Assembly: GCA_012837885.1 (NCBI GenBank)
Contig: DUQI01000070.1
Span: 1-55,641, forward strand
Direction of reading: 5' to 3'
Length of the DNA stretch: 55,641 bases
DNA from: Fastidiosipila sp.
GTDB lineage: Bacteria > Bacillota > Clostridia > Saccharofermentanales > DTU023
The first letter of the stretch is position 1. Every line of letters begins with the position of its first letter. Below, piece after piece: positions 1 to 55,641 of the stretch. The position numbers were made by a program, and so were the translations under genes. The notes below the pieces were generated by a model. It saw nothing but the letters and a program-made list of their open reading frames with translations. It had not been told where the DNA came from and did no database searches.

Positions 1-234
1 CTATCTGACGTTCAGTGGTTGCTATGCGAATGCAGGGTAAAGTTTGGAACCGCTGTATACCGAACGGTACGTACAGTGGTGTGGGAGGACGGCTGGCCGA
101 TTAACGGACAGCCTCCTACCCGATTGTTCATCGTCACAATAAAGAGTGGATTGTTTTTTGAGTTCATCATGATTACACAGTTTTCGTGATAAACTTGCCT
201 ATAAGTAAAATCTACTTAAATTGGAGGGCACACC

Positions 235-1503
235 ATGAAAAAACAAGCACTTGTTCTGACATTGCTGCTGGCTCTGGCCCTGTTGCTCGGAGCATGCGGT
301 CCTGCCACCACAACCACCACAGCTTCTCCCGACGAGACGCCCGCGGGAAGCACAGCACCACCGGATTCACAGGATAAAGCGACCGAACCGGCGCCGGCCG
401 GCGACAAAGTCATCAAGATCGGTGTCTTTCAACCGACCACCGGTGAAAACGGCGGCGGCGGTTTCCAGGAGCTCCTGGGCACACGCTACGGCAACGAGAA
501 GATTCCGACCGTTGAGATCAACGGCGAAACGTACAAGATCGAGCTCGTCGAAGTCGACAATAAGTCCGACCGTACAGAAGCACCGATCGCGGCTCAGAGT
601 CTGATCTCGAGCAACGTATCCGTGATCATCGGATCCTACGGTTCAGCCGTATCGATTGCCGGTGGTGAAATCTTTAAAGATGCAAAGGTTGCGGCGATCG
701 CACCTTCGGCGACGAATCCACAGGTGACGCGCGACAACGACTTCTATTTCCGCGTCTGTTTCCTCGATCCGTTCCAGGGTACGGTCATGGCTGCTTTTGC
801 ACGTGAAGAAGGTGCCGAAAAAGCGGCTGTCATCACGCAGCTCGGCGACGACTACAGCTCCGGACTCGGCAACTTCTTCTTGAAAGCGTTCAAAGATGCC
901 GGCGGCGAGATTGTCGCAGACGAGAAGTTCCAGACAAACCAGACCGACTTCAAAGCGATCCTGACGAATGTCAAAGCGGCAGAACCCGATGTTATCTTCG
1001 CTCCGTCCTCCATCACGACGGCTCCGCTTCTGATCCAGCAGGCGCGTGAACTCGGCATCGAAGCCAAGATCATGGCCGGCGACACCTGGGAAAACCAGTC
1101 GATCGTCGATAACGCGAGAGAGCACGCCGAAGGCGTCTCCATCTCGACCTTCTTCGATGAAAATGACGTCTCGAATACGGCAGCCAAAGATTTCGTTGTC
1201 GGATTCAAAGAATTCCTGAACGGCAATCCGGAATACCTGAGTAAAAACGGCGGCGACGGTGTCGCAGCTGTCTCGGCACTCGGCTATGACGCCTACTGCG
1301 TTGCGGTCGAAGCGATCAAGAAAGCCAACTCGACCGACCCGGTCGCCATTCGCGATGCGCTCGTCACGCTCGATTACGCTGACGGCGTGACCGGCGCGAT
1401 TTCGTTCGATGAGAACGGCGATGCCAAGAAAGACATGGCTTACATCAAAGTCGTGGAAGACGGCGCCTTCAAATTCCTGAAGACGGTCAAAGTCGGCGAT
1501 TAA
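235..1503 (+). CDS. Branched-chain amino acid-type ABC transporter substrate-binding lipoprotein
   Basis: ORF with lipobox (LLLGACG), periplasmic-binding fold LivJ/K-like (KIGVFQPTTGENGGGG..., GSYGSAVS), upstream GGAGG RBS, followed by LivHMGF-like genes. Confidence 0.9.
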   Translation: MKKQALVLTLLLALALLLGACGPATTTTTASPDETPAGSTAPPDSQDKATEPAPAGDKVIKIGVFQPTTGENGGGGFQELLGTRYGNEKIPTVEINGETYKIELVEVDNKSDRTEAPIAAQSLISSNVSVIIGSYGSAVSIAGGEIFKDAKVAAIAPSATNPQVTRDNDFYFRVCFLDPFQGTVMAAFAREEGAEKAAVITQLGDDYSSGLGNFFLKAFKDAGGEIVADEKFQTNQTDFKAILTNVKAAEPDVIFAPSSITTAPLLIQQARELGIEAKIMAGDTWENQSIVDNAREHAEGVSISTFFDENDVSNTAAKDFVVGFKEFLNGNPEYLSKNGGDGVAAVSALGYDAYCVAVEAIKKANSTDPVAIRDALVTLDYADGVTGAISFDENGDAKKDMAYIKVVEDGAFKFLKTVKVGD

Positions 1504-1596
1504 CGACTGTAAAGTACGTTTAGCCAGGGGGCAGGCAGGCGCATGGCTTGTCTGCCCCTTTACCTAAGATCTTTGAGATGTTAGGGAGGAGTACGC

Positions 1597-2478
1597 ATGA
1601 CGTTTACGACCTTTATCCAGCATGTATTGACCGGCATATCGCTCGGCGGCGCTTACGCCCTGATCGCGATCGGTTACACGATGGTGTACGGTATCTTGCT
1701 GTTGATCAACTTTGCTCACGCCGATATCTTCATGATGGCCGGCTACTTTATGATTTTCGCGATGTCGAGTATGCCCTGGTTTATCGCTATACCGGTCGTT
1801 ATCGTCGTCACCGTAGCGCTCGGGTTAGCGGTCGAATCGGTTGCTTATAAGCCGCTTCGCATGTCGCCCCGGATGTCGATCATGATCTCGGCGATCGGTA
1901 TGTCTTATCTGTTGCAAAACCTCGCGATCTATCTGTTCTCGGCTCTGCCCCGGGCGTATCCGGTGATCACGCCGCTGAAACAGAGTTTCCAGATCGGCGG
2001 TGTATCGGCGTCGCTCGTCACTATTTTGACCCCTGTCCTGACGATTGTCCTCGTCCTCTTACTGATGTTCCTGATCAACAATACGAAGATCGGTATGGCG
2101 ATGCGGGCGGTCTCGAAAGACTACGACACGTCGAAGCTGATGGGCATCAAGATCAACCGGGTGATCAGCTTCACCTTTATCATCGGTTCGGCACTCGCAG
2201 CCATAGGCTCGATCCTCTACTTTACCGATCGCATGTCGGTGACGCCTTTCTCCGGCATCCTGCCGGGCCTGAAGTGTTTCGTCGCGGCAGTCCTGGGCGG
2301 TATCGGAAGTATCCCGGGCGCCGTCATCGGCGGTTTCTTCATCGGTATTTCAGAAACGTTCCTGGTCGCGCTCGGCTATTCGACCTTCAGCGACGCGTTT
2401 ACGTTTTTACTGTTGATCGTCATCCTCATCTTCAGACCGACCGGTCTGCTCGGTGAGGCGATCACGGAGAAGGTGTAG
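1597..2478 (+). CDS. livH: Branched-chain amino acid ABC transporter permease LivH-like
   Basis: Hydrophobic ORF; LSLGGAYALIAIGYTMVYGI motif; AVLGGIGSIPGAVIGG motif; RBS agggagga. Confidence 0.92.
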   Translation: MTFTTFIQHVLTGISLGGAYALIAIGYTMVYGILLLINFAHADIFMMAGYFMIFAMSSMPWFIAIPVVIVVTVALGLAVESVAYKPLRMSPRMSIMISAIGMSYLLQNLAIYLFSALPRAYPVITPLKQSFQIGGVSASLVTILTPVLTIVLVLLLMFLINNTKIGMAMRAVSKDYDTSKLMGIKINRVISFTFIIGSALAAIGSILYFTDRMSVTPFSGILPGLKCFVAAVLGGIGSIPGAVIGGFFIGISETFLVALGYSTFSDAFTFLLLIVILIFRPTGLLGEAITEKV

Positions 2479-3642
2479 GTGGTGTCGATGAAAAAGAATT
2501 TTCCCGCATCGGTACGTTTGACTTTGAGCCTGATCGCTGCCGTCGGCGTGTTCTTCCTGCTCTTCTGGCTCGAAGGACAGAGAACCGAGCAAGGCATGCT
2601 GATCTCCATCTTGCAAAAGAGTGTGATCTTATCGATTGCCGCCGTCTCGATGAACCTTTTGACCGGTTTCACCGGACTGTTTTCACTCGGTCAGGCCGGC
2701 TTCATGGCGATCGGTGCCTATGTCACCGGCCTGATTGCAATGCCGGTATCGAGCGTCGACAATGTGTTTTACGTGAGCGGCATGGCCGATGGGCTGCGCT
2801 CTTTTAAAGAGTCGCTCTCTGTGCTGCCGACCCCGCTTCTGATCACGCTGGCGCTGTTGGCCGGCGGCCTGATCGCGGCGATATTCGCAGCCTTGGTCGG
2901 TATTCCCGTCTTACGGCTGAAATCCGATTATCTGGCGATCGCGACGCTCGGATTCTCCGAGATCGTGCGTGCGATCATCGCGGCGCCGCAGCTCGACCGG
3001 ATTACGAACGGCTCCTACGGTTTGAAAGCGATCCCCGGGTTTGACTCGGGAGGCGGGCGCGGCTCGCTTCTGATTCCATTCGGCGTCGCCGTCGCCTGTA
3101 TCACGTTCATCGTGCTCTTGATCCGAAGTTCCTACGGACGCGCCTTCAAGGCGATCCGGGAAGACGAGATCGCGGCCGAAGCGATGGGCATCGGGCTATT
3201 CAAGCATAAGCAGCTGGCCTTTATCATCAGCTCGTTTTTCACGGCGATATCGGGCGGATTGTTGGCTATGTTTATGCGGTCGATCGACGCCAGAGCGTTC
3301 CAGGTCACCTTGACCTATGACATCCTCTTGATCGTCGTCATCGGCGGTATCGGCAGTATCACCGGCAGTATCGTCGGCGCGTTTCTCGTCACCTTCGCCA
3401 AAGAATGGTGGCTTCGCTTCTTTGACCAGCCGCTCGTCATCAACGGGTTCAAGGTACCGCTTCTGCGTACTGGTTTCCGTATGGTCGTGTTCTCGATCTT
3501 TCTCATGCTGATCGTTTTGTTCTACCGCAAAGGTCTGATGGGAAATCGTGAGTTTTCCTGGTATCGGCTATTGAGCTGGCCGGCGAGAATCGGGAGGCGC
3601 AAGAAGTCGCTACCGTCGGGAGATGAGGAGGCGTTGAAATGA
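2479..3642 (+). CDS. livM: Branched-chain amino acid ABC transporter permease LivM-like
   Basis: LTGFTGLFSLGQAGFMAIGAY and GIGSITGSIVGAFLV motifs; operonic position. Confidence 0.92.
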   Translation: MVSMKKNFPASVRLTLSLIAAVGVFFLLFWLEGQRTEQGMLISILQKSVILSIAAVSMNLLTGFTGLFSLGQAGFMAIGAYVTGLIAMPVSSVDNVFYVSGMADGLRSFKESLSVLPTPLLITLALLAGGLIAAIFAALVGIPVLRLKSDYLAIATLGFSEIVRAIIAAPQLDRITNGSYGLKAIPGFDSGGGRGSLLIPFGVAVACITFIVLLIRSSYGRAFKAIREDEIAAEAMGIGLFKHKQLAFIISSFFTAISGGLLAMFMRSIDARAFQVTLTYDILLIVVIGGIGSITGSIVGAFLVTFAKEWWLRFFDQPLVINGFKVPLLRTGFRMVVFSIFLMLIVLFYRKGLMGNREFSWYRLLSWPARIGRRKKSLPSGDEEALK

Positions 3643-4508
3643 CCAGGAAAGAGATGACGAACGGACGACCGGATACAGCAAAAGTCCTGGTCACGGAGAA
3701 TCTGACGATGCAATTCGGCGGTGTCGTCGCGGTCGATAAGCTGAATGTCGTCGTGCATGAAGGCGAGATCGTCGCCCTGATCGGTCCGAACGGGGCCGGT
3801 AAGACGACGGCCTTCAATGTCATCACCGGTGTCTATACGCCGACCAACGGGCGGGTGCGCCTGTTCGATCGGATCATCGCGGAAAACCGACCGCGCGGCA
3901 AGATGAAAGCCCTATATAAAGGAGACGATGCCGGTCAGTACAAAGATGATGTCGTGCTGACGCCCGATAAGATCACGAAGCTCGGGGTCGCCCGCACTTT
4001 TCAGAACATCCGCTTGTTCAAGTCACTGAGCGTCTTTGAAAACGTCCTGATCGCGCATCACACGAACTTGAAAGCCGGTGTGCTGAGAGCGACGTTCGGT
4101 CTGAACCGCAAAGAAGAAAAGGACATGCATGAGAAATCGATGGAACTTTTATCCATCGTCGGACTCGATCATCTGGCGGATGAGGTGAGCGGCAGTCTGC
4201 CTTACGGTATGCAGCGCCGGCTCGAGATCGCGAGAGCCTTGGCGACCGAACCGAAACTGCTGTTGCTCGATGAACCGGCCGCCGGGATGAACCCGCAGGA
4301 GACGCTCGACCTGATGGCGTTCATCAGGGATATCAAGGATCGGTTCGGTTTGACGATCTTCATGATCGAGCACCATATGAATCTCGTCATGGGCATTTCG
4401 GACCGGATCTATGTGATCGATTTCGGTCGACAGATCGCGGAAGGGACGCCGGTCGAGATTCAGGCGAATCCCGATGTGATCCGGGCGTATCTGGGGGTGG
4501 ACGAATGA
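3639..4508 (+). CDS. livG: Branched-chain amino acid ABC transporter ATP-binding protein LivG-like
   Basis: Walker A GPNGAGKTT, Walker B LLLLDEPAAGMNP; overlaps livM stop. Confidence 0.93.
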   Translation: MTRKEMTNGRPDTAKVLVTENLTMQFGGVVAVDKLNVVVHEGEIVALIGPNGAGKTTAFNVITGVYTPTNGRVRLFDRIIAENRPRGKMKALYKGDDAGQYKDDVVLTPDKITKLGVARTFQNIRLFKSLSVFENVLIAHHTNLKAGVLRATFGLNRKEEKDMHEKSMELLSIVGLDHLADEVSGSLPYGMQRRLEIARALATEPKLLLLDEPAAGMNPQETLDLMAFIRDIKDRFGLTIFMIEHHMNLVMGISDRIYVIDFGRQIAEGTPVEIQANPDVIRAYLGVDE

Positions 4509-5227
4509 GCTTACTTGAAATCAACGGGTTAAAGGTCAATTACGGCGGCATCGAAGCCCTGAAAGGCATCGATTTTCACGTCGACGAAGGCGAGATCGTC
4601 ACCTTGATCGGTGCGAACGGCGCCGGCAAGAGTACGACCTTGAAGTCGATCTCCGGTCTCGTGCGGGCGAGCGGTGGAGAGATCCGCTACGACGGCGAGA
4701 AGATCTCCGGACTCGATCCGCAGAAGATCGTCGCCCGCGGAATTTCGCTCGTACCGGAAGGGCGGCGCGTCTTCCCGAATCTGACGGTGCTCGAGAATCT
4801 GCGTATCGGCGCGTATCTGAACAAGGATGCGGACGCCGTCGAGCAGGAGATAGAGAGGGTCTATAAGCTGTTTCCCAGGCTCGAAGAACGTCACTGGCAG
4901 CAGGCCGGTACGCTCTCCGGCGGCGAACAGCAGATGCTCGCCGTCGGCCGCGGCCTGATGGCGCATCCGAAGATCTTGATGATGGATGAACCGTCTCTCG
5001 GTCTTGCGCCCCTGATCGTCAAAGACATCTTCAAAAAGATTCTGGAGATCAATCAGTCGGGCGTCACCGTCCTTTTGATCGAGCAAAACGCCAATGCGGC
5101 CTTGAAAATCGCCCATCGCGGTTATGTGATGGTCACGGGTAATATAACGCTGACCGGCAGTGGAACCGATCTTTTGAATGACGCCAGTGTGCGTGAGGCA
5201 TATCTCGGTACGAAAACGAATGGCTGA
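4505..5227 (+). CDS. livF: Branched-chain amino acid ABC transporter ATP-binding protein LivF-like
   Basis: Walker A GANGAGKST, LSGGEQQMLAVGR signature, MMDEPSLGLAP. Confidence 0.93.
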   Translation: MSLLEINGLKVNYGGIEALKGIDFHVDEGEIVTLIGANGAGKSTTLKSISGLVRASGGEIRYDGEKISGLDPQKIVARGISLVPEGRRVFPNLTVLENLRIGAYLNKDADAVEQEIERVYKLFPRLEERHWQQAGTLSGGEQQMLAVGRGLMAHPKILMMDEPSLGLAPLIVKDIFKKILEINQSGVTVLLIEQNANAALKIAHRGYVMVTGNITLTGSGTDLLNDASVREAYLGTKTNG

Positions 5228-5378
5228 AGCTCGGTATTAAGGTTCCGATCGTGACGATAACTGTGGAAAGTATACATTGATTTTGTCACATATTCTGGCA
5301 TACTGAATAGGCGCAAACATTTGTGGTTGTGCGAAATAGATGCAATAAACCGAAGAATTCGGGTAAAAAGGACTGTGC

Positions 5379-5795
5379 ATGGAGTTTTGGCTTGTCACAA
5401 ATAACGAGAAAGTCAATGACGCGTACGCCGACAAATGCGACGTGTTATTTGTTGATGGGACGGATCGCGACGTGATGAAAACGATCCGCGATCTCGTTCA
5501 TGAAGGACACAGCCTGCTCACACATCCGCTCTCGGGCAGCTTGAAACCGGGGGAGACACCTTTTCGTTCCGTCTTGGTAGATAAGAGTAAGAATGAAACG
5601 GTCGATCCGTTTTCTCTCGATCTGATCGAGACGTGTATTCAGGCACTGCAGAAATTTCGCGTACGCTACGAAGGTCTGTCGGAGCGAAAGCTGGAAGATT
5701 TCCGGCACGTCGATCTGAGCATAATAGAGAGCGCGATACCAACGGCAATGGCCGACCGGACGAGGGTGGTCGGTGTTGATAGAAACGGCGCCTAG
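5379..5795 (+). CDS. grdX: GrdX family protein
   Basis: MEFWLVTNNEKV... HEGHSLLTHPLSGSLKPGETPFRSV motif; immediately upstream of grdE. Confidence 0.85.
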   Translation: MEFWLVTNNEKVNDAYADKCDVLFVDGTDRDVMKTIRDLVHEGHSLLTHPLSGSLKPGETPFRSVLVDKSKNETVDPFSLDLIETCIQALQKFRVRYEGLSERKLEDFRHVDLSIIESAIPTAMADRTRVVGVDRNGA

Positions 5796-5824
5796 GCGCT
5801 AAAAACTGTAAAGGAAGTGATACG

Positions 5825-7105
5825 GTGAGATTGGAATTGGGAAACATTGACATCAAGGAAATCCGCTTTGCCGATAAATCGGAAATCAAAGACGGTGTCC
5901 TCTATGTCAATCAAGAGGAGGTTATCGCCCAGGTTCTGGAAGACGACCTCATTCGGGACGCGCATCTTGAGATCGCGGTTCCCGGAGAGTCGGTGCGCAT
6001 CACGCCCGTCAAAGACGTGATCCAGCCGCGTGTCAAAGTGGAAGGACCGGGCGGCATGTTCCCCGGCGTGATCTCCAAAGTTGACACGGTTGGCACGGGC
6101 AAGACGAACGTGTTGCGCGGAATGGCAGTCGTGACCTGCGGCCGCATCGTCGGATTCCAGGAAGGAATCATCGACATGACAGGCCCGGGCGCGGAGTATA
6201 CGCCGTTTTCGGAACTGAATAACCTGGTACTCGTGGTTGAGCCGGAAGACGGCTGGAAACCGCATGACTATGAACGCGCAGCGCGGGTGGCGGGCCTGAA
6301 GGTTGCCACCTATATTGGTGAACTGGCAAGAGATCTGACCCCGGACGAGACGGTGGTCTACGAGCGGGCAAACCTCCGCGAGAGTTTTGAAAACTATCCG
6401 GATCTGCCGCGCGTCGGCTACGTCCTGATGCTCCAGACGCAGGGACTTTTGCATGACACGTATGTGTACGGTGTCGACGCCAAGCAGACGCTGACGACGA
6501 TGATTTCGCCGACCGAGATTATGGATGGCGCGATCGTCTCCGGCAACTGCGTGTCGGCCTGTGACAAGAACACGACGTATCATCACCAGAACAATCCCGT
6601 GATCGAGGATCTGTTCAAAGCGCACGGTAAAACACTGAACTTCGTGGGCGTGATTATCACGAACGAAAACGTCTACCTCGCAGATAAGATGCGTTCTTCC
6701 GACTGGTCGGCTAAACTGGCCGAATACCTGTCGCTGGACGGCGTCATCATCTCGCAGGAAGGCTTCGGCAACCCCGATACAGACCTCATCATGAACTGCA
6801 AGAAGATCGAGGAAAAAGGCATCAAGACCGTCATCATTACCGACGAATACGCCGGTCAGGACGGCAAGAGCCAGTCGCTCGCCGACGCCGATCCGCTTGC
6901 TGATGCGGTGATCACGGGTGGTAATGCCAACGAAGTAGTGATTCTGCCGCCGATGGAGAGAATCATCGGTACGACAGATTTCGTCGATAAGATCGCGGGT
7001 GGCCATGACGGCAGCTTGAGAGAAGACGGTTCGATCGAAGCGGAGCTTCAGATCATCACCGGCTCGACGAATGAGATGGGCTTTAACAAGCTCAGCGCGC
7101 GTTAG
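5825..7105 (+). CDS. grdE: Glycine reductase complex component B, alpha/beta proprotein GrdE
   Basis: Conserved GrdE sequence (LELGNIDIKEIRF, SGNCVSACDKNTTYHHQNNP proprotein/pyruvoyl cleavage region, STNEMGFNKL). Confidence 0.95.
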   Translation: MRLELGNIDIKEIRFADKSEIKDGVLYVNQEEVIAQVLEDDLIRDAHLEIAVPGESVRITPVKDVIQPRVKVEGPGGMFPGVISKVDTVGTGKTNVLRGMAVVTCGRIVGFQEGIIDMTGPGAEYTPFSELNNLVLVVEPEDGWKPHDYERAARVAGLKVATYIGELARDLTPDETVVYERANLRESFENYPDLPRVGYVLMLQTQGLLHDTYVYGVDAKQTLTTMISPTEIMDGAIVSGNCVSACDKNTTYHHQNNPVIEDLFKAHGKTLNFVGVIITNENVYLADKMRSSDWSAKLAEYLSLDGVIISQEGFGNPDTDLIMNCKKIEEKGIKTVIITDEYAGQDGKSQSLADADPLADAVITGGNANEVVILPPMERIIGTTDFVDKIAGGHDGSLREDGSIEAELQIITGSTNEMGFNKLSAR

Positions 7106-7118
7106 GAAGGAGTGACAC

Positions 7119-8426
7119 ATGAAAAAATTTCGAGTGGTTCACTACATTAACCAGTTCTTCGCTCAGATCGGCGGAGAAGATATGGCTCACGTCCCCCCGG
7201 AGAAACGTGAAGGCGTCGTAGGCCCCGGTATAGCGATCCAGGCCGCACTCGGTGACGAGGCGGAAATCGTCGCAACCGTTATCTGCGGCGACAGCTACTT
7301 CGGCGAGAACATGGGTAAAGCGGAAGCGGAAGTACTTGAACTGATCAAATCGGAAAACCCCGACATCTTTATCGCTGGTCCGGCATTCAACGCCGGTCGT
7401 TACGGCGTCGCCGCCGGCACGATTACCTCAGCGGTGAAGCGTGAGCTCGGCATCCCGGCCGTGACCGGCATGTATGTCGAGAATCCGGGCGCCGAGATGT
7501 ACAAGGATGATGTCTACATCATCTCGACCACCAACTCGGCCGCAGGCGTTCGCGCCGCAGCTCCGTTGATGGCGAAACTTGCGCTGAAACTCGCGAAAGA
7601 CGAACCGATCGGTGCTTCGAAAGAGGAAGGCTATCTGCCGAACAACGTCAGAAAGAACTTCTTCGAAGAGAAGAGAGGCAGTGCGCGCGCCGTCGAGATG
7701 CTCGAGGCGAAGCTTGCCGGTAAACCGTACACGACCGAATATCCGATGCCGGACTTCGACCGTGTCGAACCGAACCCGCCGGTCGCCGATCTGTCTCAGA
7801 TCACGATCGCGCTCGTGACGTCCGGTGGTATTGTCCCGAAGGGCAACCCGGATCATATCGAGAGTTCGTCCGCGTCCAAGTTCGGTGAATACAGCCTCGA
7901 CGGCTTCGACGATCTTACGGCGGAGACGCACGAGACGGCGCACGGCGGCTATGACCCTGTCTATGCCAATGCCGACGCTGACCGCGTGCTGCCGGTCGAT
8001 GTGCTGCGTGAGTACGAAAAAGCCGGAAAGATTGGAAAGTTACATGACAAGTTCTACACCACCGTAGGTAACGGTACCGCCGTTGCCTCCGCCAAGGGCT
8101 TCGCTGAGGAAATCGCCAAGAGACTGCTCGCAGAGAAAGTCGGCGCGGTTATCCTCACCTCGACCTGAGGGACGTGTACGCGTTGCGGTGCAACGATGGT
8201 GAAAGAAATTGAAAGAGCCGGAATCCCGGTCGTGCATATGTGTACGGTCACCCCGATCTCAATGACGGTCGGTGCCAACCGTATTGTCCCGACAGTGGCG
8301 ATCCCGCACCCCCTCGGCAATCCCAATCTCCCGAATGACGAAGAAAAAGCCCTGCGTCGACGCCTGGTCGACAAGGCTCTGAAGGCGCTTCAGACGAAGG
8401 TCGACGATCAGACGATCTTTGAATAG
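7119..8426 (+). CDS. grdB: Glycine reductase complex component B gamma subunit GrdB, selenoprotein (in-frame UGA at 8166-8168)
   Basis: ORF track stops at 8168, but the same frame continues as ...VILTST-U-GTCTRCGATMVKEIERAGIPVVH... to TAG at 8424-8426; matches the GrdB Sec motif. Confidence 0.95.
8181..8195 (+). promoter_or_regulatory. bSECIS-like hairpin of grdB
   Basis: CGTTGC-GGT-GCAACG perfect 6-bp stem with GGU loop, starting 12 nt after the UGA. Confidence 0.75.
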
Positions 8427-8470
8427 CGTCCGCTACGGTCAAACCGGCCGTAATTCCCTATGATTGGATT

Positions 8471-8494
8471 CCCGCCGCCTTTCGGGGCGGCGGG
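8471..8494 (+). repeat. Strong intergenic inverted repeat (hairpin) between grdB and grdA
   Basis: CCCGCCGCC-TTTCGG-GGCGGCGGG, 9-bp perfect arms, no following T-run. Confidence 0.7.
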
Positions 8495-8541
8495 ATCTGA
8501 TATAATAAAAAAGGAAGTATTTCTGAAAGGAGGAAGCATTG

Positions 8542-9012
8542 ATGAGCATACTGGAAGGTAAAAAAGTCATCGCCATCGGCGATCGTGACGGCATACCTGG
8601 CCCAGCCATCTCCGAATGTGCAAAGTCCGCTGGCGCGGACGTTGTCTTCTCCTCGACGGAGTGCTTCGTCTGAACCGCCGCCGGCGCAATGGATCTGGAA
8701 AACCAGAGGCGGGTCAAGGAGTTTGCCGAGCAAGTCGGTCCTGAAAACCTAGTGGTTATTATCGGGGCCGGTGAAGCAGGCGCTTCTGCCCTTGCCGCGG
8801 AAACGGTCACCGCAGGTGACCCAACCTACGCAGGTCCGTTGACTGGAGTCTCGTTGGGACTCAAGGTGTATCACGTCTGTGAAGACGAAATGAAAGCGGA
8901 ATTTGACGAAGCGATCTACGAGGATCAGGTTAGCATGATGGAAATGGTCATTGACTTGGACGAAATCGTCGAGCAAATGGAGAGCATCCGAAGCCAGTTC
9001 ACGAAATACTAA
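8542..9012 (+). CDS. grdA: Glycine reductase selenoprotein A GrdA (in-frame UGA at 8671-8673, Sec44)
   Basis: ATG after [63 protein letters not shown]... matches GrdA; ORF track shows only the part after the UGA (8689..9012). Confidence 0.95.
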
Positions 9013-9020
9013 TCAACAAG

Positions 9021-9067
9021 CGCCCCCGCCAGACCCCGGATAAATGGGAGCGCGGGGGCGTTTTCTT
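9021..9067 (+). terminator. Rho-independent terminator-like hairpin between grdA and grdC
   Basis: CGCCCCCGC...GCGGGGGCG followed by TTTTCTT. Confidence 0.65.
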
Positions 9068-9120
9068 AACTTAGCAAATAACACCCCGCATGGGTGATGA
9101 ATATTACAGGAGTAGAACAA

Positions 9121-10665
9121 ATGAAAAGTGTAGTCAAAGGTACCAGCTATGTGCTTGTCCACGCGCCCGATATGCTGCTGAGAAACGGCACGACGCAAAC
9201 GACGGAGCGCATCGTCAATCCCGACTCGGATTATCTGAAAAAACTGCCGGAGCATATCCGGTCTTACGACGATGCCCTGTCCTATCTGCCGAATCAGGCG
9301 TATATCGGTAATTTGGATCCGGTCGCTCTGAGAGAGCATGAGCAGCCCTGGTTCGACAAGAAGTATGACAAGGCCGATCGTTTCGGCAGCTTTGGCGAGA
9401 TCATGCCGCAGGAAGAGTTCTACTTCATGATCCAGGCAGCCGACGAATTCGAACTGGTGCGTCTGGAAAAAGGATTTGTCGAAGAGTACAAAGAGAAGTT
9501 CTTTGCAAACCCGGTGTTGACCGACCTGATCAAGGATCGGATTCATGACGGAATCGAAAAAGAAGCGCTGGAAAAGCTACTTGAAGATGATGCTGAAGGT
9601 CTTTACATCGGTGACCGTCTCGTCGGTGCCGTGAAGAAAGCGCACGACGTGGACGTGGCACTGACCTCGCACGTCCTGCTTGAAAACCTGGCGTCCAAAG
9701 CCTCGAATATTCTCTCGCTCCTCCATCTGATCAAGTCGGCCGGACTCGATCCGGACGAAGTCGACTATGTGATCGACTGTTCGGAAGAGGCGTGCGGCGA
9801 CATGAACCAGAGAGGCGGCGGTAACTTCGCCAAAGCGGCGGCGGAACTGGCCGGCTTTACGAATGCCACGGGCAGTGACACGAGAGGCTTCTGTGCCGCA
9901 CCGGTGCACGCGATCTCGATCGCGGCGTCGCTCGTCGCAGCCGGCGCGTATAAAAACGTCATCGTCGCAGCAGGCGGCTCGACCGCGAAACTCGGCATGA
10001 ACGGCAAGGATCATGTGAAAAAAGATATGCCGGTCGTCGAAGACGTGATGGGCGGCTTCGCCGTCTGGATCGGTGCAGACGACGGCAAGAACCCGTATAT
10101 CGATCTGGAGCATCTCGGACGTCATACGGTCGGCACGGGCAGCTCGCCGCAGGCCGTTATCACGTCGCTCGTTTCGGATCCGCTCGAGCGGGCCGGTCTG
10201 AAGATCACCGATATCGATATCTATTCGCCTGAAATGCAAAACCCCGACTGTACGAAACCGGCCGGCGCCGGCGACGTCCCGGTATCGAACCTGAAGATGA
10301 TCGCCGCTCTGGCCGTCAAACAGGGCGATCTGGAACGCGCAGGCATCAATGAATTCGTCGAAAATCGCGGCGTTCCGGGATTTGCCCCGACGCAGGGACA
10401 TATTCCGTCCGGTATCCCGATGATCGGACACAGCCGACAGGCGCTTTTGGACGGTGACGTCAAACGCGTCATGATCGTCGGCAAGGGAAGCTTGTTCCTC
10501 GGTCGTCTGACGAACTTGTTTGACGGTGTGTCGTTCATGCTCCTGCCGAACGAAGGCATTGAGGAGAAGAGCGCCGTATCGGGCGACGAACTGAGAAAGA
10601 TTGTGGCCGAATCCCTGAGAGGTTTCGCCCAGTCTCTGTTAAGTGAGGAAGAAGATGAGCAATAA
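9121..10665 (+). CDS. grdC: Glycine reductase complex component C beta subunit GrdC
   Basis: KSVVKGTSYVLVHAPDMLLRNGTTQTTERIVNP; FabH-like Cys region; start chosen at ATG 9121 after caggag RBS rather than 9094. Confidence 0.93.
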   Translation: MKSVVKGTSYVLVHAPDMLLRNGTTQTTERIVNPDSDYLKKLPEHIRSYDDALSYLPNQAYIGNLDPVALREHEQPWFDKKYDKADRFGSFGEIMPQEEFYFMIQAADEFELVRLEKGFVEEYKEKFFANPVLTDLIKDRIHDGIEKEALEKLLEDDAEGLYIGDRLVGAVKKAHDVDVALTSHVLLENLASKASNILSLLHLIKSAGLDPDEVDYVIDCSEEACGDMNQRGGGNFAKAAAELAGFTNATGSDTRGFCAAPVHAISIAASLVAAGAYKNVIVAAGGSTAKLGMNGKDHVKKDMPVVEDVMGGFAVWIGADDGKNPYIDLEHLGRHTVGTGSSPQAVITSLVSDPLERAGLKITDIDIYSPEMQNPDCTKPAGAGDVPVSNLKMIAALAVKQGDLERAGINEFVENRGVPGFAPTQGHIPSGIPMIGHSRQALLDGDVKRVMIVGKGSLFLGRLTNLFDGVSFMLLPNEGIEEKSAVSGDELRKIVAESLRGFAQSLLSEEEDEQ

Positions 10666-11809
10666 GGACATCAAGGTTTCAATCGCCAGGTTGTTCGAAG
10701 AGATGGCGACCGGCCTTGAGACCGGATCATTTGGTAGAAAACCGAAGATTATCGTGACCGGGCACGGCTCGGAGCACGGCGAAGACAACGTCCTCGCCGG
10801 TTGCCGTCAGGCGGCCGCCAAGGGCATCGACGTCATCTATCTCGGCACCAAGTCGATCGAAGGTGTTGAGACAGTGGAAGTCGCGACGGATGACGAGCAA
10901 CTGGCCAAGATGGAAGAGTTGCTCGACGCCGGCGAAGCCGATGCGGCGGTAGCCATGCACTATCCGTTCCCGATCGGTGTTTCAACGGTCGGCCGCGTGA
11001 TCGCGCCGTCGACCGGAAAGAAACTGTATCTGGCGACGACGACCGGCACATCGGCCACCGACCGCATCGAGGCGATGGTCAAAAATGCCGTAGCCGGCAT
11101 CATCACGGCCAAGGCAAGCGGTATCGAACAGCCGACGGTCGGTATTTTGAACGTCGACGGTGCGAGACAGACGGAGATCGTGCTCAATCAGCTGAAAGAA
11201 AACGGTTATGATATCCATTTCGCAACGTCCGGCCGTGCCGACGGCGGCGCCGTGATGCGCGGCAACGACGTCTTGAGAGGTACGCCGGATATCATGGTCA
11301 CCGACTCTCTGACCGGCAACGTGCTGACCAAGATGATGTCGGCACAGGCATCGGGCGGCAGTATCGAGACGGCGGGAGACGGCTACGGTCCAGGTATCGG
11401 TCAGGGCCATAAGCGCCTCGTCATGATCATCTCGCGTGCCTCCGGTACACCGGTTATCGAAGGTGCAATCACCTTCGCAGCCGAACTCGTCAAAGGCGGG
11501 GTATTCCAGATCGCTGAAGCGGAGTACAAGGCGGCGGAAGCAGCCGGCCTGAAAAAGATTCTCGAGGCGAGAAAGAAACAAGCCGCGCCGGCGGCCGAGG
11601 CTGAGGAAGTCAAGGCACCGCCGAAAGAGGTCGTCACGTACGAACTCGCCGGCATCGAGGTCATGGACCTTGAAGATGCCGTGTCGAAGCTTTGGAGCAA
11701 GGGCATCTATGCCGAGTCCGGCATGGGATGCACCGGCCCGATTATCCGGGTCAACGAAGCGAAGACGGACGACGCGGAAGCCGTGTTGAAAGAAGCCGGA
11801 TTCCGTTAA
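10655..11809 (+). CDS. grdD: Glycine reductase complex component C alpha subunit GrdD
   Basis: MSNKDIKVSIARLFEEMATGLE..., PlsX-like fold; overlaps the grdC stop; MGCTGPIIRVNE C-terminus. Confidence 0.93.
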   Translation: MSNKDIKVSIARLFEEMATGLETGSFGRKPKIIVTGHGSEHGEDNVLAGCRQAAAKGIDVIYLGTKSIEGVETVEVATDDEQLAKMEELLDAGEADAAVAMHYPFPIGVSTVGRVIAPSTGKKLYLATTTGTSATDRIEAMVKNAVAGIITAKASGIEQPTVGILNVDGARQTEIVLNQLKENGYDIHFATSGRADGGAVMRGNDVLRGTPDIMVTDSLTGNVLTKMMSAQASGGSIETAGDGYGPGIGQGHKRLVMIISRASGTPVIEGAITFAAELVKGGVFQIAEAEYKAAEAAGLKKILEARKKQAAPAAEAEEVKAPPKEVVTYELAGIEVMDLEDAVSKLWSKGIYAESGMGCTGPIIRVNEAKTDDAEAVLKEAGFR

Positions 11810-11830
11810 CCGATAATACGTTAAAACGAC

Positions 11831-11858
11831 AAAGCGCCCCGGGGCACCGGGGCGCTTT
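11831..11858. terminator. Bidirectional terminator between grdD and udk
   Basis: AAAGCGCCCCGG-GGCA-CCGGGGCGCTTT between convergent genes. Confidence 0.8.
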
Positions 11859-11880
11859 CGTTATTCCCAAAATTATCTTA

Positions 11881-12498
11881 TTACTTTGCGTCGATCAGAC
11901 GATGCAGATGATTGAGCAAGATGCTGGTGCCGGCTTCGTTGCTGACGCCCTCCGGCAGGATGATATCGGCGTATCGTTTGGACGGTAAAATGAACTGCTC
12001 GTGCATCGGTTTGACGGTCGCTTCATACTGCGACAAGACACTGTCGAGCGAGCGGCCTCTTTCTTTAAGGTCGCGCCTGATCCTGCGGATAAGTCTGAGA
12101 TCGGAGTCCTCGTCGACAAAAAGCTTTAGGTCAAACAATTCGCGCAGCGGTTTGAACCACAAGACGAGAAGTCCCTCGCATAAAACGATCGGTCTCGGTG
12201 GAACGATCAGCGTCTCTTCTTCACGGCAAAAATCGACAAAGTTGTAGACCGGAACACTGGCCGCTTTACCGGCCTTAAGCGAGGCGACGGCTTCGACCAT
12301 CAGCTCGAGATCGAACGCGTCGGGGTGGTCGTAATTGAGGTGAATGCGTTTTTCGAAAGGGATGTCATGGAAGCCGCGGTAATAGGCATCCTGCGATATG
12401 ATCGCGACGCCGTCCCCGAACTTTTGCTTAAACAGATCGACCAGGGTCGATTTGCCGGACGACGTGCCGCCCGCGATACCGATCACCGTCACTTTCAT
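11881..12498 (-). CDS. udk: Uridine kinase
   Basis: P-loop GIAGGTSSGKST, DAYYR, NYDHPDAFD, VLCEGLLVL. Confidence 0.88.
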   Translation of the reverse strand: MKVTVIGIAGGTSSGKSTLVDLFKQKFGDGVAIISQDAYYRGFHDIPFEKRIHLNYDHPDAFDLELMVEAVASLKAGKAASVPVYNFVDFCREEETLIVPPRPIVLCEGLLVLWFKPLRELFDLKLFVDEDSDLRLIRRIRRDLKERGRSLDSVLSQYEATVKPMHEQFILPSKRYADIILPEGVSNEAGTSILLNHLHRLIDAK

Positions 12499-12598
12499 AC
12501 GCGCTCCTCCTTGTCGGATATCATAGCATTTTAGCTATCGGAAAAATGAAAACGGCGCGGCATTGTCGCGCCATTTACTTTTCGTTTAATGTTGGCGA

Positions 12599-13105
12599 TC
12601 AGACTTCGAGCACTTCTTTGTCTTCACGCAGGACTTTGCCGTTCTCGCCGTAGCTCATACGCGAAAATTTCATCAGTTTCGGTACGTTGTCGATCTTGTT
12701 GCACTCCATCAGATTGATCACTTTGTTTTCATCCAGTTCGGCCTTATAGGCGTCTTTCAGCATCTTAATCACCGAGTAGGGGTGCTCCGGAATCTTCATG
12801 GTCACGAGTGCGGCGCCTTTCTTGTTCAATACGGCCTGCAGCACATCCTGATACGTGTCTTCATTGAGCTTCGGAACGACGAAATACAGCGCATCACCCT
12901 GGACGTCGTCGACGCCGGCGACCTTCGTCGTTTTATGTTGTTCCATGGCGATCGACATCGTGGCTGCCATCAGGTTTCTCACATTGGCAGAAACGTGGCC
13001 GGAGGCGATCAGGGTTTCCCCGTTCTTAATCGCTTCTTCAATGTAGTTAGCTTGTGCTTCAGTCATAAATCCGTCATTCACATAACGTTCGAGTTTGGCG
13101 TTCAT
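12599..13105 (-). CDS. Hypothetical protein, possibly a degenerate CpaF/VirB11-type secretion ATPase-like domain
   Basis: Complete ORF with RBS; AIKNGETLIASGHVSANVRNLMAA resembles the P-loop region of CpaF/VirB11 without GSGKTT. Confidence 0.7.
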   Translation of the reverse strand: MNAKLERYVNDGFMTEAQANYIEEAIKNGETLIASGHVSANVRNLMAATMSIAMEQHKTTKVAGVDDVQGDALYFVVPKLNEDTYQDVLQAVLNKKGAALVTMKIPEHPYSVIKMLKDAYKAELDENKVINLMECNKIDNVPKLMKFSRMSYGENGKVLREDKEVLEV

Positions 13106-13378
13106 CCTATCCTCCTGAGGTTTTTAAATGATTGTCTGCTACCTCAGTATAGACCATTCCGGCCGTCTATAACTAATCGTTTGCGCTGGAAAACGAGGTA
13201 ACGATCGAACCGGCGAATGTGAACGGCTTTATTACGTTTGAAAGACGCCTTCTCCCTCTTCGTTATGCGTCTCGTGGTGTCTCAGCGGTCTCTTTGGCTA
13301 TAGGCGGTTTAGGCTGCTCGCAAGGCGAATCGTGAGTATCCGGTGACAACGCGTTCACGATCGTCCGCCCCCTCTAAA

Positions 13379-13399
13379 ATGAGAGGTAACACCTCTCAT
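13379..13399. repeat. Perfect inverted repeat upstream of small ORF pair
   Basis: ATGAGAGGT-AAC-ACCTCTCAT. Confidence 0.7.
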
Positions 13400-13439
13400 C
13401 TCGGTCCGTGAAGGCCGGAGATAGGGAAGGGGGCATCAG

Positions 13440-13748
13440 ATGACCAAAGAAAAAGAGCGCGACAACACGTTGCGCGGCGAACGAAACTTTCTTAAAGCGG
13501 AAGCCAAAGACTGGCTGAAAAAGGAATGGGACTGGCTCACGGAGAGCGAGATCGACCTGATCGATGAATCGCGGGAGGCGTTGGAAGCGCTCGTTCGGAA
13601 GCATTTCGGTGAAGCCGACTGGCAAGAAGAGTGGGCGCGCTTTGAGGCGCTTTTCTCCGGTATTGACGCTGAGACTAGGCACGGGCCGAAAGGACCGGTC
13701 GATGATCGTGAACGCGATCAGCGTCAGCGTGGACCCGGTGCTGAATAG
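13440..13748 (+). CDS. Hypothetical protein (102 aa, highly charged)
   Basis: ORF preceded by gggaaggggg; same strand as downstream DUF6496-like gene. Confidence 0.5.
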   Translation: MTKEKERDNTLRGERNFLKAEAKDWLKKEWDWLTESEIDLIDESREALEALVRKHFGEADWQEEWARFEALFSGIDAETRHGPKGPVDDRERDQRQRGPGAE

Positions 13749-13777
13749 GCACCGGCGAAAGAAAGTGAGACAAGCAG

Positions 13778-14017
13778 ATGGCTGAGAAAAAACGCGAGAA
13801 TAAAAAAGGTAGTGGAGGAAAAAAGAAGAAGGCATCGGTCAAGAAATATTCCGACAAAGCGTCCGAGACGATCGGCGAAGTCATGAAAGCCTTTAAGGAA
13901 GGGACGCTGAAATCGAGTTCAGGCGAAAAAGTCACCGATCGCGATCAGGCGATTGCGATCGGTATTTCCGAAGCGAAGGCGAAAGGATATAAGACGCCGG
14001 ATAAAGAAGATGATTAA
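13778..14017 (+). CDS. DUF6496-like small basic protein
   Basis: Lys-rich N-terminus followed by SSSGEKVTDRDQAIAIGISEAKAKGYK motif. Confidence 0.65.
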   Translation: MAEKKRENKKGSGGKKKKASVKKYSDKASETIGEVMKAFKEGTLKSSSGEKVTDRDQAIAIGISEAKAKGYKTPDKEDD

Positions 14018-14025
14018 AACCGAGG

Positions 14026-15924
14026 TCAGCGCGAGAAAGAGACACGAACACCGTCGACCAGACGGGTGACTCTGGTGCGGTCAAAATGCTCGAGGATCGC
14101 TACGGCGAATTTTCTCGACGTACCGATATCGTCTCTAAACTCGGCCAAGGTCAATTGACCGCCATCTTTTATCGCGGCGTTGACTTTTTCTGCGGCCGCT
14201 GCTAAATGCGTCTTATGGATCAATATCTCTCTGTCGAGTCTGACCAATGTGCCGTCGCGCGTTAAGTTGGAGAGGATCTCTGCGATTCGCGCTTTTTTAT
14301 ATTTCTCGTTGATCTCGCTCGTTGCCGGCGGTGCGTAGGCTTCTTCGAGATAGATGTTTTCGATCTCCTCGATCAGCTCCTTTTCCGATTGACCGAGTGC
14401 GACTTCAAACGTCGCATCGGCGATCAGGCCGTCCCGGTCGACCAGGGAGCCGCGCTGGATAAAGACGTTTAAGAGCTTATCGGTTAGCGCGATCTCGGTG
14501 CGCGGCAGAAGCGTCGTGCGTAATGCTTCGCGGCGCATACCGGCCGTCAGCGGTTGAGCCTGATGGAACGCCTGCAAAATGGCGATCGTTTTTTCTTCCA
14601 TCTTGTTCAGATAATCGGCGCTGACATAGCGCGTCTCACCAAGTGATACGGCCCGTTTGTCGGCGAGCAGGCGCCGCAGCGTCCGCTGATACGTACGGTC
14701 ATCGAGGCCGCTTCGAAGCTTCAGTCTCATCTCTTTTTCGAGCAGATGGCTTTGTGAATCGAGGGCCGCGTAGAGTGCGCTTTCCTCATCGTCTCCGGCC
14801 AGTGTCAGAAGCGTCTCTTTGATCTTTTTGTCCTGACGTCTGTGTTTCAAAGGCAGAGGATCGAGTACGAGTCCGCCGCCGATCGTCTGTAGCGGCGAGT
14901 AGAATCGGACGATGAATCGATCTTTCGCTTTAATCGATGTCTCTTCTTCGAGGGCGAGCTGGGCAAAGCCCGATTCGCCGCTCTTTAGTTCATCCGTATC
15001 GATCAGCCAGACCTTGGCGAGGAGCTCTCTCGATCCGTGATAAAAGTGCAGGCGACTGCCGTTTTTGATCGAGAACGTCGCCTGCGGAAGTACGGTCAAA
15101 GAGACGTCGATCAGGTCGGTCGTGACCATCGAGTCGGGCGGGGCCAGCATGTCGCCGCGCGTCACTTCCTCGGTTGAGACGCCGGCCAGGTTGACCGCCA
15201 CACGTTGACCGGCGAATGCCGTCGGTTCTTCGTGACCATGTACTTCGATGTTTCTGACGCGGACTTTACGCCCTTCCGGATAGAGCATGACGTCGCTGTC
15301 TTTATCGAGTTTCCCCTCGATTAAGGTACCGGTGACGATGGTGCCGAAGCCTTCCAGTGAGAAGACGCGATCGATCGGCAGGCGGTAGGGAACGGCCGAT
15401 TTTTTCTCGGACGCCTGACTGACGAGTGCCTGGATTGCCGATCGCAACTCGGCGATGCCTTCTCCTTTGACGGCCGAAGTGCGTATGATGTCGGCATCTT
15501 TCAAGAAGGTCGGTTCGATCAGTTCGAGGACGTCTTCTTCGACCAGATCGAGCCATTCCTCGTCGACCATATCGCATTTGGTGAGGACGACGATACCGGC
15601 TTTGATATCGAGTAAGGAGAGTATGCCGAGGTGCTCGATCGTCTGCGGCATCACACCTTCATCGGCGGCTACGATGAGCAAGGCGAGATCGACGCCGCCG
15701 GCTCCGGCCAGCATGTTTTTGATGAATCGTTCGTGTCCGGGCACGTCCACGATGCCGGCTTTCTCGCCGTCACCGAGGTCGAGCCAGGCAAAACCGAGCT
15801 CAATCGTGATGCCGCGTTTTTTCTCTTCGACCAAGCGATCGGTGTCGATGCCGGTCAAGGCGCGGATCAGATGGGTCTTCCCGTGATCAACATGGCCGGC
15901 TGTGCCGATGATGACATTACGCAT
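14026..15924 (-). CDS. selB: Selenocysteine-specific translation elongation factor SelB
   Basis: [45 protein letters not shown]; winged-helix C-terminus; start overlaps selA stop. Confidence 0.95.
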
Positions 15925-17329
15925 CTTCTTCGTCTTCCTCCGGTCCGGCAATTTCGACGAGCGCTTCGACCAGATAGTCTTCCTCTTCAGCAAAGACGGT
16001 GCGCAGATCGAAATTCAAGGCGTCGTCTTCGATGTATCCGATGATCGGTACTTCGAGTCGACGCAATTGTTCGGCCGCGTGGGCGGAGCTCAGCGCTTCG
16101 GTCGCTTTGAGCGAGAGCGCATAAGAAGGAAATTCACGGTCCGGCGCCGAGCCGCCACCGAGTACGGCTTTTGACTCGACGACGTCGATCTCGACACCAA
16201 GATCCTTGAGTCTCGTTGCGAGCGTGGTCGCACGATCCTTCAGTTCGGCGAGTGACTGGCCGAGCATGGCGTATACGGGAATATCTTTTTTCGCCTGTTC
16301 TTCATCGAGATAGATGCGGAGCATCGCTTCGAGCGCCGCCAGTGTCATCTTGTCGACGCGGAGTGCCCGCATCAGCGGGTGACGACGCAGACGATCGACG
16401 TATGTCTTTTTGCCGATGATGATGCCGGCCTGCGGTCCGCCGAGGAGTTTATCGCCGGAAAAGCAGATCAGGTCGGCACCTGATGCCAGTCCGTCATGGA
16501 CTCCCGGTTCGTCCTTGATGTCGTACGGTGCAAGATCGAAGAAAGCTCCGGAACCGAGGTCGTAGATGACCGGAAGATCATGTTTTTGTCCGAGTGAGAC
16601 GAGGTCTTTGAGTTCGACCGATTCGGAGAATCCGACGATGCGGTAATTGCTCGTGTGCACCTTCAGCAAGGCACCGGTGTTTTCATTAATTGCGCGCTCG
16701 TAATCGGAAAGACGCGTCTTATTTGTCGTGCCGACTTCTCTCAGCGTGGCACCCGATGTCTCGAGCACTTCCGGAATACGGAAAGCGCCGCCGATTTCGA
16801 CCAGCTCACCGCGCGAGACGATAACCTCTTCGTTTTGACAGAGCGTTTGCAAAGCGAGCAGCATGGCCGCAGCATTGTTATTGACGACGAGCGACGCCTG
16901 CGCACCGGTCAATTCCACGAGAAAACGTTCGACGGCCGCACCGCGATCGCCGCGACTGCCTGAGGTCAGGTCAAATTCGACCGTATTGTAGCGGCGAATG
17001 ATCTCCGCCACATGGGTGGCGACCGCCTGCGGTGCCGGTGCGCGGCCGAGATTCGTATGCAAGACGACGCCGGTCGCATTGACAACCGGAAGCGTGCCAA
17101 ACTGCACTTTCTCCATCACCCGGATATCGATATCGGCGATCAGGGCGTCCTTGTTTATCTCGTAAACGGTATGCTCGATCACGGCGAGCCTCGTCGCGGC
17201 TACCGCATCGCGGATGCAGCCGGTGACGACATCGTGGCCGTGAGCCTGAATGAGTTCGGTAAACGCCTTGTGCTTGATCAGCTCATCGACGCTCGGTAAC
17301 TGTCTCAGTAACGCATTCTGATCCACCAT
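15917..17329 (-). CDS. selA: L-seryl-tRNA(Sec) selenium transferase SelA
   Basis: LPSVDELI, INATGVVLHTNLGRAP-like, CFSGDKLLGGPQAGIIIGKK PLP-lysine motif. Confidence 0.95.
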   Translation of the reverse strand: MVDQNALLRQLPSVDELIKHKAFTELIQAHGHDVVTGCIRDAVAATRLAVIEHTVYEINKDALIADIDIRVMEKVQFGTLPVVNATGVVLHTNLGRAPAPQAVATHVAEIIRRYNTVEFDLTSGSRGDRGAAVERFLVELTGAQASLVVNNNAAAMLLALQTLCQNEEVIVSRGELVEIGGAFRIPEVLETSGATLREVGTTNKTRLSDYERAINENTGALLKVHTSNYRIVGFSESVELKDLVSLGQKHDLPVIYDLGSGAFFDLAPYDIKDEPGVHDGLASGADLICFSGDKLLGGPQAGIIIGKKTYVDRLRRHPLMRALRVDKMTLAALEAMLRIYLDEEQAKKDIPVYAMLGQSLAELKDRATTLATRLKDLGVEIDVVESKAVLGGGSAPDREFPSYALSLKATEALSSAHAAEQLRRLEVPIIGYIEDDALNFDLRTVFAEEEDYLVEALVEIAGPEEDEEDA

Positions 17330-17389
17330 ATGATCCCCCTTTAATAAGGCCTTGATGACAGCTTAGCATGAAAGCCGGGACTGAGAAGA

Positions 17390-17629
17390 TTATGAGTTAT
17401 CGAAAATGCATTCGTACGAGTCGTCACGCTCGATAAAGACGCATTCGGTGTCTTCGTCGGCCATCTTTTCTTCGTCGAACGGCAGGGTAAAAAAGATCCC
17501 GGTGCCGCAGGACACGGATAGTGCCCTCGGCGCCGGGATCATCTTAGCATGTTGGTCACCTAATTCGAGCAGGCGGCGGTAAAAACACTGCGCGCCGAAA
17601 AAGGTGTGAAAGGTCGCAATATAGTTCAC
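17390..17629 (-). CDS. DUF3343 domain protein (putative Se/S carrier)
   Basis: MNYIATFHTFFGAQCFYRRL...PRALSVSCGTGI motif; selenium-gene context. Confidence 0.8.
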   Translation of the reverse strand: MNYIATFHTFFGAQCFYRRLLELGDQHAKMIPAPRALSVSCGTGIFFTLPFDEEKMADEDTECVFIERDDSYECIFDNS

Positions 17630-17630
17630 G

Positions 17631-17837
17631 CTATTTTGTTATTGTCAGCTCCCACTCGTCGGCGATCGCCTTTTCTTCGACTTTGTACCCGTTGTTTTCC
17701 GCGTAGCGGCGGATGTTTTCCAACGGCGTCATATCACTGACCAGGACGCTCACGGGTAGCGTGCCTTGTTCGAGTGCCTGCTTAGTCAGGATCACCGGTT
17801 CGGGGCAGGACAATCCTCTCGTATCTACTTGGCTCAT
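17631..17837 (-). CDS. TusA/YedF-like sulfurtransferase
   Basis: VDTRGLSCPEPVILTKQAL CPxP motif. Confidence 0.85.
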   Translation of the reverse strand: MSQVDTRGLSCPEPVILTKQALEQGTLPVSVLVSDMTPLENIRRYAENNGYKVEEKAIADEWELTITK

Positions 17838-17867
17838 CTTACTACACTCCTTAATACTTGATGTCTT

Positions 17868-18950
17868 TTATGCCTTGCGGCGGCGAATGTTCGCAAACGC
17901 GATGGCGAGCAGGACGACGAATCCGATTATCACGGCCCAGCGTCCGTTTGCACCGACGCCGCCGGCCGATTCCGCCGTCGCTACGGCTCCGGCCAAGCCG
18001 AAGTTATGCGAGAAGGCCGCACCGGTGATCATGCCGAGTACGGTCAACGCGGAGTCGCTGTTGCCGCTGCCGGCCATCACGATCTGACGCATCGGACAGC
18101 CGCCGAGCAAGGTCGAACCGAAGCCGACCAGACCGAGACCTAATATATTCCAGAGGTGGTCGCTGTGCGCGATCGGTTGTCCGGTGAGCGACAGGTTGAA
18201 ACTGCCCTGCCAGATGTTCGCGATCAAGACGACGACGAACATGGCGATCGTGCCCCAGAGCAGATGCAAGTCCTTGATAAGAAAGACGTCTCTGAATCCG
18301 CCGGCCTGACAAAGTCTCGAGTGTTGCACGAGGGCACCGACGACGAGCGCGATCAGGAACGACCAGAGTACCGGCGCATGCATCGAGCCCGGTCCTGATT
18401 CGGATACGGCCAACACGGTCGCGCCGAGGGCGGCGCCGAGGATGAGCAAGACACCGATCGTCGGGAAGACGAGTCCCTCGCTCAGATGCTGCGCTTCCGA
18501 ACGGCGCAGTGAGAAGCCTTTCTTCAGGAAGACCGTTCCGAGATAGATACCACCGACAAAGCCGATCAGGCCGATCCAGGCATTCAGATCGCCTGCCGCC
18601 ATACGCAGTACCATTCTGAACGGACAGCCGAGGAACGCGAGCGCGCCGATCATGACGAAAGCGCCGATAACGAATCGGGTGATCGGGGCGGACCCGCCTC
18701 GCGGCTTGAATTCGCGTCTGAGCAAAGACAGCGCGAACGCGCCGAGAATCAATCCGGGAATCTCAGGTCTCAGGTACTGTACCGGCGGCGCTTTATGCAG
18801 TTGCAGGGCGCCGGCCGTATCGCGTAGGAAACAGGCGATACAAAACCCCATGTTGCCGGGGTTTCCGAGATGTTGCAAGATGACCGCAGCAAGACCGGCG
18901 ACTGCGCCGGCGATGATGATGATCAACGTGGCTTTTCTTTTTGTTGACAT
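17868..18950 (-). CDS. yedE: YedE/YeeE-family putative selenium transporter
   Basis: Polytopic; GNPGNMGFCIACFLRD, LGCPFRM, LGGCPMRQ motifs; start chosen at MSTKRK after AGGAGTG RBS. Confidence 0.87.
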   Translation of the reverse strand: MSTKRKATLIIIIAGAVAGLAAVILQHLGNPGNMGFCIACFLRDTAGALQLHKAPPVQYLRPEIPGLILGAFALSLLRREFKPRGGSAPITRFVIGAFVMIGALAFLGCPFRMVLRMAAGDLNAWIGLIGFVGGIYLGTVFLKKGFSLRRSEAQHLSEGLVFPTIGVLLILGAALGATVLAVSESGPGSMHAPVLWSFLIALVVGALVQHSRLCQAGGFRDVFLIKDLHLLWGTIAMFVVVLIANIWQGSFNLSLTGQPIAHSDHLWNILGLGLVGFGSTLLGGCPMRQIVMAGSGNSDSALTVLGMITGAAFSHNFGLAGAVATAESAGGVGANGRWAVIIGFVVLLAIAFANIRRRKA

Positions 18951-19002
18951 GAAGTAACACTCCTCATACAAATAGTCATGTCCAAGTATATGCGATTTAC
19001 TT

Positions 19003-19023
19003 AACAACAAATATTTGATTGTT
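19003..19023. promoter_or_regulatory. AT-rich palindrome between divergent yedE and class V aminotransferase genes
   Basis: AACAA-CAAATATTTG-A-TTGTT, upstream of a TATACT -10-like element on the minus strand. Confidence 0.45.
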
Positions 19024-19124
19024 TAATATTTAGGCCGGTCATTATAAAGGATCGGGAAAATGGTCTGATGGACTCGGTGATATGATGAACGTTGATACGA
19101 AGATGACTTTGTCGGAGGTGTTCC

Positions 19125-20261
19125 TTGATCAATCTGAATCAGGCGGCCAGTTCGTTTCCCAAGGCGCCCGGTGTGGCGGACGCCGTTCACCGGTATCTCG
19201 CGGAAGGTGCTTTTAACGTGCAGCGCGGCGGCGGTGCGGAATCGCTCGCTGTCGGCGATGTCGTCTTCGATACGAGACGGCTCCTCGCGTCCTTTTTCGG
19301 TGCGAAAAGTCCGAAGCAGGTGTGCTTTACGGCCGGCGTCACAGCCGCCTTAAATATGATCGTGTACTCCTGGCTCAATCCCGGCGACCATGTGATCTGC
19401 TCGTCGCTCGAACATAACGCCGTACTGAGGCCATTGGCTTTTTCCAAAACGAGAGGCATCGACTATTCGCTTGTCGAAGCCGCCAAAGACGGGACGGTCA
19501 CCGCTTCTCAGTTTGCCGACCTGATCAGACCGGATACACGCGCCGTGATCATCACGACGGCCTCGAATGTCTGCGGAACGATCCTGCCTCTTTCCGATAT
19601 CGCGGCGTTGTGCCGCGACCGTTCGATCGCCTTGATCGTAGACAGCGCACAGACGGCCGGTGACATGCCTTTGTCGCTCGAAGACGGCATCGACGCCATC
19701 TGTTTTACCGGACATAAGGGACTTCTCGGTCCGCAGGGCATCGGCGGCATCGTCATGTCGCCGTCTTTCGGTGAAGCGATCCGGCCGTTTATCTACGGCG
19801 GCACCGGCAGCCGATCCGACTCGCTCGATATGCCGGTAAGGCTGCCGGACAAGCTCGAGGCCGGTACCTTGAATCTGCCGGGTATTGTCGGTCTGAAAGC
19901 GGCGATCGAGTATATTCTCGATGTCGGCATGGATTATCTGGCTGCGCCTAAGCGGGATCTGACTTCGCGCTTTTTGGAAGGTGTGAAGGCTATACCAGGC
20001 GTTCGCGTCATCGGTCCGGCAGATCCCAGCCGCCAGGTGGCGGTCGTCTCGATCGATGTACCGGCGATGGACAATGCGCTCGTTGCGGCGGCACTCGCCG
20101 AAAAAGGTGTGTTGACGAGATCGGGCCTTCATTGCGCGCCGCTCGCCCATCAGTCGCTCGGCACGTTTCCGGAAGGCACCGTGCGATTTTCCTTCGGCTC
20201 TTTTAATACGGCAGAGGAGATCGATGAAGCGCTGAACGCACTCGAATCGATCGTTACTTGA
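19125..20261 (+). CDS. Class V aminotransferase / cysteine desulfurase-like protein (selenium-cluster type)
   Basis: MINLNQAASSFPKAPGV, FTGHKGLLGPQGIGG PLP-Lys, RSGLHCAPLAHQSLGT Cys motif; TTG start after GGAGG. Confidence 0.87.
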   Translation: MINLNQAASSFPKAPGVADAVHRYLAEGAFNVQRGGGAESLAVGDVVFDTRRLLASFFGAKSPKQVCFTAGVTAALNMIVYSWLNPGDHVICSSLEHNAVLRPLAFSKTRGIDYSLVEAAKDGTVTASQFADLIRPDTRAVIITTASNVCGTILPLSDIAALCRDRSIALIVDSAQTAGDMPLSLEDGIDAICFTGHKGLLGPQGIGGIVMSPSFGEAIRPFIYGGTGSRSDSLDMPVRLPDKLEAGTLNLPGIVGLKAAIEYILDVGMDYLAAPKRDLTSRFLEGVKAIPGVRVIGPADPSRQVAVVSIDVPAMDNALVAAALAEKGVLTRSGLHCAPLAHQSLGTFPEGTVRFSFGSFNTAEEIDEALNALESIVT

Positions 20262-21294
20262 CGTAGACGGCGTGACTTGATCTTTGCTTAAACTGTCCGA
20301 TAACGACGCCTGATTCACCGGCGCCTTCCAGCCGTTTGAGCAGGGTGTCGGCGTCTTTTTCAGAGATCGCGATCAACAGGCCGCCTGAAGTCTGCGGATC
20401 GAATAAGATGTCGACGATCTCTCTTTTCGCTTCGTTGGATATCTCAATGCTGTCTTTCAGGAAGTCTCTGTTTCGGTAGGCGCCGCCCGGGATGATGCCG
20501 TCCTTGGCGAACGCGATCGCGTGGTTCAGTAGCGGCACGTTCTGGCTTATAACGGTCGCGCTCAGATCGCTGCCGGTCGCCATCTCGGCGAGATGACCGA
20601 GCAGACCGAAACCGGTGACGTCGGTACAGGCGGAAGGCGAGAGCGTCTGCATCGCTTCGGCCGCGTATTTATTGAGGTGTGCCATCGTTTTGATGACCAG
20701 CTTTTCCGTCTCTTTATCGAGCAAATCGGCACCGAGTGCCGTCGTCAGGATGCCGCTGCCGAGTGCCTTGGTCAGAATAATCAGGTCGCCTTCTTTGGCG
20801 CCGCTGTTCGTTCTGACCTGATCGGGATGCGCGTAGCCGGTGACGGCCATGCCGTACTTCGGTTCCGGATCTTCGATGCTGTGTCCACCGGCGATGATCA
20901 CGCCGGCTTCCATCGCTTTGTCGGCACCGCCTGCCAGAATGGCGCGGATCACATCTTTCGACATCGATTCAGCGACACAGAGCAGGTTCAACGCCGTCTT
21001 CGGTTCGCCGCCCATGGCATACACGTCGCTGATCGAGTTGGCCGCGGCGATCTGGCCGAACTCGTACGGGTCGTCGACGATCGGCGGGAAGAAGTCGATC
21101 GTCTGGATCACGGCAAGGTCAGGCCTCACGACGTATACGGATGCATCGTCGCTACTGTCAAACCCGACAATCAGTTTGTCGTCTTTTATACGGTCGAGGC
21201 CGCACAGGAGTTCAGACAGGACACCCGGTCCCAGTTTCGCTCCTCAGCCGCCTGCGGATGTCATTTCCGTGAGACGAACCTTCTCGCTCGACAT
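20254..21294 (-). CDS. selD: Selenide, water dikinase SelD, selenoprotein (in-frame UGA at 21246-21244, Sec17)
   Basis: Reverse strand ATG at 21294 after AAAGGAGG: MSSEKVRLTEMTSAGG-U-GAKLGPGVLSELLCGLDRIKDDKLIVGFDSSDDASVYVVRPDLAVIQTIDFFPP...; ORF track begins only at 21129. Confidence 0.94.
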
Positions 21295-21476
21295 CTATGC
21301 CTCCTTTACACCGGTGTCGATCATGACACTGATGTGCATCACTTTTGTTCGGCTCATCTTACCATTAAAACAGAGGCGGGGCGCATACAGCCGGTACATG
21401 CGGCCGTTGGAACCAATCAAGCGTGTAAGCCGTCTATGATATACTTAGACATCATTTCATCAACTGTGAGGTCCGT

Positions 21477-22190
21477 ATGAGCGCACGCATTTTAATCGTT
21501 GACGACGAGCATAATATCGTGGATATTTTGCGCGAGAATCTGGTGCGCGAGGGGTATGAGACGATCGAAGCGTACGACGGCGAGGAAGCCGTGCACAAGG
21601 CGCTGAACGACAATCCGGATCTCGTCTTGCTCGATACGATGCTGCCTCGTCTGAACGGTTTCGATGTCTGTCGCCGGGTGCGGCAGGAATCGTCCGTGCC
21701 GATCGTCATGTTGACTGCGAAAAGTGAAGAGATCGACAAAGTGCTGGGTCTCGAGCTCGGGGCCGATGACTACATTACCAAGCCGTTTTCGGTACGTGAG
21801 GTATTGGCTAGAGTGAAGGCGCAGTTGAGGCGCGTCAGCCTCTCCGAAGCCGATTATCAGGGAGCCGGCAAGGATCTCGTCTTCGGCGATCTGGTCATCG
21901 ATCAGGAAGCGTATCAGGTGCGTTTCAAGGACCGCATTATTGAACTGACCCTGCGCGAATTTGAACTCGTGCGCTTTCTCGCCCAATATGCCGGCCAGGT
22001 GTTTACCCGCGAGGTACTGCTCGACAAAGTCTGGGATTATGAATATTTCGGCGATGTGCGCACCGTCGATGTCACGGTGCGGCGGACCAGAGAGAAGCTG
22101 GAACCGGATCAATCGCATTACCGCTACATTCTGACCAAGCGCGGCGTCGGCTACTATTTCAACAAGGATGCGGGCAAACTAGAGGAGTGA
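21477..22190 (+). CDS. walR: Response regulator, OmpR/WalR-like
   Basis: Receiver domain (DDE, LLDTMLPRLNGFD, TAKSEE, KPF) plus winged helix; next to WalK-like kinase and walJ/rlmH. Confidence 0.85.
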   Translation: MSARILIVDDEHNIVDILRENLVREGYETIEAYDGEEAVHKALNDNPDLVLLDTMLPRLNGFDVCRRVRQESSVPIVMLTAKSEEIDKVLGLELGADDYITKPFSVREVLARVKAQLRRVSLSEADYQGAGKDLVFGDLVIDQEAYQVRFKDRIIELTLREFELVRFLAQYAGQVFTREVLLDKVWDYEYFGDVRTVDVTVRRTREKLEPDQSHYRYILTKRGVGYYFNKDAGKLEE

Positions 22191-22194
22191 TTTT

Positions 22195-23493
22195 ATGGCG
22201 GTTATCGCAGCGACCAAGGTCGGCAGCATAATCGCGGTTACGGCTGTCCTCACCGCGGCAGTCATGGCTCTTGGTTTTATTTTGCTTTATCAGTTTCGCG
22301 TCAGACGGCGCATCTCACGCCTGCTCGGCGTCATCAGTCAGGTTTCAGGTGAAAGTACGGAAGTGCGTGCCGTGTTGGCGGCTTTAGATATCGGTGTTAT
22401 CGCCTACGGCAGTAACGACCGGCTGTTGACGATGAATCGCATGGCGGCCAATCTCTTGCCAGAAATACCGGAGACCTTGTCCGATTTCTTCTCGCTCTAC
22501 GGCGAGGACAACGGTATGAAAGCGTCGATGTTTTTAGGCTCGAGTACGCTGGTCGGCACGATTCCGACCGGCGGCCGCACCCTGGTCGTCACCGTCCAGA
22601 GGCGTGCGCTCGATCAGGCGCGCTTGTCCGGTCATATCGTGATGATCCGCGACATTTCAGCCGAAGAGAGAGAAGAGACGAGACGCAAAGAATTCGTCGC
22701 GAACGTGTCGCACGAATTGAAGACGCCACTAACGACGATTAAGACGTACAGCGAATCGCTGCTCGACTGGGGCATTGACGAAAAAGACAAAGACGCACTG
22801 AAAAAAGATGTGACCCGTCTTTACGATGACTCAATCCGTATGGAGCAGTTGATTGAAGACCTGCTGTTGCTCTCGTCACTCGACAGCAGAGGGCTTTATC
22901 TCAAAGTCGAGACACTCGATTTTGCCGGTCTCGTGCGGGCGGCGACGGAACGCATGCAGCTGATGGCGGAAGAAAAAGGCGTCGACTTGAACTGCGTCGT
23001 CGTGGCGCATATACCGAAGGTACTCGGCGACCGCGCGTCGCTCGAACGCATCGTGATCAATCTTTTGTCGAATGCGATCAAGTATACGGAGCCGGGTGGT
23101 GAGATCTACGCCTATGTCGGTACGATCGTCGACGACGTGTACGTCAAGGTCAAAGACTCCGGCCAGGGTATTCCGCGTGAACACCATGAACAGATATTTA
23201 AGCGGTTTTATCGAGTCGACAACACCGGTTCACGTCGTTTCGGGGGAACCGGACTCGGCCTCTCGATCGTGCGAGAACTCGCCGATCTACATCGTGGTAA
23301 GATTGAACTGAAAAGTGAGCCGGGCAGAGGCAGCGAATTCACGCTTTTGATTCCCGGCAAAAGAAAATTACTGCGCGATACGCGCACCATGTTGCTCGAG
23401 GGTTCGCGGCCGATCGATGCGGTCGGCAGGGCGGCTGCCGAGGAGATTGAGGCGAACGAAGTATTGCCGGTCACGGCGCCGCTTGAAAAATAA
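22195..23493 (+). CDS. Sensor histidine kinase, WalK/PhoR-like
   Basis: Single N-terminal TM, PAS-like region, FVANVSHELKTPLTTIKTYSESLL H-box, N/G boxes. Confidence 0.88.
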   Translation: MAVIAATKVGSIIAVTAVLTAAVMALGFILLYQFRVRRRISRLLGVISQVSGESTEVRAVLAALDIGVIAYGSNDRLLTMNRMAANLLPEIPETLSDFFSLYGEDNGMKASMFLGSSTLVGTIPTGGRTLVVTVQRRALDQARLSGHIVMIRDISAEEREETRRKEFVANVSHELKTPLTTIKTYSESLLDWGIDEKDKDALKKDVTRLYDDSIRMEQLIEDLLLLSSLDSRGLYLKVETLDFAGLVRAATERMQLMAEEKGVDLNCVVVAHIPKVLGDRASLERIVINLLSNAIKYTEPGGEIYAYVGTIVDDVYVKVKDSGQGIPREHHEQIFKRFYRVDNTGSRRFGGTGLGLSIVRELADLHRGKIELKSEPGRGSEFTLLIPGKRKLLRDTRTMLLEGSRPIDAVGRAAAEEIEANEVLPVTAPLEK

Positions 23494-23574
23494 TGCTAAA
23501 ACGAGGACAATAAGCAGTTAGGCGGACGTCGCTAATACCGGGCCGCCATTTATTTAGGAATTTGAGGGTTAGAT

Positions 23575-24846
23575 TTGGACCATTATGTGATCACAGGTGG
23601 AACGAGGCTGGAGGGCGTTGTCCCGATTTCCGGTTCGAAAAATGCCGCGCTGGCGATCGTCGCAGCCGCCATGGTGCTGGACGGACCGTGTCGCATTGAT
23701 AACCTGCCTGAAGTCAGAGACATCAATCTGCTTTTAGAGATTTGCCAGAGCATCGGCGCGACGATTGAGTTCGAAAAACCGGGAACGGTCTTCATCGACG
23801 CGACGACGATCAATACGCATGAGGCGACGGAACCGATCGTCAGTTCGCTGCGCGGTTCCTATTATCTGATGGGCGCACTGCTCGGCCGCTTCGGTAAGGC
23901 GAAGACCTCGATGCCGGGCGGCTGTAATTTCGGCAACCGGCCGATCGATCTGCACTTGAAAGGGTTTGCGGCACTCGGTGCTTCATCCGACGTCACCTAC
24001 GGTCATGTCAATCTGGAATGCAGTAAGTTAAAAGGCGGCAGCGTCTTTTTAGATCAGGTCAGTGTCGGTGCGACCGTCAACATCATGTTGGCGGCGTGTA
24101 AAGCCGAAGGCCTGACCGTGATCGATAACGCGGCGAGAGAGCCGCATATCGTCGACCTCGCGAACTTTCTGAATACGATGGGCGCCGATATCCGCGGCGC
24201 CGGCACCGATGTGATCCGGATCAACGGCAAGGCGACCTTGCCGGCCAACAAAGACTATATGATCATTCCCGATCAGATCGAAGCCGGCACCTATATGATG
24301 CTCGCCCCGTTAACGAGAGGCGACATCACGGTGACCAACGTCATCCCGAAGCATATGGAACCGCTGACGGCCAAGCTTTTGGAAATGGGATCGACCGTCG
24401 AAGAAGGCGAAGATTCGATCCGTGTGATTCACGACGCGTCGACGCCGCTCGTCGGCACGAGTTTCAAGACGATGCCGTACCCCGGCTATCCGACCGACCT
24501 GCAGCCGCAGGCGACGTGCCTGCTCTGCTTTGCCGAAGGCGGTGGACGCATGATCGAAAACGTCTGGGAAAACCGCTATCAGTTCGTCGATGATCTGAAG
24601 AAGATGGGAGCGTCGATTCTGATCTCCGGACGATTGGCCGTGGTCCAAAAGGCTGTCCTGACCGGAGCATCGGTGAAAGCGAACGACCTGCGCGCCGGCG
24701 CGGCGATGGTCATGGCCGGATTGATGGCACTCGGTGAGACGCGCGTCTTCGATATCATCCGCATCGAACGCGGCTATGAGAAGTTTATTGAGAAACTGAA
24801 GGGGATCGGTGCCAAGATCGAACGCGAATCGGTCTTAGTCCCATGA
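23575..24846 (+). CDS. murA: UDP-N-acetylglucosamine 1-carboxyvinyltransferase
   Basis: GGTRLEGVVPISGSKNAALAI; MPGGCNFGNRPIDLHLKGF; TTG start. Confidence 0.93.
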   Translation: MDHYVITGGTRLEGVVPISGSKNAALAIVAAAMVLDGPCRIDNLPEVRDINLLLEICQSIGATIEFEKPGTVFIDATTINTHEATEPIVSSLRGSYYLMGALLGRFGKAKTSMPGGCNFGNRPIDLHLKGFAALGASSDVTYGHVNLECSKLKGGSVFLDQVSVGATVNIMLAACKAEGLTVIDNAAREPHIVDLANFLNTMGADIRGAGTDVIRINGKATLPANKDYMIIPDQIEAGTYMMLAPLTRGDITVTNVIPKHMEPLTAKLLEMGSTVEEGEDSIRVIHDASTPLVGTSFKTMPYPGYPTDLQPQATCLLCFAEGGGRMIENVWENRYQFVDDLKKMGASILISGRLAVVQKAVLTGASVKANDLRAGAAMVMAGLMALGETRVFDIIRIERGYEKFIEKLKGIGAKIERESVLVP

Positions 24847-25634
24847 TTGAAAGTTACGCCTTACGTTCAGGTAGCAGCGGCAACTGTATCTATGTCGGTG
24901 AGAAAGGCCGCGGCCTGATTATCGATGCCGGCATCACCGGTAAGGCGTTTTTAGCGTCGCTCGCAGCCAACGGTCTGTCACCAGACCGGATCGAGGGCAT
25001 CGTCATCACGCATGAACATATCGACCATGTGTCGGGACTCGGCGTATTGCTTCGTCGTCACCGGATTCCACTCTATATCAGTGAAGATACGTGGCTCGGC
25101 ACGGCGCCGAAGATCGGTGAGGTCGACCAGTCCTTGATCCGCCTGATCGAACCGGGTGTGCCTTTTGAAGTAGGCGCCTTATCGCTGACCGGCATATCGG
25201 TGCCGCATGACGCCGCCGATCCGATGGCTTTCAAGATTGAAGGCGAATGCGGTAACGTCTCGGTCTGCACCGACATCGGTTATCTCGACAGCAAGGTGCT
25301 GGAATCACTCGCCGGCAGTCGTCTGCTCTATCTGGAAGCCAATTACGATGATTTCATGCTGGCCAACGGACCATACTCGAGAATGTTGAAAAAACGCATC
25401 CGCGGCCATTACGGACATCTCTCGAATGAGGCATGCGGCGAAGCGCTGATCGAGTTCGTCAAACGCGGCACGACGGAGATTGTTTTGTCGCATCTGTCAC
25501 AGGACAACAATCTACCGCAGATCGCCGAGCGCACGGTGAACGGCTTTCTCGATATGATCGGGGCGAAAGAAGGTACCGACTACCGTTTGAACGTGGCGAG
25601 GCGCTACGACTGTTCGCCGATGTGTCGTTTCTGA
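24843..25634 (+). CDS. walJ: MBL-fold metallohydrolase WalJ/YycJ-like
   Basis: LRSGSSGNCIYVG, ITHEHIDHVSGLGVLLRRH; GHLSNEACGE. Confidence 0.87.
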   Translation: MIESYALRSGSSGNCIYVGEKGRGLIIDAGITGKAFLASLAANGLSPDRIEGIVITHEHIDHVSGLGVLLRRHRIPLYISEDTWLGTAPKIGEVDQSLIRLIEPGVPFEVGALSLTGISVPHDAADPMAFKIEGECGNVSVCTDIGYLDSKVLESLAGSRLLYLEANYDDFMLANGPYSRMLKKRIRGHYGHLSNEACGEALIEFVKRGTTEIVLSHLSQDNNLPQIAERTVNGFLDMIGAKEGTDYRLNVARRYDCSPMCRF

Positions 25635-26101
25635 TGGCCACGCTGACGATCATTGCCTGCGGCCAGATCAAGGAGACATTTTTAAGACAGGCGATCGCCG
25701 AGTATGAAAAACGTCTATCGCGTTATGCGAACGTTCAGATCCTGGAAGTACCGGATGCGCCGGACTCGCTGCCTGAAGCTGTCGCTTTGGAAAAAGAAGC
25801 GGTGGCGATAGAGGGAAAACTGCCCGGCAAAGGTTTTGTCATCGCACTCGATATTCGTGGTAAAACGGTGACCTCAGAACAATTCGCCGAGATTTTGGAC
25901 AGCGGATTCGAGAGGGGACAAGCATCGCTCGTGTTCATCATCGGCGGATCGCGCGGACTGGCGCCTGCGATTTTGCAAAAGTCGGATCTTCGACTGAGTC
26001 TCTCGGCCTTAACTTTTCCGCATCAACTGGCACGTCTCATTTTATTGGAACAGTGTTACCGTGGTTTTCGTATTCTGCGCGATGAACCGTATCACAAGTA
26101 G
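25634..26101 (+). CDS. rlmH: 23S rRNA (pseudouridine1915-N3)-methyltransferase RlmH
   Basis: FIIGGSRGLAP and LTFPHQLARLILLEQCYRGFRILRDEPYHK C-terminus; TGATG overlap with walJ. Confidence 0.92.
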   Translation: MATLTIIACGQIKETFLRQAIAEYEKRLSRYANVQILEVPDAPDSLPEAVALEKEAVAIEGKLPGKGFVIALDIRGKTVTSEQFAEILDSGFERGQASLVFIIGGSRGLAPAILQKSDLRLSLSALTFPHQLARLILLEQCYRGFRILRDEPYHK

Positions 26102-26198
26102 TTCAAGGTCGGTTTTTTGAGATGACCGGCTTGTTGTTTCTTGTTTTTTTCCAAAGAACGCCGATCGCGTAGTGATATACTGAATTGCTGAATGATGC

Positions 26199-26229
26199 GC
26201 ATCGCCGACTCGATTTGATCCGGCGATGC
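26199..26229 (+). repeat. Inverted repeat in the apparent glmU leader
   Basis: GCATCGCCG-N13-CGGCGATGC. Confidence 0.6.
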
Positions 26230-26288
26230 TTTGTCGCGTGGAGACGCGTAAAAAACGCGCGTGAACGCATAGAAAAAAGGAGTGTTTT

Positions 26289-27647
26289 ATGGAGATTTGC
26301 GCCATTGTCATGGCAGCCGCCGAAGACGAACGCATGCAAACGAAACATACGAAAGTGATTTTACAGGCCGCCGGGCGACCGGTGGTCGCCTGGGTGAAAA
26401 GGGCGCTCGACGGCGCCGGTATTACGGATCAGGTGTATGTCGTCGGTTATCGGCAAGAGCAGGTCAGACAGCTGCTCGGTGAAGACGTGGTGTTCGTTTT
26501 ACAGGAAAAAGCCCTTGGCACCGGTCACGCCGTGATGCAGGCCGAATCGTTTTTAAACGGCAGGGAAGGCGCCTGTATTATCGTCTCCGGTGATGCACCC
26601 CTGATTCGCTCCGAAACGTTGACCAAGTTGATTGAGACGTTCGAGGAAAAACGGCCGGCTCTCCTTTTACTGACGGCGACGACCGATGAACCGGCCGGAT
26701 ACGGCCGGATCGTCAGAGACGAAGGCGGACAGATCGAAAAGATCGTCGAAGAGGACGAGGCCGGTATCGGCGAACTCGGCATCGGTGAGATCAATGCCGG
26801 GATTTACTGTTTCGATACGGTGCGCTTGAGAGAGGCGCTCGACAAGATCGCGGTGCGTCCCGGCAAGGAGCGTTATCTGCTGACCGACGTGATCGAGATT
26901 TTGCGAAGCGGCGGTCACACGGTATCGACGATGCCGGTCGATACGGCGGAGATTCAAAGCGTCAATACGAGACAGGAACTGGAATGGGCGTCGCGCGCGC
27001 TGAGCAGACGAAATATCGCGCGCCTGATGGCTCAGGGCGTCAGTATCATCAATCCGGAATCGACGTTGATCGAGTGTGACGTGGAAGTCGGTAAGGATAC
27101 GGTGATCCTGCCGAATTGTGCCCTGCGCGGCAAGACGATTATCGGCGCCGACTGCACGATCGGGCCGGATGTGCGAACGAAGAGCGGCCGGATCGGGAAC
27201 AACTGCAAAGTCGATCAGACGCGGCTCGAATACTCGGAGATCGGGGACGATTGCCGGGTCGGTCCGTTCGTTTCGATTAAAGAGAATACAAAGATCGCTG
27301 AAGGTGTGACGATCGATAGTTTCGTCGAGATTAGACGTACGACGATCGGTACCGATAGCAAGATTTACAACCATGCGTTTATCAGTGATGCGACGCTCGG
27401 TGTCGACTGCACCGTCGGTGCCAACGTCGTGTTCGCCAGACAGGATGCGGAGGAGCCAGCTGAGATCGAGATCGGCGATCATGTCTATATCGGCAGTAAC
27501 TCGACGCTCGTCGCTCCGCTGACGCTCGGCACAAATACGATGGTCGCTGCCGGCAGCGTCGTGACCGAATCGGTGCCCGACAATGCGCTCGCGATCGGAC
27601 GCAGTCGGATTGAAATCAAGGAAGATTGGATGCGCCGACCGCGATGA
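26289..27647 (+). CDS. glmU: Bifunctional GlmU (GlcNAc-1-P uridyltransferase/GlcN-1-P acetyltransferase)
   Basis: Nucleotidyltransferase N-terminus (AIVMAAAEDERM), LGTGHAVMQ, left-handed beta-helix C-terminus. Confidence 0.93.
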   Translation: MEICAIVMAAAEDERMQTKHTKVILQAAGRPVVAWVKRALDGAGITDQVYVVGYRQEQVRQLLGEDVVFVLQEKALGTGHAVMQAESFLNGREGACIIVSGDAPLIRSETLTKLIETFEEKRPALLLLTATTDEPAGYGRIVRDEGGQIEKIVEEDEAGIGELGIGEINAGIYCFDTVRLREALDKIAVRPGKERYLLTDVIEILRSGGHTVSTMPVDTAEIQSVNTRQELEWASRALSRRNIARLMAQGVSIINPESTLIECDVEVGKDTVILPNCALRGKTIIGADCTIGPDVRTKSGRIGNNCKVDQTRLEYSEIGDDCRVGPFVSIKENTKIAEGVTIDSFVEIRRTTIGTDSKIYNHAFISDATLGVDCTVGANVVFARQDAEEPAEIEIGDHVYIGSNSTLVAPLTLGTNTMVAAGSVVTESVPDNALAIGRSRIEIKEDWMRRPR

Positions 27648-28204
27648 GTGAACGCTGGCTGATCGTCGGGCTCGGCAATCCAGGACGCCGCTACAAAGAT
27701 ACCTGGCATAACCTCGGGTATATGGCGGTCGATCGGCTTGCCGCTGCCTACGACCAAAAGATCAAGAAGAGTCGCTTTCTCGGTAAAACGGCTGAATTTG
27801 TGATCGCCGGAAAACAGGTGCTCTTTTTAAAGCCGACGACGTTCATGAATCGTTCCGGTATGAGCATTCGCGCCGCTTCCGATTTTTATCGCATACCGCC
27901 GGAAAGAATCCTCGTCGTGGCCGACGACATCGATTTGAAGTTCGGACAAATGCGGCTGAGGCGACGCGGCAGCGCCGGCTCGCATAATGGTCTGAGAGAC
28001 ATTCAGGCGGCGATCGGTCAGGAGTATCCGAGACTTCGTCTCGGCATGGGACCGAGGCCGGAAGGGGATCTGGTCGATGTCGTACTCGATCGCATTCCGA
28101 AAGACAAAGAAAAGGCACTGGACGATATGCTGAAACGTGCCGCAGATTGTGTGGAGCTCTTCTTAAGAGAAGGTGTCGAAGCGGCGCAACAGGTATTTAA
28201 CTAA
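27644..28204 (+). CDS. pth: Peptidyl-tRNA hydrolase
   Basis: WLIVGLGNPGRRYKDTWHNLGYMAVD; FLKPTTFMNRSG; GSAGSHNGLRDI. Confidence 0.95.
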   Translation: MSERWLIVGLGNPGRRYKDTWHNLGYMAVDRLAAAYDQKIKKSRFLGKTAEFVIAGKQVLFLKPTTFMNRSGMSIRAASDFYRIPPERILVVADDIDLKFGQMRLRRRGSAGSHNGLRDIQAAIGQEYPRLRLGMGPRPEGDLVDVVLDRIPKDKEKALDDMLKRAADCVELFLREGVEAAQQVFN

Positions 28205-31200
28205 TGAGCCCGGCCTTTATCGATCACGCGCAAAGTTTACTGACGAACGCGACGCGTGATCAGGCCTTTGAAGCGTTTTTAGATTGGACAAAGTCCGGTA
28301 CGTCGCCGCTCAATATTGTATCGCTCCAGCCGACGCATAAAGCGCTGTTGCTCGCGCTTTACCATCAGGCGACACATGAACCGCTCTTTTTGGTCGTGCC
28401 GGATGAACTGACGGCGCGTCATCAATTGATGATCGCGCAACGGTTTTTTCAGCCGGAACGAGTCCTCTGGCTGAGAGGTCGACCGCTCAGTTTTATGGAT
28501 ACGAAGGCGCAGAGCCTCGGCGCGGAGAGGTCTCGTCTGGCCGCCCTTCACGGCATGTTGCAGGGGCACTTCGATCTGACCATCGTGACACCTCAGACCT
28601 TAATCTCACGCTTACTGAATCCAGACGAGTTTATAAAGCGTTCGCTGACCCTCGAAGTCGGAACGCGCTTAGACGTCACCCAATTAGAAGCCGACCTGAC
28701 GGCGTTGGGTTATGAGTCAGCGACGAGAGTCGTCGAAGCCGGCCAGTTCGCACGCAGAGGTGACATTTTCGATATCGGTCTGGCGAAACCTTTCGACAGC
28801 GATGTCGATGCCATAAGATTGTCCTTTTTCGATGACGAACTCGACGATCTGCGACGTTTCGATGCCGAGTCGCAGCGTGCGACGGAGACGATCATGGAAC
28901 GGGTCATCGACGTGTACCCGGCCAGAGAGTTACTGTTACCGTCTGAAACAAAAAAACGTAAGGCTTTGGTCGACGCCATCCTGAGTGCCGGTGAAGAGGC
29001 GGCCAGAGACGCGTTAAAGCACGGGCTGGATCGTGAGACGGCGGAGACGAGACGAAAGCTTTCGGCTGCCGACGCCGAGCTGATCGCTGACGGCATCTTG
29101 CCTTCCGGTGCCGATCGTTGGCTTTCGTTATTCGAAGGAATTGATGCGTCACCACTCGATTACGCGAAACGGTTGAAGGCACGGCTGATCGTCGACGAGA
29201 CAGCGAGAGTGCAGCAAAAAGTGGCGGCCGCTGAGGCCGACTATCTGCATCAGTTTACGGCGATGCTCGAACAGGGACATGTACTGCCCCTCGCCGAAGA
29301 AGCCGCCTGGTCGACGGCGCATACTCTGAGCCATATCGGCCGCGTGAAAAACGCTCTGGCCATGGCGGAACTTCCCGGAAGCGGGCTGCCGGGCGGTGAG
29401 ACGATCACGATGCGCAGTTTGCCGCAGGAACGCTATCTCGGCAGAGAAGAAGACCTGATCAAGACGATGCTCCGTCAGCGTGAACTCGATATGTCGATCT
29501 GGCTCGCAGCAGGATCCGAGACGCGTCAGGCGCGTCTCAAAAGACTGCTCACCGATCACGGTATCGAAAGCGACAAGATCCGAGTCGTTGGCGCACCTCT
29601 TGCCACCGGCCTGATCTGGGTGGACGCAGGGATCGTGATATACGGTGAGGATGATATCTTCGGCACGGCGAGGCCGAAGGTAAGACGCGTGTCGAAGGGG
29701 CTTTCGATCGATCTTTTGTCGGACTTGAAGCCTGGTGAGCTCGTCGTCCATGAAGATCACGGAATCGGCCGCTATGACGGTCTGGCGAGTCTCGTGACAT
29801 CGAGCGGTACGCGCGATTATCTGAAAATTACGTACGCCGACGCTGAACTGCATATCGCGATGGAGCGGCTCGACACGATTCAAAAGTATGTGGCGAGCGG
29901 TGAGAAGTTGCCGCGCCTGTCCAAGATGGGCGGTGTCGAATGGCAGAATAGAAAAGCGAGAGCGCGCGAGTCGATCCGAAAACTCGCCGTCAATCTCGTT
30001 GAATTGTATGCCAGAAGGCTCGCGACGAGAGGCCATGCGTTCAGTGAAGATACGGTATGGCAGGCGGAGTTCGAAGATCGGTTTAGTTATGAAGAGACGG
30101 CTGCTCAGCTGCGCGCGATCGAGGAAGTGAAGACCGATATGGAAGCCCCGCAGGTGATGGATCGCCTGATCTGCGGCGATGTCGGGTTCGGCAAGACGGA
30201 GATCGCGTTTCGCGCCATGTTCAAGTGCGTGATGGACGGTAAACAGGCGGCCTTACTGAGCCCGACGACAGTGTTGACTGAACAGCATTACCGTACGCTC
30301 ACCGAACGGCTCGCCGGTTTTCCGGTGAACATGCGGCAGTTATCGCGTTTTGTTTCGCGACACGAGCGAAATGTCACGGTTAAAGGCTTAAAAGACGGCC
30401 AGATCGATATGGTCGTCGGTACTCACCGTCTGCTCTCGAAAGATGTGGAGTTTAAGGATCTCGGTCTGTTGATCGTCGATGAAGAACAACGCTTCGGGGT
30501 CGACCACAAGGAGAAACTGAAGTCGATGTATCCGAACGTCGATGTCCTGAGTCTGACCGCGACACCGATTCCGCGGACCTTGCACATGTCTCTATCCGGT
30601 ATCCGCGATATCTCGATTCTGGAGGAAGGCCCTGACAACCGGCGCCCGATCCAGACGTACGTCTTAACGTATGACGAAGCGCTTTTGAAAGAGGCGATGC
30701 TGCGCGAGATTGGTCGTGAGGGACAGGTATTCTACCTCTATAACAATACGCATAAAATCGAAGGCAAGGTGGCCGCGTTGCGAGAACAGCTGCCGGGCGC
30801 CAGAATCGCGATCGCACACGGCAAGATGAGTGAATCAATTCTGGAGCGCGTGATCGCCGACTTTCTATCGGGGCAGTACGACATTTTATGCTGCACGACG
30901 ATCATCGAGTCGGGCATCGACATGCCGAACGTCAATACCTTGATCGTGGAGGATGCGGATCGGCTCGGCCTGGCACAGCTCTATCAGATCAGGGGGAGAG
31001 TCGGACGTTCCGATCGTCAGGCATATGCCTACATCACGTATGACGGTGATAAAGCGCTGTCCGAAATTGCACAGAAACGATTGACCGCAATCCGTGACTT
31101 CACGTCACTCGGTTCCGGTTTCAAAATCGCCTTGAAGGATCTCGAAGTGCGCGGTGCCGGGAATATTCTAGGCGGCGAGCAAAGCGGGCATCTGGAAGCG

Positions 31201-31746
31201 ATCGGCTATGACCTCTATACGAAGATGCTCGACCGTGAAGTCAGAGAACTGCAGGGACGCGACATCGAAGAAGAAAAACCTATGGCACTCGTTGAAATCG
31301 GTACGGATGCCTACCTCTCTGAACGCTATGTCGACGATCCGGCGGCGAGGATCGATCTTTACCGGAAGATCGCGGCGATCAGCACGATACAGGATCGCTA
31401 CGGGGTAGAAGACGAACTGGTCGACCGCTTCGGCCAGATCCCGAAAGAGACGATCAGTCTGCTCGATATCGCCTATATCCGGGCATTCGCCGAACGACAC
31501 GGCATCAAGCGTGTGAGCGAACAAGAAAGCGATGTCGTGCTGTGGTTTGACGAGACGAAGACACCGGTCCTTGATTTTATCTCCATCTGGCTCGAAGACA
31601 AAGCGTATAAGAGCCGCATTTTGTTTAATGCAGGTCATCGACCGCACATCCTGTTTCGGAAAGCGGCCGTCGACAAGAAAAAGACGACGGATGTTCTGCG
31701 TACGCTTTTCGAGTTGGCAGATAAAGCGACGCTAGAGCATCAGTAG
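28204..31746 (+). CDS. mfd: Transcription-repair coupling factor Mfd
   Basis: UvrB-like N-terminus, CarD-like RID (GELVVHEDHGIGRYDGL), RecG-like helicase (DVGFGKTEIAFRA, DEEQRFGV), TRCF C-terminus. Confidence 0.95.
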   Translation: MSPAFIDHAQSLLTNATRDQAFEAFLDWTKSGTSPLNIVSLQPTHKALLLALYHQATHEPLFLVVPDELTARHQLMIAQRFFQPERVLWLRGRPLSFMDTKAQSLGAERSRLAALHGMLQGHFDLTIVTPQTLISRLLNPDEFIKRSLTLEVGTRLDVTQLEADLTALGYESATRVVEAGQFARRGDIFDIGLAKPFDSDVDAIRLSFFDDELDDLRRFDAESQRATETIMERVIDVYPARELLLPSETKKRKALVDAILSAGEEAARDALKHGLDRETAETRRKLSAADAELIADGILPSGADRWLSLFEGIDASPLDYAKRLKARLIVDETARVQQKVAAAEADYLHQFTAMLEQGHVLPLAEEAAWSTAHTLSHIGRVKNALAMAELPGSGLPGGETITMRSLPQERYLGREEDLIKTMLRQRELDMSIWLAAGSETRQARLKRLLTDHGIESDKIRVVGAPLATGLIWVDAGIVIYGEDDIFGTARPKVRRVSKGLSIDLLSDLKPGELVVHEDHGIGRYDGLASLVTSSGTRDYLKITYADAELHIAMERLDTIQKYVASGEKLPRLSKMGGVEWQNRKARARESIRKLAVNLVELYARRLATRGHAFSEDTVWQAEFEDRFSYEETAAQLRAIEEVKTDMEAPQVMDRLICGDVGFGKTEIAFRAMFKCVMDGKQAALLSPTTVLTEQHYRTLTERLAGFPVNMRQLSRFVSRHERNVTVKGLKDGQIDMVVGTHRLLSKDVEFKDLGLLIVDEEQRFGVDHKEKLKSMYPNVDVLSLTATPIPRTLHMSLSGIRDISILEEGPDNRRPIQTYVLTYDEALLKEAMLREIGREGQVFYLYNNTHKIEGKVAALREQLPGARIAIAHGKMSESILERVIADFLSGQYDILCCTTIIESGIDMPNVNTLIVEDADRLGLAQLYQIRGRVGRSDRQAYAYITYDGDKALSEIAQKRLTAIRDFTSLGSGFKIALKDLEVRGAGNILGGEQSGHLEAIGYDLYTKMLDREVRELQGRDIEEEKPMALVEIGTDAYLSERYVDDPAARIDLYRKIAAISTIQDRYGVEDELVDRFGQIPKETISLLDIAYIRAFAERHGIKRVSEQESDVVLWFDETKTPVLDFISIWLEDKAYKSRILFNAGHRPHILFRKAAVDKKKTTDVLRTLFELADKATLEHQ

Positions 31747-32621
31747 TGTTCTTTGAGAAATGAGACGACTTCCCGATCGATCTGGCCGAAAGGCGCCAGA
31801 CGCTCGTCAAAGTTCTCCGTCAAGGAAAACTCGGTGAAAAAGTCTTGCAGCTCATCATTCCACTCGGCGTCGAGTGGACCTCGATAAAGTCCCTTCTTCT
31901 GAAGAACGGTTAGTATCAGCGTTTTGATATCGCCTTCTATTCTTTGCAGATTTCCGTCGGTCGTCTTTTGTAGATAAAAACGCCACAGACCGAGTAAACG
32001 CCGCAGTTCTTTAATCGGCTCTTTATGATCGTCGACCCGGATATCGACCAAGCGATCTGAACCGCCGCCGTAACCGCCGTCCTTTTTCACGACATAAAGG
32101 GCAGCCGACTGCATGCCGCGTCGATCGCCTCCGGCTTCCTGACCGGCAGCCAATGCCTCCATCAGGCGGGTCGTCAAATCACCCTCGGTCTTTTGAAACG
32201 TCTCAGCCAGTGCGTCGACCGTGTCACGGCTGACCAGAATGTTTCCCTGCGCGGCAAAATTTTTGCCGGCGATACCACCTGCCCAGGCGGCGCAGGCGGC
32301 ACCTGTATAGGTTGCCGATCTGCCTTCAAGATCGACGATACCGAATTGGCGGCTGTCTCTTTTACTATCGTCCTTGATCAGAGCTTCGGCGATCTCCTCC
32401 GGGTGCATACCTTGCTCCAGGAAAGCGAGACCTTCCGGACCATAGCGAAGATTCGCCCAGGCTTGTGTCGCGACAGCGCCGACACCACCTTTCGCCCACG
32501 GTACGACATGACCGACGGCGAGAAATTTCGATTGCACGGCGATTCCGACTTCGCCTGCCGGAGGATCGGCGGCGACGATGGAATATGTGGAGATGCAGGG
32601 TAAATCGTGATGGCTTAGCAT
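31740..32621 (-). CDS. DUF1028 family Ntn-hydrolase-like protein with C-terminal putative peptidoglycan-binding domain
   Basis: STYSIVAADPPAGEVGIAVQSKFLAVGHVVPWAKGGVGAVATQAWAN; C-terminal GLYRGPLDAEWNDELQDFF. Confidence 0.82.
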   Translation of the reverse strand: MLSHHDLPCISTYSIVAADPPAGEVGIAVQSKFLAVGHVVPWAKGGVGAVATQAWANLRYGPEGLAFLEQGMHPEEIAEALIKDDSKRDSRQFGIVDLEGRSATYTGAACAAWAGGIAGKNFAAQGNILVSRDTVDALAETFQKTEGDLTTRLMEALAAGQEAGGDRRGMQSAALYVVKKDGGYGGGSDRLVDIRVDDHKEPIKELRRLLGLWRFYLQKTTDGNLQRIEGDIKTLILTVLQKKGLYRGPLDAEWNDELQDFFTEFSLTENFDERLAPFGQIDREVVSFLKEHY

Positions 32622-32713
32622 GATGAATCCTCCGTTGACGATAAAAAGTGTCCGCTTATTTGTTAATTAGTATAGACGAGATAGATTCCGATACTGCTAC
32701 TTCGACGGCGTAA

Positions 32714-32742
32714 TTGATTTTCAAACCGTGAGCGTCTATTAT
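32714..32742 (+). promoter_or_regulatory. Promoter for tRNA-Arg
   Basis: TTGATT-17 nt-TATTAT, 12 nt before the mature 5' end. Confidence 0.65.
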
Positions 32743-32754
32743 GAGTTGCACCAC

Positions 32755-32829
32755 GTCCCAGTGGCCTAATGGATAAGGCAGCAGTTTCCGGAGCTGCTGA
32801 TGCGGGTTCGATTCCTGCCTGGGACGCCA
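32755..32829 (+). tRNA. tRNA-Arg (anticodon CCG), CCA encoded
   Basis: GTCCCAG/CTGGGAC acceptor stem, GCAGT-TTCCGGA-GCTGC anticodon arm, GCGGG-TTCGATT-CCTGC T arm, CCA at 32827-32829. Confidence 0.93.
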
Positions 32830-32860
32830 GTTAGATCTGAGTTGAACACCTCAGCTACAG

Positions 32861-32892
32861 ACAAAGGGTCGTCCCAAAAGGCGACCCTTTGT
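32861..32892 (+). terminator. Terminator-like hairpin downstream of tRNA-Arg
   Basis: ACAAAGGGTCG...CGACCCTTTGT. Confidence 0.65.
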
Positions 32893-32958
32893 CATTAATA
32901 AGCACTTGAGATGACATGTGCCGACGCGAAGGCACGTTTCTTATTTGTAAACTTAATT

Positions 32959-32976
32959 GTGAAATAGCTATTTCAC
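32959..32976. repeat. Perfect 18-bp palindrome
   Basis: GTGAAATAGCTATTTCAC, no spacer, adjacent to the 3' end of the lipoprotein gene. Confidence 0.7.
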
Positions 32977-32979
32977 TTC

Positions 32980-33555
32980 CTAATTGTGTGGCGACGGCAA
33001 ATGCTGCGTGTCGAAGACGTACCATAAGCCGGTCTTCACATCGTGATTCATGATAAATAGCGTCGTTATCTCACCGTCGTCCATAAACGTTTTTTCATGA
33101 TCATATTCGACGTCGTATGTGGCCAAGACAACGAGTAAATTCTCTTCAACGTCTTTCTTCGATAGACCTCGACTCGTCGCAAGCTCACTGCCCGCATACT
33201 GTTCCCTATAGTCATCGGTCACTTCATCGCTAACCCAAACGGCTTTGATTTCCAGATGGTTTGTATAGTCTTTTTTCGCTTGATTTGCCAGCGCATCTTT
33301 TACCGTATCTATGGCAGACTCCGACGGCGTGTAAATCCAACGATCGTCCATAGGATTGTCGGTCATGCCGATTACCGGCACTTCACTAACGACATGTCCA
33401 TCATCGTCTAGAAAACCTGCAGTTAAATTGAGCATCAGATCGCAACTCGTGACGCTCAGTAACAGCAGAGTAATTACAAAGATAAGGATGACTCGCTTGC
33501 TCGTGGAATACTTCTTTGAACCTGATTTTCTATCATTGAGTTGGCGCTTTTTCAT
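32980..33555 (-). CDS. Hypothetical lipoprotein
   Basis: Basic N-terminus, hydrophobic segment and lipobox (LLLSVTSC); no family recognised. Confidence 0.65.
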   Translation of the reverse strand: MKKRQLNDRKSGSKKYSTSKRVILIFVITLLLLSVTSCDLMLNLTAGFLDDDGHVVSEVPVIGMTDNPMDDRWIYTPSESAIDTVKDALANQAKKDYTNHLEIKAVWVSDEVTDDYREQYAGSELATSRGLSKKDVEENLLVVLATYDVEYDHEKTFMDDGEITTLFIMNHDVKTGLWYVFDTQHLPSPHN

Positions 33556-33716
33556 GATTCGTACCTTTACCCTTTATTCAGCCAGTCTGAGCTGAAACCA
33601 TGAATGAAACATGCCCTGCATTCAATGTCCATAACGTGCTTTTTGATTTAATAAAACACACCGCTAATTGTTATACACCAAGTTTTTAGTCTTGATTTGC
33701 CGTGTCCAGATTTAGG

Positions 33717-33814
33717 TGTCGAGTATGATCGACACAGTGGCTTGAAGTGCAGTTTTTGTCGATCATACTCGACACAGTGCTAAATAGTTGGTATAGTGTC
33801 GAGTATAGTCGACA
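33717..33814 (+). promoter_or_regulatory. Array of three palindromic operator-like sites upstream of DUF4143 ATPase
   Basis: TGTCGAGTATGATCGACA (33717-33734), TGTCGATCATACTCGACA (33757-33774), TGTCGAGTATAGTCGACA (33797-33814); starts exactly 40 bp apart. Confidence 0.75.
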
Positions 33815-33824
33815 GGAGGCAGCC

Positions 33825-35048
33825 ATGGAACAATATGTATTGCGCAGTCGCTATCTTCAGCGTATTAAACCATTTGTAGACAAGCCGGTGATTAAAACAC
33901 TGATCGGTCTGAGACGATCCGGTAAATCGACGCTGCTTCAGATGATTCGCCAGGAATTATTGCAGAGCGTTCCGGATACGCGGATCTTTTTCTTGAACTT
34001 TGAGTCTCGAGCGGGAATGGACATAACGGATGTCCAACAGTTTATCGAGATGGTTCACTCGTTTGGGAGTAAGGCGAAGGGAAAGATATACCTATTGCTC
34101 GATGAGATACAGCTTTTGCCAGGCTGGGAGCAGGCGGTGAACTCATTTCGCGTCGACCTCGATTGTGACATCTATATCACTGGATCTAACGCTGAACTTT
34201 TATCCGGAAAGCTGTCTACCTTGCTGGCTGGTCGGTACGTTGAGTTTCAGGTGTATCCTTTAACTTTTTCAGAATTTTGTCTCATGCATGAGAAAGAGGA
34301 GTACACAGTCGATCAGTTGTTCGAGTTTTACGTCACGATGGGCGGCATGCCATTTTTACGTCATCTCAACTTCAGCAGGGATGAAAGCCTCAAGTACCTC
34401 GATGATGTGTTTAATACAATCGTCGTAAAAGATGTGGTCCAAGCGGGGAACATTCGTGATGTCGATTTTTTTACGCGCCTGATCCGGTTTATGTTGGAAA
34501 ACATAGGAGAGACTTTCTCTGCCAGAAGTATATCCAATTACCTTAAATCGGAGCAACGTCGTATTGCCGTCGACACGGTGCTGAATTACCTGCACTTTGC
34601 AGAAAATGCGTTTTTGCTCGAGCGTCTACCGCGATATGATCTGATAGGGAAGAAACTATTGACTGTCGATGAAAAATTTTATGTGGCTGACCATGGCTTT
34701 CGGGAGGCGGCAGGCTTTTCAAATACGGCACATATTGAACGTGTCTTGGAAAACATCGTGGCCATCGAGCTATTGTCGCGAGGATACGAGCTAAAAGTCG
34801 GTCGCATCGATAAACGAGAGGTCGATTTTCTCGTAGAAAAAGGTTCAACGCGTCTCTACATTCAAGTCGCATATTTGCTGGCTGACGCTGACACGATCGA
34901 TCGGGAATTCTCTCCCTTACATGATATTCCCGACAATCTTCCAAAACTCGTATTGTCGTTAGACACTTTTGATAGAGGGCATGATGGCATTAGGCATATG
35001 AATCTAAAGGAATTCTTAATGCTGCCGGAGCTATCTTTTCTCAACTAG
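33825..35048 (+). CDS. AAA_14/DUF4143-family ATPase
   Basis: IGLRRSGKSTLLQ Walker A, KIYLLLDEIQLLPGWE Walker B, YITGSNAELLSGKLSTLLAGR, nuclease-like REVDFLV C-terminus; ATG at 33825 after AGGAGG. Confidence 0.88.
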   Translation: MEQYVLRSRYLQRIKPFVDKPVIKTLIGLRRSGKSTLLQMIRQELLQSVPDTRIFFLNFESRAGMDITDVQQFIEMVHSFGSKAKGKIYLLLDEIQLLPGWEQAVNSFRVDLDCDIYITGSNAELLSGKLSTLLAGRYVEFQVYPLTFSEFCLMHEKEEYTVDQLFEFYVTMGGMPFLRHLNFSRDESLKYLDDVFNTIVVKDVVQAGNIRDVDFFTRLIRFMLENIGETFSARSISNYLKSEQRRIAVDTVLNYLHFAENAFLLERLPRYDLIGKKLLTVDEKFYVADHGFREAAGFSNTAHIERVLENIVAIELLSRGYELKVGRIDKREVDFLVEKGSTRLYIQVAYLLADADTIDREFSPLHDIPDNLPKLVLSLDTFDRGHDGIRHMNLKEFLMLPELSFLN

Positions 35049-37196
35049 TGTCGGCTCTTTCCGCGCGATCTTTTGGCTGCGCTTAACGTGGTCGATGCTA
35101 AACCAGGCACAGACGATTAAAAGAGATATCACGCTGAGTATGATTCCCTGATTCAAACCGGGTGGTGTGTAGGTGAAACGGATGGTATGTTCACCTTTTG
35201 GCAGGCGCGCACCGAGGCAGTAGTCAAATAGCATTAAAGACTCCGTCGGTTCGTCATCGATGAAAATGTGCCACCCGCCGTCGTTGGCGATGGAAGCATA
35301 GAGAATGGCGTCTTCATCGGTGTAAATTGTTCCTTTTATGTCTGTTTTTTTGATCGAACTGATCCGAAGTCCTCGACTCTTGAAGTGATTGACGGCATCG
35401 CTGAATAGGATGTCCGTTTCCGCATCGTGTCCTTGCATATGTTGCCAGATGCGGACAAAATTTTGATCCTTTTCTTCGTCCATTTCGAACGTCAGTACTT
35501 TGGGATCGACGGCGAAGGCGAGCGGTAGAGCGTGCGGGTTTTCGTATACGGTGATGTTGCCTTGCACGTCGACTTGACGAAGGTCTAGCGGAGCGAGCGC
35601 TGTATGCTGTGTCATTTCTTCCTGATTTTCTTCCGCTTCGTCTTTTTCCACATGCAACAGATAGCGCACGCCGAAGATCGCGTTGCCGATCGGGGTCGAT
35701 TTATAATTGCGGCTCACATTCAGCGCGTATCGATCCATGCCAAGGTTACCGAAGAAATCGTAGGCGCGTGCCGACATGGTCGAAGAATAATAGCCGATGC
35801 CATGAAAGCCGTAGCGCAGGCCGAGATTATGTGTCTCTTCCGTGAATTCCATGCGATGGAAATCTTCGTCTTGGTTGTATGTGCCGGTGATCTTTTGCAT
35901 GTCTTTTTCGAGGGCTCTATAGTTGGTGACATCACTTCGCCAGGTGTAAAGACCGATATTGAAGAACGCCGTGCCGATGATCTCGATGGAAAGAACCACC
36001 AGGATGAGCGTGCGATATTTTTTTGCATCCACGGTCGATCTCGTCGTGATCGTGTGCGTCATGTATCGCATGGCGGGATAGGCGACGCTGATCAGGACAA
36101 AGGTGAAAAGGAAGCTCTGCCTTCCAGGCAGTTGGTTCGGGAAATGAAAACCGTGCCAGACAAAATCGAGTAGATTCAAGTTAAATGAGAAATAGGAGAA
36201 GATGAGAAAACCGGCAAACAAACCTTTCTGCCTCAGCGTTTTATCTTTACGTATGAACGTTAAGAGGGAGAGTAAAAAGACCGTCAGTCCACTGTACAGG
36301 TTTGGCGGACCGTACTCGAGAGAGATTTTGCGGAAAGGTAGAAGCGGCAGTAACATGTCGAAAAATGAATGGTAGAGCTTGAGTTCTCCGTTAAAAGCGA
36401 TGTCGGAGGCGATCGTCCGCTTGAGCGCGAGATAGGTCGGTAAAAGCACGAAAGCCATAATGCCGGCAGCGAGGAGCGATGCTGCTGCAAACTGAGTCCA
36501 GAATGTGATATGTGTGCGCCACGCTTTCTTCGTCTTTATAGTCAGATAGATGGCGTAAAGCAGGCTGAACAGACAGACCATATAGGCGATATAAAAATTA
36601 CTGAACAAGGTGATACTGAGCGCAATGAGGTAGAGCCAGGGTTTACCTCCTCGATCGAGGCGATAGAGGCCGAGTGCGACGAGAGGCAGCAAAACGACTG
36701 CGTCGTACCACATGAATTGATTCAAAAATGCGAGACAGAAGCCGGATAACGCGTAGGCGGTTGAAAAGGGCAGGGCGGTTCGATCGCTTGCCTTAAAGCG
36801 TTCCTTCATCCAGATGAAGAAGGTCAGGCCGGACAGGCCGACCCGGAGCGCGACGATCAGGTCGATTGCGCTGATCAAAAAGCTTTCGGGGACGAGAAAG
36901 AGGAAGGCCCAGAGCGGACTGTTCGTATAGTACGCGGATTGCGCCAGTTGATTGAAGCCGAGCGCACCGGAGAATGACCATGTGGATATGCCTCGTCTCA
37001 GGTCACTGAGCATCGGGAAGTACTGTGAGTAAGCGTCCATCGACATCAGGCTGACCTTGCCGAAAGGCGCAAAGCCGGAAAAGAGAAGCGCCAGAATAAT
37101 GACGTTAAACGGCAACAAAAATGATAAGAGCATAGAGCGCTTATCAAGGTGCTGGAGCATCAGGTGTTTTGGTTTCAGCTTCTCTCCATCCGTCAT
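35031..37196 (-). CDS. YfhO family membrane protein (GT-C-like)
   Basis: Polytopic; SMDAYSQYFPMLSDLRRGI, YYTNSPLWAFLFLVPESFL, FLNQFMWYDAVVLLPLV; C-terminal periplasmic domain. Confidence 0.85.
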   Translation of the reverse strand: MTDGEKLKPKHLMLQHLDKRSMLLSFLLPFNVIILALLFSGFAPFGKVSLMSMDAYSQYFPMLSDLRRGISTWSFSGALGFNQLAQSAYYTNSPLWAFLFLVPESFLISAIDLIVALRVGLSGLTFFIWMKERFKASDRTALPFSTAYALSGFCLAFLNQFMWYDAVVLLPLVALGLYRLDRGGKPWLYLIALSITLFSNFYIAYMVCLFSLLYAIYLTIKTKKAWRTHITFWTQFAAASLLAAGIMAFVLLPTYLALKRTIASDIAFNGELKLYHSFFDMLLPLLPFRKISLEYGPPNLYSGLTVFLLSLLTFIRKDKTLRQKGLFAGFLIFSYFSFNLNLLDFVWHGFHFPNQLPGRQSFLFTFVLISVAYPAMRYMTHTITTRSTVDAKKYRTLILVVLSIEIIGTAFFNIGLYTWRSDVTNYRALEKDMQKITGTYNQDEDFHRMEFTEETHNLGLRYGFHGIGYYSSTMSARAYDFFGNLGMDRYALNVSRNYKSTPIGNAIFGVRYLLHVEKDEAEENQEEMTQHTALAPLDLRQVDVQGNITVYENPHALPLAFAVDPKVLTFEMDEEKDQNFVRIWQHMQGHDAETDILFSDAVNHFKSRGLRISSIKKTDIKGTIYTDEDAILYASIANDGGWHIFIDDEPTESLMLFDYCLGARLPKGEHTIRFTYTPPGLNQGIILSVISLLIVCAWFSIDHVKRSQKIARKEPTLVEKR

Positions 37197-37237
37197 GACA
37201 CGAGAGTACCTGATCTCGATCTCGTTATCTACATACT

Positions 37238-37285
37238 ATTTCCATAATCAGGGAAATTGTGATATATTTCCATTAACAAGGAAAT
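37238..37285 (+). promoter_or_regulatory. Pair of palindromes upstream of satD
   Basis: ATTTCC-ATAATCAG-GGAAAT (37238-37257) and ATTTCC-ATTAACAA-GGAAAT (37266-37285). Confidence 0.7.
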
Positions 37286-37300
37286 ATGTGAGGTGTTTCC

Positions 37301-37957
37301 ATGTCTAAGCACTATCTCGCCTTCATTGCCGATCTGATCGATTCGCGTCACATTGTCGATCGGGCGAAGGTCCAGGAACGGATTAAATCAGAACTGGGAG
37401 CGATCAACCGGCAGTTTGCCGGTATTCTGGTGTCGAATTTTACCCTGACGCTCGGCGATGAATTTCAGGCACTACTGGAGCCGTTGGAAGCAGTCTCTCG
37501 CCTGATCGATGAGATCGATCTGCGTCTCGATCTGCCGCTGCGTATCGGGCTCGGTTACGGTACGCTGCTCACGGCCGTCGATCCGACGCAGAGCATCGGT
37601 GCCGACGGTGAAGCGTACTGGCGTGCCAGAGAAGCGCTCAATGAGTTGAAAGCGGACGACGGGCAGACTAGGGTCAAGGTGTCGGGGTTTGGTGAATGGC
37701 AAGACCCGTTGCTGAATTCACTTTTGGAGACGACGGAACTCATTAAGCGACGCTGGACAACGCTGCAGCGTGACACGGTAAAGGCGATGCTTGAGGCTGA
37801 TATCTACAGTGATTCATTTCTCCAGGTGGAATTTGCCAAAACGCTCGGCATAAGGCCGAGCAGTTTGACGAAGCGCCTGAGTGCGGGTAACGTGAAACCG
37901 TACATCAGGGCGAGGCGCATCTTCGCTCGTACGATGGAGGTCTGGCATGTCGATTGA
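37301..37957 (+). CDS. satD: SatD family protein
   Basis: FIADLIDSRHI...TLGDEFQALL; HTH-like C-terminus (LGIRPSSLTKRLSAGNV). Confidence 0.83.
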   Translation: MSKHYLAFIADLIDSRHIVDRAKVQERIKSELGAINRQFAGILVSNFTLTLGDEFQALLEPLEAVSRLIDEIDLRLDLPLRIGLGYGTLLTAVDPTQSIGADGEAYWRAREALNELKADDGQTRVKVSGFGEWQDPLLNSLLETTELIKRRWTTLQRDTVKAMLEADIYSDSFLQVEFAKTLGIRPSSLTKRLSAGNVKPYIRARRIFARTMEVWHVD

Positions 37958-38696
37958 ACTGTTCTACTTTCTCCTGATTTTGCATCTATTGGCTGATTTT
38001 CATTTACAGACGGAAGCGATGGCCGAACATAAGGCGGCTTCTTTCAGCGGGGTCCTTATTCATGCCCGCGTGCTCGCGCTGGTCGCTCTTTTCGGTGCGA
38101 TCCTGCTCGCTGCGTTCGGTACACCTATTATGTTATCGGTACTTCTTATGGCCGTCTTGTTTCTCTTTCATTTCCTGCTCGACACCTTAAAGTACTATCT
38201 CGGCACCGTCTTTTCCGGAGCCAGAGCCGACGCCTCGCTCTTCGTGTTAGACCAGGGCCTTCATATCTTTCTCATCTGGCTTTTTGCGGACGTCGTGTTG
38301 ACACAGATGGATCTGCAGCATCAGATATTGTTTGACATTCCTCACGGCTGGCTGAGCTGGCTGTTGCTCGCGCTCATCGTTACCAAGCCGGCCAATGTGT
38401 CGTTTAAGAAGATGTTCGTCAGGTATCAGGTGCAGGAGTCTTTAGACGATGAGAACGGCAGGTCGTTTCCCGAACCGGGTGCCGGTGCCCTGATCGGCAA
38501 TTTGGAACGCCTGCTTTCGATCCTCTTCATGGGCGTCGGACAGTATGCGGCCATCGGGCTCGTCTTTACGGCCAAATCGATCGCCAGATTCCGCCAGATC
38601 GAGCAAAACAAACGCTTTGCCGAGTACTATCTGATCGGTACCTTATACTCGATGCTGTATGCCGTCGGTGCTTACGCCTTGATCTTTTTCAGTTGA
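37947..38696 (+). CDS. DUF3307 membrane protein
   Basis: LLILHLLADFHLQTEAMAEHKA motif; overlaps satD. Confidence 0.82.
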   Translation: MSIELFYFLLILHLLADFHLQTEAMAEHKAASFSGVLIHARVLALVALFGAILLAAFGTPIMLSVLLMAVLFLFHFLLDTLKYYLGTVFSGARADASLFVLDQGLHIFLIWLFADVVLTQMDLQHQILFDIPHGWLSWLLLALIVTKPANVSFKKMFVRYQVQESLDDENGRSFPEPGAGALIGNLERLLSILFMGVGQYAAIGLVFTAKSIARFRQIEQNKRFAEYYLIGTLYSMLYAVGAYALIFFS

Positions 38697-38720
38697 GATG
38701 GGACTTCGTCAACCTTTGCA

Positions 38721-38749
38721 TTGACGCTGTATGTCAAAACGCCTACACT
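38721..38749 (+). promoter_or_regulatory. Sigma-70-type promoter
   Basis: TTGACG-17 nt-TACACT upstream of ORF 38787. Confidence 0.6.
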
Positions 38750-38786
38750 TATTAATACCTTGAATCTAATGAAAGAGGTGACTTAA

Positions 38787-39218
38787 ATGAGAAGAGGTCA
38801 AATGGGCATCGGTTTGAAACTGTTTGCCATCGCGGCGTTCGCCTGCGTCATTTTCGAATGGACGATCCCGCTGTTTTTAGTGATAGGTTACGCGTTCATT
38901 TTTGAAAAAGACACATGGCTCTCCCAACAGGTGGTGCAGGCCGGTGTGCTTTACGGATCGTATAAATTTGCGGTTCTCGTGTTCAGAGACTGGATTTTCG
39001 GTCTTTTGGCTCAGCTATTCGGAGCAGCCAAAGCTTTCCGTGCTCAGAGTGCAATGCTGACCGTCGGCAATGTGTTCGGCACGATTTTCTATGTTGCGAT
39101 GATCCTGCTCAGTATCTGGGCGATCGTGCGGCTCTGTCAGGAGAAGGACGCGTCGGTTCCGGTCGCCTCGAGTGTGGCGAAAAAACTGGTCCCGGGCGCT
39201 GTCAATCCGGAGATCTGA
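38787..39218 (+). CDS. Hypothetical membrane protein
   Basis: ORF with AGAGGTG RBS and several hydrophobic segments; no family recognised. Confidence 0.7.
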   Translation: MRRGQMGIGLKLFAIAAFACVIFEWTIPLFLVIGYAFIFEKDTWLSQQVVQAGVLYGSYKFAVLVFRDWIFGLLAQLFGAAKAFRAQSAMLTVGNVFGTIFYVAMILLSIWAIVRLCQEKDASVPVASSVAKKLVPGAVNPEI

Positions 39219-39243
39219 TCTGCAACATCCGATGTTGTCTAAG

Positions 39244-39275
39244 CCGGGCGAATCGTCTCGATTCGCCCGCATTTT
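39244..39275 (+). terminator. Rho-independent terminator
   Basis: GGGCGAATCG-TCT-CGATTCGCCC followed by GCATTTT. Confidence 0.8.
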
Positions 39276-39353
39276 CATGCCGTCGGACTTGCGGCCTGTG
39301 CTAAGATAATGGTCACGCCTAGTGCGAAGAATCTGCCGGAGGGCCGGAATAAG

Positions 39354-40157
39354 TTGAACGATAAGTTAACGCTGTATGGCTTCAACAATCTGACAAAAAC
39401 GTTGAGTTTCAACATCTACGACGTGTGCTACGCCAAGACGAGTCGTGAACAGCGCGATTACCTCGCGTATATCGACGAACAGTACAATTCGGAGCGGCTG
39501 ACAGCCATCTTGCTGCATGTCACGAAGATGATCGGCGCGCATGTATTGAATATCTCGAAACAGGACTATGAGCCTCAGGGAGCCTCCGTCAACATTCTGA
39601 TCGCAGAACAGCCGGTACCTGAAGCAGACGTCGATCCGTCGAATAACAAGGGTGTTTTGCCGACGAACGGCGAGACGATTCATGCCCATTTGGACAAGAG
39701 CCATGTGACGGTGCATACGTTCCCTGAATCGCATCCGAACAAGGCGATCTCGACGTTTCGGGTCGATATCGACGTCGCCACCTGCGGTACGGTGTCCCCG
39801 TTGCAGGCGTTAAACTATCTGATCTCGAGTTTTGATTCCGACATCATCACGATCGATTACCGGGTGCGCGGTTTTACACGTGACACGGAAGGTCGTAAAC
39901 ACTTTCTCGATCATCCGATTACCTCGATCCAGAATTTTATCGACAATGAGACGTTGGCCCGCTACGATGCGACCGATGTCAACGTCTACCAGTCGAATCT
40001 TTTCCATACGAAGCTGATGATCAGCGAGATCAATCTGCAAAACTATCTGTTTAATACGGATGCCTACGAACTGCCGCCGAAGCGACGCCTGCAGATTACG
40101 GAAGCGTTGCAGCGCGAAATGATCGAAATTTACAGCGGCATGAACATCTATGACTGA
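39354..40157 (+). CDS. speD: S-adenosylmethionine decarboxylase proenzyme, SpeD class 1
   Basis: LTLYGFNNLTKTLSFNIYDVCYAKT; HLDKSHVTVHTFPESHP cleavage region; likely TTG start after GGAGGG (ORF extends to ATG 39309). Confidence 0.92.
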   Translation: MNDKLTLYGFNNLTKTLSFNIYDVCYAKTSREQRDYLAYIDEQYNSERLTAILLHVTKMIGAHVLNISKQDYEPQGASVNILIAEQPVPEADVDPSNNKGVLPTNGETIHAHLDKSHVTVHTFPESHPNKAISTFRVDIDVATCGTVSPLQALNYLISSFDSDIITIDYRVRGFTRDTEGRKHFLDHPITSIQNFIDNETLARYDATDVNVYQSNLFHTKLMISEINLQNYLFNTDAYELPPKRRLQITEALQREMIEIYSGMNIYD

Positions 40158-40159
40158 CG

Positions 40160-41626
40160 ATGAGCACGCGCACGTTCCAACTCGATCAGGATCAGGCGCC
40201 GCTCCATCGGGCGCTTCTGCGCTATCGCAAACGGCGTATCGTCTCGTTTGATGTCCCGGGGCATAAGCAGGGCAGAGCGACACCTGAATTAACCGAGTTT
40301 TTAGGGGCGAACTGCCTGTCCGTAGACGTCAATTCGATGGCGATGCTCGATAATCTGATCCATCCGATCAGCGTGATTAAGGAAGCGGAAGTGCTGGCTG
40401 CCGACGCCTTCGGCGCCGCAGCCGCCTATTTTATCGTGAACGGTACCTCGGCTGCCGTGCAGGCGATGATCCTCGCGTCCTTGAATCCCGGCGACAAGAT
40501 CATCATGCCGCGAAATGTCCACCGCTCCGCGATCAACGCCTTGATCCTGGCGCGTGCCGTGCCTGTCTACGTCAATCCCGGTCTCGATATCGAGCTCGGG
40601 ATTCCGCTCGGTATGGCTTTCAAGGATGTCAAGGCGGCGATCGAAAAGCATCCGGACGCCAAAGCCGTCTTGATCAACAATCCGACCTACTACGGGGTCT
40701 GTCCCGACGTCAAACGCTTGGCGGATCTGGCACATGAAAACGATATGCGTCTGCTGGTCGACGAAGCGCACGGTACACACTTTTATTTCAGTGACGATCT
40801 GCCTTTGGCCGGCATGGACGGCGGTGCCGACTTCAGTGCCATCTCGCTTCATAAGACCGGCGGATCGTTGACCCAGAGCTCGATGCTTCTGGTCGGTAAA
40901 CGGGTGATGGAAGACGCCGGCTACGTCAGACAGATTATCAATCTGACGCAGACGACGAGTGCTTCCTATCTCCTAATGTCCTCCCTTGATCTGGCGAGAA
41001 AAAATCTGGCGTTAAACGGCGCTGCCATCTTTTCGCGTGTCATCCAGCAGGCGGATTACGCGAGGGAAGAGATCAATCAGATCGGCGGCTATTACGCGTT
41101 TTCCAAGGAGCGCTGTGACGGCGACGCGTTCTTTTCGTTCGATGAGACGAAGCTCTCCGTGCACACCAGAAGCATGGGACTGTCCGGTATGGAAGTCTAT
41201 GAGCGCTTGCGCGACGAGTACGACATCCAAGTCGAGTTCGGCGATCTCGGTAATTTCCTCGCGATCGTCTCAATCGGGGATCGCCCGGTGGCGATCGAAC
41301 GCCTGATCGCAGCTTTGTCCGAAATCTATCGGCTTGAACGACGTGATCCGAGAGGCCTGATGGCCAACGAATATATTGAACCGCATGTGGCGATGACGCC
41401 GGCTGAGGCCTTCTACGCAAAGGCCGAGCAGTTACCGTTGAAAGACTGCATCGATCGTGTATGTGCCGAGTTCGTCATGTGCTATCCGCCCGGTATCCCG
41501 ATTCTGGCGCCAGGTGAATTAGTCACGAAGGAAGCGCTCGATTACATCAGTTATGCAAAATCGATCGGCAGCAACATGACGGGTACCGAAGACTTGGCTG
41601 TCGAGAAGTTATACGTGGTGATATGA
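40160..41626 (+). CDS. speA: Orn/Lys/Arg decarboxylase family, probable arginine decarboxylase
   Basis: FDVPGHKQGR, FIVNGTSAAVQAMI, DEAHGTHFYF, SLHKTGGSLTQSS PLP-Lys; located with agmatinase, which suggests arginine as substrate. Confidence 0.82.
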   Translation: MSTRTFQLDQDQAPLHRALLRYRKRRIVSFDVPGHKQGRATPELTEFLGANCLSVDVNSMAMLDNLIHPISVIKEAEVLAADAFGAAAAYFIVNGTSAAVQAMILASLNPGDKIIMPRNVHRSAINALILARAVPVYVNPGLDIELGIPLGMAFKDVKAAIEKHPDAKAVLINNPTYYGVCPDVKRLADLAHENDMRLLVDEAHGTHFYFSDDLPLAGMDGGADFSAISLHKTGGSLTQSSMLLVGKRVMEDAGYVRQIINLTQTTSASYLLMSSLDLARKNLALNGAAIFSRVIQQADYAREEINQIGGYYAFSKERCDGDAFFSFDETKLSVHTRSMGLSGMEVYERLRDEYDIQVEFGDLGNFLAIVSIGDRPVAIERLIAALSEIYRLERRDPRGLMANEYIEPHVAMTPAEAFYAKAEQLPLKDCIDRVCAEFVMCYPPGIPILAPGELVTKEALDYISYAKSIGSNMTGTEDLAVEKLYVVI

Positions 41627-42483
41627 ACAGATACGAATTATGGTTTAACGAATTTCATACGGAGCATGTGACGTTCTCATTTCGCGTCGATCGTCAACTG
41701 CTTCAGAAGACGTCCGATTTTCAGCGCATCGAGATTCTCGAAACGCCGGAGTTCGGCCGCGTGTTGATCCTGGACGGCATCATCATGTGTACGGAGAAAG
41801 ATGAATTCATCTACCACGACATGATCGTCCATGTGCCGATGGCCGTGCACCCCGAGGTGAAGAAGGTGCTCCTGATCGGCGGCGGCGACGGTGGTGCACT
41901 GAGAGAACTCTGCCGCTACGAGACGATTGAATCGATCGAGATTGTCGAGATCGACCTCGACGTCGTCAATGCGGCGAAAGAGTTTTTGCCGACGATGGCG
42001 ACCTCCTATGACGATCCGCGCGTCAACCTGATTATCGCTGACGGCCTGCGCTACGTGCGACGAAAAGAAAACGTCTATGATCTGATCATCGTCGATTCGA
42101 CCGACCCGTTCGGTCCCGGCGAGAGCCTCTTTACGAAAGAGTTTTACGGCAACTGCTATAAATCGCTCAAAGACGACGGCATACTTGTCAATCAGCACGA
42201 AAGTCCGTTCTACGGGCAGGAGGCGAGAGAGGCGCGGCTGACCCACCGGCGGATGAAGTCGGTCTTCGATCTGAGCCGCGTCTACCAGGCCCATATACCG
42301 ACGTATCCGTCCGGTCACTGGCTGTTCGGCTTTTCCTCGAAAGGTCTCGACCCGATCAAAGACTTCGACGCCGACCGCTGGAATGCGCTCGGGCTTCGCA
42401 CCAAATACTACAATACGGATATCCATGTCGGCTCGTTCATGCTGCCGAACTACGTATTGGAACTGATCGGAGAATTATCGTGA
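41623..42483 (+). CDS. speE: Spermidine synthase
   Basis: YHDMIVHVPM, LLIGGGDGGALREL, DSTDPFGPGESLFTKEFY. Confidence 0.94.
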   Translation: MNRYELWFNEFHTEHVTFSFRVDRQLLQKTSDFQRIEILETPEFGRVLILDGIIMCTEKDEFIYHDMIVHVPMAVHPEVKKVLLIGGGDGGALRELCRYETIESIEIVEIDLDVVNAAKEFLPTMATSYDDPRVNLIIADGLRYVRRKENVYDLIIVDSTDPFGPGESLFTKEFYGNCYKSLKDDGILVNQHESPFYGQEAREARLTHRRMKSVFDLSRVYQAHIPTYPSGHWLFGFSSKGLDPIKDFDADRWNALGLRTKYYNTDIHVGSFMLPNYVLELIGELS

Positions 42484-43331
42484 GCGAACTTAAGCCTCGT
42501 ACCTTCTGCGGTATGGAGACGCCGCCGGAAGCGTCCGATATCGTGATCTACGGTGCACCGTTTGACGGGACGACGAGCTTTCGTCCCGGCACGCGTTATG
42601 CGCCGGAGCGGATGCGACTCGAATCGTGGGGGCTGGAGACGTACAGTCCGTATCAGGATCTCGATCTCGAGGACTTCTTAATCGGCGATGCCGGCGATCT
42701 CGATTTACCGATGGGTGATGTCGCCGCGGCGCTCGATCAGATAGAGACGTTTGCCGACTCGTTGTTTGCCAAGAAAAAACGCCCGGTCATGCTCGGCGGC
42801 GAGCACAGCCTGACACTCGGCCAGCTGAGAGCGGCGCTCACTTTTTATCCCGACCTGCATATCATCCAGTTCGATGCGCACACCGATTTGCGCCACGAAT
42901 ATTATGGTCAACCGTTGTCGCATGCGTCGGTGATGCGGCGTGTCGCCGATATCCTGCCGGAGGGACACATCCATCAATTTGGCATTCGCTCCGGTTTGAA
43001 AGAGGAGTTTCACTTCGCGAGGGAGCACCTGAACTTTCATCCGTTCACCCTCGACGATTTGGAAGCGACACTGTCCGAACTGTCCGATAAGCCGCTCTAT
43101 GTCACGATCGATCTCGATGTGCTCGATCCGTCAGTCTTTCCCGGAACCGGTACACCGGAACCGGGTGGCGTCTCCTATCTCGACTTGCAGAAGGCCGTGA
43201 TCGCTTTTAGAAACAGTCGGGTGATAGCGGCCGATATCATGGAATTGTCGCCGCCTCTCGATCAGAGCGGCGCGTCGACCGCGGTCGCCTGCAAGATTCT
43301 GCGCGAACTCGTCCTGGCGATCGCAAAATAG
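42480..43331 (+). CDS. speB: Agmatinase
   Basis: Ureohydrolase motifs GGEHSLTLGQ, IQFDAHTDLR, TIDLDVLDPSVFPGTGTPEPGG. Confidence 0.94.
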   Translation: MSELKPRTFCGMETPPEASDIVIYGAPFDGTTSFRPGTRYAPERMRLESWGLETYSPYQDLDLEDFLIGDAGDLDLPMGDVAAALDQIETFADSLFAKKKRPVMLGGEHSLTLGQLRAALTFYPDLHIIQFDAHTDLRHEYYGQPLSHASVMRRVADILPEGHIHQFGIRSGLKEEFHFAREHLNFHPFTLDDLEATLSELSDKPLYVTIDLDVLDPSVFPGTGTPEPGGVSYLDLQKAVIAFRNSRVIAADIMELSPPLDQSGASTAVACKILRELVLAIAK

Positions 43332-43441
43332 CGCTATCGTCAAGATGACATAACATCAACCCGGCTGTTGTCTGTTTTTTGCCAAAAACCTTGTGAACAA
43401 GGCTGTTTCATGGTAGTTTCTTTTCAAAGGGGGTGCCTGTT

Positions 43442-43975
43442 ATGACGCACATTTTGTTGTCGTTAAAGACATTCGTTTTTGCCTTCGTTTTTCTTGCCTC
43501 CAGTTTGATCATCCGGCCGATGCTGTCCGATCCGCTGCCCGTCAAGGTCGACGATCCGGTGGAGATCAGTCAGGAAGCGGCTCTCGATGTCGACACGCTC
43601 GTCGCCGAAAGCGACCTGATCGTCGTCGGCCATATTGTCGACCGTCCGCAGATCAAGGAAAACACGGCGTATCAGGAATACTTCCGGGTCAAGGTGCTAC
43701 TGCCTCTGCGCGGGGAAGCAAAAAGCGGCGATCTACTCGATCTCGCCTATCAGCAGGTGACGGATCCCGAAGCGTTCTATCTGACGTTTCGTAACCGGAA
43801 TAAGGAAGCGATATTCTTCCTGCAGGAAAAAGACGGCATATACGTGCCGACCGGTGGAACCGCCGGGCTTATCGCCGTCGAAGACGGACAACTGTTGCCA
43901 AGCAGTGCGTTCAGCCTGGCCTTCGATATGCCGGAAGATGCCAAGGTTTTGGCCGAACAGATCCTGAACCATTGA
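43442..43975 (+). CDS. Hypothetical secreted/membrane-anchored protein
   Basis: N-terminal hydrophobic segment, RBS AAAGGGGG, no family recognised. Confidence 0.65.
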   Translation: MTHILLSLKTFVFAFVFLASSLIIRPMLSDPLPVKVDDPVEISQEAALDVDTLVAESDLIVVGHIVDRPQIKENTAYQEYFRVKVLLPLRGEAKSGDLLDLAYQQVTDPEAFYLTFRNRNKEAIFFLQEKDGIYVPTGGTAGLIAVEDGQLLPSSAFSLAFDMPEDAKVLAEQILNH

Positions 43976-44019
43976 GTTTTAGGCCGCGTTGACTGACGTC
44001 TGAATCGGTGATACGCTGG

Positions 44020-44205
44020 CGACACAAATGAATAGCACGTGTATCCGCCGCAAGGCCAGCCTAGATGGCTGAGGGAATCGGATGAAATTTCCGAACTATC
44101 CCAGTAACCGTGAAGCTGACGCGCGAGCAATGGCCACTGTATGTTTACGGGAAGGCGCTCGCAAGGATGAAGCAAAGTCGGGAAACCTGTTTACTGTTTG
44201 ACTCC
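44020..44205 (+). ncRNA. Cobalamin (AdoCbl) riboswitch
   Basis: GGGAATcGGaTGAAA...CCAGTAACCGTGAAGC...GCCACTGTA...CGGGAAGG...GGATGAAGCaaAGTCGGGAAACCTG (B12 box); upstream of btuF-like gene. Confidence 0.9.
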
Positions 44206-44236
44206 TGGGGTTGGGAACGCTTTTACCTGTCTAAAT

Positions 44237-44264
44237 AGCCGTCCGACTGAAGGGCGGCTTTTTT
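44237..44264 (+). terminator. Intrinsic terminator downstream of the riboswitch aptamer
   Basis: AGCCGTCC-GACTGA-GGGCGGCT-TTTTT. Confidence 0.8.
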
Positions 44265-44311
44265 CGTAGCTCCTTGGGCCTGTTCATTTGAATACGTACG
44301 TGGAGGCATTT

Positions 44312-45394
44312 ATGCACCTGAAAAAAACCCTTCTCTCATTGACTCTTGTCGTCTTGCTTTTGTTGTCCGCCTGCGGACCGGCGACCGTACAAACGACGGC
44401 TCCGCCGACAGACGAGCCGACGTCAGCCGTGACGACCGTTCAGACGGATCCGGTGGAAACGGAAACGGAACCGCCTGCTACCGAAACGGATCCGCCCGCA
44501 ACGGAGCCTGCCGACAGCGAGCCGGCGGAATCGACAAAACCGGCTGAAGCCGGCACCCCGATTGTCATTAAGGATATGGCCGACCGTGAAGTGACGCTGG
44601 AAAAAGCGGCGGAACGAATCGTTGCGGTCATGCCGTCCGACGTCGAGATTATCTTTGCGCTCAACGCCGGCGACCGTCTGGTCGGTCGTGGTCAATACGC
44701 CGATTACCCGGAAGCGGCGCTCGAGATCGCCGAGGTGTCCTCGGGACAGGAATTAAACGCAGAACAGGTCCTGGCCTTGGAGCCGGATCTCGTTTTGCTC
44801 ACGACGATGGCGCAAAACACCGACCAGCTCGAGATGATTGAGAAAGCCGGCGTTAAAGTCGCCGTCAGCGATGCCCAGGATATCGAAGGCGTCTATGAAG
44901 CGATCAAGATGATCGGCACGTTGCTCGGTGAAGAGGAAAAAGCCGAGGCGTTGACGGCCGACATGAAAGCGCGTTTCGCCGCGCTCGAAGAAAAAGCGAA
45001 GAAGATCGATAAGTCTGAAAAGGGCACCGTGTACTTCGAAGTATCACCGCTCGAGTTCGGGCTGTGGACCGCCGGTGACAACACCTTTATGCAGGAGATC
45101 GCGACGATGCTCGGTTACGAGAATGCGTTTGCCGATGTCGATGGCTGGGGTGAGATCTCGGAAGAGCAGGTCTTGTCGCGCGATCCGGACACGATCGTGA
45201 CGGTCGCGATGTATTTCGGTGAAGGTCCGAAACCTGATGAAGAGATCGCCGGCAGAACCGGTTGGGATGAATTGAAAGCCGTCAAAGAAAAACGTATTTT
45301 CATGGCTAATTCCGATGAGTTTTCGAGGCCCGGTCCGCGACTCGCAGACGGTGCCGAAGCGTTATTTGACTTCTTCTATCCGGATCACGATTAA
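44312..45394 (+). CDS. btuF: Cobalamin/iron-complex ABC transporter substrate-binding lipoprotein BtuF-like
   Basis: Lipobox LLLSACG, Thr/Glu/Pro-rich linker, AERIVAVMPSDVEIIFAL; riboswitch control. Confidence 0.85.
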   Translation: MHLKKTLLSLTLVVLLLLSACGPATVQTTAPPTDEPTSAVTTVQTDPVETETEPPATETDPPATEPADSEPAESTKPAEAGTPIVIKDMADREVTLEKAAERIVAVMPSDVEIIFALNAGDRLVGRGQYADYPEAALEIAEVSSGQELNAEQVLALEPDLVLLTTMAQNTDQLEMIEKAGVKVAVSDAQDIEGVYEAIKMIGTLLGEEEKAEALTADMKARFAALEEKAKKIDKSEKGTVYFEVSPLEFGLWTAGDNTFMQEIATMLGYENAFADVDGWGEISEEQVLSRDPDTIVTVAMYFGEGPKPDEEIAGRTGWDELKAVKEKRIFMANSDEFSRPGPRLADGAEALFDFFYPDHD

Positions 45395-45397
45395 TTG

Positions 45398-46423
45398 ATG
45401 AAAACAGGCGACAGATTCAGCGCGGTGCAGTACGTGGGGATGATTCTCCTCGTGCTGGCCGCGCTCGCTGTCTGTCTGTCACTCGGCAGCGTATCGATCT
45501 CCCTCGATACGATAGGAAAAGCGCTCGGAAAGTTCTTTTCTCAAGCCGACATAAACTCTCCGCTGGAGCGGATCATCGTCTTTGTGCGGTTGCCGCGTGT
45601 CCTGGCTGTCGCCTTGAGCGGAGCCGCCCTTTCCTTATGCGGCGTGGCGATGCAGGGACTTCTGCGAAATCCTCTGGCCGACGGTTCGACGCTCGGCGTC
45701 TCGTCCGGTGCCAGTCTCGGGGCTGTGCTGACGATCGCGTTCGGCTTCAACGTACCGGGATTCGCCCTGTTCGGACGGGTCGGCATGGCGGTGTTATTCG
45801 CCTTCTTGTCCCTCGTTTTGATTCTTTCGCTCGCTTATCGGCTCGACCGACAGCTTTCAACCCATACGATTATCCTGATCGGGATTGTCTACTCGATGTT
45901 CGCCGCCGCGTTAATGAGTCTTGTTCTGGCGATTGCCAAAGATCGCGTGCGCGACATCGTGTTCTGGACGATGGGCTCTCTAGCCGGGACCGATCTGCCG
46001 CATGTACTACTACTCGCCGTCTCATTGATTATCGTCTCGATCGTGCTGTTTCGCCTGCGTACCGAACTCAATGCGTTCGCCATCGGTGAGTCGAATGCCG
46101 AGACGATCGGTGTCAACGTGAGAGCGGTGAAGCTCACGGTGCTTATCGTAGCCTCCGTACTGATCGGGGTGACCGTGGCGATCGGAGGAACGATCGGCTT
46201 TGTCGGACTCGTCGTGCCGCACATGGTGCGTCTCGTCGTCGGACCGAATCACCAGCGTCTTGTACCGGCAAGCCTTTTCGGCGGTGCCATCTTCCTGCTG
46301 TTCGCCGATCTCGTCGCGCGTACGATCGTCAGTCCGCTAGAGTTGCCGATCGGTGTGATCACGTCGCTCGTCGGTGCCGTCGTCTTCGTGTTCTTGTTCT
46401 GGCGTCAGGTGAGAGCCGCATGA
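45398..46423 (+). CDS. btuC: Cobalamin ABC transporter permease BtuC-like
   Basis: FecCD motifs: RLPRVLAVALSGAALSLCGVAMQGLLRNPLADGSTLGVSSGA; GFVGLVVPHMVRL. Confidence 0.9.
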   Translation: MKTGDRFSAVQYVGMILLVLAALAVCLSLGSVSISLDTIGKALGKFFSQADINSPLERIIVFVRLPRVLAVALSGAALSLCGVAMQGLLRNPLADGSTLGVSSGASLGAVLTIAFGFNVPGFALFGRVGMAVLFAFLSLVLILSLAYRLDRQLSTHTIILIGIVYSMFAAALMSLVLAIAKDRVRDIVFWTMGSLAGTDLPHVLLLAVSLIIVSIVLFRLRTELNAFAIGESNAETIGVNVRAVKLTVLIVASVLIGVTVAIGGTIGFVGLVVPHMVRLVVGPNHQRLVPASLFGGAIFLLFADLVARTIVSPLELPIGVITSLVGAVVFVFLFWRQVRAA

Positions 46424-47175
46424 TGCTCGAGGTAAAAAACGTGTCGGTCGCCTACGGGCGGATCGAGATTGTCAAAGACGTCTCATTCTCCGTCGCTCCC
46501 GGTGACTGGCTGATGCTCGTAGGGCCGAACGGCGCCGGCAAGTCAACGTTACTGAATGCGATCGCCCGACTCGCGCCGAGCACAGGGCAGATAACCCTCG
46601 ACAGGCGACCGATCGAGGACCTGAAGCCGGCCGAGCGTGCCACGAAAATGGGGCTTTTACGGCAGGATAATCCGGTCGGTTATCACTTTTCGATCGAAGA
46701 GATCGCCGAGCTCGGTCTCTATGCCAAAAGAGCCGGTTGGCTCTCGACGAAACAACGAGACGACGACAAGGTCGAGCAGGCACTTCGTATGGTCGGTCTG
46801 TGGGAGATGCGTAGACAATCGGCCTTGACACTTTCCGGCGGTGAGCTGCAGCGCGCCTTTCTCGCTCAGCTCTTTGTCCAGGATCCGCCTCTGCTTTTGC
46901 TCGATGAGCCGACGAGTCATCTCGATTTCAATTATCAGATCCAGACGCTCGAGTTACTCGACCGCTGGCGGCAGGAAGAAGGGCGCGCCATCGTCAGCGT
47001 CATGCACGATCTGTCGCTGGCCAGAAAGTTCGGCAGCCATGCTCTGTTGCTGAACAAAGGTGTCGCGCACGGTTTCGGTCCGCTCGAGGAGATCTTGGAC
47101 GATCAGCATCTGAACGATGTGTACGGTCTCGATGTGAGGCGTTTCATGAAGACGCTGCTTGAGCAGTGGCAGTGA
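46420..47175 (+). CDS. btuD: Cobalamin ABC transporter ATP-binding protein BtuD-like
   Basis: GPNGAGKSTLLNAIARL; LSGGELQRAFLAQLF; LLLDEPTSHLDF. Confidence 0.9.
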   Translation: MMLEVKNVSVAYGRIEIVKDVSFSVAPGDWLMLVGPNGAGKSTLLNAIARLAPSTGQITLDRRPIEDLKPAERATKMGLLRQDNPVGYHFSIEEIAELGLYAKRAGWLSTKQRDDDKVEQALRMVGLWEMRRQSALTLSGGELQRAFLAQLFVQDPPLLLLDEPTSHLDFNYQIQTLELLDRWRQEEGRAIVSVMHDLSLARKFGSHALLLNKGVAHGFGPLEEILDDQHLNDVYGLDVRRFMKTLLEQWQ

Positions 47176-47240
47176 ATTTAACTATGTTTGCTAAATGATA
47201 GGTTAAGGAATAAATTGAAAGTATTGGAAGGATACGAAAG

Positions 47241-48290
47241 ATGAATGTGAGAGACACGTTAAAGCTGGAGCAGGTGCCTGTGAGCGATCGAGAGGCCGAA
47301 GAAGCGGCGTTTGCCAAGTGGAATACGCTGGCCAAGCCGATCGGCAGTCTGGGGCGGATCGAAACGATGATCGCGCGCATGGCCGGGATACAGGGAACAG
47401 CCGACGTTCAGGCGAAACCGCGACGTCTGATCGTCGCCTGTGCCGACAACGGTGTGGTGAAGCAGGGCGTCGCCGCGACGCCGCCTGACATCACGGCGGT
47501 CATGGCCGAGCAGATCGCCGGCGGCAAATCGGCGGTCGCGCTGATGGCGAAATGGAATGACTGCGATATGAAAGTATATGACATCGGCATGTTCCGTCGC
47601 GGCCATTGCTCTGCCCTGATCGACTGCCATCTGATGGACGGCACGAATGACTTTTCGGTCGAACCGGCGATGCCTGAAACGGTCGCCATAGAGGCGATCC
47701 GGCTCGGCATCGAAGCGGTCAAAACGGCTGCCCGAGACGGCATCAAGCTGCTCGCGACCGGCGAGATGGGCATCGGCAATACGACGACGACGGCCGCTGT
47801 CGCTGCCGCACTTTTGAATGTCGATGCGTCGGTGATGACGGGGCGCGGTGCCGGACTGACAAACGAAGCGTATGAGAGAAAGATCGGTGTCGTGCAAAAG
47901 GCCATCGAGGATCATCAACTGAGTGCGTCCGATCCGCTGAAGATTCTCTCGTCTGTCGGCGGCCTCGATATTGCGATGCTCGCAGGTGTCTTTATCGGCG
48001 CCGCACTATACCGCATTCCGGTGATTATCGACGGAGTCATCTCATCGGTGTCGGCCCTGCTCGCGGAGCGGCTTGTGCCCGGCGTACGCTACGCCTATCT
48101 GGCAAGCCATATGTCTTCCGAACCGGCCGCCTCGTTGATACTCAATGCGTTGGAGATGACACCGTTCATCGATGCCGGTATGCGACTCGGCGAAGGCACC
48201 GGAGCGGTCGCCTTGATGCCCTTGATCGATATGGCGATTGATCTTTATCAGCACCTGATCACGTTTGACGATATAGGGATGGTTCCGTAG
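47241..48290 (+). CDS. cobT: Nicotinate-nucleotide-dimethylbenzimidazole phosphoribosyltransferase
   Basis: KPIGSLGRIE, CADNGVVKQGVA, TGEMGIGNTTTTAAV, SHMSSEPAA, LGEGTGAV. Confidence 0.94.
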   Translation: MNVRDTLKLEQVPVSDREAEEAAFAKWNTLAKPIGSLGRIETMIARMAGIQGTADVQAKPRRLIVACADNGVVKQGVAATPPDITAVMAEQIAGGKSAVALMAKWNDCDMKVYDIGMFRRGHCSALIDCHLMDGTNDFSVEPAMPETVAIEAIRLGIEAVKTAARDGIKLLATGEMGIGNTTTTAAVAAALLNVDASVMTGRGAGLTNEAYERKIGVVQKAIEDHQLSASDPLKILSSVGGLDIAMLAGVFIGAALYRIPVIIDGVISSVSALLAERLVPGVRYAYLASHMSSEPAASLILNALEMTPFIDAGMRLGEGTGAVALMPLIDMAIDLYQHLITFDDIGMVP

Positions 48291-49231
48291 TGCTTTTATT
48301 GCTTACAGGCGGCGCAGCGAACGGCAAGAGCCGTTTCGCTGAGCGTCTGGCGGCCGCTTACGACGGTCCGCGGACGTATCTGGCGACGATGCGTCCGGAC
48401 GGTGAGGACGGTGTCGAGCGTGTGCGTCGACACCGCCGTCAGCGTGAAGGACTCGGTTTCGAAACGATCGAAAAAGAAGCCGGTTTGACGGAGGTCACGC
48501 TTCAAAAGCGGGGGCTCGTCCTGCTTGAATGCATTGCGACGCTCCTTGACAACGAATGGTTTCAGTTAAAGCGAACGAAAGAAGAAGCGATCGGGAAGGT
48601 TATGGACGCCGTAGGGCACCTGCTTCCTCAGGCTGACATGCTGGTCGTCGTCACCAACACGATATCGGCGGAAGGCAAAACGTATGACGAAGCGACCATG
48701 GCCTATATCGACGCGATCAGCGAGATCAATGGACGCCTGATCGAGATGGCCGACGCCGTGATCGAGATGCGGGTCGGTCGAGCGATTCTTTTAAAAGGAA
48801 AAAGTATACTCGACCGTGTTTTTCCGTCGGCCGTCATCGAAACGGCGACGATCGTCGACCCGGTCGAGGTGGTGGCGAAAGCCGACGGACCGGTGCTTGC
48901 CTTGGCCCCGGATGACGCCACACTGACCCGTCTCGCACGGGCGGCCGATTTTTCCGAAGACGATATTGCACACGGGGCACTGTTGGATCGGCCGGTGTTG
49001 AGCGGCCTCGATTCGCTTCTCATCGCGGAAGGTCATCAGGTGTTCGGCGCCGACTTCTCACGCTACCGCTTAATTCTGAGCCGCTTGTGGGGAGACGGCG
49101 TCATACCGGTCGAAGAAAAGGATCGCCGCCTGCGTGAGATGGCCGGCCGATTGACGATTCATATGGCTTTTGCCGTTTCTGTCGTTATGTATTATCACGA
49201 TAGTGTCTGGCTCTTGATTCACGCGTCCTGA
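48290..49231 (+). CDS. cobU: Adenosylcobinamide kinase/guanylyltransferase CobU-like with long C-terminal extension
   Basis: LLTGGAANGKSRFAE P-loop, YLATMRPDGEDGVERVRRHRRQR, ETIEKE, VLLECIATLLDNEW; GTG start overlapping cobT stop. Confidence 0.83.
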   Translation: MLLLLTGGAANGKSRFAERLAAAYDGPRTYLATMRPDGEDGVERVRRHRRQREGLGFETIEKEAGLTEVTLQKRGLVLLECIATLLDNEWFQLKRTKEEAIGKVMDAVGHLLPQADMLVVVTNTISAEGKTYDEATMAYIDAISEINGRLIEMADAVIEMRVGRAILLKGKSILDRVFPSAVIETATIVDPVEVVAKADGPVLALAPDDATLTRLARAADFSEDDIAHGALLDRPVLSGLDSLLIAEGHQVFGADFSRYRLILSRLWGDGVIPVEEKDRRLREMAGRLTIHMAFAVSVVMYYHDSVWLLIHAS

Positions 49232-49291
49232 AAACGTTTATAATAGTGTTGGCATGGCTCACCCCATGATTCCTAGGTGAGGACTTGAAAC

Positions 49292-50014
49292 ATGAAAACG
49301 ATCGAATACTTGTTTCCGGATGCCGGTTATCTGTACGGTGATGTCGGTCATCTGTTTTTGTTCGACCAGTTGTTTGAAACACATCGCGTCGTGCGCACAC
49401 CGCTATCCGCCACACCGCTTTTTGCCAAAGAAGATGTTGATTTTATCTACCTCGGTGCGATGACCGAGCGCTATCAGCGAGACGTGATTACAAAGCTGAT
49501 GCCCCATAGAGAGAGACTTTGGGAGTTGATCGAAGGCGGCGTGCATCTTCTTTTAACCCACAACGCCATGGACAACGTCGGTCAGACGATCAATTATCGC
49601 GGCGAACCGTATGAAGCACTCGGGCTTTTCGATTTCACGGTCGACGTTCAGCGCTGGCCACGGATCAATCAGTTTATCCTCGGCGACTTTGACGGTCTCG
49701 GCGTGACGGCGCACAAGTCACAGTTTACGACCACCGTCTTCGGTCCGGAGATGGAGGGCAAACACTTTTTCACGACGCTCAAGGGAATGGGAGCCAATCC
49801 TAAGGATAAGCGGGAAGGCATCCACTATAAAAACGTCTATGCGACCCAGTGTATGGGACCTTTCTTTGTGATTAATCCGCCTGTGATGAAATTGATCCTC
49901 AGGGAAATGGGGCTGCCTGAAGATCTGCCGGCAGAGGCATCGGGGACGGCCGCCTATGAGACGCGCCTCGCTGAGTTCGGTAGGCCGCGTTGCCGACAGT
50001 TGATGGAAGTATGA
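49292..50014 (+). CDS. GatD-like class I glutamine amidotransferase family protein (copy 1; nucleophile Cys position is His)
   Basis: GVHLLLTHNAMDNVGQ, EGIHYKNVYATQCMGPFFVINP; adjacent MurT-like gene. Confidence 0.78.
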   Translation: MKTIEYLFPDAGYLYGDVGHLFLFDQLFETHRVVRTPLSATPLFAKEDVDFIYLGAMTERYQRDVITKLMPHRERLWELIEGGVHLLLTHNAMDNVGQTINYRGEPYEALGLFDFTVDVQRWPRINQFILGDFDGLGVTAHKSQFTTTVFGPEMEGKHFFTTLKGMGANPKDKREGIHYKNVYATQCMGPFFVINPPVMKLILREMGLPEDLPAEASGTAAYETRLAEFGRPRCRQLMEV

Positions 50015-51393
50015 TGAAAAAGGGACTTCGTTTTATTGTCGCGCTGTTCGCGGCGAAATGGTTTGCCAGAACCGTCAGGCTCTTCGGCCACGGCGGTTCG
50101 CATACGCCGGCGCGGATCGCCAAAAGAATCGATCCGGCCTTTTTCGAGAAAATCGAGCGACCGGCGAAAGTCGTCTGCATAACCGGCACCAACGGCAAGA
50201 CGACCGTGAACAATATCGTGTCGCAGGTTCTAACGAAGCTCGGCATCGGTCATGCGCGCAATCTGTTCGGCAGTAACCTCCATGCCGGAGCCGTCTCGAC
50301 CTTGATCGAGATGCTCGACTGGCGGGGACGTATGACGGTCGATCTGGCTGTGCTCGAAGTCGATGAAATCTCGACGAAGACCGTGTTCCCCTATCTGAAA
50401 CCGGATATCGTCGCAGTCACGGTCCTTTTCCGCGACAGTTATGCGAGAAACGCGCACACCGATTTTATCTCTGAGTTATTGAATGATGCGATTCCTGAAG
50501 AATCGCTCCTGATCTTAAACAGCGACGATCTGATTTCATCGTCGCTCGCTCCCGACAATCAGCGGTGCTTCTTTTCAGTCGATCGTCTGCCCGGAGAAGA
50601 ACCGGAGACGACCGCCCTGATCAACGATCTGTCGCTTTGTCCTACCTGCCGTGTGCCGATCGACTATACTTTCCAGCGTTACCACCACATCGGCCGTGCG
50701 ACCTGCCCGTCCTGCGGTATGACAAATGCCGGCGCCGACTACGTGACGACAAAACTCGAGAACGAGCATCTGATCGAAATCCAAGAAGTGTCCACTGCCT
50801 CGGTACATGGCTATAAGCAGATCGGTGCCAATATCACTGATATCTACAACGAGACACTCGCGATCGTCCTGTTGCGTGAGATGGGCTTTCAGCCCGAGAC
50901 GATTGCTGACGCGATCACCGATGTCAAGGTGAAATCGAGCCGCTTTGACGAGGAGACGTTTGGCGACAAACGCATGATCTCGATCATGGGCAAGGATCAA
51001 AACCCGGTCGCGACGACGCGCGCTTTCGCCGTGATCGGCGGCCTGAAGGATGCCGGACGTGTCTGCGTCCTGATCGTCAATGAATCGATCGACCTACCCT
51101 TTTGTCCGGAAAACCTCGCCTACGTCTATGACGTCAATGTCGAGTATCTCGATCGGCCGTTTATCAAGACGATCGGGGTCGCCAGTCAACGCCGGCACGA
51201 CTACGTCCAACGTCTCTTGTTGGGACACATCGCACCGGAGAAGATCATCAGCGCGACGAGTGAAAAGGAACTTGCCAACATGATTAATGTCGACGACTAT
51301 GACACGATCGTCCTGGTCACCGGTACGTCGAATGCACCGGGCATCAAAGAAGCCCAAACCATACTGCGCACCCAGTTGGCTGCTTCCAGATAA
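50011..51393 (+). CDS. MurT-like Mur ligase family protein (copy 1)
   Basis: ITGTNGKTTVNNI P-loop; CPTC...CPSC zinc-ribbon insertion; ATGATG start overlapping gatD-like copy 1. Confidence 0.85.
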   Translation: MMKKGLRFIVALFAAKWFARTVRLFGHGGSHTPARIAKRIDPAFFEKIERPAKVVCITGTNGKTTVNNIVSQVLTKLGIGHARNLFGSNLHAGAVSTLIEMLDWRGRMTVDLAVLEVDEISTKTVFPYLKPDIVAVTVLFRDSYARNAHTDFISELLNDAIPEESLLILNSDDLISSSLAPDNQRCFFSVDRLPGEEPETTALINDLSLCPTCRVPIDYTFQRYHHIGRATCPSCGMTNAGADYVTTKLENEHLIEIQEVSTASVHGYKQIGANITDIYNETLAIVLLREMGFQPETIADAITDVKVKSSRFDEETFGDKRMISIMGKDQNPVATTRAFAVIGGLKDAGRVCVLIVNESIDLPFCPENLAYVYDVNVEYLDRPFIKTIGVASQRRHDYVQRLLLGHIAPEKIISATSEKELANMINVDDYDTIVLVTGTSNAPGIKEAQTILRTQLAASR

Positions 51394-51594
51394 ATCCGCC
51401 CTTTTCCGAAACCTGTTTTGCCATCCCAGCCGGACACGCGAGACGTGTCTCGGATTGCTATATGTTTGTCAGTTGGTGTTACCTACGTGACAGTTTTGCG
51501 ATTATCTTTTTGGCTTCCCTTTTAATCTTTGTTAATAATTATAGTATGGGTCGCGCAACGAGACGTTGTCGCGCGAAAAACATGGGAGTTGGCC

Positions 51595-52320
51595 ATGAAG
51601 ACGATTGAGTATTTATTTTATGATGCAGGGACGCTATTTGGTGATTACGGCCACTACTACTATTTTGATCAACTGTTCGCCTCGGAGCGGATTATCCGTA
51701 CCGGCCTGAACGATACGCCGGCTTTCATCAATGAACCGGTAGATCTCGTTTATCTCGGAGCGATGAATGAGCGCCACCAGATCATGGCGGCTGAGAGGCT
51801 TCTGCCTTTCCGTGATCGGCTTATCTCTTGTATTGAGAACGGCATGCATTTTCTTGCGACGTGCACGGCGATGGATATTCTCGGACAATCGATCGATTAC
51901 GAAGGTAAGACTCAGGCGATGCTCGGGCTTTTCGATTTTACGGTGAAGTTTCAACGCTGGCCGAGGATCAATCAGTTTGTCTACGGTGAATGGAACGGTA
52001 TCGAATTGACGGGACACAAGTCGCAGTTTACGAAAACGACCTTTGGTCCCGGTATGGACGATCGCTATTTCTTTAAGACGAAAAGAGGTATGGGTGCGAA
52101 TCCTACCGATACGAGGGAAGGCATTCACTACAAACACGTCTATGCGACGCAGTGCATGGGACCGTTCTTCGTGATAAATCCGGGCTTAATGAAACATATT
52201 TTACGTGAACTCGATCTGCCGGACGATCTGCCGGCCGAAGCAGCGGCGTTTGAAGCGCACGCGAACCGACTGGTCGAGTTTAAGCATCCGCGTGCCAGTC
52301 AGGCGATGGAGGTCTCATGA
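51595..52320 (+). CDS. GatD-like class I glutamine amidotransferase family protein (copy 2; Cys retained, His position altered)
   Basis: GMHFLATCTAMDILGQ, EGIHYKHVYATQCMGPFFVINP; start chosen at ATG 51595 (MKTIEYLFYDAG) matching copy 1. Confidence 0.78.
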   Translation: MKTIEYLFYDAGTLFGDYGHYYYFDQLFASERIIRTGLNDTPAFINEPVDLVYLGAMNERHQIMAAERLLPFRDRLISCIENGMHFLATCTAMDILGQSIDYEGKTQAMLGLFDFTVKFQRWPRINQFVYGEWNGIELTGHKSQFTKTTFGPGMDDRYFFKTKRGMGANPTDTREGIHYKHVYATQCMGPFFVINPGLMKHILRELDLPDDLPAEAAAFEAHANRLVEFKHPRASQAMEVS

Positions 52321-53705
52321 AGGGCATAAGATTTTATCTCGCTCTGTTCGCAGCGCGTCTCAGCCGAAGGCTGCTGCGCCTGATGGGACGTCAGGGAAGC
52401 CACACACCAGGTGATATCGCACGGCGGATCGATCGTGATTTTTTGAAAAAACTCGATAAGCCGCGCCATATCGTCTGTGTCACCGGCACGAACGGAAAGA
52501 CGACCGTCTCAAATATGATCTCCGACAGCCTGACCAAGATGGGCGTTTCGCATGCGAGAAACACGTACGGCAGTAATCTCGAGCAAGGCGTGATTGTCAG
52601 TCTTCTGGCAAGTGCCGACTGGCTCGGCAGAAGCAAGGTCGAGTACGGTCTGTTCGAGGTCGACGAGATCGCCTCGCGCACCATTTTTCCGGCGCTGTCA
52701 CCGCAGCTCATCGCGGTCACCAATCTGTATCGCGACAGCTATCGCAGAAATGCGCATACCGATTACATCGTCTCATTTCTCAACGAGGCGATTCCGGAAA
52801 GCGCACGCCTGATTTTGAATGCCGATGATTTGATCTCGGCGCAGGTCGCACCGAAAAACGAACGTCGCTATTTTTCGCTACCGCGCCTGCCGGATGAGCC
52901 AGAGGAAAAGTCGGCGATCATCAACGATCTTTCGCTCTGTCCCGTCTGTAGCGGGCCGCTCCAGTTTACGTTTCAGCGCTACCATCATCTCGGGCAGGCC
53001 GTTTGTGATGGCTGTGGTCTGACCAATCCTGAACCCGATTATGCGCTGACCGACGTCTCGGCCGATGGCGTGGCGATTCTCGAAAAGAAAGACGATCTGG
53101 CACACCGCTATCCGCGGATCGGAGCGCGTATTGTCGAGATGTATAACGAATTGACCGCGGTGACGATTTTGCGTGAGCTCGGCTTCAAGCCGGATGCGAT
53201 CGCCCGGTCTTTGGACGGTGTAAAAGTGACCGAGAGCCGCTACAAAGAGACGGTGATCGGTGAAAAGCGGATGCTTGTCATGCTCGGTAAAGACCAGAAC
53301 CCGATCGCGACGACGCGCGCGCTCGCCGATATCGGTCAGTTGAAAGACGCAAAAAGCGCCGCCGTCTTGTTGATCAATCAGGTCGTCGACAATGAGTTTT
53401 CGTCGGAGAATATCGCCTGGATATACGACGTCAACTTCGATTACCTGAATCAGCCGTTCATCAAGCGAATCGGCAACGGCAGTCCGCGCTATAAGGACTT
53501 CGAGCAGCGTATGCTCCTCGCCGGCATCCCGCCAGAGAAAATCGTCGGCGCCGTGGACGAAGAGACGCTGGCTAAGTCGATCGATATTTCCGATGTCGAT
53601 GTGATCGTCTTGATTACCGGCACGAAGAATAAACCGGGGGTAGCGAAAGCGGAAGCGGCGATGGTCGAAAGGCTAATAGCGCTCGCTGAACCGACGGCTG
53701 TTTAA
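52317..53705 (+). CDS. MurT-like Mur ligase family protein (copy 2)
   Basis: VTGTNGKTTVSNMI, CPVC...CDGC, ATGA overlap with gatD-like copy 2. Confidence 0.85.
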   Translation: MKGIRFYLALFAARLSRRLLRLMGRQGSHTPGDIARRIDRDFLKKLDKPRHIVCVTGTNGKTTVSNMISDSLTKMGVSHARNTYGSNLEQGVIVSLLASADWLGRSKVEYGLFEVDEIASRTIFPALSPQLIAVTNLYRDSYRRNAHTDYIVSFLNEAIPESARLILNADDLISAQVAPKNERRYFSLPRLPDEPEEKSAIINDLSLCPVCSGPLQFTFQRYHHLGQAVCDGCGLTNPEPDYALTDVSADGVAILEKKDDLAHRYPRIGARIVEMYNELTAVTILRELGFKPDAIARSLDGVKVTESRYKETVIGEKRMLVMLGKDQNPIATTRALADIGQLKDAKSAAVLLINQVVDNEFSSENIAWIYDVNFDYLNQPFIKRIGNGSPRYKDFEQRMLLAGIPPEKIVGAVDEETLAKSIDISDVDVIVLITGTKNKPGVAKAEAAMVERLIALAEPTAV

Positions 53706-53838
53706 CCGACTTAACCTCGCTGAATGTGACCGGTCTGATGCCTGCCCGTTTCTTGTGCTAACATGAATTAATGGCCTAACGGGTATATTAGTTTCGTCTT
53801 TTTATGACGGCATTGTCTATATGTTTAGGAGGATTTTT

Positions 53839-55038
53839 ATGTCAAAAGCATTGATGATCGGCGCCGGCGGCGTAGCCACGGTGGCAGCCCACAAGTGTGT
53901 CGAAAATGATGAGGTATTCAGTGAGCTTTGCATCGCCAGCCGAACGCTCGAAAAAGCCGAAGCACTGCGCGACAAGGTAGCTGGCGGGAAGGTGAAAGTG
54001 ACAGCAGCCGAAGTCGATGCCGATGACGTCGATCAGCTCGTCGCCTTGATTGAAAAAGAAAAGCCGAAGATCGTCATACACCTCGCCTTGCCGTATCAGG
54101 ATCTGACGATCATGGAGGCCTGCCTGCGCACCAAGACCCATTATCTCGATACGGCCAATTACGAGCCGAAAGACGAGGCGAAATTCGAGTACAAATGGCA
54201 GTGGGATTACCGTGAGCGCTTCGAGGAAGCCGGCATCACGGCGATTTTAGGTTCTGGATTCGACCCTGGTGTGACCGGTGTATTTTCCGCTTACGCGTTG
54301 AAGCATGAATTCGACGAGATCAATGAACTCGATATCCTGGACTGTAACGGCGGCGATCACGGCTATCCGTTTGCGACGAACTTCAACCCGGAGATCAATA
54401 TCCGTGAAGTGACAGCCAACGGCCGCTATTTTGAAGACGGTCGCTTTGTCGAAACCGAACCGCTCGAAATTAAGCGTAGCTATAACTTCGAAGAGGTCGG
54501 CGAGCGCGACATGTATCTGCTCTATCACGAAGAGCTCGAGTCGCTCGCGAAAAACCTCCCCGGCATCCGTCGCATCCGTTTCTTCATGACGTTCGGTGAG
54601 AGCTATCTGAGGCACTTGGAGGTCTTGCAAAACGTCGGCATGACGTCGATTGAACCGATCGAGTTCGAAGGGCAACAGATCATCCCGCTGCAGTTTTTGA
54701 AGGCGGTATTGCCGGATCCCGCGTCGCTCGGTCCGCGAACGAAAGGGAAGACGAACATCGGCTGCATCTTCACCGGTGTGAAAGACGGCAAGAAGAAGCA
54801 CTATCGCCTGTACAACATCGCCGATCACGAGGCTGCATTTGCCGAGACAGGCGCACAGGCCGTGTCCTATACGACCGGTGTACCGGCGATGATCGGTGCC
54901 TCGCTCGTTTTAACCGGTGATTGGGAAAAACCCGGTGTCCATAACGTCGAGGAACTCGATCCCGACCGTTTCATGGATATGTTAAATAAATACGGTCTGC
55001 CTTGGATCGAAGACCGCGATCCCGTTCTGGTCCCGTGA
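53839..55038 (+). CDS. Saccharopine dehydrogenase family; probable carboxynorspermidine/carboxyspermidine dehydrogenase
   Basis: MSKALMIGAGGVATVAAHKC Rossmann motif; DTANYEPKDEAKFEYKWQWDYRERFEEAGI; start after AGGAGG; followed by decarboxylase. Confidence 0.87.
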   Translation: MSKALMIGAGGVATVAAHKCVENDEVFSELCIASRTLEKAEALRDKVAGGKVKVTAAEVDADDVDQLVALIEKEKPKIVIHLALPYQDLTIMEACLRTKTHYLDTANYEPKDEAKFEYKWQWDYRERFEEAGITAILGSGFDPGVTGVFSAYALKHEFDEINELDILDCNGGDHGYPFATNFNPEINIREVTANGRYFEDGRFVETEPLEIKRSYNFEEVGERDMYLLYHEELESLAKNLPGIRRIRFFMTFGESYLRHLEVLQNVGMTSIEPIEFEGQQIIPLQFLKAVLPDPASLGPRTKGKTNIGCIFTGVKDGKKKHYRLYNIADHEAAFAETGAQAVSYTTGVPAMIGASLVLTGDWEKPGVHNVEELDPDRFMDMLNKYGLPWIEDRDPVLVP

Positions 55039-55641
55039 TGGAAAATAGTCCGCTCGCACAGGTGCCGACGCCGTCGTATGTGATCGATCTTGAAAAGCTG
55101 AAGCAGAATCTTCAGACGCTTCGCTATGTAGCCGATCAGTCGGGATGCCGTATTTTACTCGCGCAAAAGGCGTTTTCCGCCTACGATACGTACGCCCTGA
55201 TCGGTGAGTATCTGGACGGCACGGCAGCCAGCGGCATCTACGAGGCGCGTCTCGGCGCCGAATACATGCCGCACGGTGAAGTGCATGTGTTTTCACCTGC
55301 TTACCGTGACGAGGAGTTTGTCGAGGTGTTGGGGCTCGCCAACACGATCGTCTTCAACTCCTTCTCCCAGTGGCTACGCTTCAAACCGCTGCTCGAGCAG
55401 CACATAGCCGATGAGCGTCCGCCCGTCAGTGTCGGTCTGCGCATCAATCCACTGTATTCGGAAGTCGAGGTCGACATCTATAATCCGGCTGCGCCGGGAT
55501 CGAGGCTCGGGGTGACGCTCGATGCCTTCAATCAGGGGATGCTGGCACACGGTCTCGAGGGGCTGGAGGGCATCCATTTTCATGCGCTCTGCGAAGATTC
55601 GGCCGAGACACTGGAGCGTACGCTCGAACATGTCTACCGGC
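55038..55641 (+). CDS. nspC: Carboxynorspermidine decarboxylase (partial, truncated by window end)
   Basis: TGATG overlap; MENSPLAQVPTPSYVIDLEKLKQNLQTL...LLAQKAFSAYDTYALIGEYLDGTAASGIYEARLGAEYMPHGEVHVFSPAYRD; absent from the ORF track because it runs off the end. Confidence 0.87.
   Translation, partial: MENSPLAQVPTPSYVIDLEKLKQNLQTLRYVADQSGCRILLAQKAFSAYDTYALIGEYLDGTAASGIYEARLGAEYMPHGEVHVFSPAYRDEEFVEVLGLANTIVFNSFSQWLRFKPLLEQHIADERPPVSVGLRINPLYSEVEVDIYNPAAPGSRLGVTLDAFNQGMLAHGLEGLEGIHFHALCEDSAETLERTLEHVYR

Follow-up and report, generated by a model that had tools for sequence, protein, structure and literature searches.

The window, by which we mean the whole 55,641-nt stretch analyzed here (Fastidiosipila sp., contig DUQI01000070.1), carries two tandem gatD–murT pairs that belong to a large, conserved and apparently undescribed family, MurT*/GatD*. 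In this family the glutaminase catalytic triad is lost, a conserved replacement occupies its place, and the ATP site and zinc ribbon are retained; murT* recurs as the sole MurT gene, and its neighborhoods could be compared across lineages. We propose, with a probability of about one half, that MurT*/GatD* attaches an external amine directly to D-Glu, GatD* serving as a non-glutaminase partner.

All four ORFs of the window pairs lie on the + strand, with 201 nt separating the pairs (window ORF calls) and a 4-nt ATGA overlap within each pair, the gene order in the window genus being gatD-murT. The features are as follows:

49214..49244, + strand, candidate sigma-70 promoter for the first pair (read by eye as TTGATT-N19-TATAAT; weak)
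49292..50014, + strand, gatD1*, GatD-like subunit with His at the Cys94 position and Met at the His189 position
50011..51393, + strand, murT1*, MurT-like ligase with a Cys4 zinc ribbon
51595..52320, + strand, gatD2*, GatD-like subunit with Cys kept at 94 and Met for His189
52317..53705, + strand, murT2*, MurT-like ligase with Cys4
53839..55038, + strand, carboxynorspermidine synthase-like gene (CANSDH), downstream of murT2*
55038..55641, + strand, carboxynorspermidine decarboxylase gene (nspC), first ~200 codons, truncated by the contig end

The putative promoter was absent from the output of a consensus scan. A matching second part of nspC was found on another contig, and CANSDH also lies downstream of murT2* in a second species of the genus (locus L155). 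A classical speD, decarboxylase, speE and speB cluster is likewise present in the window.

Alignment places the homology of the window proteins to GatD and MurT well past chance level (3e-10 for GatD1 against S. aureus GatD, 8e-44 for MurT2 against S. aureus MurT). The AlphaFold2 model of GatD1 (pLDDT 94.5) has S. aureus GatD 5n9m as its top PDB match (TM 0.82), and its best matches are GatD chains, at TM about 0.8, such that copy 1 is predicted to have the GatD (CobB/CobQ-type GATase) fold. The Mur ligase P-loop, E108, N267, the zinc-ribbon Cys4 and the MurT_C domain are all present, with GTNGKTT starting at 50185 in murT1* and at 52485 in murT2*. The NCBIfam equivalog cut-offs are nevertheless missed by far, with GatD at 42-49 bits against 450 and MurT at 136-171 against 800.

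The active-site residues (S. aureus numbering) differ from those of the canonical enzyme. In GatD1, His replaces C94 within the motif LLLTHNAMDNVG (codon 49559-49561); in GatD2, whose motif is LATCTAMDILG, C94 is retained (codon 51862-51864) and Thr replaces Gly95, the oxyanion-hole positions being Ala and Thr. Both GatDs read ATQCMGP, with Met replacing H189 (codons 49853-49855 in gatD1 and 52156-52158 in gatD2) and Cys188 beside it. MurT Asp349, which completes the triad in S. aureus, is replaced by Asn in each copy (51112-51114 and 53409-53411), and the loop lining the putative ammonia channel (PMC6085368) reads RDSYARNAH in murT1* and RDSYRRNAH in murT2*, with the Ser135-equivalent codons at 50437-50439 and 52737-52739. 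The original prediction had described tandem, translationally overlapping pairs, a Cys-to-His change at the nucleophile of copy 1, ATQCMGP at the catalytic-His site of both copies, and GTNGKTT with the Cys4 in both MurTs; the ORF coordinates and the alignment to S. aureus GatD bear this description out.

Published mutants show what such replacements cost: in S. aureus, little or no Gln-dependent or glutaminase activity is left after C94G, C94S, C94A, H189A or D349N (PMC3266927, PMC5871853, PMC6113224). From these mutants and the alignment, in the absence of activity data, we infer that GatD* has lost glutaminase activity. A residual glutaminase in the window copies, working through a re-arranged dyad, could be imagined, as C94 persists in GatD2 and in its orthologue in genome G001, Cys188 is found in both copies, and H94 and C188 of GatD1 could form a swapped pair. 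We consider this very improbable, given the lack of a His at 189, the Asn at 349, GatD2's Ala and Thr at the oxyanion hole, and the nesting of the C94-bearing GatDs inside a clade that otherwise has Gly.

We surveyed 96 GatD* relatives of the same type, counting MurT* residues on 89 partners. Neither Cys94 nor His189 is retained in any relative (0/96 for each), which instead carry TGNAxExxG and TYLLGP motifs; the window genus, with His or Cys at 94 and Met at 189, is an outlier. Near-invariant GatD* residues are N95 and E/D98 (each 96/96) and Q149 (85/96). In the partners, N349 (83/89), S135 (89/89), N139 (88/89) and H141 (87/89) dominate, the channel loop having changed from RDQxDRYGE to RDSxxRNAH with D134 and R138 retained; R128 is not conserved in the subfamily, whereas an Arg at 129 is. 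In these alignments, the Asp349 and channel-loop changes accompany loss of the glutaminase triad in the same proteins, and the P-loop and zinc ribbon are kept. Trees place these types in one deep clade (SH-aLRT 97, and 94 with more rows).

Such a pattern, as far as sequence can tell, is that of a subfamily and not of decay, and the new conserved motif of the relatives looks like reuse of the former active site. Both window copies are under evolutionary constraint, as shown by dN and dS (0.33 and 2.2 for gatD1/gatD2, 0.45 and 1.66 for murT1/murT2). That the pairs are decaying, functionless duplicates, as the lost catalytic residues and the duplication might suggest, is nearly refuted by the open overlapping frames, a dS well above dN, the syntenic pair shared with a second species of the genus and new motifs that 96 relatives conserve strictly; chance or a pseudogene is ruled out by conservation and dN/dS. 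The original prediction of a noncanonical subfamily pairing a glutaminase-dead GatD with an ATP-binding-competent ligase is thus supported by the wider data, the activity loss remaining an inference. Its term “eroded” is misleading in view of the near-invariant new motif, and its “intact” ligase half holds for the ATP site and zinc ribbon but not for Asp349 or the putative ammonia-channel loop.

No canonical murT–gatD pair was found elsewhere in the 91.7%-complete window genome, where murT* is the sole MurT, and 22 of 25 carrier genomes have no MurT besides murT*. The relatives belong to Clostridia and Actinomycetota, and the carriers include many rumen or gut MAGs as well as actinobacteria without obvious gut origin. 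Coprococcus catus, Frisingicoccus caecimuris and Anaeromassilibacillus senegalensis are cultured carriers, and a natural fusion exists at locus L107. This distribution bears on the main rival explanation, in which D-isoglutamine is still made, from the free NH3/NH4+ of the ammonia-rich gut or rumen, and GatD* is a structural pseudoenzyme, comparable to ammonia-dependent carbamoyl phosphate synthetase I. S. aureus MurT/GatD-C94G still performs NH3-driven lipid II amidation at pH 8.5 and MurT still requires GatD (PMC3266927), so that glutaminase loss alone does not imply a larger amine; the rumen or gut origin of many carriers and the sole-copy status of murT* in most genomes fit this explanation as well. 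However, S. aureus does not use NH3 at pH 7.5, some carriers are not obviously gut-derived, and the channel loop and oxyanion hole did not stay unchanged but acquired new invariant residues. As the explanation also leaves the ectB, murE and ATP-grasp neighborhoods unaccounted for, we regard it as unlikely.

In these neighborhoods, ectB, assigned as NCBIfam diaminobutyrate transaminase (diaminobutyrate synthesis), adjoins murT*–gatD* in 9/80 loci, spanning five lineages, two phyla and both orientations. The gene is rare, occurring in 8/388 genomes of the window's class; of these eight, three have murE-ectB, two have ectB-ATPgrasp_ST and five have a triad-lost GatD. ATPgrasp_ST, which encodes an ATP-grasp ligase, also flanks murT*gatD* in 7 loci. 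In genomes G072 and G063, ectB abuts murT*gatD* and the only MurE found is of the DAP type (DNPR), making MurT* a candidate user of diaminobutyrate there. True ectB occurs in only 9/25 named carriers, and we dropped the idea of a universal partner. Since ectB was found neither in the window genome nor in its family, the amine of the window genome cannot be assigned to diaminobutyrate.

The window's own surroundings might suggest otherwise. A B12 salvage cluster, btuFCD-cobT-cobU, lies about 60 nt ahead of gatD1, with a cobalamin riboswitch at 44036, and the closest outside kin of GatD is CobB/CobQ, which could speak for another acceptor (a teichoic-type polymer, cofactor or corrinoid) with GatD* as a regulatory or substrate-binding domain. 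But the B12 neighborhood is not kept in other genera, where cell-wall genes are among the neighbors, murT* is the genome's sole MurT, and a possible promoter lies immediately upstream of gatD1; we find such an acceptor quite improbable and did not keep a B12 function. A polyamine link via CANSDH/CANSDC beside murT2*, an arrangement conserved in G001, was also set aside as weak, since nspC occurs in 17/22 family genomes and usually apart from murT, and the window holds the classical spe genes too.

In the amine-ligase reading that we prefer, MurT* would bind ATP and activate the alpha-carboxyl of D-Glu (stem residue 2) as an acyl phosphate, like MurT. The attacking amine would not be made from glutamine in GatD*; instead, a molecule supplied from outside with its own amine group, most probably an amino acid or a diamine, would be used directly, leaving a substituent other than NH2 on D-Glu. 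GatD* would be retained as a subunit that MurT physically requires, perhaps with the amine held in its reworked pocket. Where ectB lies beside the pair, L-2,4-diaminobutyrate would be the likely amine. Without activity or muropeptide data, the lost glutaminase activity, the acceptor, the amine and the role of GatD* are all inferred.

Compared with the lipid II isoglutaminyl synthase MurT/GatD of S. aureus and S. pneumoniae, the two-subunit architecture, Mur ligase P-loop, Cys4 zinc ribbon, MurT_C, GatD fold and operonic coupling are shared. In contrast, Cys94, His189 and Asp349 are replaced in MurT*/GatD*, the oxyanion hole and ammonia-channel loop are rewritten, R128 is not conserved, and the window adds equivalog scores far under cut-off and the gatD-murT order. 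Ammonia-dependent carbamoyl phosphate synthetase I is a pseudo-glutaminase amidotransferase that kept its glutaminase-fold partner after nucleophile loss; GatD* differs in that a new, conserved motif has taken over the site, and part of the family is linked to genes for diaminobutyrate synthesis.

Group B (2-4 linked) and Negativicutes polyamine-substituted peptidoglycans carry an amine group on the D-Glu alpha-carboxyl, the carboxyl modified by MurT (PMC10628300, PMC4156110), and our limited literature search found no paper naming the enzyme for either. An amine-bearing group at this position is what we propose for MurT*/GatD*, with no tested link to the window organism. More tentatively, MurT*/GatD* might be the missing ligase that couples the D-Glu alpha-carboxyl of a peptidoglycan precursor to an amino acid or a diamine, which would be diaminobutyrate in ectB lineages. 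This would be the first step towards a side chain or a 2-4 (group B-like) cross-bridge, and the amine would bind in what was once the glutaminase pocket; we hold this reading to be possible but doubtful. Negativicutes-style diamine peptidoglycan was dropped as a direct explanation, the relatives being Clostridia and Actinomycetota (no Negativicutes genome was in the sample). So was a one-to-one link with type-B walls, as Microbacteriaceae are mixed: 49/67 classified loci show independent C94/D349 loss, and about 13/67 are canonical although the family has type-B walls. The independent loss in this type-B-wall family counts in favor of the amine-ligase reading; the imperfect correlation, the lack of ectB in most carriers and the Cys94 of window GatD2 are points against it.

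MurT/GatD is an essential enzyme and a drug target in several pathogens, and D-Glu amidation shapes peptidoglycan cross-linking and innate sensing. Many gut commensals probably carry the database label “glutamine amidotransferase / lipid II isoglutaminyl synthase” in error, and MurT*/GatD* can be tested as a candidate for the still unassigned enzymes placing amino acids or diamines on the D-Glu alpha-carboxyl. If the ligase reading is true, gut Lachnospiraceae and Oscillospiraceae would possess an undescribed wall chemistry.

The original prediction had read two tandem gatD-murT pairs from the sequence, with His at position 94 of the first GatD and Met at position 189 of both, and alignment to the S. 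aureus proteins, whose numbering we use throughout, bears this out. The genes, called mechanically, are as follows:

49292-50014, + strand, gatD1, 4-base overlap with murT1
50011-51393, + strand, murT1
51595-52320, + strand, gatD2, 4-base overlap with murT2
52317-53705, + strand, murT2

GatD1 aligns with S. aureus GatD (3e-10) and MurT2 with S. aureus MurT (8e-44); in Pfam, both ligases match MurT_C and Mur_ligase_M, and GatD2 matches GATase_3. The AlphaFold2 model of GatD1 (pLDDT 94.5) has S. aureus GatD as its nearest PDB structure (TM 0.82). GatD1 has His and GatD2 Cys at position 94; both have Met at 189, and both ligases have Asn at MurT position 349, which supplies the third triad residue in S. 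aureus. A search of the genome (1.93 Mb, 91.7% complete) for a canonical pair elsewhere found no further MurT.

MurT_C matches occur in 56 of 59 relatives, mostly one per genome. Scanning genome contigs with an alignment of non-canonical GatD identified 80 loci in Clostridia and Actinomycetota, a partly biased sample given that only the best 80 matches were taken. Cys94 and His189 are both absent from all 96 GatD sequences of the non-canonical type; 85 have Gly at position 94, all have Asn at 95 and Glu or Asp at 98, and 189 is mostly Leu, Ile or Val. Of their 89 MurT partners, 83 carry Asn349, and the loop RDQxDR[YF]GE has become RDSxxRNAH (S135 in 89, N139 in 88, H141 in 87), with Arg138 kept and Asp134 kept or Glu in all 89, and the zinc ribbon kept in 87-88. 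Of 25 named genomes that carry this MurT, 22 have no other. The window pairs are thus members of a family, of which we found no description in the open PMC literature, judged partly by title and abstract. Other arrangements also occur among relatives: orphan MurT without adjoining gatD (L156, L162, L169, L172, L174 and L165, L171; family f1, genera g2 and g5), with Asp349 retained in those checked, and canonical MurT-GatD fusions (L161, 8940-11405; L168, 7868-10069) whose start lies ≤6 nt past a cobA/btuR-like gene; the genomes with these fusions have an orphan MurT as well.

In two quick maximum-likelihood MurT trees, of 82 rows and of 93 rows with one added type, the non-canonical types group apart from the canonical (SH-aLRT 97 and 94). 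The window copies and their orthologue from a second species of the genus form one clade (support 100) nested within the type-A branch. GatD2, with its Cys, is thereby surrounded by relatives that have Gly, and a secondary Cys is an easier reading than a catalytic one that was retained.

In S. aureus, glutamine-dependent activity is abolished or strongly impaired by the substitutions C94G, C94S, C94A, H189A and D349N (PMC3266927, PMC5871853, PMC6113224), and in S. pneumoniae MurT loop 135-143 faces GatD and is a proposed ammonia channel (PMC6085368). The subfamily therefore combines two inactivating changes, C94G and D349N, with replacement of His189, the oxyanion-hole positions and the channel loop. 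In the S. pneumoniae work the third triad residue is a GatD Asp, not MurT Asp349; position 19, taken as its S. aureus equivalent, is Asp or Glu in 96/96. Judged from sequence, without biochemistry, the non-canonical pairs are very probably glutaminase-dead, and their MurT likely remains an ATP-dependent ligase acting on a peptidoglycan precursor. What triad loss can tell is limited, since at pH 8.5 NH3 still serves as substrate for S. aureus MurT/GatD-C94G and MurT requires GatD even for that reaction (PMC3266927), a requirement that would explain why GatD is retained. Direct use of ammonia by the non-canonical MurT, the main rival to the larger amine that we prefer, hence remains possible, if rather unlikely.

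A second, independent triad loss is seen in Microbacteriaceae (L150, L151, L226-L278), where Cys94 is replaced by Gly, Ala, Ser, Asn or Thr, His189 is mostly retained, and GTPDP or DVRDP replaces DGRD in MurT. Cys94 and the Asp349 region are lost in 49 of 67 classified loci, as a separate event (support 100); roughly 13 loci are canonical, and those left over fall into the other non-canonical types. Microbacteriaceae are known for type-B walls, whose bridge is carried on the D-Glu alpha-carboxyl. One such wall contains diaminobutyrate (PMC4156110).

The window genome itself has no true ectB (diaminobutyrate transaminase gene) and no match to the ATP-grasp family PF14397. Its sole match resembling MurE, the stem-residue-3 ligase, is below cut-off and lacks DNPR, as do MurE-like ligases of the window family (L293, L294, L295), which suggests that the third stem residue is unusual or that a true MurE is missing. 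Downstream of murT2, as in the second species, lie genes for carboxynorspermidine synthase and decarboxylase; we give them little weight because the decarboxylase genes are common elsewhere in the family. The genome also has a classical spermidine cluster (39309-43331: SAM decarboxylase, Orn/Lys/Arg decarboxylase, spermidine synthase, agmatinase). Elsewhere in the window, a cobalamin riboswitch (44036-44208) precedes btuFCD-cobT-cobU, whose 313-aa CobU extends past its domain (residues 4-166), and a sarcosine/glycine reductase operon comprises a GrdF/GrdB-type selenoprotein gene (7119-8426; in-frame TGA, Sec350, followed by a SECIS_4 Rfam match at 8169-8206) and downstream component C subunits (9094-11809).

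Among the best 80 matches, ectB directly adjoins the non-canonical pair in nine loci: L043/L050, L047, a fused Lachnospiraceae group (L099/L104/L107/L108), L110 (Propionibacteriaceae) and L111 (Coriobacteriales); PF14397 flanks it in seven. EctB exceeds the TIGR02407 cut-off (NCBIfam, diaminobutyrate--2-oxoglutarate transaminase) for L107 and L047 and falls just under it for L110, L111 and L043. Of 388 genomes sampled independently from the window's class, only eight have ectB, beside murE in three and with PF14397 in two; five of the eight have a triad-lost GatD, and G077 is a fourth murE-ectB genome. A third GatD motif type (GTSIxLF or IGGSG, FTNxLGP; L219-L222, L277) lies in ectB-bearing genomes at four of its five loci. 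MurE adjoining ectB carries EDPG-, EDPS- or EDAR-type motifs, not DNPR. In G072 and G063, where ectB abuts the non-canonical pair, MurE is of the DNPR type, which leaves the non-canonical MurT as a candidate user of diaminobutyrate. These neighborhoods and MurE motifs tie diaminobutyrate to peptidoglycan precursors. Our preferred reading, at a probability of about 0.5, without biochemistry and with no amine identified for the window pair, is that the non-canonical MurT uses an amine larger than ammonia.
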